A DNA stretch of 32,310 nucleotides from Candidatus Gastranaerophilales bacterium. Lineage in GTDB: Bacteria > Cyanobacteriota > Vampirovibrionia > Gastranaerophilales > Gastranaerophilaceae. The first letter of the stretch is position 1; each line of letters starts with the position of its first letter. Position numbers and translations under genes: made by a program. Shown here one piece after another: positions 1 through 32,310 of the stretch. The notes under the pieces are model-generated. The model was given only the letters and a program-made list of their open reading frames with translations, searched no databases and had not been told where the DNA came from. The stretch lies in contig CALVGY010000005.1 of the NCBI GenBank assembly GCA_944327215.1, positions 1 to 32,310 of the forward strand, given 5' to 3'.

Positions 1-41
1 ATGTCAAAACTTAATGCTTCTGTTTTTGTCTCTTCTGTCAT
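1..41 (-). CDS. 5' end of next lipid A operon gene (partial, possibly fabZ)
   Basis: On the minus strand an ATG at 41-39 opens a frame that runs off the window edge, reading MTEETKTEALSFD. It has an excellent Shine-Dalgarno, AAGGAGAG at 54-47, five bases before the ATG, and that site overlaps the stop codon of lpxC. This spacing and strand make it the next gene of the lpxD-lpxC operon. In cyanobacterial-type genomes lpxC is usually followed by fabZ and lpxA, and a short polar N-terminal extension before the FabZ core would fit, but 13 residues are not enough to identify it. The start is well supported; the identity is a guess from gene order. Confidence 0.6.
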   Translation of the reverse strand, partial: MTEETKTEALSFD

Positions 42-52
42 TTTTACTCTCC

Positions 53-871
53 TTATTTACATTCTATTAATTTATCTTTTAAAATTTTTGCCGTTTTCAA
101 ATGAACCGCATGCCCAGCTTCTTTAACTAAAATCTGGCATCTTAAATTCAAAGGATTAAAACCGGTCAAATACAAATCTCCGATTAAATCAAGAATTTTA
201 TGTTTAACAGGTTCATTCTCAGAACGCAATGGCGATGTATAACCAGTATCTTGCAATCCTAAGGTATTTTCAATTGTTACACCTTGTGCAAAACCTAGCA
301 TTTGGAATTTTTTCAAATCTTTATAAAAGCCAAAAGTTCTTGCTTCAATGATTTCTTGCTTGTTTTTAGGATTATATGCAACCCATCGTCTTGTCAAATC
401 TGGGTGATCATAATTTACCGAATACGAAATATACAATTCTTTATCCGGTAAAATTACAAGACTTGTCTTTCCATTCAGATAATAAACAGGCTCTGAAACA
501 GTATAATGTTTTGATTTTTCAAACAAATGTTTTTCAACTCCTGCCTTTTCAAAAAGTTCTACCCATTTTTTAGAACTTCCGTCGAGTGCCGGAACTTCCA
601 TTTCGTCCATGCAAATATCTATACTGTCTATGCCGCAAAATGCCAAAGCCGCTGTTAAGTGTTCAGTTAACATAGCCTTAGATTTTGAATTTCCTAAAAC
701 AACACAATGGTCTGTAGAAAGAACATTATCCACATTTGCTTCAAAAGGTTCAGCACTTTTTATAAAGTAACGAATTTTTCCTGTTTTTGAAGGGAAAAAG
801 TTTACTGTACAAGGTTTGTTTTTCATCAAGCCATTGCCTGATATTGATATTTCCTTAAGAATTGTGGTCAT
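53..871 (-). CDS. lpxC: UDP-3-O-acyl-N-acetylglucosamine deacetylase LpxC
   Basis: LpxC removes the N-acetyl group from UDP-3-O-acyl-GlcNAc, the committed step of lipid A synthesis, in the cytosol. The 272-residue protein (E. coli LpxC is 305) keeps the zinc ligands: H71 in TEHLTAAL, H224 and D228 in HKILDLIGD, and the C-terminal H254 in GHAVHLKT that acts in catalysis. EVPALDGSS (92-100) is also typical. One oddity is the N-terminal GxGLHSG motif, which here reads GNGLMKNK (13-20), with Met in place of the conserved His. The ATG at 871 overlaps the end of lpxD by 17 bases, so translation is probably coupled; a GAGG lies 12 bases before it. It is followed directly by the partial gene at the window edge. 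Confidence 0.97.
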   Translation of the reverse strand: MTTILKEISISGNGLMKNKPCTVNFFPSKTGKIRYFIKSAEPFEANVDNVLSTDHCVVLGNSKSKAMLTEHLTAALAFCGIDSIDICMDEMEVPALDGSSKKWVELFEKAGVEKHLFEKSKHYTVSEPVYYLNGKTSLVILPDKELYISYSVNYDHPDLTRRWVAYNPKNKQEIIEARTFGFYKDLKKFQMLGFAQGVTIENTLGLQDTGYTSPLRSENEPVKHKILDLIGDLYLTGFNPLNLRCQILVKEAGHAVHLKTAKILKDKLIECK

Positions 872-1958
872 GATTGATATTGTCCTCGAATTCTTTTAAT
901 AATGGTTCATATTTGCGGAATTTAGCAAATATTTCTTGAGCATCTTTCATTGTTTTAAGTTGTTTAATGAAATCTTTTCTTGGCATAGCAGGAATACCTA
1001 CAACAATTGATTTTTCAGGGAATGATTTTGTAACACCTGCTTTTGCTGTAATAATTGTATCAGAACCGATTTCAATATGGTCTGCCAAACCTGCTTGACC
1101 TGCGATTGTAACTCTATCACCAATTACACAGCTTCCTGCAATACCAACTTGAGACACGATAAAGCATCCTTTACCGACTTTGCAGTTATGTCCAATCATT
1201 ACAAGGTCATCTATTTTTGTATCATCGCCAATTGTAGTATTTTCAATAGTTCCGCGGTCAATTGTTGTATTTGCACCGATTTCTACATTATTACCGATTT
1301 CAACAGAACCGATTGAAGGGATTTTGAAAATTACTTGTTTTGTAAGATTTTCTTTAATTTCTCCATCTTTTCTTGCTTGTTCAATATTGTCAGGATTTTC
1401 TGTAACAAAACTGAATCCGTCAGCACCTAAAGATACACCGTGATGCAAAATTACATCGTTACCGACTTTTACTCTGTCACCGACATTAACTCCCGGATGG
1501 AAGAAACAATTTTTGCCGACTACAACACCGCCGCCAATATAGCAATTTGCCAAAATCTTTGTATTATCGCCGATTACTGCATCATGAGAAATTACAACAT
1601 TTGGACCGATTTGAACATTTTCACCTAACTTTGCAGTTTCATGAACAACAGCTGTCGGATGAACACCTTTGTTAACTTCAGGAGCAGTATAGAACAAATT
1701 AAGAAGTTTCATCATTGCAAGTCTTGGTCTTTCAACTTCAATTGTTGAAAATCCGTCAAGCTGAACTCCTAATGGAACAAGTGCTGCTTTTGCTTTTGAT
1801 TTTGCAAGGTTTGCGATTTCTTCTTCACCCAAAGCTAAAGCCAAAGTGTTTTCATCAGAAAGCAATGGCGGAGCAATATGAGTAATATTGACGTCTTGAA
1901 CTTTTGTAAGCATACCGCCTGTTATTTGAGTAATTTCTTCTAATGTAAAGGTTTTCAT
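855..1958 (-). CDS. lpxD: UDP-3-O-acylglucosamine N-acyltransferase LpxD
   Basis: LpxD adds the second 3-hydroxyacyl chain to UDP-3-O-acylglucosamine. I start it at the ATG at 1958 (MKTFTLEEIT), because AAGGAGAA sits seven bases upstream; a longer in-frame reading upstream has no support. The protein is 367 residues (341 in E. coli). Residues 1-95 are the LpxD N-terminal domain; about 100-325 form a left-handed beta-helix of hexapeptide repeats such as IGPNVV, IGDNTK and VGKNCF. The catalytic His is H257 in VMIGHNCKVG, and DRGT at 234-237 matches the family. The C-terminal 40 residues form a helical tail. It overlaps lpxC and follows the GIY-YIG-like gene by 26 bases. Confidence 0.97.
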   Translation of the reverse strand: MKTFTLEEITQITGGMLTKVQDVNITHIAPPLLSDENTLALALGEEEIANLAKSKAKAALVPLGVQLDGFSTIEVERPRLAMMKLLNLFYTAPEVNKGVHPTAVVHETAKLGENVQIGPNVVISHDAVIGDNTKILANCYIGGGVVVGKNCFFHPGVNVGDRVKVGNDVILHHGVSLGADGFSFVTENPDNIEQARKDGEIKENLTKQVIFKIPSIGSVEIGNNVEIGANTTIDRGTIENTTIGDDTKIDDLVMIGHNCKVGKGCFIVSQVGIAGSCVIGDRVTIAGQAGLADHIEIGSDTIITAKAGVTKSFPEKSIVVGIPAMPRKDFIKQLKTMKDAQEIFAKFRKYEPLLKEFEDNINHDHNS

Positions 1959-1984
1959 ATATCTTCTCCTTTGTGTTAATAATT

Positions 1985-2308
1985 TTAATCCATGTTGTTT
2001 GATTTTAGTGAATCTTCCCAAATCTTTAAGATTGTATCATGCAAATCTATCCAATTTGGATTTTCAGAATTTATGATTGAGATTAAATCTTCCTTTTTCA
2101 TTTTTTCCAATTCTTTTTTGCGGATAATTGCATCATTCAATTCACTATATTTTTCATAATATGCAAGTTTGTTATTTGAAAATTCTTTTTTATAAATTTC
2201 ACTAATTTTATTTTTAATTTCATGCATATGCATTAAAAGATTTGAAGTTATCCCTATTATTAACTTGTCTTTTGGCTTATTAAACAATATGTATACATAC
2301 GTGCTCAT
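1985..2308 (-). CDS. degenerate GIY-YIG domain protein
   Basis: A 107-residue protein starting at the ATG at 2308, chosen because GAGGAGAAGG lies just upstream. The frame is recognisable as the UvrC/YhbQ-type GIY-YIG nuclease fold: YVYILFNK at the start (GIY strand), IIGITSN (YIG strand), a middle AYYEKYSELNDAI and the closing NPNWIDLHD typical of small bacterial members. But the catalytic residues appear lost: the YIG tyrosine is Ile, the NLxRRxxEH helix reads NLLMHMHEI so the catalytic Arg and the His are gone, and the metal-binding Glu of the REKxIK helix reads RKKELEK. It lies between the heptose adenylyltransferase and lpxD in one operon. Likely a non-nucleolytic DNA- or protein-binding relic; the fold call is good, the role unknown. 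Confidence 0.8.
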   Translation of the reverse strand: MSTYVYILFNKPKDKLIIGITSNLLMHMHEIKNKISEIYKKEFSNNKLAYYEKYSELNDAIIRKKELEKMKKEDLISIINSENPNWIDLHDTILKIWEDSLKSNNMD

Positions 2309-2330
2309 AACCTTCTCCTCAAAATCTTTT

Positions 2331-2795
2331 TTATTTATTTTGCATTTTTTCAATAGTTTTTGTAGTTGATTTACCTTCAACAAACTCAATAAATTCAACT
2401 CTAGTGCCGTTTTTCCTCATTATGTCAGCTTCCGGAAGAGTTTCCATATTGTAATCTGCACCTTTAGTATAAACATCAGGCTTTATTTCATCCAAGAGAT
2501 CACGAGGACTATCTTCATCAAATAGTACCACATAATCCACATATCTCAAAGCGCTTAATATTTCTGCACGATCATTCTCGTTATTGACGGGACGTGTTGG
2601 ACCTTTTATACTTCTTACAGATTTATCGGAATTTAACAAAATTATTGAATAATCTGCAAATGATTTTGTTTTTTTCAGATACCTGACGTGTCCGACATGA
2701 AGAATATCAAAACAACCGTTAGTACAAACAACGGTTTTACCTGATTTATGGATTTTATCAACTAAAGCTTTTATATCTTCTCTTTTTATCAACAT
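2331..2795 (-). CDS. rfaE2: D-glycero-beta-D-manno-heptose 1-phosphate adenylyltransferase
   Basis: This 154-residue nucleotidyltransferase matches the adenylyltransferase half of HldE (RfaE2), which makes ADP-heptose for the LPS inner core. Visible motifs are TNGCFDILHVGH (25-36), with the HxGH nucleotide-binding signature at 33-36, GPTRPVNNENDRAEIL (65-80) and the C-terminal EGKSTTKTI (140-148). It is the stand-alone form without the kinase domain, so a separate heptose kinase (rfaE1) is expected elsewhere. A promoter-like TGCTAAAAT lies at 2832-2824 and AAGG nine bases before the ATG. It heads the minus-strand run rfaE2, GIY-YIG-like, lpxD, lpxC. Confidence 0.95.
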   Translation of the reverse strand: MLIKREDIKALVDKIHKSGKTVVCTNGCFDILHVGHVRYLKKTKSFADYSIILLNSDKSVRSIKGPTRPVNNENDRAEILSALRYVDYVVLFDEDSPRDLLDEIKPDVYTKGADYNMETLPEADIMRKNGTRVEFIEFVEGKSTTKTIEKMQNK

Positions 2796-2823
2796 ATCCG
2801 CTAACCTTGCTTTTTCAAAGCTT

Positions 2824-2832
2824 ATTTTAGCA
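2824..2832 (-). promoter_or_regulatory. extended -10 promoter of the rfaE2-lpxD-lpxC operon
   Basis: On the minus strand TGCTAAAAT (2832-2824) is an extended -10 element, placing the start of transcription near 2817, about 22 bases before rfaE2. No convincing -35 lies 16-18 bases upstream. The same TGCTAAAAT string precedes two other genes in this window. Confidence 0.5.
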
Positions 2833-2876
2833 AAAACATTAACAAAAATACGTAAAAGTTACCTTTTGTTAAGAAC

Positions 2877-2900
2877 AAAAACCCGCAAATGCGGGTTTTA
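2877..2900 (-). terminator. rho-independent terminator after asd
   Basis: A 9-bp stem with arms at 2878-2886 and 2891-2899 (AAAACCCGC / GCGGGTTTT) and loop AAAT. Read on the minus strand it is followed by a T-rich run (TTTTTGTTCTT), so it ends the dapB-asd transcript just before the rfaE2 promoter. Confidence 0.85.
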
Positions 2901-2957
2901 TTATTTATGTTAAGCTATTTTTTAATATGCCATCTCTAATTTTTTATTCTACAAAAA

Positions 2958-3977
2958 TTAGAACAGCTCCATTTCAATAACCTTTTGACATATTCTAACA
3001 GTATTTAAAGCTGCGCCTATTCTCAAATTATCTGCGACACACCATAATGAAATCCCATTTTTAAACGCAAGATTTTTTCTGATTCTTCCGACAAAAACGG
3101 GGTCAACTCCTGATGCATCACAGGTTGTCGGGTATTCAAAATTTTGAGGATTGTCTATTACTTTAACGCCGAAAGAATTTCTCAAAATTTCGCGAACTTC
3201 ATCTGGAGAAATTTCATTTTCAAATTCAATATCAACAGCTTCTGAGTGGCCGTTATATACAGGAACACGAGCTGCAGTGCAAGATATTGGCAAATCTTGA
3301 GAGAGATGAAGAATTTTTTTAGTTTCATTAACAACTTTCATCTCTTCTTTTGTATAACCGTTATCACAGAATACATCAATTTGAGGTATTACATTAAATG
3401 CAATCGGCTTTTTAAAACATTTGTTTTCAAAATCTTTACCTTCAAGACGCGCTTTTGTATTTGCAGTTAATTCATTAATCGCAGCCAAACCTGCCCCTGA
3501 AACAGCCTGATAAGTAGAAACTATCAACCTTTTCATAGGATTTTTATCAATTAACGGTTTTAATACAAGCATTAATTGAGAAGTTGAGCAATTTGGGTTT
3601 GCGATAATCCCTTTATGTTTTCTTAAATCTTCATCATTAACATAAGCAATTACAAGCGGAACATCTTTTTCCATACGGAATGCTGATGAATTATCAATTA
3701 ATACCCCGCCTCGTTTTACAATTTCAGGAGCAAATTTTTGAGAAGTAGAACCGCCGGCTGAAGCTAGCACGATATTTACTCCATCAAAGCTTTCAGGTTT
3801 AGCTTCTTCTACGGTGTAGGTTTTCCCTTGAAATTCTAACTTTGTTCCTGCAGAACGTGCACTAGACAAAAATTTGATCTCATTAAATTGAATATTCAAC
3901 TCATCAACTATCTTAGTAATTTCTCTACCTACAACACCTGTTGCGCCTAAAATTGCAATATTTGGTTTTCTCATCAT
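2958..3977 (-). CDS. asd: aspartate-semialdehyde dehydrogenase
   Basis: Asd reduces aspartyl phosphate to aspartate semialdehyde, the branch point to lysine, threonine and methionine. The 339-residue protein has the NADP-binding GATGVVG (11-17), the nucleophilic C130 in NPNCSTSQ and the general base H244 in NGHSEAV. The protein starts with two consecutive Met codons; AAGGG upstream serves either. It lies seven bases after dapB and is followed by a terminator, so the two form a dapB-asd operon for diaminopimelate/lysine synthesis. Confidence 0.97.
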   Translation of the reverse strand: MMRKPNIAILGATGVVGREITKIVDELNIQFNEIKFLSSARSAGTKLEFQGKTYTVEEAKPESFDGVNIVLASAGGSTSQKFAPEIVKRGGVLIDNSSAFRMEKDVPLVIAYVNDEDLRKHKGIIANPNCSTSQLMLVLKPLIDKNPMKRLIVSTYQAVSGAGLAAINELTANTKARLEGKDFENKCFKKPIAFNVIPQIDVFCDNGYTKEEMKVVNETKKILHLSQDLPISCTAARVPVYNGHSEAVDIEFENEISPDEVREILRNSFGVKVIDNPQNFEYPTTCDASGVDPVFVGRIRKNLAFKNGISLWCVADNLRIGAALNTVRICQKVIEMELF

Positions 3978-3984
3978 TAATCCC

Positions 3985-4731
3985 TTACATTATATTATCT
4001 AATCCATATACAAAATCATTGTACTCATAAACATGTTTTACTGCAAGTAATACCCCTTGCATGTAACATTTTCTGTCCATTGAATCGTGACGAATTGTCA
4101 TGATTTGGCCTGATGAGCCAAAGATTACTTCTTGAGATGCAATATAACCAGGCATTCTGACAGAATGAATATGAATATTTGAATAAGAATTGCCGCCTCT
4201 TGCACCTTCTATAGTTTCAGTTTCGGGGCAATTATTTTTTGTAAAATCATCTTTAACTTCTGCCATCATAGCTGCAGTTTTAATTGCAGTACCTGATGGA
4301 GCATCTTTCTTTTGGTTATGGTGTAGTTCAATAATTTCTGCATTATCAAAATATTTTGCAGCCTGACGGGCAAACATCATTAATAAAACTGCACCTGTTG
4401 AAAAATTAGGAGCAATCAAACAACCTGTATTTTTTTCTTTAGAAAGATTTTTCAAAAATTCAATTTCTTCATCTTTCAAACCTGTTGTTCCGATTACTAT
4501 TTTTATTCCGTTATTCAAACAATATTTTGCGTTTTCAAAAATTGATTTTGGCTGTGTAAAATCTACCAAAACATCTATTTGGCATTTTTTATGAGCATCT
4601 TCAATATTTTTAAATTCAGCTCCTGCTATATCAATTTGGGCAACAAGTTCTGTATCGGGGCAAGTTGTAACAGCTTCCACAACTTCTTTTCCCATTTTGC
4701 CCAAAGCTCCGCATACTGCAACTTTTATCAT
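3985..4731 (-). CDS. dapB: 4-hydroxy-tetrahydrodipicolinate reductase
   Basis: DapB makes tetrahydrodipicolinate for diaminopimelate (peptidoglycan) and lysine. The 248-residue protein has the Rossmann motif GALGKMG (8-14), GTTG at 81-84, and the signature ELHHNQKKDAPSGTA (135-149) with catalytic H137 and K141. The start has an AAGGAG eight bases upstream. It is the first gene of dapB-asd and is divergent from the PC4-like gene, sharing a 93-base promoter region. dapA is not in this window. Confidence 0.97.
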   Translation of the reverse strand: MIKVAVCGALGKMGKEVVEAVTTCPDTELVAQIDIAGAEFKNIEDAHKKCQIDVLVDFTQPKSIFENAKYCLNNGIKIVIGTTGLKDEEIEFLKNLSKEKNTGCLIAPNFSTGAVLLMMFARQAAKYFDNAEIIELHHNQKKDAPSGTAIKTAAMMAEVKDDFTKNNCPETETIEGARGGNSYSNIHIHSVRMPGYIASQEVIFGSSGQIMTIRHDSMDRKCYMQGVLLAVKHVYEYNDFVYGLDNIM

Positions 4732-4783
4732 AAAATTTTCTCCTTATTATGTACATTACTTTATCATAAAAAAAATTTTCTGT

Positions 4784-4791
4784 GCTAAAAT
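4784..4791 (+). promoter_or_regulatory. extended -10 promoter of the PC4-like gene
   Basis: TGCTAAAAT (4783-4791) precedes the plus-strand gene at 4825, giving a predicted leader of about 28 bases that carries the AAGGAGAG ribosome site. A TTATCA at 4761-4766 is a weak -35 at 19-base spacing. On the other strand TATGAT at 4768-4763 could serve dapB. Confidence 0.45.
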
Positions 4792-4824
4792 GAAAAGGGA
4801 ACTATTATTATAAGGAGAGATAAA

Positions 4825-5061
4825 ATGGCAGACGCTAAAATTTTGGCTACTATTGAAAGAAGTGACACTGAACAATTACAAATTTCTGTTAGTGAATACA
4901 AAGGAAGAAGCTATTTGAATATGAGAATATTCTACACTACTGATGATGGTGCAACTTGGCTTCCGACTAAAAAAGGGGTAACTTTTTCTCCTGATCAGCT
5001 TGATTTGTTGGAAGAAGCTATTCAAGAAGCAAGAAAAGAATTTATGGCAGAAGCTGAGTAG
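4825..5061 (+). CDS. PC4-like (YdbC-type) transcriptional coactivator / ssDNA-binding protein
   Basis: The 78-residue protein matches the PC4/Sub1 C-terminal domain family, whose bacterial members (YdbC type) are small dimeric single-stranded nucleic acid binding proteins. The diagnostic stretch is VSEYKGRSYLNMRIFY (22-37) followed by WLPTKKGVTFSPDQL (45-59) and a C-terminal helix. Start ATG is set by AAGGAGAG eight bases upstream. It sits directly before priA with a hairpin between them. Function in replication or transcription is inferred from the family only. Confidence 0.88.
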   Translation: MADAKILATIERSDTEQLQISVSEYKGRSYLNMRIFYTTDDGATWLPTKKGVTFSPDQLDLLEEAIQEARKEFMAEAE

Positions 5062-5078
5062 GTATTTTACCTACTCCT
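5056..5078 (+). terminator. hairpin at the end of the PC4-like gene
   Basis: An inverted repeat GAGTAGGT / ACCTACTC (5056-5063 and 5069-5076) begins inside the stop region of the PC4-like gene. It is followed only by CTTCTACTTTTTACC, an imperfect T-run, so it may be a leaky terminator or an mRNA-stabilising hairpin between the PC4-like gene and priA. Confidence 0.55.
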
Positions 5079-5105
5079 TCTACTTTTTACCTTAAAGGAG
5101 ATAAT

Positions 5106-7403
5106 TTGAGCAAATACGCATCAGCACTTGTTAATATAAAAGGTTTGGGAGTTAAGACTTTTAGCTACTTAATTCCTGATGAAATGAAAGATAAAATTCA
5201 AATAGGACAAGCTTTGCTTGTCCCTTTTGGCAGACAGGGGCTGATTAATGCTTTTTGTGTAGGATTTTCCGATTATTTACCGGGAGATTTCAAAGTCAAA
5301 AAAATTAACAAAATCCTTGATGAAACACCACTTTTTACAATCGAATATCTAAAACTTTTAGAGTGGGTTGCAAATTATTATTGTTGCGATTTGGTTACTG
5401 TTTTGAACGCCGCAATTCCGATGAAGTTAATTGAAAAAGCTTCAAAAACAGAACAATTAATTGAGTTTGTAAAATATGACGGTGCAACAAAAAGACAAAT
5501 CGAAGTCTTGAAATTGCTTGAAAAATCAGGTAAAATGCCTCTTATTTTGTTTGAAAAATATGCAAAAACAACAAGAGCTACAATAAAAAAACTTGAGCAA
5601 TTGGGTTGTGTACGACTTATTCAAGAGGAATTATATAGAAACCCTCTTGATGTTTTAAGGATTACTGAAAGAGAGCCGCTGTTTGAACTTTCTGGGGATC
5701 AAAAGAAAGTTTATGAAGGGATTAAAAGGCTTATAGAGGGCAAGAAGGCAGGAAGGCAAGAAGATGAAAAAGTTATTGAAAATAAATTTGTGCGTAGCAC
5801 CGATAATAGCTTTACATACTGTCAGCAGAACTTCCCGCCATCTGAAATCCTTCTTCATGGGGTTACTGCATCCGGTAAGACCGAAGTTTATTTCAAACTT
5901 ATTGATGACACCATAAAAGCCGGAAAAAACGTTCTTTTCCTTGCACCAGAAATTGCTCTTGCATCACAGTTGACAAAACGACTTGCAAAAAAATTCGGGA
6001 CAAAAGACGTTGCGATATGGCACAGCAGTATATCAGACGGAGAACGATATGATGTTTGGCAAAAGCTTTATAAAGATGAAATAAAAATTTTAGCAGGCGC
6101 GAGATCTGCAGTATTTGCACCTTTGAAAAATATAGGTTTAATAATTATTGATGAAGAACACGAAAGTGCCTATAAACAAACAACTCCTGCACCGCGTTAT
6201 GATGCAAGAGTTGTAGCAAGAAAATTGTCAGAATTTCATAACTGTCCATTGCTTTTAGGTTCTGCAACACCTGATATTTCAACTTATTATAGAGCAGTAA
6301 ATTCAGGCAATCTTTTTGAGCTTAAAAAAAGGTATAATGATGCAAAAGTTCCGCCAGTAACCGTTATAAACATGCAAGATTACGGCAGAGCTGCTTATAA
6401 AAATGTTATCTCAATGCCTTTGCAAACAGAGATTAAAGAAACTCTTGAAAAGGGACAGCAAGTAATTCTTTTGATAAACAGACGCGGATTTTCAACATTC
6501 ACCCAATGCCAGGCCTGCGGACATGTTATAGAATGCCCAAATTGTGCAATTCCAATGATTTGGCACTCAAAAGATCAAATGCTTAAATGCCATTACTGCA
6601 ACCACAGTGAATACTTTCCTGACGTATGCCCTGAATGCGGTTCAGACGCTTTCAAAAACAGCGGTACAGGTACTCAAAAAATCGAACAATATATAAAAGA
6701 TATTTTCCCGGACAATAATGTTGAACGTATAGATAGTGACATTTTAGTCCGTAAAGGGGAACATATAAGATTGCTGGAAAAATTCCAAAGAGGGGATATT
6801 GATATCTTGGTCGGCACGCAAATGATTGCCAAAGGTTTGGATAATCCAAACGTAACGCTTGTTGGTGTAATCTCGGCTGATGCAAGTTTTAACCTGCCTG
6901 ATTTTAGGGCATCAGAAAGAGGATTCCAATTGCTTACTCAAGTTGCAGGCCGAGCAGGGCGTGGAGAATTTGCAGGAAAAGTTCTTTTCCAAACCTACAA
7001 CCCTGATTTTTATGCGCTTGAAAGTGCCAAATCTCAAAATTACGGAGAATTTTACGAAACAGAAATTGCCGCAAGAGAAGAATTTGATTACCCTCCATTC
7101 AGCCAAATCATAAGACTTATTTTAAGCTCTCAAAACAACTTTAGAGCAGAAAAATCCGCACAAGAAATTGCACTACGACTATGCACAATGATAGAAAAAT
7201 TCGGGATCTCAGAACGCTTGGAAGTTTTAGGCCCAAGCCCTTGTGTAATAGAACGCATAAACGGTCAATACCGTTTTCAAATTATCATAAAAAACAAACT
7301 TGATAAAAAAGGGCATGATTTTATCTCAAGATTTTTGAACAAAATAACTCTCCCAAAAGATATCAAAATGATAATAGATGTCGACCCGCTCGATATTCTG
7401 TAA
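5106..7403 (+). CDS. priA: primosomal replication restart helicase PriA
   Basis: PriA is a 3'-to-5' DNA helicase that reloads the replisome at stalled forks. I start it at TTG 5106 because AAAGGAG lies five bases upstream. The 765-residue protein has an N-terminal DNA-binding region (1-190), Walker A GVTASGKT (252-259), DEEH box (349-352), LLGSATPD (383-390) and the eight zinc-binding cysteines C468, C471, C477, C480, C495, C498, C508 and C511. GVISADASFNLPDFRASER and QVAGRAGRG belong to helicase lobe 2. A roughly 30-residue stretch at about 214-246, just before Walker A, appears to be extra relative to typical PriA. No other odd feature. Confidence 0.96.
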   Translation: MSKYASALVNIKGLGVKTFSYLIPDEMKDKIQIGQALLVPFGRQGLINAFCVGFSDYLPGDFKVKKINKILDETPLFTIEYLKLLEWVANYYCCDLVTVLNAAIPMKLIEKASKTEQLIEFVKYDGATKRQIEVLKLLEKSGKMPLILFEKYAKTTRATIKKLEQLGCVRLIQEELYRNPLDVLRITEREPLFELSGDQKKVYEGIKRLIEGKKAGRQEDEKVIENKFVRSTDNSFTYCQQNFPPSEILLHGVTASGKTEVYFKLIDDTIKAGKNVLFLAPEIALASQLTKRLAKKFGTKDVAIWHSSISDGERYDVWQKLYKDEIKILAGARSAVFAPLKNIGLIIIDEEHESAYKQTTPAPRYDARVVARKLSEFHNCPLLLGSATPDISTYYRAVNSGNLFELKKRYNDAKVPPVTVINMQDYGRAAYKNVISMPLQTEIKETLEKGQQVILLINRRGFSTFTQCQACGHVIECPNCAIPMIWHSKDQMLKCHYCNHSEYFPDVCPECGSDAFKNSGTGTQKIEQYIKDIFPDNNVERIDSDILVRKGEHIRLLEKFQRGDIDILVGTQMIAKGLDNPNVTLVGVISADASFNLPDFRASERGFQLLTQVAGRAGRGEFAGKVLFQTYNPDFYALESAKSQNYGEFYETEIAAREEFDYPPFSQIIRLILSSQNNFRAEKSAQEIALRLCTMIEKFGISERLEVLGPSPCVIERINGQYRFQIIIKNKLDKKGHDFISRFLNKITLPKDIKMIIDVDPLDIL

Positions 7404-7417
7404 CAAATAAAATAATA

Positions 7418-7426
7418 TGTTAAAAT
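7418..7426 (+). promoter_or_regulatory. extended -10 promoter of the PPi-phosphofructokinase gene
   Basis: TGTTAAAAT at 7418-7426 sits 60 bases before the ATG at 7486, just after the priA stop. No good -35 is visible at 16-18 bases. Predicted transcription start about 7433. Confidence 0.45.
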
Positions 7427-7485
7427 ATATTTTTATTGTAAAATATTAATTGTAAACAGTGTTACTTAAGAAAGGTAAGAGAAAT

Positions 7486-9168
7486 ATGGAAAAACTTTCA
7501 CCATTACAAATTGAAAGATTAAAGTATCAGCCAAAGCTTCCATCAAGCCTATCAAATGGCATTAATAGCTTGGAAATGACTGAAGGTTCCGCAACTCAAT
7601 CAGTAAGAGATCAGGAACAAATTGAAAATTTATTCAAAAATACATACGGCAAACCCGTTGTAACTTTTAAAGCATCATCATCTTCTGTAGTACCAGAAGT
7701 AAGAAATGTTGGTGTAATCCTTTCAGGCGGACAAGCACCTGGCGGTCACAACGTAATTGCAGGTCTTTATGATGCACTAAAACAAGCAAACCCAAATAAC
7801 AGATTATATGGTTTCTTAGGCGGCCCATCAGGTATTATTGATGGAAAATACGTTGAATTTGATGACAAATTCATCGATGCATACAGAAACACTGGCGGAT
7901 TTGATATTATCGGTTCAGGCAGAACAAAACTTGAAACTGAAGAACAATTCCAAAAATCTTTAGAAGTTTGCAGAAAATTAAACATTTCAGCTGTAGTAAT
8001 TATCGGTGGAGATGATTCAAACACTAACGCAGCACTTTTAGCTGAATGGTTTGTAAAAAATAATGCAAATATTCAAGTTATCGGATGTCCAAAAACAATT
8101 GACGGTGACTTGAAAAATGACCAAATCGAAATTTCTTTCGGTTTTGATACAGCTACAAAAACTTATGCAGAACTTATCGGAAACATTGAACGTGACGCTA
8201 ATTCTGCTAAAAAATATTGGCACTTTGTTAAAATTATGGGAAGAAGCGCTTCTCACGTAGCATTAGAAGCTGCATTACAAACTCAGCCAAACATTACTTT
8301 GATTTCAGAAGAAGTTGAAGAAAAGAAAATGTCACTTGAAGGCATTATTAACTATATTTGCAACATCATCGTAAAACGTGCAGATATGGGTAAAAACTTT
8401 GGTATTGCAGTAATTCCTGAAGGATTAATTGAATTTATTCCTGAAATGAAATCTATGATTTCAAACTTGAACGATATCATGGCTTCATTAGAAAATGATC
8501 CGGACTTTGTAAACGCAACTACTATTCGTGACAAGTTCGATATCGTAGAAAATAGACTTGACCCTGCAAATGCAAAAGTTTACAACTCATTGCCTGCATT
8601 AATCAAAGGTCAATTATTAGCAGACCGTGACCCACACGGTAACGTTCAAGTGTCTAAAATTGAAACTGAAAAATTGTTAATCGAAATGATTACAACAAGA
8701 TTAGATGAATTAAAATTACAAGGTGACTATATTGGTAAATTTAATGCACAATCACACTTCTTCGGTTACGAAGGAAGATGCGCATTCCCATCAAACTTTG
8801 ATGCAGATTATTGCTATTCATTAGGCTTTAATGCATTTGCACTAATCAGCTTCGGTCTGACAGGTTATTTATCATCAGTAAGAAATCTTACAGCACCTGC
8901 TGATCAATGGATTGCAGGCGGTGTTCCTCTTACAATGATGATGAATATGGAAAAACGTCACGGTGAAATGAAACCTGTTATTCAAAAAGCTTTAGTAAAA
9001 CTTGACGGCCCTGTATTCAAACAACTTGAAGAAAACAGAGAAGACTGGGCTATGAATGACAGATATTTATTCCCTGGTGCTATCCAATACTTTGGGCCAT
9101 CAAGCGTTTGTGATATTACAACTTGCACTCTTAAACTTGAAAGATCTAAAGAACTTGCAAGTGTATAA
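7486..9168 (+). CDS. pfp: diphosphate--fructose-6-phosphate 1-phosphotransferase (long PPi-PFK)
   Basis: This enzyme reversibly phosphorylates fructose 6-phosphate with pyrophosphate in glycolysis/gluconeogenesis. I use the ATG at 7486 (AAGG ten bases upstream); an earlier GTG at 7459 has no ribosome site. The 560-residue length fits the long plant/spirochaete-type PFP. Visible motifs: [12 protein letters not shown] (78-89), GGDDSN (174-179), where the second Asp instead of Gly excludes ATP and marks PPi use, PKTIDGDL (202-209) with the catalytic Asp, and [11 protein letters not shown]. It has its own promoter and a strong terminator, so it appears monocistronic. PPi-based glycolysis would suit an energy-limited fermenter. 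Confidence 0.95.
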
Positions 9169-9190
9169 CACAAAATAAAATAAAACTTCT

Positions 9191-9225
9191 AAAAACCGAT
9201 TGTCTTTTGATGGTCGGTTTTTTTT
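9191..9225 (+). terminator. rho-independent terminator after pfp
   Basis: Nine-base arms AAAAACCGA (9191-9199) and TCGGTTTTT (9214-9222) with a 14-base loop, ending in an uninterrupted T-run to 9225. Confidence 0.9.
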
Positions 9226-9236
9226 ATTTAATATAA

Positions 9237-9265
9237 TTGCAATTAATCCTTTGAATAAATATAAT
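9237..9265 (+). promoter_or_regulatory. promoter of the PAS/GAF kinase, apparently leaderless
   Basis: TTGCAA (9237-9242), a 17-base spacer and a perfect TATAAT (9260-9265) lie so that transcription should begin at about the A of the ATG at 9272. The 25 bases before the ATG contain no Shine-Dalgarno. A second TATAAT overlaps at 9265-9270. Confidence 0.6.
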
Positions 9266-9271
9266 ATAATT

Positions 9272-10930
9272 ATGAAAAAGTTTGATTTTTTCAGACAGTT
9301 TAGGGATGCTGTTTTAGTTCTGAATAAAAAACAGGAAGTTGTATACAAAAACCACACATTCAAAAGGTGGTTTAAAGACTTTGCGAACCTGAAAAAACTT
9401 TCTCACAACACAGGCTTTGATATTTGCCCGCTAAATCTCGAAAATGTCGAAATTTATTCCCCGATTTACCACGCAATCCATTCAAAAGAAAACTTTTTTG
9501 CAAGAATTTCATACCAATCAGAACTTAATCGAATTTTTTATTACGATTTGCAGGCAATAAAAAAAGGGAATTACACAATCCTATTTTTTACAGACGTAAG
9601 CGCTCAAAATAAATTAAATGATATTTACAAAGAAAACGAAAAACTTAAAGAAAAATACAATGAACTTCTTGAAGAAAACGAATCTTTGCAAAAAATTAAA
9701 CAAAAAGCTCAAAGCCAAGCTATCCGAATTGCGCTTATAAACAAAGTTTCAAACACAATAAGAGAAAGTATTGATATCTCACAAATTCTTCAATCAGCAT
9801 TAAAAGAATTAGCAACAATGTTTAGTGCCTACAAAGCCTACTATGCAAAATCCAATAATAATGCATTTTTGATAGAAGAAGTTTACGGAGACAAAAAACC
9901 AAAAATCACTCAAGAAATTACATTTGATGAAAAAACAATGGAAACTATTGATAAACGTGAGATTGCGGTATCTAATTCTCTAACAGAATACATCAATGCA
10001 AAACCATTTAAACAACCTGTCTTGAGAATAATAATACCTGTTTATCATATGCAAAACCTAACAGGTATCATAGTTTTACTAAGCCATCAAAAAAGAGAAC
10101 TGACAGAAGAATTAGAAATACTTGAAGCAATATCATCACAACTATCAAACGCAATAACTCGTGCAGAACTCTATCAGAAAAATATTCAAACAGTAAAAGA
10201 ACTTCAACATACTTTGAAAGAATTAAAAGAAACGCAAATTCAATTGATAAATTCTGAAAAAATGGCTTCCTTAGGTCAGCTTGTAGCAGGAGTTGCACAC
10301 GAAATTAACACCCCGGTAGCTTCTATAAAATCAAACAACACAATTGCCGCAAAGCTTCTTACCTCAATAGAAGACGGCGAATCAAAAGAAATGCTTACAG
10401 AATTAAATTCAATAGATAAAGAAGCCGTAAATCGAATCAGCAACATAGTTACATCCCTAAAAAAATTCGTGCGCTTAGATGAAGCAGAACTTCAAGAAGC
10501 AGATATAAATAAAGAATTGGATTTAACACTGGAACTTATAAGACACGAAACCAAAAACCGTATAAAAATAATCAAAAATTACGGCGAAATCCCAGCTATT
10601 AAATGCTTTCCGAACATGCTCAATCAAGTATTTACAAACATTCTTATCAATGCCTGCCAAGCAATAAAAGACGAAGGAACAATAACAATCACAACAGAGT
10701 ATAAAAACAAAACCCTAACAGTTAAGATAAAAGATACAGGATGCGGAATCCCTGAAGATAAGCTCAACAAGATATTTACAGCCGGATTTACGACAAAGAG
10801 TTCGGGGGTTGGAACAGGTCTTGGTTTAGCTATTTGTTCCAAAATCATAGAAAAACATAAAGGTAAAATTATTGTAAACAGTGAGGTTGGTAAGGGTAGC
10901 GAGTTTGTTATTACTATCTGTGGTGAGTAA
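9272..10930 (+). CDS. soluble PAS-GAF sensor histidine kinase
   Basis: A 552-residue cytosolic histidine kinase with no membrane segment. In order: PAS-like domain (about 10-110), a charged coiled coil (115-150, repeated ENEKLKEKYNELLEENE pattern), GAF domain (about 155-300), a second linker helix, HisKA with phospho-acceptor H343 in VAHEINTP, and the ATP-binding domain with N box N457/N460, G1 box DTGCGIP (488-494) and G2 box GVGTGLGLA (512-520). The HEINTP motif is common in hybrid and NtrB-like kinases. I start at ATG 9272 because the frame upstream runs through the pfp terminator. There is no ribosome site; see the promoter entry. No response regulator is adjacent, so it is an orphan kinase of unknown signal. 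Confidence 0.93.
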   Translation: MKKFDFFRQFRDAVLVLNKKQEVVYKNHTFKRWFKDFANLKKLSHNTGFDICPLNLENVEIYSPIYHAIHSKENFFARISYQSELNRIFYYDLQAIKKGNYTILFFTDVSAQNKLNDIYKENEKLKEKYNELLEENESLQKIKQKAQSQAIRIALINKVSNTIRESIDISQILQSALKELATMFSAYKAYYAKSNNNAFLIEEVYGDKKPKITQEITFDEKTMETIDKREIAVSNSLTEYINAKPFKQPVLRIIIPVYHMQNLTGIIVLLSHQKRELTEELEILEAISSQLSNAITRAELYQKNIQTVKELQHTLKELKETQIQLINSEKMASLGQLVAGVAHEINTPVASIKSNNTIAAKLLTSIEDGESKEMLTELNSIDKEAVNRISNIVTSLKKFVRLDEAELQEADINKELDLTLELIRHETKNRIKIIKNYGEIPAIKCFPNMLNQVFTNILINACQAIKDEGTITITTEYKNKTLTVKIKDTGCGIPEDKLNKIFTAGFTTKSSGVGTGLGLAICSKIIEKHKGKIIVNSEVGKGSEFVITICGE

Positions 10931-11261
10931 TAAGAGTTAAGAATTGTTACAAATTTGATTAATATATAACTGAAAGACCTTTTTTATTAAAAAAACAAAC
11001 ACAAGGATTTTTTAAATATTAGACTCATGTATGGCAAAGGTTTTAAAAATATGTTATATTATTAACATAAAGTGTTAGTTTTACCCTTAAAAAAATTATT
11101 GAACACGTAACTGCACTTCTCTAAAGTAAAAAAGACAAAAAAGAAAATTATGTTAATAAAAATTAATACAAGTAACTAAAAAAGGCAATATTTTATTCTC
11201 AAATTTTTTTATAAATACATAATGTGTAGTGAATTTAATATTGTGCGTCGGAGGAAAGTGA
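10931..11261. other. 331-base intergenic region with an operator-like repeat
   Basis: No supportable gene. It contains an extended -10-like TGTTATATT (11052-11060) overlapped by an inverted repeat ATGTTA/TAACAT (11051-11056 and 11063-11068, spacer six bases), which could be a regulator site on the promoter of the downstream HEAT-repeat gene; ATGTTAAT occurs again near 11150. If that promoter is used the leader is about 195 bases. No hairpin terminator for the upstream kinase gene is visible. Confidence 0.4.
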
Positions 11262-12122
11262 ATGACAATTAGTGTAAACAGCAAGAAAAAACAAGTTAAA
11301 AAAACTTTTGAAGAATTATTAACAGATTTAAAAACAAGCAATTCTGAAAAAGTCAGATATAATGCTGCACGTGTTTTAGGTGAAATGGGCGATTCTAAAG
11401 CCGTTGAACCTCTTATTGATGTTTTAAAACACGACAAAAACGGATCAGTAAGATTATATGCAGCTCGTGCTCTTGGTGAACTTGGCGATTCTAAAGCTAC
11501 AGTTCATTTAATCGAATCTTTGCGTGAAGACAGAAACGTTGACGTTAGAGTCCGTGCAGCTCGTGCTTTAGGCCGTTTGGGCGGTGAAATTGTTGTTGAA
11601 CCGCTTGTTGAAGCTCTAAATGATGAAAACCCACAAGTTTGTATTACAGCTACTGATGCTTTAATTGAAATCGGTGATGTTGCAACTGACGCTTTAATCG
11701 CATCTCTTGATCACGAAAAAGTTAATGTACGTTGCGACGCAACAAGAGCATTAGGCGAAATCGGCAACAAAAAAGCTGTTGATAAAGTAATTAACATGTT
11801 ATATGACGAATGGGTTAACGTTAGAATTTACGCTGTAACATCACTTGGTAAATTAAACGATACAAAAGCAGTTCCGGCATTAATTGATGTTATGAAAAAC
11901 CGTTCAGAAAATGAACTTGTTAGAGCAGGTGCTGCAGCTGCATTAGGCGTACTTCGTGACCAACGTGCTTTACTTCCTTTAAGAGAATTAATTATGGAAG
12001 CTGAAGAACTTGGTGAACTTGAAGATACAGCATTAAAATCATTCAAGAAAATTATGGCAGCTAACTGGCAATCAATTCCTGGTGCTACTGCTCAGAAAAA
12101 ACCTGCAAACACTTTTGCATAA
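11262..12122 (+). CDS. HEAT-repeat (PBS-lyase type) protein
   Basis: A 286-residue protein built almost entirely of HEAT-like repeats of about 31 residues, anchored by VRxxAAxxLGxxGD-like units at about 31-40, 63-72, 95-104, 125-134, 155-164, 187-196 and 220-229. The repeats belong to the same superfamily as the cyanobacterial phycobilin lyases CpcE/CpcF, but such solenoids are general protein-binding scaffolds and nothing else here suggests phycobilisomes. The ends (1-20 and 265-286) are unstructured-looking. ATG is set by GGAGG seven bases upstream. It has a long leader and a terminator of its own. Codon use looks like that of a well-expressed gene, by eye only. Confidence 0.9.
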   Translation: MTISVNSKKKQVKKTFEELLTDLKTSNSEKVRYNAARVLGEMGDSKAVEPLIDVLKHDKNGSVRLYAARALGELGDSKATVHLIESLREDRNVDVRVRAARALGRLGGEIVVEPLVEALNDENPQVCITATDALIEIGDVATDALIASLDHEKVNVRCDATRALGEIGNKKAVDKVINMLYDEWVNVRIYAVTSLGKLNDTKAVPALIDVMKNRSENELVRAGAAAALGVLRDQRALLPLRELIMEAEELGELEDTALKSFKKIMAANWQSIPGATAQKKPANTFA

Positions 12123-12157
12123 ACAAAGCTTAATCTTTTCATAAAACAAAAAGGATA

Positions 12158-12196
12158 AAACCGGCTTTTAATAAAAGGCCGGTTTTGATTTTTTAT
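12158..12196. terminator. bidirectional terminator between HEAT-repeat and HTH genes
   Basis: Arms AAAACCGGC (12158-12166) and GCCGGTTTT (12179-12187) with an A/T-rich apical part. On the plus strand it is followed by GATTTTTTATATT, on the minus strand by ATCCTTTTTGTTTT, so it can end both converging genes. Confidence 0.88.
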
Positions 12197-12206
12197 ATTA
12201 CTTATA

Positions 12207-12422
12207 TTATAAAATCAGCAGTTCTCTGACATCAACATCTAAATAATCAGCCAATTCGACAAGCTTGCCAAGAGATAAGTTTAATATGCCTGATTCTAAT
12301 TTTGAAACATAACTCCAAGAAACACCCATTTTTTCAGCAAAAGTTTCTTGTGTATAACCTTTTTCAATGCGTAATCTTTGAATATTTTTACTTACTTTTT
12401 TCAATACAACTTTTTTATCCAT
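12207..12422 (-). CDS. XRE-family helix-turn-helix regulator
   Basis: A 71-residue Cro/C1-type DNA-binding protein. The five-helix fold is clear: NIQRLRIEKGYTQETFAEKMGVSWSYVSKLESG (about 13-45), with the recognition helix around SWSYVSKLE, followed by LSLGKLVELADYLDVD. It consists of the DNA-binding domain alone, so it probably acts as a dimer without a ligand domain. There is no ribosome site before the ATG; CATAAT lies exactly six bases upstream, suggesting a leaderless mRNA. The inverted repeat at 12425-12442 covers that -10, so autoregulation is likely (inference). It is divergent from the 63-residue gene at 12504. Confidence 0.92.
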   Translation of the reverse strand: MDKKVVLKKVSKNIQRLRIEKGYTQETFAEKMGVSWSYVSKLESGILNLSLGKLVELADYLDVDVRELLIL

Positions 12423-12424
12423 AA

Positions 12425-12442
12425 AGTAATTATGTCATTACT
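12425..12442. promoter_or_regulatory. operator-like inverted repeat between the divergent HTH genes
   Basis: AGTAAT (12425-12430) and ATTACT (12437-12442) form a perfect inverted repeat with a six-base spacer. It overlaps the -10 of the minus-strand HTH gene (CATAAT, 12434-12429) and touches the -35 of the plus-strand gene (TTGACA, 12442-12447). This is the natural binding site for the small XRE protein to control both promoters. Confidence 0.55.
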
Positions 12443-12469
12443 TGACAAATATGTGTATGCAATTATAAT
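12442..12469 (+). promoter_or_regulatory. near-consensus promoter of the 63-residue gene
   Basis: TTGACA (12442-12447), 16-base spacer, TATAAT (12464-12469): both hexamers are perfect, the best sigma70-type promoter in the window. Predicted start about 12476, leader about 28 bases with AGGAAG before the ATG at 12504. Confidence 0.75.
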
Positions 12470-12503
12470 TGAATATACATATAGTTGAATAATAGGAAGA
12501 ATT

Positions 12504-12695
12504 ATGGATATTAAACAAGAACTTTTAAAAATAATGCAAAAACACAACGTAAACATTGAATACATTGCAAAAATTACGGATATTCCTTATAACAAACTTA
12601 AAAAAAGCTTTGACAAAAATAAAATACGGTATTATGATGCCGCAAAAATTCTTGATACTTTAGGATATAAATTTGTGTTTAAAAAAATTATTTAA
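12504..12695 (+). CDS. small HTH-like protein
   Basis: A 63-residue protein with AGGAAG four bases before the ATG and a near-consensus promoter. Residues 18-37 (IEYIAKITDIPYNKLKKSF) look like a Cro-like helix-turn-helix, and the ending DAAKILDTLGYKFVFKK resembles the LGYxxxxxxK tail of small phage-type XRE proteins. It is divergent from the XRE gene at 12422 and its stop overlaps the end of the converging glycosyltransferase gene by eight bases. Function unknown; the two small proteins may be a simple regulatory pair. It could also be a target of the XRE protein rather than a regulator. Confidence 0.72.
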   Translation: MDIKQELLKIMQKHNVNIEYIAKITDIPYNKLKKSFDKNKIRYYDAAKILDTLGYKFVFKKII

Positions 12696-13473
12696 AATAG
12701 TATTCAATCTCTGAATCGAAATCAAGTTTTTTTGCATTTGAACGAAATATTTTTGACTTCAAGCCCATTTTTGCCAATCTGTATTTTAAACTTACAGCTA
12801 AAACTCCTAGTCCGTATTTGCATGATCTTACAAAATTGATAGATGATGCTTCTTTAAAATATTTTGTAGGGCAAGAAACTTCGCCTATTTTAAAGTTGTT
12901 GTAAAACAACAGTGCAATCATTTCATTATCAAAAATAAAATCGTCATCACATTCTGCCAAAGGTAAAGTTTCCAAAACTTCTTTTGTAAAACCTCTAAAA
13001 CCTGTATGATATTCGGTTAAGTTTTCACCAGTAAAAAAGTTTTCAAACCAAGTCAAAAACTTGTTTGCAACAAATTTATAAAACGGCATCCCGCCTTTCA
13101 AAGCGGAATTACCAAGCATTCTTGAAGCCAAAACTGCATCATACTGGCCAAATGCCATCATACAAACTATAGCAGGAATAAGTTTCGGCGTATATTGATA
13201 ATCCGGATGAAGCATTACAACTATATCAGCGCCAGCTTTCAAGGCAGCTTTATAGCAAGATTTTTGATTTCCGCCATAGCCTTTATTTTGTTTATGAACT
13301 ATTGTTGTGATATTAAGATCTTTTGAAACAAGCTTTGTATTATCCTGAGAATTATCATCAACTAAAATAACTTCATCAACAAACGGCTTATAAATTTCTT
13401 CATAAGTTTGTTTAAGAGTTTTTTCCGCATTATAAGCGGGCATTATTATAACAACTTTTTTATTATTAATCAT
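12688..13473 (-). CDS. family 2 glycosyltransferase (dolichol-phosphate-mannose synthase-like)
   Basis: A 261-residue GT-A fold enzyme that should transfer a sugar from a nucleotide donor to a lipid or glycan acceptor. Motifs: VIIMPAYNAEKTL (8-20), ILVDDNSQDNT (36-46), HKQNKGYGG (60-68) and LHPDYQY (88-94), where HPD replaces the DxD metal motif as in many DPM1/UgtP-type enzymes; TGFRGF and DDDFIFDNEM follow. No membrane helix is seen. I use the ATG at 13473; a TTG six codons earlier is less likely. There is no ribosome site, and TATAAT lies exactly six bases before the ATG. Acceptor unknown; envelope glycans are a fair guess. Confidence 0.9.
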   Translation of the reverse strand: MINNKKVVIIMPAYNAEKTLKQTYEEIYKPFVDEVILVDDNSQDNTKLVSKDLNITTIVHKQNKGYGGNQKSCYKAALKAGADIVVMLHPDYQYTPKLIPAIVCMMAFGQYDAVLASRMLGNSALKGGMPFYKFVANKFLTWFENFFTGENLTEYHTGFRGFTKEVLETLPLAECDDDFIFDNEMIALLFYNNFKIGEVSCPTKYFKEASSINFVRSCKYGLGVLAVSLKYRLAKMGLKSKIFRSNAKKLDFDSEIEYYFK

Positions 13474-13487
13474 AAGTTTATTATAAA

Positions 13488-13520
13488 ACAAAAAAGGTAC
13501 TTATAAAGTACCTTTTTTGT
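13488..13520 (-). terminator. rho-independent terminator after hpf
   Basis: A perfect 13-bp stem (arms 13490-13502 and 13506-13518, core AAGGTACTT/AAGTACCTT) with a three-base loop. On the minus strand it ends in TTTTTTGTTTTATAAT. The trailing part also holds the TATAAT preceding the glycosyltransferase start. Confidence 0.88.
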
Positions 13521-13554
13521 TTTTATTAATTTATACAAGATTTTATACAAGAAA

Positions 13555-13917
13555 TTATTCTTCAACAGCCTCAGCAGCTTCTTCAACATTAGCTTCAGTT
13601 CTGATAGAAGCTTTGTCTGAGCCGATACTTTTGTCTTTAAATTTTTGAACTTGTCTTGCTAATTTGTCAGCCAACAAATCAATACTTTCATACATAGATT
13701 GGCCTGCTTCTTCGCAGCGAACAACACCTGTATTCATTTTACAGCTGACTTCTGCAACGTGTTTGCCGGAAGCTGCGGGATTTTTAATTACCGACAAAAC
13801 AACGTCAATCCCTTGAATTTGGTCATAGTGACTTGCAACTTTGCCAAATTTCTCTTTCACATAAGCTTTAATAGCGTCTGTGATTTCAATGTTTCTTCCG
13901 TTAACGTAAATGTGCAT
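13555..13917 (-). CDS. hpf: short ribosome hibernation promoting factor
   Basis: A 120-residue HPF/RaiA family protein that would bind the 30S decoding site and idle ribosomes in stationary phase. The start at 13917 (MHIYVNGRNIEITDAIK) has a textbook AGGAGG eight bases upstream. The beta-alpha fold is recognisable: IEITDAIKAYVKEKFGKV, VVLSVIKN, HVAEVSCKM and YESIDLLADKLARQVQKFK. It is the short form: the C-terminal dimerisation domain of long HPF/LrtA is absent, replaced by an acidic tail (EEAAEAVEE). It is monocistronic, with its own promoter and terminator. Confidence 0.93.
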   Translation of the reverse strand: MHIYVNGRNIEITDAIKAYVKEKFGKVASHYDQIQGIDVVLSVIKNPAASGKHVAEVSCKMNTGVVRCEEAGQSMYESIDLLADKLARQVQKFKDKSIGSDKASIRTEANVEEAAEAVEE

Positions 13918-13948
13918 GTTTGAACCTCCTATAACATACTGCTTGTAC

Positions 13949-13977
13949 ATTATAACATATATTTTGTGATTTTTAAA
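13949..13977 (-). promoter_or_regulatory. hpf promoter
   Basis: On the minus strand TGTTATAAT (13957-13949) is a perfect extended -10, with TTTAAA (13977-13972) 17 bases upstream as a 4/6 -35. Predicted start about 13942, giving a 25-base leader with the AGGAGG. Confidence 0.7.
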
Positions 13978-14022
13978 GCCTTTTCAGCACATTTTTTCAA
14001 AAATTACACAAAACAAGAAAAA

Positions 14023-14226
14023 TTAATCTTCTATAATAAACTGCTGTAATTCAACATTTGGAGTGCCTATAACACGCACGAGTTCAAGAACAGAAGCCTT
14101 CATCTGGCATTTTTGTGATGAACCGCTGAAAAAATCTTTATAAAAACAGCCTTCACAATTGCAGCCTCTTTTGTAACATTCCAAAGCTGTTGGTGTCCAT
14201 CGTCTTACTGCAACAGCTCTTCCCAT
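14023..14226 (-). CDS. small cysteine-rich protein of unknown function
   Basis: A 67-residue basic protein from the ATG at 14226 (a TTG at 14244, with GGAG ten bases upstream, is an alternative start). It begins GRAVAVRRWTPTALE and then has a compact cysteine cluster, C17, C22, C24 and C27 in CYKRGCNCEGC, plus C40 in KCQMK. The spacing suggests a zinc or iron-sulfur site, and the basic N-terminus nucleic acid contact, but I recognise no family. TTGACA at 14311-14306 with TACCAT at 14287-14282 is a possible promoter. It lies 105 bases before hpf on the same strand. Confidence 0.7.
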   Translation of the reverse strand: MGRAVAVRRWTPTALECYKRGCNCEGCFYKDFFSGSSQKCQMKASVLELVRVIGTPNVELQQFIIED

Positions 14227-14281
14227 ATCCCTACTTCTAAACAATTTATCAAATCTCCAATTAAAAATATCCTACCCAAGT

Positions 14282-14311
14282 ATGGTAACCATGGCAGCGT
14301 TACACTGTCAA
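14282..14311 (-). promoter_or_regulatory. possible promoter of the cysteine-rich gene
   Basis: TTGACA (14311-14306), 18-base spacer, TACCAT (14287-14282, 4/6). The -10 overlaps a small palindrome, ATGGTaACCAT, at 14282-14292. Confidence 0.4.
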
Positions 14312-14449
14312 AATCCCCATTAGAGATGTGTTTCACCTCTTTAATTTAATTATAAAAAATAAGGAAATTATTTCAAGGGAAGAACATGAGATTGTGAATA
14401 TTTGTAACAAACCCCGCAATCAGTACGATACAGCCGTTTTTTAAAAGTC

Positions 14450-14536
14450 AATCATGTTAAAATTTAAGCTATTACATGATTTTCAGGTTTTAAATCATGC
14501 AAACATGCTCATGTCATGGTTTTCCATGATTTAAAA
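14450..14536. repeat. cluster of nested CATG-centred inverted repeats
   Basis: Within a gene-free stretch (14227-14595) four inverted repeats are stacked: AATCATGT/ACATGATT (14450-14457, 14474-14481); a perfect 12-base pair TTTTAAATCATG/CATGATTTAAAA (14488-14499, 14525-14536); inside it ACATG-ct-CATGT (14503-14514) and CATGG-tttt-CCATG (14515-14528). The last hairpin competes with the 12-bp stem. Alternative folding like this could be an attenuator, a multi-site operator or a structured RNA. Orientation is unknown; neighbours are both minus-strand genes. Confidence 0.6.
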
Positions 14537-14566
14537 ACTTATTAAGAATTGTAAATTATTTAGTAT

Positions 14567-14587
14567 CCATGCCTATTTTTGGCATGG
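14567..14587 (-). terminator. hairpin after mntP, weak terminator
   Basis: CCATGCC/GGCATGG (14567-14573, 14581-14587) with a seven-base loop, nine bases past the mntP stop. The following minus-strand sequence (ATACTAAATAATTT) lacks a solid T-run, so termination may be weak. Confidence 0.5.
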
Positions 14588-14595
14588 TAAAAAAC

Positions 14596-15135
14596 TTAAA
14601 ATAGGGCTTTCACGCCTAATACCAAAAGAATTATCCCGCCTGAAATTTCCAAATATTTTGATGGTAGTTTTTTAAAAAAGTTACCGAGCCAAAACCCAGA
14701 AAAAGACATTAAAACAGAACCTAAACCTATTATTAATGCTGAATCTATTAGAGGTGTTTTTGTCAATTGAAGATTTACCCCGGCGCCTAAAGCATCTATA
14801 CTTGTTGCCAGGCCCATTCCAAGAAGGCATTTCAACCCGATACAGCAGATATTTTCTTCTTTTTCCTGAAAAGCTTCGTGAATAAATTTAACGGCAAGAG
14901 CTGTAAATATAGTAAATACGACCCATTTTGAATACGGTTCAATATATTGGCTGACCACACCGGTCGCCAGATAACCAAAACAAGGCATAACGGCCTGAAA
15001 AATTCCCATTGTTAAAGCAAGGGCAAAGGAATTTTTTATTCTGGAAGATGTAAAAATCAAACCTTGGGAAAATGAAACCACAAGGCAATCAACACCTAAT
15101 GCAACTGACAAAAACAAAATATCAACTAAGTTCAA
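14596..15135 (-). CDS. mntP: MntP-family manganese efflux pump
   Basis: A polytopic membrane protein of 179 residues with six predicted helices in two repeats. The acidic residues used for manganese export are present: D16 in LGVDCLVVSFSQG and D114 in ATSIDALGAG, the same spacing as in E. coli MntP (D16, D118). I choose TTG 15135 as start because GAGG lies six bases before it and the residue numbering then fits the family; TTG 15147 is an alternative. It overlaps the end of the DUF4127 gene by 14 bases, so translation is probably coupled. No manganese riboswitch is seen. Confidence 0.88.
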   Translation of the reverse strand: MNLVDILFLSVALGVDCLVVSFSQGLIFTSSRIKNSFALALTMGIFQAVMPCFGYLATGVVSQYIEPYSKWVVFTIFTALAVKFIHEAFQEKEENICCIGLKCLLGMGLATSIDALGAGVNLQLTKTPLIDSALIIGLGSVLMSFSGFWLGNFFKKLPSKYLEISGGIILLVLGVKALF

Positions 15136-16453
15136 CTTCAACCTCAAATAATCTATTCCAAGGGAATTTGTACAGTGTTTTATAATTTACATCTAACTTA
15201 TCAAAAATCCGATTTTCAAACGGTTTCATTTTTTGTTTAATCAGCTCACTATCAGGTTTTTGAAGTTCCTGACGGACATTTGCCTGATAAGCCCAATCAT
15301 CTAAAAACCTTATTGTCTGAAGTTTTTGAAAAGCTTGTTTATCAAAACTTTTGGCAAAATATTTTACTTTTGCAGCACAAATAAGACTCCCTAAAGAATT
15401 TGCCGAAGTATTCCAAGCCGAATATCCATAAAAGTTTTCGCCTATCTTATTTTCAAAAAACTTCTCAACAAAAGCATTGTCTGCCCCGTTAGCAAATCTT
15501 ACATCTGCAATCATATAGTTTTTATCAGGAGTTTTAAATTCTCCATCAAATGTGGCTGTAGGAACCTTCATAACAATTTCACCCTGATGCTCCCTAAAGT
15601 TATTCACATACAATAAAATATCGGCCGTACAAGGCTCACAAATCTGGCATCCTGCAAGTTCCAATTGTCCTTTTACTGATTTTTCAATAGAAACGTCTTC
15701 ATAATTTGAAATCAAATCCTTAAAATCAGGTTCCAAAAATATTGGAGCAACTTTCAATTCACCATAAATTGAACGAGCAAGAAGTGTAAGAGGGATTTCA
15801 TCAGCACCTGTTTTTACAAACCCGCCAAGAACCTCTAATTCTTTTGCCTCTTTTACATTTAGCCCGTATTCTGCACAATCATCTTTTGAAAAAACAAGCG
15901 TATCAAACAAACCTTGTTTTTGAAATTCCAAATAAATTTTATTTATCTCAAAATTTCTCTTTCTTGTTTGAAGATAATCTTTCAAAATATCTTCAGGAAT
16001 ATCAGATTTAAATGTCCCGAATTTATGAACATTATATGAGTATTCAAAAATCTTTCTTCCCCATATATTCCAATACTCTTTTTCTTCTTCGTTAACATTA
16101 TTATTAGATATACGCATAATACTTGAAAATGCATAAATCTTTGAATGTTTTGCGGCCAAAATATCACGGAGTTTAAAAACTCTTTGTCTGATTTCATCAA
16201 AACTTTCAGGACATCTGCGAGATGAAATCAACCCGCCATAAGCCACAGTATCAAGACTTATAACTATTGCATCAACACATTTAACATTTTCAAGCCACTC
16301 AAAAATCTTTTCAACATCTGCAAATTTTGTTAAATCTCCCAAAAATTCTCTTGGAGGTAATAACAAATTTATATTACCGTCAACCGCACAAATTTGTTTA
16401 GGCAGGGTATAGCAAACAGGTCTATTATCTATTGGAATAAAAGCTATGTTCAT
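15122..16453 (-). CDS. DUF4127 family protein
   Basis: A 443-residue protein matching DUF4127: the opening IAFIPIDNRPVCYTLP, LPPREFLGD at about 35-43, ISLDTVAYGGLISSRR (about 76-91) and a late FANGADNAF/NTSANSLGS region are what I recognise. The conserved Asp, Arg and Asn residues suggest an enzyme, but the reaction is unknown. No signal peptide is visible, so it seems cytosolic. Start ATG 16453 has no ribosome site; TATAAT lies exactly six bases upstream, suggesting a leaderless mRNA. It is followed by mntP with a 14-base overlap and is divergent from menG across 48 bases. Confidence 0.85.
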   Translation of the reverse strand: MNIAFIPIDNRPVCYTLPKQICAVDGNINLLLPPREFLGDLTKFADVEKIFEWLENVKCVDAIVISLDTVAYGGLISSRRCPESFDEIRQRVFKLRDILAAKHSKIYAFSSIMRISNNNVNEEEKEYWNIWGRKIFEYSYNVHKFGTFKSDIPEDILKDYLQTRKRNFEINKIYLEFQKQGLFDTLVFSKDDCAEYGLNVKEAKELEVLGGFVKTGADEIPLTLLARSIYGELKVAPIFLEPDFKDLISNYEDVSIEKSVKGQLELAGCQICEPCTADILLYVNNFREHQGEIVMKVPTATFDGEFKTPDKNYMIADVRFANGADNAFVEKFFENKIGENFYGYSAWNTSANSLGSLICAAKVKYFAKSFDKQAFQKLQTIRFLDDWAYQANVRQELQKPDSELIKQKMKPFENRIFDKLDVNYKTLYKFPWNRLFEVEVELS

Positions 16454-16459
16454 AATTTC

Positions 16460-16465
16460 ATTATA
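16460..16465 (-). promoter_or_regulatory. -10 of the DUF4127-mntP operon, leaderless type
   Basis: TATAAT (16465-16460) then six bases then the ATG at 16453. A weak -35 (TTGCTT at 16-base spacing) precedes it. A divergent extended -10-like TGTTAAGAT (16466-16474) overlaps on the plus strand and may serve menG. Confidence 0.5.
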
Positions 16466-16501
16466 TGTTAAGATTAAATTTAAGCAAAAAGGTAACAAAT
16501 T

Positions 16502-17170
16502 ATGACTTTTGACAAATCATTTCAAAATATACAAGCAATGTTTAATATAATTTCAGACAAATACGATTTTATAAACAACATTATGTCTTTGGGGACGCAA
16601 AATTACATAAAACTTCAGTGCATAAAATGTTTACATATAAGACCTGATGACAAAGTTATTGATTTATGCTGCGGCACAGGTGACTTAAGTAAGATTATCA
16701 AACAAATTGAACCAAACGCAAATACAATAGGAATTGATTGTTCTGATAATATGCTTGCAATTGCAAGAGAGAAAGATAAAAAAACTCAATATTTTCAAGG
16801 CGATGTAACAAATCTTCCCTATGCTGATAATACATTTGATATTGCGGTAATGGGCTTTGGGCTACGTAATATTTTAAATGCCGAAAAAGCTGTTGATGAA
16901 GCATATAGAATATTAAAAAAAGGCGGATATTTTATGCACCTTGATTTTGGGAACAAAAATTTTATAAGCAAAATATTTGATATTCTCATGCCTGTATTCG
17001 TCAAACTTTTCACCAAAAATTCTTTTGCCTATTCGTATTTAATTGAATCAAAGCGAATTTTCCCTGAACCTCAAGATTTGATAAAAGACTTTGAAAGCAA
17101 AGGGTTTAAATTTAAAGAAAGAAAAGATTTTTTATTTGGCGTAATTTCAATGCAAATAATGATGAAATAG
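16502..17170 (+). CDS. menG: demethylmenaquinone/ubiquinone C-methyltransferase (MenG/UbiE)
   Basis: A SAM-dependent methyltransferase of 222 residues that methylates a quinone precursor. It has MFNIISDKYDFINNIMSLG (13-31), the SAM motif DLCCGTGDL (54-62), GFGLRN (about 118-123) and the late YLIESKRIFPEP, all UbiE/MenG signatures. Start ATG has AAGG nine bases upstream. It converges with the dehydrogenase gene, leaving only four bases between stops. Whether the organism makes menaquinone cannot be judged from this window, as no other men or respiratory gene is present. Confidence 0.9.
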   Translation: MTFDKSFQNIQAMFNIISDKYDFINNIMSLGTQNYIKLQCIKCLHIRPDDKVIDLCCGTGDLSKIIKQIEPNANTIGIDCSDNMLAIAREKDKKTQYFQGDVTNLPYADNTFDIAVMGFGLRNILNAEKAVDEAYRILKKGGYFMHLDFGNKNFISKIFDILMPVFVKLFTKNSFAYSYLIESKRIFPEPQDLIKDFESKGFKFKERKDFLFGVISMQIMMK

Positions 17171-17174
17171 CAAT

Positions 17175-18203
17175 CTAATACATTCTGTATTCATTCCCGC
17201 CTTTTATACAGTCAAGAATCCCCTTGAAAGAAGTTTCCAATATATAATCAATTGCATCTTGAGTTTCGTAGGCAACATGAGGGGTTACAATTACATTATC
17301 CATTTTAACCAACTCTTTAACCATTTTTGCTTCTTCAAGACAAACAATATCGTTATTAAGCTGTTTTGCCAGTTGAATACATCTGAAGCTTGACTGATTA
17401 CACATAATTACATCTAAAGCTGCACCTGCAAGCTTTTTCTTCTCCAAGAAATCATATAACGCCAAAACATCAACAATTTCTGTACGGGAAGTATTAATTA
17501 AATATGCAGAATCCTTCATCAATTCAAATTGTTTTGCCGAAAACATATGAAAATTATCTCCCGTATAAGGAATATGTATAGAAACAATGTCGGAAGTCTT
17601 TAACAAAGTATTTAAATCAACATATTTTATCCCAAACTTTGAAATCAGTTCCTTCTTCTCAAATATGTCAAATGCAATAACATTCATCCCAAATGCACAA
17701 GCGATTTTGCAAACAGAACCTCCAATAGCACCGGTTCCGACAACTCCCAAAGTAAGATTTGACAAATCTCTCCCCAAAAATTTTGGACAAAAACCCAATT
17801 TTTCTTCTCCAATATAACGAGCAGCAGGAACAATATGTCTTACAAGGCTAATCATCAACCCTATCGTATATTGAGCAACTGATTTTGAGCCGTATCCTTC
17901 AACGTTAATAACCGCAATATTTTTAGCCGCAGCAGCTTTTAAATTTATATGATCAACACCTGTTGAACGAGTTGAAATTATTCGTAAATTTTTAAATGAA
18001 TTAATTACATTTTCACTAACCTGTGAATCTACAAATACACTTATCGCATAAGTACTGTCAAGCTTTTCCTGTGGAATATCTTTTATCAAATCCTCATTTA
18101 AACTTTCACTATAAAAAGTTATATCATAATGTTCAAATTTGCGATTACCAAAAAATTTTTTTTCACTCTCACGATAATCAAAAACCATTATTTTTATTGT
18201 CAT
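17175..18203 (-). CDS. D-isomer specific 2-hydroxyacid dehydrogenase (D-lactate dehydrogenase-like)
   Basis: A 342-residue NAD-dependent dehydrogenase, closest in feel to the LdhA/VanH branch (RSTGVDHINL at 79-88). The dinucleotide motif is GVVGTGAIGG (153-162). The catalytic Arg is R240 in INTSRTEIVD, although the usual RG reads RT, and the catalytic His is H309 in VTPHVAYE. The Glu expected just after GxxLDV (DVYE/DVFE) is missing: the sequence reads ALDVIMCNQSS. It may therefore be impaired or use another residue. GGAGG nine bases before the ATG fixes the start. Lactate formation would fit a fermenter, but the substrate is not established. Confidence 0.88.
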   Translation of the reverse strand: MTIKIMVFDYRESEKKFFGNRKFEHYDITFYSESLNEDLIKDIPQEKLDSTYAISVFVDSQVSENVINSFKNLRIISTRSTGVDHINLKAAAAKNIAVINVEGYGSKSVAQYTIGLMISLVRHIVPAARYIGEEKLGFCPKFLGRDLSNLTLGVVGTGAIGGSVCKIACAFGMNVIAFDIFEKKELISKFGIKYVDLNTLLKTSDIVSIHIPYTGDNFHMFSAKQFELMKDSAYLINTSRTEIVDVLALYDFLEKKKLAGAALDVIMCNQSSFRCIQLAKQLNNDIVCLEEAKMVKELVKMDNVIVTPHVAYETQDAIDYILETSFKGILDCIKGGNEYRMY

Positions 18204-18335
18204 CTATGCTTTCCTCCATTTGGAATTATTGCCTAAATAAGCATTTATTCTATTACACAAAAGTACATAGTTTCAGAGTAATTAATAAGTAAAAAGTTGA
18301 ATGAAAAGTGACTGAAAAAAATCTAAAATAAGAAT

Positions 18336-18640
18336 ACAAGATAAAAACTTTCGTACCTCAAAGCCGAATCATCCGAGATATTTTCGGGGCCGGAGAACAC
18401 AGCCTGAAAAAGGATTGTACATCTGTGTTTGATTTCGAAAGGTGATAGTGATAACCTGCATTAATTCCGGCAAATAAGCGGCGGGATACGGACGGCTGCC
18501 CGATAGGGAAACCTTTCATATTTTCCGAATATAATTTAATAATGCGGATAAAAAAGGCAAATGCATATAAAACAAAGCACCTGATATGAAGGCAGTCGAC
18601 AAACACGGAGAATATATCATTCTCCGTGTTTTATTTTTTT
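18336..18640 (+). ncRNA. candidate structured non-coding RNA, family unknown
   Basis: Between two minus-strand genes lies a 460-base gap (18204-18663). Its 18360-18600 part is close to 48% G+C over the first 60 bases counted, against about a third around it, and has no convincing gene. Local stems include AACACAG/CTGTGTT around a CCT-AGG mini-hairpin (about 18395-18430), GGAAA/TTTCC (about 18509-18525) and CCC-gata-GGG. It ends in a strong intrinsic terminator whose T-run lies only on the plus strand, where there is no upstream gene. TAAAAT at 18324-18329 is a possible -10, so the 5' end is a guess. Hallmark sequences of RNase P, tmRNA and SRP RNA are absent. G+C island plus orphan terminator make an RNA gene the best reading. 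Confidence 0.5.
18601..18640 (+). terminator. strong terminator of the candidate ncRNA
   Basis: A perfect 13-bp stem (18601-18613 with 18619-18631, core CACGGAGAAT/ATTCTCCGTG), five-base loop, then TATTTTTTT on the plus strand. The minus-strand side is followed by GTTTGTCGAC, a poor T-run, though it may still help end the glutamate-cysteine ligase transcript. Confidence 0.9.
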
Positions 18641-18663
18641 CAAAAATTATTTAAAAGCTTACA

Positions 18664-19986
18664 CTACGAAACAAATTGTATAAGTTTTTTTACATCCTTG
18701 CCCCAACTGCCGTTCCAATTGCGGATTATCAAATCAGCAGGTGTAATGCCGTTTAATGCATAATTTTTAATAGGTTCTATATATTTTTCTTCTCCCAAAT
18801 CCATACCGATTAAAGATTTTTCTGCAATATATAATATATCTTTTACAACATCTTTAACATAATGATGAGCAATCTTAGCATTCAAAGCACTCTTTGGAAC
18901 ATTATAGCGTAACTCTGAAAAATCTTTGTATTCATAAGATTTGAAAAGTTCCTCTATCTCATCCATTGCACTATGGTTATACAAAATCCCTTTATATATT
19001 GCAAGAATTGCATATTGCAAATCTTTGCCAACACAATCGTGGTTTCTTATTTCTATAAAATTTCTCAAACGAACTTCCGGGAAATAAAGATTTGCATGAA
19101 GCCTGAAATCATCAATATCTGCTTCAAACCCCTCAAACCCATCTTGCATAAATTGATTGAATGTAATTTTTCCATTCACAGGAATTGTCCCCGAATCTCT
19201 ATTGATAAATATCATAGGAGAATCCAAAACATAATCAACATAATCTTCGAATGAAAAATTATTATCAATTTGTCCGACAAATCCGCAACGATCATTATCT
19301 GTATTAAGCCAGCTTAGCGCTCTAAACGTTTTATACCCCGTTTCCACTCCGCCTCTGATTGGGGAATTTGCAAACATTGCAGTCATAAATGGAACAAGTT
19401 TATTTGCAATCTTGAATTTGCGCATTGCATCTTCTTCACTCTCAAAATCAATGCAACACTGAATGCCTGCGGTCTCACGCATCATAACATCAGATAATAT
19501 TCCCCACAAATATTTTGCCATTATTTTGTAACGCCTTTTGGGAATAAGATTAATTGCCTTGTGCGTAGATAAAGGGGAAACCCCATAATTTAAAAGCTTT
19601 ATATTAAATTTATTCAATATAGGTTTTAATTTGTTATCTAAATCAATAATTTTTTGTTCTAACTGTTCAATTGTCTTTTGCGGTTCCAAACTCATTTCAA
19701 GCTGACAGCCGGGCTCCAAAGTAATTGTGTCATGCCCCTGCTTTAATCCGATTATGTTGTAATCGTCCATTATGTAATCCCAATTTTCTTCACGGGCAAA
19801 ATTTCTTAAAAAATTACATATCCCAAATTCACTTGAATAATCAACAGCCTTTGACGTAACCGAAAATACAGGGAGTCTTTCATATTCAATCCCAATTTTA
19901 TGAGATTGAACAGGCTTACATCCTGCCTCAAAAAGTTTTAAGATTTCTGTTTTGTCTAATTTTGTTTTGGTTTGTACGTTGTTCAC
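18664..19986 (-). CDS. gshA: glutamate--cysteine ligase (GCS2 type)
   Basis: A 440-residue member of the plant/cyanobacterial/alphaproteobacterial GCS2 family, which joins glutamate and cysteine, the first step to glutathione. Recognisable parts: KIGIEYERLPV (30-40), TLEPGCQLEMSLEP (about 94-107), MRETAGIQCCIDFE, ANSPIRGG and the late VRLRNFIEIRNHDC. GTG 19986 is the start, with AGGGGGT four bases upstream; an overlapping ATG is out of frame. No glutathione synthetase is nearby. It may instead feed another gamma-glutamyl-cysteine thiol pathway. It is divergent from rsmA. Confidence 0.9.
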   Translation of the reverse strand: MNNVQTKTKLDKTEILKLFEAGCKPVQSHKIGIEYERLPVFSVTSKAVDYSSEFGICNFLRNFAREENWDYIMDDYNIIGLKQGHDTITLEPGCQLEMSLEPQKTIEQLEQKIIDLDNKLKPILNKFNIKLLNYGVSPLSTHKAINLIPKRRYKIMAKYLWGILSDVMMRETAGIQCCIDFESEEDAMRKFKIANKLVPFMTAMFANSPIRGGVETGYKTFRALSWLNTDNDRCGFVGQIDNNFSFEDYVDYVLDSPMIFINRDSGTIPVNGKITFNQFMQDGFEGFEADIDDFRLHANLYFPEVRLRNFIEIRNHDCVGKDLQYAILAIYKGILYNHSAMDEIEELFKSYEYKDFSELRYNVPKSALNAKIAHHYVKDVVKDILYIAEKSLIGMDLGEEKYIEPIKNYALNGITPADLIIRNWNGSWGKDVKKLIQFVS

Positions 19987-20056
19987 ATTGACCCCCTATC
20001 TATTATAACATCCACAAAATTAGCAAAAAAAAATTATTAAAACATTTGCCTGTGTG

Positions 20057-20065
20057 TGGTATTAT
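20057..20065 (+). promoter_or_regulatory. extended -10 promoter of rsmA-ispE
   Basis: TGGTATTAT (20057-20065) with TTAAAA (20037-20042, 4/6) 17 bases upstream. Transcription should begin near 20072, only about four bases before the ATG at 20076, so the rsmA mRNA may be nearly leaderless even though AGG is present in the DNA. Confidence 0.5.
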
Positions 20066-20075
20066 TATAGGTAAG

Positions 20076-20912
20076 ATGAACTACTTCGACAGGGCAAGAT
20101 ATTTTAGAACAAAAAAACGGCTGGGACAAAACTTCCTGATAGACGGGCAAGTAATCTCTGATATTATTGACTTTGCAGACATTAAGCCCGATGATGTTGT
20201 TGTCGAAATAGGTCCGGGAGTCGGCTTTGTAACAGAACAACTTGTAAAGCATGCCAAAAAAGTTATTGCAATTGAACTTGATGAAGAAGCTGTTAAAGAA
20301 TTACAAAAAATAGACGCAAAAAATCTTACAATTATCCACAATGATATTTTGAAAACAGACTTGTCTGATTTGTGCGAAGAAAAAATTAAAATTGTTGCAA
20401 ATATTCCATATTATATTACAAGTCCGATTATTGCCCATTTGCTTGGTGAAATTGATGATTTAGACAACAAAAACAGAAACAAAATAAAAGATATAATTCT
20501 TATGGTTCAACAAGAAGTTGCACAAAGAATGACTGCAAACGAAAATTCACCATCAAAACAATACGGGCTTTTAACAATACTTTCACAATTCTGGGCTGAT
20601 GTTGAGATTTTAAGATTGGTTGGCAGAAAAGCATTTTATCCTGCACCAAAAGTTAATTCAGCCTTGGTAAAATTAACAGTAAGAGAAAAGCCACTGCTTG
20701 ATTTAAAAGATTATAAACATTTTAGGAAAACCGTAAAAGCAGGTTTTGCACAAAGAAGAAAAACTTTAAAAAATTGTCTTTTATCAGCAGGTTTTACTAA
20801 AGAAAAAATTCTAAATGCGTTTTCAAAACTAAATATTGACGAAAACATCAGAGGAGAAAAACTCTCTATAGAAACTTTCGGGGAATTATCGGAGGCTTTG
20901 AATGACAATTAA
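20076..20912 (+). CDS. rsmA: 16S rRNA A1518/A1519 dimethyltransferase RsmA
   Basis: RsmA (KsgA) dimethylates two adenines in the last hairpin of 16S rRNA during 30S maturation. The 278-residue protein has KKRLGQNFLID (13-23), the SAM motif EIGPGVG (44-50), IELDEEAV (66-73) and the catalytic NIPYYIT (109-115), followed by MVQQEVAQRM and the C-terminal domain with FAQRRKTLKN. The start at 20076 fits the family; an upstream in-frame GTG-type extension has no support. ispE starts 11 bases before its end, so the two are translationally coupled, a common pairing. Confidence 0.96.
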   Translation: MNYFDRARYFRTKKRLGQNFLIDGQVISDIIDFADIKPDDVVVEIGPGVGFVTEQLVKHAKKVIAIELDEEAVKELQKIDAKNLTIIHNDILKTDLSDLCEEKIKIVANIPYYITSPIIAHLLGEIDDLDNKNRNKIKDIILMVQQEVAQRMTANENSPSKQYGLLTILSQFWADVEILRLVGRKAFYPAPKVNSALVKLTVREKPLLDLKDYKHFRKTVKAGFAQRRKTLKNCLLSAGFTKEKILNAFSKLNIDENIRGEKLSIETFGELSEALNDN

Positions 20913-21711
20913 AATTCAATGTCCCGCAAAAATTAATTTAACCTTAAAAGTTACAGGCAAACGTCCTGACGGATTTCATAATATTGAAAGCATCATGCAA
21001 ACAATCAGTTTGTATGATTATTTAACTATTAATGCACAACCTCACGAAAAATTTGAAATCAACCTTTCAGGAAACAACACAGAAATTCCTTACAATGAAA
21101 AGAATTTAGTTTACAAAGCTGCAATGCTTTTTATTGAACACACAAATCTTTCACCACACAAAGTTGATATTTATATTGACAAACACATTCCTGTATCTGC
21201 AGGTTTGGCAGGCGGAAGTACAGATGCTGCAGGAACTTTATTTGGATTAAACAAAATATTTAATGAACCGTTATCAAAAAAAGAATTACATAATCTCTGT
21301 GCGAAATTAGGTTCTGACTTAAACTTCTGTCTTGAAGGCGGACGTCAAATGACAACAGGTAGAGGCGAAATTTTAAAACCTCAAAAGTTTGAAGAATTTA
21401 CTGTGTCTTTAATAAAACCAAAAACTTTAGGAATAAGCGCAAAAGAAGCTTACACCAAATTTTCTGAAAAATTGAAAAACAATTTCAAATCCGAATTTGG
21501 GAAAAGAGAAGATTTTGCAAACGATCTTGAATGGGCTTTAATTGATGATTATAACGAATTAAAAACCATAAAAAAATTATATCCTGAATCTGTAATGTCA
21601 GGTTCAGGCTCATCTTATTTTAGTGTTACAGAGGAGTTCACCCCAATCGAAAATTACTGGATTGCAAATAGCCTTAAAACAACCGAAAAAGGTATTTGTG
21701 CCCTTAATTAA
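20902..21711 (+). CDS. ispE: 4-diphosphocytidyl-2-C-methyl-D-erythritol kinase
   Basis: IspE phosphorylates CDP-methylerythritol in the MEP isoprenoid pathway. The 269-residue GHMP kinase has PAKINLTLKVTGKRPDGFH (8-26), with K10 at the active site, the ATP loop PVSAGLAGGSTDAAG (97-111) with the catalytic Asp D108, and the third motif MSGSGSSYF. The ATG overlaps the end of rsmA by 11 bases with GGAGG upstream. A terminator follows at once. Confidence 0.96.
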   Translation: MTIKIQCPAKINLTLKVTGKRPDGFHNIESIMQTISLYDYLTINAQPHEKFEINLSGNNTEIPYNEKNLVYKAAMLFIEHTNLSPHKVDIYIDKHIPVSAGLAGGSTDAAGTLFGLNKIFNEPLSKKELHNLCAKLGSDLNFCLEGGRQMTTGRGEILKPQKFEEFTVSLIKPKTLGISAKEAYTKFSEKLKNNFKSEFGKREDFANDLEWALIDDYNELKTIKKLYPESVMSGSGSSYFSVTEEFTPIENYWIANSLKTTEKGICALN

Positions 21712-21747
21712 AAAGACCTTCCTATGTTTAAGGAAGGTCTTTTGTTT
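21711..21747. terminator. bidirectional terminator after ispE
   Basis: A perfect 13-bp stem (21711-21723 with 21731-21743, core GACCTTCCT/AGGAAGGTC) and seven-base loop, overlapping the last base of the ispE stop. T-runs on both sides let it serve ispE and the converging large gene that ends at 21760. Confidence 0.9.
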
Positions 21748-21759
21748 ATTTTGTTCAAA

Positions 21760-23409
21760 TTATTTTTGCAACAAAGCATTGAGTGCATCTTGAGCTTTTT
21801 TCATTGCTTCATCACGTTCTGCAGCGTTAGAGAAGTTTTGGCTTCTGTTACCGTCACAGTCTGTGTAATAATAATTTGTTTTTGATTCTTGAGTCTGTTT
21901 TGTTTCAGATCTTGTTAAAATTCCAGGATCTGTACCTTGCCATCTCTTTGACGGAGTAGCATAATTATTTTTATTTTTTGTTGTAACTTTTGCGTCACAG
22001 TCAACACAATATTTCTTACCGTTAATTTCAGAATATAGTCTTAATTCCTTTAAAGGAATATAAGTGAGATTTAGCGGAATATTATGCATTTTCTTTAATC
22101 CCTGCCAAACTTCTCGCATTTCTTTTTGAGTAAGCGGAGTTCCATCTTCGTGACGGTATTTAGCAGAAACTATACCATACCATAAATCATCTTTATTAAC
22201 TTTATAAGAACAATATTCAATTGGAACATTAACTTCTTCTGTCTTAGTCTTAACTACTGTATCTTGACCTGTAGTAAATTCACAATTATTACATTCTGGT
22301 TTGCCAGGTTCATATATTCTCGGTTCTTTGTTTCCTCTATCATATATCAAAGGAGTTAAACCTGCTCCTACTCCCAAACCAGCAGCTGCACCAGGTAACG
22401 TTCCTGATACAGAAGCGGATGCCGAAGCTGCTGTAGTTGCTCCTGCTCCTGAAGCTGCTCCTGCCCCAACAATTGCACCTGATCCTGCAGTAGCAGTAGC
22501 GGATGCTCCTAACAAGTAATATCCCCCAACTGCACCAAGCGCTGTTGTGCCTGCAATTAAACCAACTCTCATTAGAGGAGTGTAATCTTTTTCATAACCA
22601 ATATTTGACTTATCTGCGATATCACGAATTACTGCAGGCTTTACACCATTCTTTGCCGCAACTTCGCGTCTTTCTTTTAAGCTTAAATACTGATTTTCAA
22701 CTTCATCGCTTCTTGTATGGGTGTTTGCAAAATTTACAGCCTGATCTTTAAATTTATCAGATGAGAAGTTCCCTTTTTCATCATAGAACATATCTTCATG
22801 ATTTTCTACAAAATCACGAGTTTGTTTCTTTTTAACATATTCATTTATGCCTAATTCAGCATTTGCTTTTTCTTTTGCAATACGTCTTTTATAACCTTGT
22901 TCTCTGTATTGTTCATACAACTTGTCATATTTTTGATTGCGTTGTTCTTCGGCAGCTTTATATTCATCTTTACCAATAAAAACAGTTGTCTTTTCTGAAT
23001 TTTGTTTATAATATTCGTTTTTAACATAAGCTTTTGCCATTTTTTCAGCTTCTTTTTCATCGGTTATTTTATCACCATTTGCCAAACCGTTTTTTAAATA
23101 AGCTTCTTTAACTTTTTCTTCGGCAGCTTTACGTTCACTCTTTATACCTAAATTACCTAATTCAAGTTCTTGAGTTTCTTGTTCAGCTTGTTCAGGAACA
23201 TTTTGTTCAACATCTTTAGGATTATGTTCTACTGTCAAACCTTTATTCTCATTTTTTACATCAGATTGACCAACAGGAACTGTTGTTTGTCTAATCCCGG
23301 CATCTTTTAACATTTGATCAATTCTGATAGATGACTCTTTTGTCTTTTCTCTAAAATCTGCGGCATAATCTTTAAATCCGTAAATTGAGTAATTAGAATT
23401 AATCCCCAT
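21760..23409 (-). CDS. large lineage-specific protein with Gly/Ala-rich segment and LysM-like domain
   Basis: A 549-residue protein with no family I recognise as a whole. ATG 23409 is set by AAAGGGG six bases upstream. Residues 1-85 are polar and disordered-looking; 86-270 are highly charged and helical, probably coiled coil; 280-355 are Gly/Ala/Ser-rich and hydrophobic (VGLIAGTTALGAVGGYYLLGA), like a glycine-zipper membrane hairpin. Residues 401-463 (SYKVNKDDLWYGIVSAKY, then LKKMHNIPLNLTYIPLKEL) resemble a LysM-type peptidoglycan-binding repeat. Two CxxC pairs, C373/C376 and C468/C471, flank that domain, plus C400 and C518. No signal peptide is visible. It may be a membrane-inserted envelope or secreted structural protein; the role is unknown. 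Confidence 0.75.
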   Translation of the reverse strand: MGINSNYSIYGFKDYAADFREKTKESSIRIDQMLKDAGIRQTTVPVGQSDVKNENKGLTVEHNPKDVEQNVPEQAEQETQELELGNLGIKSERKAAEEKVKEAYLKNGLANGDKITDEKEAEKMAKAYVKNEYYKQNSEKTTVFIGKDEYKAAEEQRNQKYDKLYEQYREQGYKRRIAKEKANAELGINEYVKKKQTRDFVENHEDMFYDEKGNFSSDKFKDQAVNFANTHTRSDEVENQYLSLKERREVAAKNGVKPAVIRDIADKSNIGYEKDYTPLMRVGLIAGTTALGAVGGYYLLGASATATAGSGAIVGAGAASGAGATTAASASASVSGTLPGAAAGLGVGAGLTPLIYDRGNKEPRIYEPGKPECNNCEFTTGQDTVVKTKTEEVNVPIEYCSYKVNKDDLWYGIVSAKYRHEDGTPLTQKEMREVWQGLKKMHNIPLNLTYIPLKELRLYSEINGKKYCVDCDAKVTTKNKNNYATPSKRWQGTDPGILTRSETKQTQESKTNYYYTDCDGNRSQNFSNAAERDEAMKKAQDALNALLQK

Positions 23410-23607
23410 AATTTCCCCTTTCCATTTCCTCGCAAATGAAATTAATTTATTTTTCCCTATACTTCTATAAAAAATTTTTGCTCCCCAAAATTGCATGAAA
23501 ACATGGGCTTAGCAGGAAATTATATATGCAAAATACGGTAATAATAATGGTTTATGAGATTTTTAAATTTTCTTAACATTTATTAACAAAACCACCCTGC
23601 AAGACTA

Positions 23608-23636
23608 TTCACAACTTATTCACTATCATATATTAT
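23608..23636 (+). promoter_or_regulatory. promoter of the ABC ATPase gene, apparently leaderless
   Basis: TTCACA (23608-23613, 5/6), exact 17-base spacer, TATTAT (23631-23636, 5/6), then six bases to the ATG at 23643. No ribosome site is present. This is the cleanest leaderless candidate in the window. Confidence 0.65.
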
Positions 23637-23642
23637 ATAGTT

Positions 23643-24593
23643 ATGGCAATTTTAGAAGTGAAAAATTTGAATTTGGGCTTTAATTTTGAAAGCGGTTTCA
23701 GACAAGCGTTATTTGACGTTTCATTTTCTTTGGAAAAAGGTAAAATGCACTCACTTGTCGGCGAATCCGGATGCGGCAAAACTATCAGCGCAATGAGTAT
23801 TTTAAGATTGTTACCCAAAACTGCACAAATCACATCGGGAGAAATTATTTATAATAAAGAAAATTTACTAAACCTTCCACTCAAAACAATGCAAAAAATT
23901 AGAGGATCTAAAATTGCACTAATACCACAAGATCCAATGACTTCTTTAAACCCTTTATACACAGTAGGCGATCAACTTTTAGAAGTTATAAAAATACATC
24001 AAGGATTAAAAGGCAAAGAAGCTTCTCAAAAAGCGATAGAAGCTTTAGACTCTGTACAAATTCCTTGTGCTAAAGAAAGAATGAAAGCATATCCGCATGA
24101 ATTTTCAGGCGGTATGAAACAACGTGCAATAATTGCAATGGCCCTTGCTTGCAATGCAGAAATCCTAATTGCAGATGAACCTACAACTGCCCTTGATGTA
24201 ACAATTCAGGCGCAAATTATGAATTTGCTTGATGAAATTAGGAGAACCAAAAATACTTCAATTCTTCTAATAACTCACGATTTAGCTCTCGTAGGGGAAA
24301 ACTCAGATTATGTATCCGTAATGTACGCAGGCAGAATTGTAGAAACCGCACCGTGCAAAGAATTTTTTGCAAATCCAAAACATCCATATTCAATAGCACT
24401 TTTGCGTTCACTACCATCTAATAAAGATGCCAAACTTGAAACAATACAAGGGCAGCCACCTTCAATACAACAAGATATTTCAGGATGCAGATTTCACCCA
24501 AGATGCAAAAAATGTATTGATATTTGCACAAATAAAGTTCCACTACTGGACAATGTTGGCATTAATCATTATTGTGCCTGCTTTAGAAATTAA
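23643..24593 (+). CDS. oligopeptide/dipeptide-type ABC transporter ATP-binding protein
   Basis: A 316-residue ATPase of the OppD/DppD type. Motifs: Walker A GESGCGKT (40-47), Q-loop Q96 in IPQDPMTSLNP, signature FSGGMKQR (154-161), Walker B ILIADEP (174-180) and switch H212. The C-terminal oligopeptide-transporter extension has C282, C288, C291, C295 and C311 (CRFHPRCKKCIDIC), the cluster that holds an iron-sulfur centre in DppD. No permease or binding protein gene is next to it, so the rest of the transporter lies elsewhere. Its stop overlaps the end of the converging gene by four bases. Confidence 0.9.
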   Translation: MAILEVKNLNLGFNFESGFRQALFDVSFSLEKGKMHSLVGESGCGKTISAMSILRLLPKTAQITSGEIIYNKENLLNLPLKTMQKIRGSKIALIPQDPMTSLNPLYTVGDQLLEVIKIHQGLKGKEASQKAIEALDSVQIPCAKERMKAYPHEFSGGMKQRAIIAMALACNAEILIADEPTTALDVTIQAQIMNLLDEIRRTKNTSILLITHDLALVGENSDYVSVMYAGRIVETAPCKEFFANPKHPYSIALLRSLPSNKDAKLETIQGQPPSIQQDISGCRFHPRCKKCIDICTNKVPLLDNVGINHYCACFRN

Positions 24594-25666
24594 GCACGTC
24601 TAACACTTGATGCTCTGTTGTCTATATCTTTACTTTTGTTACCAGTAATAATTTTTGCAATAATTGCCAATGCAATAAGACTACCGGCAGCAACTATACC
24701 TATAGTTTTCATAGACATTTTTTTAGCTTTATCAAATGCTTGCATCCATTTTTTATTAATGAATAAGTCTTCTGCATTATCATAAAATATTTTATTTAAT
24801 GATTTTTCAGCTTCATCAGGCTTGTCTTTATAAAATTCTTTTACAGTATTTTCGACAAAATCAGTAAACTGACGATATTTTTCCTTGTCACCCATCTCAC
24901 CTATCGGAGTATCAGAACCAAAAAGCATTCTATCAGCACCAACTTTTTCAAGCAATTGTCTGATTGCATTTTTGCTTTCTTCTCCTTTACCATCAAAATC
25001 GGTTAACCAAGAAACATCTACAAACAAGTTTGATTTGCCGCTTTTAACAGAAGATGAAATATCATCAATTGTTCTGGACATCTGATCAGGTTTTGCCATC
25101 AAATCAACATGATATAAAACAACAGGCAATTTAGGATGTTTTTCTGCAAGTTTAATAATATCCGAAGGATCAGATTTGCCATCAGTTATTGAATGGAAAA
25201 CGCAAGGCAAACCTTTTTGCTCTGCAAGAGTTAAATACTCAGAATAAATATCAAAATTATCCTTAACAGACATATTAGTCATTGTCGGATGGAATTTTAG
25301 TCCGTAAAAATTATGTTTTTCAAGCAAATCTTTTACAGTATCTGTATTTTGAGAAATCCCAGGCTGACAAGATAGTAACGGATAAAATGTAACTTTATCA
25401 TTGCCTTGTAACTTTAATATATCATCAGCAACTTTCACTTCTGATGTAAAAAATTTACTCCCCTGAGGATTTAAGCCAGATATAGAGCTTATTAAAACTT
25501 TTTTAACATTATTAGTTTCAACAGTGTCAAGAATATTTTGCGGATAATAATAAGCATCTCTTTGCCACAAACTATCATAATGAGATCCAATATGCCCCTG
25601 AACATCAAACTTCCGTCTTTCACTTGTAAAAGACGGATTATAATATTTTACTGATTGAATTTTCAT
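24590..25666 (-). CDS. amidohydrolase-like TIM-barrel protein with C-terminal membrane anchor
   Basis: A 358-residue protein of the Amidohydrolase_2 superfamily. Candidate metal residues are H25 (FDVQGHIG), H126 (GLKFHPT), H158 (VFHSITD), H186 (LYHVDLM) and D252 (LFGSDTP), with the usual NAEDLF near the end of the barrel. The DxHxH motif reads D21-V-Q-G-H25, so the first metal His is Gln, which may mean a mononuclear or inactive site. Residues about 321-341 (TIGIVAAGSLIALAIIAKII) form one C-terminal membrane helix followed by a basic tail, and the N-terminus has a short YYNPSFTSERR peptide before the domain. AAAGGAG precedes the ATG. Substrate unknown. Confidence 0.82.
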   Translation of the reverse strand: MKIQSVKYYNPSFTSERRKFDVQGHIGSHYDSLWQRDAYYYPQNILDTVETNNVKKVLISSISGLNPQGSKFFTSEVKVADDILKLQGNDKVTFYPLLSCQPGISQNTDTVKDLLEKHNFYGLKFHPTMTNMSVKDNFDIYSEYLTLAEQKGLPCVFHSITDGKSDPSDIIKLAEKHPKLPVVLYHVDLMAKPDQMSRTIDDISSSVKSGKSNLFVDVSWLTDFDGKGEESKNAIRQLLEKVGADRMLFGSDTPIGEMGDKEKYRQFTDFVENTVKEFYKDKPDEAEKSLNKIFYDNAEDLFINKKWMQAFDKAKKMSMKTIGIVAAGSLIALAIIAKIITGNKSKDIDNRASSVRRA

Positions 25667-25678
25667 AAATTAACTCCT

Positions 25679-26338
25679 TTACATAAAAAACCATAAAATA
25701 ATTTTTGCATATTTTGCTATAAAAACAAGTGCAAAACTAAATATGAAATCATAAATAATTTTTACACCACTTTGTGCAAAAATCCACCCCCACATGAATG
25801 CAGTTCCTTCATGTTTTAACCCTGCAATAAAAAGCATATATAAAATTCCAATAATATGGATAGTCAAAACCCCTACTAACACAGCATGTAACATATTCCT
25901 ATTTGTAAATCCGCTTTTTAAAATTGAACCGGCAAAAAATACAGCAGGAATATATGCAAGAATATAGCCAAAACCATATTCAAAAATATACTTTGGGCCT
26001 CCTCCAAGAGCAAATACAGGTATTATAAATAATCCTGTTAAAATATACAGCAAAATACATGCAATTCCGTATTTTTTTCCTAAAAATGCACCCACAAACA
26101 TTACAACAGGAATTTGTGGAATTAATCTGTAAGTGTGCAGAAAATCACTGATTTGCAAATTCGCACCGGAAAATAATCCTTTTGGAATAATAAAATGAGT
26201 AACATTTAACTGGACAAAAGTGGATAAAACTAATAAAAACGCGCAACACAAAACTAAAAGAATGCTTCCAAATGTAAGTCTTATACCCTCAATTTGTTTT
26301 TTTACAACTCTTATTTTTGGTTTAGCAGCCTTTATCAT
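25679..26338 (-). CDS. bioY: biotin transporter BioY (ECF S component)
   Basis: A 219-residue membrane protein with about six helices matching BioY, the biotin-binding subunit of an energy-coupling factor transporter. The most telling region is RLIPQIPVVMFVGAFLG followed by ILTGLFIIPVFALGGGPKYIF and FGYILAYIPA. It overlaps rimI by four bases (ATGA), so the two are co-translated. No EcfA/EcfT genes are close, so a shared module is expected elsewhere. A biotin uptake role points to biotin dependence or salvage, not proven here. Confidence 0.9.
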   Translation of the reverse strand: MIKAAKPKIRVVKKQIEGIRLTFGSILLVLCCAFLLVLSTFVQLNVTHFIIPKGLFSGANLQISDFLHTYRLIPQIPVVMFVGAFLGKKYGIACILLYILTGLFIIPVFALGGGPKYIFEYGFGYILAYIPAVFFAGSILKSGFTNRNMLHAVLVGVLTIHIIGILYMLFIAGLKHEGTAFMWGWIFAQSGVKIIYDFIFSFALVFIAKYAKIILWFFM

Positions 26339-26856
26339 AAAATATTAATTTTCCCCTTTAACAAACTAAGATTTTTGTCATATCCAGATTTAAATTTATC
26401 GTAAAAAATATTTTCTGTCCACATAATCAATGCATCTTCATTATTATCTTGATAATATCCTTTTCTTGTGCCTAAAGATTTGAAGCTATATTTCTCATAA
26501 AGAGCAATCGCAGGAGTATTGCTGACTCTAACTTCCAGAGTAACATATTTAATCATATCTTTGTAGCATTGATTTAGTAATGTCACAAAAAGCGCCTCAC
26601 CTAAAGACTGTCCTCGATATTCAGGTGCAACAGCAATAGTTGTAACATGGGCCTCTTCCAAAATTTCCCAACATCCAGCATAACCGATTAATTCACCCTT
26701 TTCATTAAATGCACTGAAATACTTTGCAAGCTCATTTGAAAGCTCACTTGCAAATGAATCCTTTGACCAATGATGTTCCCCATAAGCTTTCTCCTCAATC
26801 AGAACAACATCACCAAGATCAGACTTTTGCATAGGTTTAATTCTGGCAGTTAACAT
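26335..26856 (-). CDS. rimI: ribosomal protein bS18 alanine N-acetyltransferase-like GNAT
   Basis: A 173-residue GNAT acetyltransferase, best fitting RimI. The acetyl-CoA loop is RGQSLGEALF (81-90), preceded by VTTIAVAPEY, and the C-terminal part LEVRVSNTPAIALYEKYSF (107-125) is characteristic. A C-terminal extension of about 25 residues follows. The ATG at 26856 has no ribosome site, and TGCTAAAAT (26871-26863) ends exactly six bases before it, suggesting a leaderless mRNA. bioY follows with a four-base overlap. RimI substrate identity is inferred from the family; other N-terminal acetylation targets are possible. Confidence 0.85.
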   Translation of the reverse strand: MLTARIKPMQKSDLGDVVLIEEKAYGEHHWSKDSFASELSNELAKYFSAFNEKGELIGYAGCWEILEEAHVTTIAVAPEYRGQSLGEALFVTLLNQCYKDMIKYVTLEVRVSNTPAIALYEKYSFKSLGTRKGYYQDNNEDALIMWTENIFYDKFKSGYDKNLSLLKGKINIL

Positions 26857-26862
26857 ATTTTG

Positions 26863-26871
26863 ATTTTAGCA
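26863..26871 (-). promoter_or_regulatory. extended -10 promoter of rimI-bioY, leaderless type
   Basis: TGCTAAAAT at 26871-26863 on the minus strand; six bases separate it from the ATG at 26856. No -35 is needed for an extended -10 and none is obvious. Confidence 0.55.
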
Positions 26872-26914
26872 CAGAAAAAGCAAGACCGTTGATTTATTAA
26901 ATTTTGTTTAGCTA

Positions 26915-26943
26915 TTGATTTAGGGAGCTAAATATGGTAAAAT
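26915..26943 (+). promoter_or_regulatory. promoter of the GGDEF gene
   Basis: TTGATT (26915-26920), exact 17-base spacer, extended -10 TGGTAAAAT (26935-26943). Predicted start about 26950, giving a leader of about 113 bases that begins with a palindrome. Confidence 0.65.
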
Positions 26944-26952
26944 TAGGGGGAA

Positions 26953-26974
26953 CATGGGAGTAATTACTCCTATG
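26953..26974. promoter_or_regulatory. palindrome at the 5' end of the GGDEF leader
   Basis: GGAGTAATTACTCC (26957-26970) is a perfect 14-base palindrome, extended by CAT/ATG on either side with one mismatch. It lies at about +4 to +25 of the predicted transcript, so it could be a repressor site or a 5' RNA hairpin. A 12-codon ORF (MGVITPMIFKIP, 26954-26992) starts in it, after AGGGGG at 26945-26950. Confidence 0.5.
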
Positions 26975-27062
26975 ATTTTTAAAATTCCGTAAATTGCTTT
27001 AAATATAAATTTACTGAAAGATAAAAAGTTTAAATAAATTGTGACAGAGGGTAAAAAATAAA

Positions 27063-27935
27063 ATGAAAAATATTGTTGTTTATACAGACAAAAATGAATC
27101 AAAATTGGCAGATGTACTAGCACAAATTGATGATGCAAATGTCAGAATTGAAGGTGCTGAAAATCTTAAAGATTATGAATTACTTAATCCAGGATTAATC
27201 GTAATCGAAAGCGTACCAAACCTTAAAGATGTATTAATGACAACAAAATTCAAAGCTCCTACTTTATTTATCGGAGATGTATTTAAAGGTACAACTGTCC
27301 GTGCTGTTATATTTGATTTTATCAAAACCCCTGTTGACAATGTTGAATTAACTATAAGAGCTAACGCTTTATTAAAATATAAGGAATTAAGAGACAAACT
27401 TAAACTTGTTTCTACAACAGATGAATTAACAGGTCTTCATAACAGAAAATATATGCAAGAAAGACTTGAACAAGAAATTTCACGTGCAAAACGTTACGGA
27501 ACTAAACTTTCTTGTCTTTTATTTGACTTAGACTTTTTCAAAGTTGTAAACGATATTTACGGTTACGAATGGGGTGATGTTCTGCTCCGTTCTATTGCCG
27601 ATAAATTAAAACAACTTATCAGAAAAGAAGATATTTTGACTCGTTACGGAGATGAAGAATTTCTTTTAATCCTTCCAAATACTTCTGAAGAAAATGCATT
27701 CTTATTTGCAGAAAGATTCAGACGAGATATTGAAAAAATGGAATTTATTCCTGCAGGAGAAGAAGAAAGACATCCAATCACTATTTCAGGCGGAATTGCA
27801 ACATACCCTTGCATTGAAAATACTGAAGAAGACGCAAACACTATTATCCGTTATGCGGAACACGCTTTATATAACGCTAAAAAACGCGGCAAAAACAAAA
27901 TTGTTCAATTCTCTCAATTGAACCTTGGAGAATAA
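27063..27935 (+). CDS. receiver-like + GGDEF domain protein with altered signature
   Basis: A 290-residue protein. Residues 1-110 look like a degenerate response-regulator receiver: strands are present, but the acidic pocket and phospho-Asp are not obvious. Residues 117-285 are a GGDEF domain with DELTGLHNRKYM (120-131) and FDLDFFKVVND (154-164). The signature, however, reads RYGDEEF (194-200) instead of RYGGDEF: the second Gly is Asp and the Asp is Glu. GYEWGD replaces the usual GHxxGD. It may therefore not make c-di-GMP, or may bind another nucleotide. GAGGG lies eleven bases before the ATG. The next gene starts three bases after its stop. Confidence 0.88.
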   Translation: MKNIVVYTDKNESKLADVLAQIDDANVRIEGAENLKDYELLNPGLIVIESVPNLKDVLMTTKFKAPTLFIGDVFKGTTVRAVIFDFIKTPVDNVELTIRANALLKYKELRDKLKLVSTTDELTGLHNRKYMQERLEQEISRAKRYGTKLSCLLFDLDFFKVVNDIYGYEWGDVLLRSIADKLKQLIRKEDILTRYGDEEFLLILPNTSEENAFLFAERFRRDIEKMEFIPAGEEERHPITISGGIATYPCIENTEEDANTIIRYAEHALYNAKKRGKNKIVQFSQLNLGE

Positions 27936-27938
27936 ATA

Positions 27939-28598
27939 ATGTATATTAATATCAAGAAATTTCTAACAATAATCAAAAATTTGTTAGATAAATTTTCAAC
28001 AGCTCCTAAAAATTATACGACATTAAACACTAACGCTGAAAAAGATTTATTTTATAAATATATTAAAAATATTAATTGTAAAAATTACTTAGAATTTGGG
28101 GCAGGCGGCTCAACTTTTGATGTGTTAAAAAATACTAATGCTAATGTTTATTCTGTCGAAAGTAGCTTAAGTTGGATTAAACACATGAAATCTTGGAAAT
28201 TTATAAGACAAAATATTTCCAAAGGGAAACTGCATTTTATCTACGCAAATATTGGCAAAACAAAAAAATGGGGTTATCCGATATCTTCTTCTAAACAAGA
28301 GTGTTTTTTAAATTACACACAACTATACACTCAAAAAGTTCCGACACCGTCTATTGTCCTTATTGACGGACGTTTCAGGGTCGCTTGTATTTTAAGCTTA
28401 TTACTAAATATGAATACGAATGATGATTTAGTAATTTTATTTCATGACTTTTGGAACAGAGAGGATTATCATATTGTCCTAAAATATCTTGAAGTTATTG
28501 ATAGAGCAGATTCTTTAGGGGTTTTTAAATTCAAAAAAAATATAAATAAAGACGAAATTTCTCAATTATATGAAAAATATAAATATATCTGCAAATAA
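27939..28598 (+). CDS. SAM-dependent methyltransferase-like protein
   Basis: A 219-residue protein with a Rossmann-type EFGAGGST (52-59) and SVESSLSWI (72-80), then VLIDGRFRVACILSLLL (about 137-153) and LFHDFWNREDY. This arrangement is seen in small methyltransferase-like proteins near surface polysaccharide genes; the reaction is unknown. It is unusually rich in Asn and Lys. GGAG eight bases upstream sets the ATG; it lies three bases after the GGDEF gene and is probably co-transcribed. It converges with the TIGR02757 gene, 11 bases apart, with no visible terminator. Confidence 0.75.
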   Translation: MYINIKKFLTIIKNLLDKFSTAPKNYTTLNTNAEKDLFYKYIKNINCKNYLEFGAGGSTFDVLKNTNANVYSVESSLSWIKHMKSWKFIRQNISKGKLHFIYANIGKTKKWGYPISSSKQECFLNYTQLYTQKVPTPSIVLIDGRFRVACILSLLLNMNTNDDLVILFHDFWNREDYHIVLKYLEVIDRADSLGVFKFKKNINKDEISQLYEKYKYICK

Positions 28599-28609
28599 TA
28601 AAATCATAT

Positions 28610-29362
28610 TTAAGAAAATTTATTATTCACCCCATAACCAAACATTGCAAAATCATATTTGATAGGATCTTCTGGGTCAAATTTGCGTAAATTTTCCGTT
28701 ATTTCAAGAACAGATTTAAAATCGTTTGCATTTCTGTTTAAAAGTCCCATTTCTCTTGAAAGTCTTGCGACATGGGTATCGAGTGGGATTAATAATTCAG
28801 AAGGCTTCATAAACTCCCATACCCCAAAATCAACAGGCCCCTTTCTCACCATCCAACGAAGATACATACACATACGCTTCATAGCGCTTCCTTTTCTTGC
28901 ATCAGGAATCATAAATTTAAAACCCATTGCATTATTATCTTTTGCTCTTGAATAAAAATAATCGGTTATTGGAATAAACATATTTGACTGCACAGGTTTT
29001 TCATAACCGTATTTGAAAAGCTCCTCAAGACTGCTGTTTTTGGAATACAAATGACGCATTATAAGAAAAATTTGAGAAAAATCATCAGGTTTTCCAAAAC
29101 GATAGTTAAAATCTCCTAAAACTTTCGGTTCAAAATTTAAAATAAAATTCAACGGCTCATTTTGAGCTATTTCAAACAGATTATCCAGTTTTTTCAAAAA
29201 AACTTCTCTCCGGCCATAAGCAACCAAAGATGCTATAAATCCGGCGATTTCAATATCTTTTTTTTCAGAAAATCTTTTAGGAATACTTATCGGATCATCT
29301 TTTATAAAATCTATTGTTTCATATTCTTCGGCTAATTTGTCTATTTCAGACTTTGTAATCAT
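28610..29362 (-). CDS. TIGR02757 family protein
   Basis: A 250-residue protein of the conserved TIGR02757/DUF2400 family, whose fold relates to helix-hairpin-helix DNA glycosylases, though no activity is established. Recognised regions are GFIASLVAYGRREVF (about 41-55), MCMYLRWMVRKGPVDFGVW and LIPLDTHVARLSREMGL. The ATG overlaps the tadA stop by four bases, so it is the last gene of the response regulator, kinase, tadA operon. Confidence 0.88.
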   Translation of the reverse strand: MITKSEIDKLAEEYETIDFIKDDPISIPKRFSEKKDIEIAGFIASLVAYGRREVFLKKLDNLFEIAQNEPLNFILNFEPKVLGDFNYRFGKPDDFSQIFLIMRHLYSKNSSLEELFKYGYEKPVQSNMFIPITDYFYSRAKDNNAMGFKFMIPDARKGSAMKRMCMYLRWMVRKGPVDFGVWEFMKPSELLIPLDTHVARLSREMGLLNRNANDFKSVLEITENLRKFDPEDPIKYDFAMFGYGVNNKFS

Positions 29363-29775
29363 CTTAGCTCCTTAAAATAATCTTTTAATATTTTATCACA
29401 TTCATCTTCCATAATCCCGCCATAAACTTTCATCTTGGAATGACAGAGCTTTCTCACATCAATTACAGAACCTAAAGCACCATAATTTTTGTCATAAGAT
29501 CCAAAATAAACCGCCTTTATGCGAGCTGAAACAATAGCCCAAGCACACATAGGACAAGGTTCTAATGTGACATACATCTCACAATCATCCAAACGCCACC
29601 TGCCTAATTTTTGTTCAGCCTCTCGAATTGCTAAAATTTCAGCATGAGCTGTCACATCATTTGTTAACTCTTTTTGGTTAAAAGTTTCAGCGATAACTTC
29701 CCCATCTTTAACTATCAAAGCACCTACAGGGATTTCTCCAGAAGCTTTTTGCGCCAAATATATTGCTCGTTTCAT
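29359..29775 (-). CDS. tadA: tRNA adenosine(34) deaminase TadA
   Basis: TadA converts the wobble adenosine of tRNA-Arg(ACG) to inosine. The 138-residue protein has the zinc/catalytic HAE at 44-46 (TAHAEILA) and the PCPMC motif with C74 and C77, in the order expected for cytidine/deoxycytidylate deaminases, and the family-typical EIPVGALIV near the start. The N-terminus is slightly shorter than usual. It overlaps both neighbours by four bases (ATGA), tying an essential tRNA gene to a two-component operon. Confidence 0.94.
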   Translation of the reverse strand: MKRAIYLAQKASGEIPVGALIVKDGEVIAETFNQKELTNDVTAHAEILAIREAEQKLGRWRLDDCEMYVTLEPCPMCAWAIVSARIKAVYFGSYDKNYGALGSVIDVRKLCHSKMKVYGGIMEDECDKILKDYFKELR

Positions 29776-31448
29776 CCTTCAACCTCTTGAGAATTTGCAC
29801 GCTTTAAAGTTACCTCAACACAAAATCCGCAATTTTCGTCGCTATGAAGTTCAATTTTTCCATTCATAGCCTCAACAAGACCTTTTACAATAAACAATCC
29901 CAAACCTGTTCCTCTTGTCGTTCTTGTTGTGTTGTCATCAAGACGAACAAATTTTTCAAATAATTTTTTCAACTTTTTAGGCGGAATAATATCACAATCA
30001 TTTTTTACAAAAATTTTCACATAATCATCTTTAATTGCTGCATCAACAACAATTTTGGAACCTTCGTTTGCATACTTTGCAGCATTTTCTAACAAATTCA
30101 CAAAAACCTGAAGCAATCTGTCTTTATCACCCAGCACTAACGGAAAATCTTCTCCAATATTAAACACAATTTCCATACCACGCTTGTTTTTAATCAACAC
30201 ACGTGACTCTTCAAGAATTTCCGGAAGCCAAACCTGTTCAATATTTGTACGTAAACGCATTCCCTCGATATCAGGAATAGTCAACAAATCATCAATCAAT
30301 CTTTTTAAACGTTCAGACTGCTCTTTTATAATTCTCAAAGATTTTTGTTTTGTTTCTTCATCAATCACAATATCCTGACGCATAAGCCTTGATGTATAGC
30401 CTTGAATACTGGTTAAAGGCGTTCTTAATTCATGGCTTACAGTATCAATTAAGTTTGAGCGAAACTCATTTAATTCTTTTAATTCCTTATTATTTTTCTT
30501 TAATTGAATATAAGATTTATGAATTTCTGTCGCCATTCTGTTAAATTCAAACGCCAAAAATATAATTTCATGAGGAGTAAAAGCAGTTGTCAAAAGTCTG
30601 ATTTGTCTTTCATAATTACCCTTTGAAATTGCAATAATTCCCTTAAACAGCTGTCTTATATTTATGTAAAGATAATAAGTATAAAGCCCGACAACAAAAA
30701 TAATCGCAAAAGTTGCAGCAAGACAAGATAAAATTATTTTCAAACTATTGTTAGTAATAGCATTTTGAGTAACTTTTTCAGTTGTATTTACAATAATCGT
30801 AATCTTTGGATCATCCTTTGAGAAATAAACAAGAGGCTGGTTTTTTACATCCCCAAAAATTACAGGTTTGTTTTTCTTCAATTTATCAGGAAGCAATGAT
30901 ATCGTTTTTTGGTAAGCATCTTGTGTATAATTATGCTCAGCTATCAAATCTCCATCACCTGACAAAACATAAATCTGTCTTTTATCATCGGCAAGAGAGC
31001 GAAATAGTTCATCTTTCACGGCATCAAGCTTGAACGTTGCAACAAGGTAACGATTCTCTGATATTTGCAGAGGAATTGAAGCATTATTGTTAAACTTATC
31101 TTGCTTCTTTATTGCTTCAAGCCCTTCGCTGTCTGTAATTTCTAAATTTTCACAATCATCAAGCCTATTTTTAACTGATTTTAAATACTGTTCTTTAGCA
31201 CTTTGTGTCGGCAAGTGTTCTAAAGAAAACACTATCTGCTCTAAATTGCTTAATGTAGTCTTATTAAAAAAATCAATTTCATCAGAAACCATATTTGCAA
31301 TCAAAACAGCAGACTCTCGAAGCTGATATCTCATTGACTGCTGGTTAATATTGTTTATGATAAACCCGCTTATTGTCATCGGGATAATAACAGCACAGAC
31401 AAAAACTATAATAATCTGTTCAACAATTTTCAAATGCTTGCCAAACAT
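29772..31448 (-). CDS. membrane sensor histidine kinase with altered G1 box
   Basis: A 558-residue kinase: membrane helix 1 (about 10-33), an extracytoplasmic sensor region (35-233, Cache-like), helix 2 (about 236-260), HAMP (262-315), HisKA with phospho-acceptor H339 in SHELRTPLTSIQGY, and the ATP-binding domain with N box N451/N455. The G1 box, normally DxGxGIP, reads N483-DCDIIPP: the adenine-binding Asp is Asn, as in many cyanobacterial kinases, but the middle Gly is Cys. G2 (RGTGLGL, 512-518) is intact. AAGGAT lies seven bases before the ATG. It follows the response regulator by three bases and overlaps tadA by four. Confidence 0.92.
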   Translation of the reverse strand: MFGKHLKIVEQIIIVFVCAVIIPMTISGFIINNINQQSMRYQLRESAVLIANMVSDEIDFFNKTTLSNLEQIVFSLEHLPTQSAKEQYLKSVKNRLDDCENLEITDSEGLEAIKKQDKFNNNASIPLQISENRYLVATFKLDAVKDELFRSLADDKRQIYVLSGDGDLIAEHNYTQDAYQKTISLLPDKLKKNKPVIFGDVKNQPLVYFSKDDPKITIIVNTTEKVTQNAITNNSLKIILSCLAATFAIIFVVGLYTYYLYINIRQLFKGIIAISKGNYERQIRLLTTAFTPHEIIFLAFEFNRMATEIHKSYIQLKKNNKELKELNEFRSNLIDTVSHELRTPLTSIQGYTSRLMRQDIVIDEETKQKSLRIIKEQSERLKRLIDDLLTIPDIEGMRLRTNIEQVWLPEILEESRVLIKNKRGMEIVFNIGEDFPLVLGDKDRLLQVFVNLLENAAKYANEGSKIVVDAAIKDDYVKIFVKNDCDIIPPKKLKKLFEKFVRLDDNTTRTTRGTGLGLFIVKGLVEAMNGKIELHSDENCGFCVEVTLKRANSQEVEG

Positions 31449-31451
31449 AAA

Positions 31452-32165
31452 TTATCCTTCCCCAAACGGAGTTAATTTATACCCAACGTTAGTAACAGTA
31501 TGCAAATATTTAGGATGTTTCGCATCAGGTTCAATTTTATTACGCAAACCGCCAACATGAACCCTCAACATTCTGACATCATCGCTGCTGTCATATCCCC
31601 ATACTTCATCAAGTAAAGTTGCCAAAGTTACAGGGTTGTTAAAATGCTGCATCAAACAATACAATATTTCAAACTCAGTCGGTGTCAATTTAACCTTTTT
31701 ATTAACAACCACAGCCTCTAAAGTTTCAGGGAAAATCTCTATATCACCCGCATTCAAAACTTCATCAGACAAAGCAGATTTGTCTTCATTGAATACTTGA
31801 TTTCGTCTTAGCAAAACCCTTATTCTCAAAAGCACTTCCTGCACATCAAAAGGTTTTACCAAATAATCGTCAGCACCGCAATCAAACCCCTCAGTCTTAT
31901 CATCAATAGTTCCCTTTGCAGTAAGCATCAAAATAGGAATAGCAAGTTTTGCCTGTCTTATGTTTTTGCATACATCAAAACCGTTCATTTTAGGCATCAT
32001 AACATCAAGCAAAATCAAATCATAAGTATTGTTCAAAGCTTTATTCAAGCCTTCCATACCGTCACGTGCCGTATCGACAAAATATCCGCTTGCTCTTACA
32101 TCAAATTCAAGCAAATCTCTGATTTCGTCATCATCGTCAACAATTAAAATTCTTTTTTCCTGCAT
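31452..32165 (-). CDS. OmpR-family response regulator
   Basis: A 237-residue regulator. The receiver domain (5-118) has the acidic pair D11/D12, phospho-acceptor D54 in LLLDVMMPKMNGFDV, T82 and K104 (VKPF). A winged-helix domain (about 140-232) follows with LTPTEFEILYCLM and VRMLRVHVGGLRNKI, and the C-terminal TVTNVGYKL. It is partner of the adjacent kinase. AAGGGTG precedes the ATG and TATAAT at 32199-32194 on the minus strand is a plausible -10. It is the first gene of the regulator-kinase-tadA-TIGR02757 operon. Confidence 0.95.
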   Translation of the reverse strand: MQEKRILIVDDDDEIRDLLEFDVRASGYFVDTARDGMEGLNKALNNTYDLILLDVMMPKMNGFDVCKNIRQAKLAIPILMLTAKGTIDDKTEGFDCGADDYLVKPFDVQEVLLRIRVLLRRNQVFNEDKSALSDEVLNAGDIEIFPETLEAVVVNKKVKLTPTEFEILYCLMQHFNNPVTLATLLDEVWGYDSSDDVRMLRVHVGGLRNKIEPDAKHPKYLHTVTNVGYKLTPFGEG

Positions 32166-32310
32166 GCAAACACCCTTAATCTAATCAAAATATATTATAT
32201 TTTATAGTATAAAAATTTAAAAATTTTTGCAATTAATTATAAAGAAAACTAAATAAAAAATAATAAATCACCACATTTCCCTATTTTATGCTTATACCTA
32301 AAGGGGATTA
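32166..32310. promoter_or_regulatory. upstream region of the two-component operon
   Basis: AT-rich, no gene. It holds TATAAT (32199-32194, minus strand) as the likely -10 of the response regulator gene; the -35 (TTTTAA, 32222-32217) is weak. Nothing else recognisable up to the window end. Confidence 0.4.

What the first reader, a model, noticed from the sequence alone, without database searches (positions are those of the whole stretch)
18336..18640. Candidate unknown structured ncRNA with an orphan plus-strand terminator
A G+C-rich island of about 250 bases sits in an otherwise A/T-rich 460-base gap between two minus-strand genes. It carries several local stems and ends in a 13-bp intrinsic terminator with a T-run only on the plus strand, where no gene lies upstream. 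The hallmark sequences of RNase P, tmRNA and SRP RNA are absent. This is the usual profile of an unannotated structured RNA gene in an AT-rich genome.
Basis: partly seen in the sequence, partly recalled or inferred. Interest (0 to 1): 0.7.

Follow-up and report, generated by a model that had tools for sequence, protein, structure and literature searches.

The report
Unknown heat-shock-linked structured RNA
This stretch encodes a previously undescribed RNA of about 300 bases with a strongly conserved folded shape, found only in one family of gut bacteria, probably born at the end of a small heat-shock protein gene but kept as a stand-alone RNA gene in the many lineages that lack that protein gene.

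Summary
Window 18336-18640 (+) encodes a structured RNA with no Rfam relative. The genome's RNase P, tmRNA, SRP and 6S-like RNAs lie elsewhere. Homologues occur only in its own family (Candidatus Gastranaerophilales, gut MAGs): 28 of 33 genomes of the genus and, more diverged, 9-10 genera, one copy each. In 51 homologues 37 of 42 pairs of domain 1 show changes on both sides, 95.5% of cells pair, and no shuffle comes near. A second helix domain also covaries. All 27 members checked end in an intrinsic terminator.

The new point is context. In about 20 loci the RNA starts 0-80 nt after a small heat-shock protein gene (hsp20), behind one conserved promoter-like site. In the window and 13 others that hsp20 is gone, but promoter, RNA and terminator remain. 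A tree needs about 9 changes (at least 7 forced), and the RNA kept covarying after a loss. So it is not just an hsp20 3' UTR, a dehydrogenase leader or a riboswitch. Best reading: a free ncRNA co-expressed with a stress chaperone, acting in trans. The molecular function is inferred, not shown.

The parts
18301..18329 (+). Promoter-like site ATGAAA - 17 - TAAAAT, shared in position with the hsp20 promoter-like site of relatives (AATGAAA-N17-TATTCT)
   Evidence: Consensus scan; the same spacing in most relatives, both in front of hsp20 and directly in front of the RNA. Function inferred.
18336..18640 (+). Structured ncRNA gene, about 300 nt; start inferred from the promoter-like site, end from the terminator
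   Evidence: Conservation, covariation, terminator in all 27 members checked
18350..18359 (+). P1 5' arm, pairs with 18483-18492 (one C-A mismatch in this genome, 18356/18486)
   Evidence: 96% of cells paired, 9 of 10 pairs change on both sides
18483..18492 (+). P1 3' arm
18363..18366 (+). P1b 5' arm GCCG, pairs with 18479-18482 CGGC; the two middle pairs are invariant in 51 sequences
18373..18387 (+). P2 hairpin CCGAG-AUAUU-UUCGG with conserved GAUAU loop region
   Evidence: All 5 pairs change on both sides somewhere
18389..18395 (+). P3 5' arm, pairs with 18465-18471; optional, absent in some genera
   Evidence: All 7 pairs change on both sides, 98% paired; absent in genus g17
18396..18429 (+). 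P4 stem (18396-18402 with 18423-18429) with small inner hairpin
   Evidence: All 7 pairs change on both sides, 98% paired
18440..18457 (+). P5 hairpin with conserved loop GAUAGUGAUA (shortened to 4 pairs in this genome, two bases missing)
   Evidence: 99% paired, 4 of 6 pairs change on both sides; reading of alignment A2
18493..18598 (+). Domain 2, closed by P6 (18493-18500 with 18591-18598)
   Evidence: P6 covaries: AUUACC/GGUAAU, GCUGCC/GGCAGU, GCUGUC/GACAGU, GUCGUC/GACGGU
18601..18639 (+). Intrinsic terminator, 13-bp stem and T-run
   Evidence: present in 27 of 27 relatives

Best explanation
A free-standing structured ncRNA gene of about 300 nt on the plus strand. It has two adjacent helical domains (P1-P5 and P6) and an intrinsic terminator. 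It belongs to an RNA family not in Rfam and, as far as searched, confined to one family of Gastranaerophilales. Ancestrally it is most likely the second product of an hsp20 transcription unit: one promoter, the hsp20 ORF, then the RNA, then the terminator, with the P1 helix marking the 5' end of the mature RNA. In the window's lineage the hsp20 ORF was deleted and the promoter now drives the RNA directly. Most likely the RNA is made together with, or in place of, a stress chaperone and acts in trans as a folded (probably protein-binding) RNA. Shown: the conserved structure, the terminator, the shared context, the retention of the RNA in loci with and without hsp20. Inferred: the promoter, co-transcription and 5' processing, the direction of change (loss of hsp20), stress induction, trans action and protein binding.
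For: Homologues in 31 of 97 relatives by BLASTN. 51 homologues: 95.5% of cells paired, 37/42 pairs with two-sided changes against 19.3 +/- 2.1 in shuffles, and only 36-48% paired when slid by 1-3 columns. P6 covaries in a separate domain. Terminator in 27/27. Length differences of domain 1 are not multiples of 3, so it is not a coding region. Hsp20 directly upstream in about 20 loci, with the dehydrogenase divergent upstream of it. The same promoter-like site in front of hsp20 or of the RNA. 14 RNA-only genomes lack the linked hsp20; only a paralogue of about 30% identity remains. Nine changes of hsp20 presence on the dehydrogenase tree, seven forced by well-supported branches. Compensatory changes within one clade that shares a single loss. 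RNase P, tmRNA, SRP and 6S-like RNAs lie elsewhere in the genome.
Against: No transcript has been observed. The CM searches of the family and order find the RNA in 49/383 and 62/383 genomes only (strict filters), and 5 of 33 genomes of the genus lack a hit even with the lax search, so it is not essential to the family. Some hsp20 orthologues have only a simple terminator behind them. The tree counts changes without polarity, was sampled on presence of the RNA, and is a tree of a linked gene, not of the species. Stress induction and trans action rest on context alone.
Confidence: 0.7

Rival explanations
1. A cis-acting 3' UTR element of the hsp20 mRNA (stability or termination), with window-type loci as leftovers after loss of hsp20.
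For: Position directly after hsp20 in about 20 loci; it ends in the unit's terminator.
Against: About 7-9 independent changes of hsp20 presence with the RNA retained; promoter spacing kept in RNA-only loci; compensatory changes inside the RNA-only clade of L001, L003, L004, L006, L007, and 94% of cells paired across all 14 RNA-only loci.
Confidence: 0.12
2. An antisense-type regulatory sRNA (CpxQ-like or DnrH-like) that base-pairs with mRNAs, released from or co-expressed with a stress-chaperone transcript.
For: The same genomic logic as CpxQ from the cpxP 3' UTR (PMC4817254); a heat-induced ncRNA that pairs with hsp20 mRNA is known in Deinococcus (DnrH, PMC6798082).
Against: The conserved part is an elaborate multi-helix fold with invariant junction bases, not a single-stranded seed followed by a terminator; DnrH-type pairing with the linked hsp20 cannot be the general function, since that gene is missing in 14 genomes tested. 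Not excluded.
Confidence: 0.25
3. A cis-regulatory leader or riboswitch of a neighbouring gene.
For: A structured RNA followed by a terminator resembles a riboswitch expression platform.
Against: The gene after the terminator lies on the other strand in the window and in many relatives, and differs between genera. The dehydrogenase is separated from the RNA by a whole hsp20 gene in about 20 loci.
Confidence: 0.03
4. A highly diverged RNase P RNA, tmRNA, SRP RNA or 6S RNA.
For: Size and single-copy nature fit such housekeeping RNAs.
Against: All four are found elsewhere in the same genome (RNase P 236 bits, tmRNA 119 bits, SRP 52 bits, 6S-like 43.5 bits); no Rfam hit to 15 diverse members.
Confidence: 0.01

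Closest known systems
CpxQ, sRNA from the 3' UTR of the cpxP stress-gene mRNA in enterobacteria (PMC4817254)
   Same: A stress-protein gene and an ncRNA share one promoter and one terminator; two effectors from one transcript.
   Different: CpxQ is Hfq-stabilised; the RNA here is about 300 nt with a multi-helix conserved fold, in another phylum, and persists as a stand-alone gene where the ORF is missing. No sequence or structure relation was found.
DnrH, heat-inducible ncRNA of Deinococcus radiodurans acting on hsp20 mRNA (PMC6798082)
   Same: An ncRNA connected with a small heat-shock protein.
   Different: DnrH pairs with the hsp20 coding region in trans; the RNA here is downstream of hsp20 in the same unit and survives without it.
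Structured bacterial ncRNA candidates found in G+C-rich intergenic regions of A/T-rich genomes (e.g. DIMPL work, PMC8723152, PMC11109978)
   Same: The same kind of signal: a G+C-rich, covarying, intergenic RNA.
   Different: Absent from Rfam 15; the specific candidate lists in paper supplements could not be searched here.

Membership tests
Any family of Rfam 15 | Covariance-model score at or above the gathering threshold | tested here: not met
   No hit in the window, nothing credible in 18200-18700 nor in 15 diverse homologues
RNase P / tmRNA / SRP / 6S RNA | Would be the genome's copy of that RNA | tested here: not met
   Each is found on another contig; 6S only just below its cut-off
3'-UTR-derived stress sRNA (CpxQ-like organisation) | Lies downstream of a stress-protein ORF on the same strand, sharing its promoter | tested here: inconclusive
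   Met by sequence in about 20 hsp20-linked relatives; in the window itself the ORF is absent, and the promoter is inferred
3'-UTR-derived stress sRNA (CpxQ-like organisation) | Ends at the unit's intrinsic terminator | tested here: met
   27 of 27 members
3'-UTR-derived stress sRNA (CpxQ-like organisation) | Released by processing and active by base pairing with Hfq | not testable with these tools
   Needs RNA-seq and interaction data; presence of Hfq was not searched
Riboswitch / leader attenuator | Lies in the 5' UTR of the gene it controls | tested here: not met
   The downstream gene is on the opposite strand in the window and many relatives, and varies between genera
DnrH (Deinococcus) | Pairs with hsp20 mRNA | not tested
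   Pairing not computed; the linked hsp20 is absent in 14 RNA-bearing genomes, so it cannot be the general function
Mobile or repeated RNA element | Several copies per genome, or carriage on phages and plasmids | tested here: not met
   One model match in every positive genome; no match to phage or plasmid records

The most novel reading that the evidence does not exclude
A lineage-specific, protein-binding structured ncRNA that is a second effector of an hsp20 heat-shock operon and can replace the chaperone gene altogether: the ORF has been deleted many times while promoter, RNA and terminator were kept, which would make it an RNA-based arm of the protein-quality response.
Probability: 0.3. 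Interest if true: 0.85.

Novelty: new variant of a known kind. Interest (0 to 1): 0.62.

Why it matters
It is a well-supported, apparently undescribed RNA family in an uncultured but common gut lineage. The natural experiment (hsp20 missing again and again between its promoter and the RNA) separates the RNA's value from that of the protein gene it was probably born with, and makes the question 'what does an RNA add to a small heat-shock operon?' directly testable. Annotation pipelines that rely on Rfam 15 will miss it.

Tried and rejected
Rfam at gathering and permissive thresholds, on the window and on 15 homologues: only weak hits, mostly to the terminator hairpin. RNase P, tmRNA, SRP, 6S: all found elsewhere. 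Dehydrogenase leader and riboswitch: rejected by gene order. Reading the conserved ATGAAA...TTTATTCT block as a leader peptide (MK..KKFIL): it is in frame in some hsp20 loci, but stops early or is out of frame in RNA-only loci while the 17-base spacing stays, so the promoter reading is preferred. MAFFT alignment shifted P2 by a base in some sequences and RNAalifold then chose a wrong local pairing; re-alignment to a covariance model fixed this. Plasmid and phage searches: no match. Literature: no paper on an ncRNA of Gastranaerophilales or with Hsp20 plus Melainabacteria was found in the held library; the text of a large survey of human microbiome RNAs does not mention the group, but its tables could not be searched.

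Full report
Observation. The island, the terminator and the lack of a plus-strand gene upstream are as described. The plus strand folds better than its shuffles (z -3.4, 0/100), and more so than the minus strand (z -2.05). The terminator alone is not beyond chance (0.7 expected in the region), so the case rests on comparison.

Known RNAs. Nothing in Rfam 15 matches the window, the region at a permissive cut-off or 15 homologues. RNase P, tmRNA and SRP RNAs score above their cut-offs elsewhere in the same genome, and a 6S-like RNA just below its cut-off. The candidate is therefore none of these.

Conservation. BLASTN finds it in 31 of 97 related genomes. All 27 members whose ends were traced finish in a strong intrinsic terminator about 255-360 nt after the conserved TTCGTATC start. 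A covariance model of domain 1 finds one copy in each of 49 of 383 family genomes, including 28 of 33 of the genus. A broader core model finds 62 of 383 genomes of the order and 44 of 292 of the phylum, all inside the window's own family. Together nine genera have hits at E <= 0.001 (g1, g2, g7, g10, g13, g14, g17, g20, g22) and a tenth (g9) a marginal one supported by its position behind hsp20. Records near the window are named Candidatus Gastranaerophilales, gut MAGs.

Structure. Domain 1: P1 (10 bp), an AAA bulge, P1b (GCCG/CGGC), the P2 hairpin with a GAUAU loop, and an optional P3-P4-P5 arm, missing in some genera so that domain 1 shrinks to 65-67 nt. Over 51 homologues 95.5% of cells are paired; 37 of 42 pairs have two-sided changes (shuffles 19.3 +/- 2.1); sliding by one to three columns drops pairing to 36-48%. 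The alignment was fitted to the model, which favours the structure; but an unfitted MAFFT alignment already shows 18 pairs with two-sided changes. Domain 2 is closed by P6, which changes as ATTACC/GGTAAT, GCTGCC/GGCAGT, GCTGTC/GACAGT, GTCGTC/GACGGT. Domain 1 lengths differ by numbers not divisible by three, so it is not a conserved ORF. In the window itself P1 has one C-A mismatch and P5 lacks two bases (reading).

Context. In about 20 loci the order is dehydrogenase (-), then hsp20 (+), then the RNA (+), the RNA starting 0 to about 80 nt after the hsp20 ORF. In the window and 13 further loci hsp20 is missing and the RNA faces the dehydrogenase directly. Hsp20 is PF00011. The intergenic region beside the dehydrogenase keeps a promoter-like AATGAAA-N17-TATTCT (TAAAAT or TAGAAT in some) in both arrangements; in genus g17 most loci depart from this pattern. 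Genomes of the RNA-only type hold no orthologue of the linked Hsp20, only a paralogue of about 30% identity; one of them (G030) is only 78% complete. On a dehydrogenase tree the presence of hsp20 changes nine times, at least seven forced by well-supported branches. Sister pairs such as L002/L008, L015/L017 and L072/L071 differ in this. Since hsp20 behind the dehydrogenase occurs across genera, repeated deletion is the simplest reading, but the method does not fix polarity. Within the clade of L001, L003, L004, L006 and L007, which all lack hsp20, three pairs of domain 1 show compensatory differences, and P6 in L001 differs compensatorily too. The RNA therefore stayed under selection without hsp20.

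How it likely works. Shown: conserved fold, terminator, position, independence from hsp20. Inferred: transcription from 18301-18329, co-transcription with hsp20 in relatives with release of the RNA at P1, stress-linked expression, action in trans. The invariant junction bases (AAA bulge, AUCAU, GAUAU loop, AAUNAGCGGC) look more like a protein-binding or tertiary-contact core than a pairing seed; this is inference. A CpxQ-type antisense function (PMC4817254) is the main alternative. DnrH (PMC6798082) shows that an ncRNA can serve hsp20 regulation, but here the RNA persists without the linked hsp20.

Limits.

Noticed in passing
L073:798-809, L080:827-838, L085:225-238 (genus g13, downstream of the RNA): The gene after the RNA terminator begins with ATG and, within about 20-30 bases, a run of 12-14 G; reading on in L080 leads to a pilin-like N-terminus (KSAFTMAEVLITIGIIGIVAAM). 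It looks like a phase-variable pilin or pseudopilin gene.
   Followed up: partly
own genome G000:C46:13133-13314 (locus L031): A 6S-like RNA scores 43.5 bits, just under the Rfam cut-off of 46.4: a diverged 6S RNA of Gastranaerophilales that annotation would miss.
   Followed up: no
upstream of hsp20 in L002, L009, L014, L016 and others: The conserved promoter-like block also reads as a short leader ORF (MK...KKFILK), in frame with hsp20 in some genomes; either a double use or a recent start-site extension.
   Followed up: partly
L094, L095, L097 (genera g24, g15, g5) downstream of the hsp20 orthologue: These have short different hairpins or only a terminator where the RNA would be; L094 shows another long-range pairing (GCAGGA...TCCTGC) that may be an unrelated or very diverged RNA.
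   Followed up: no
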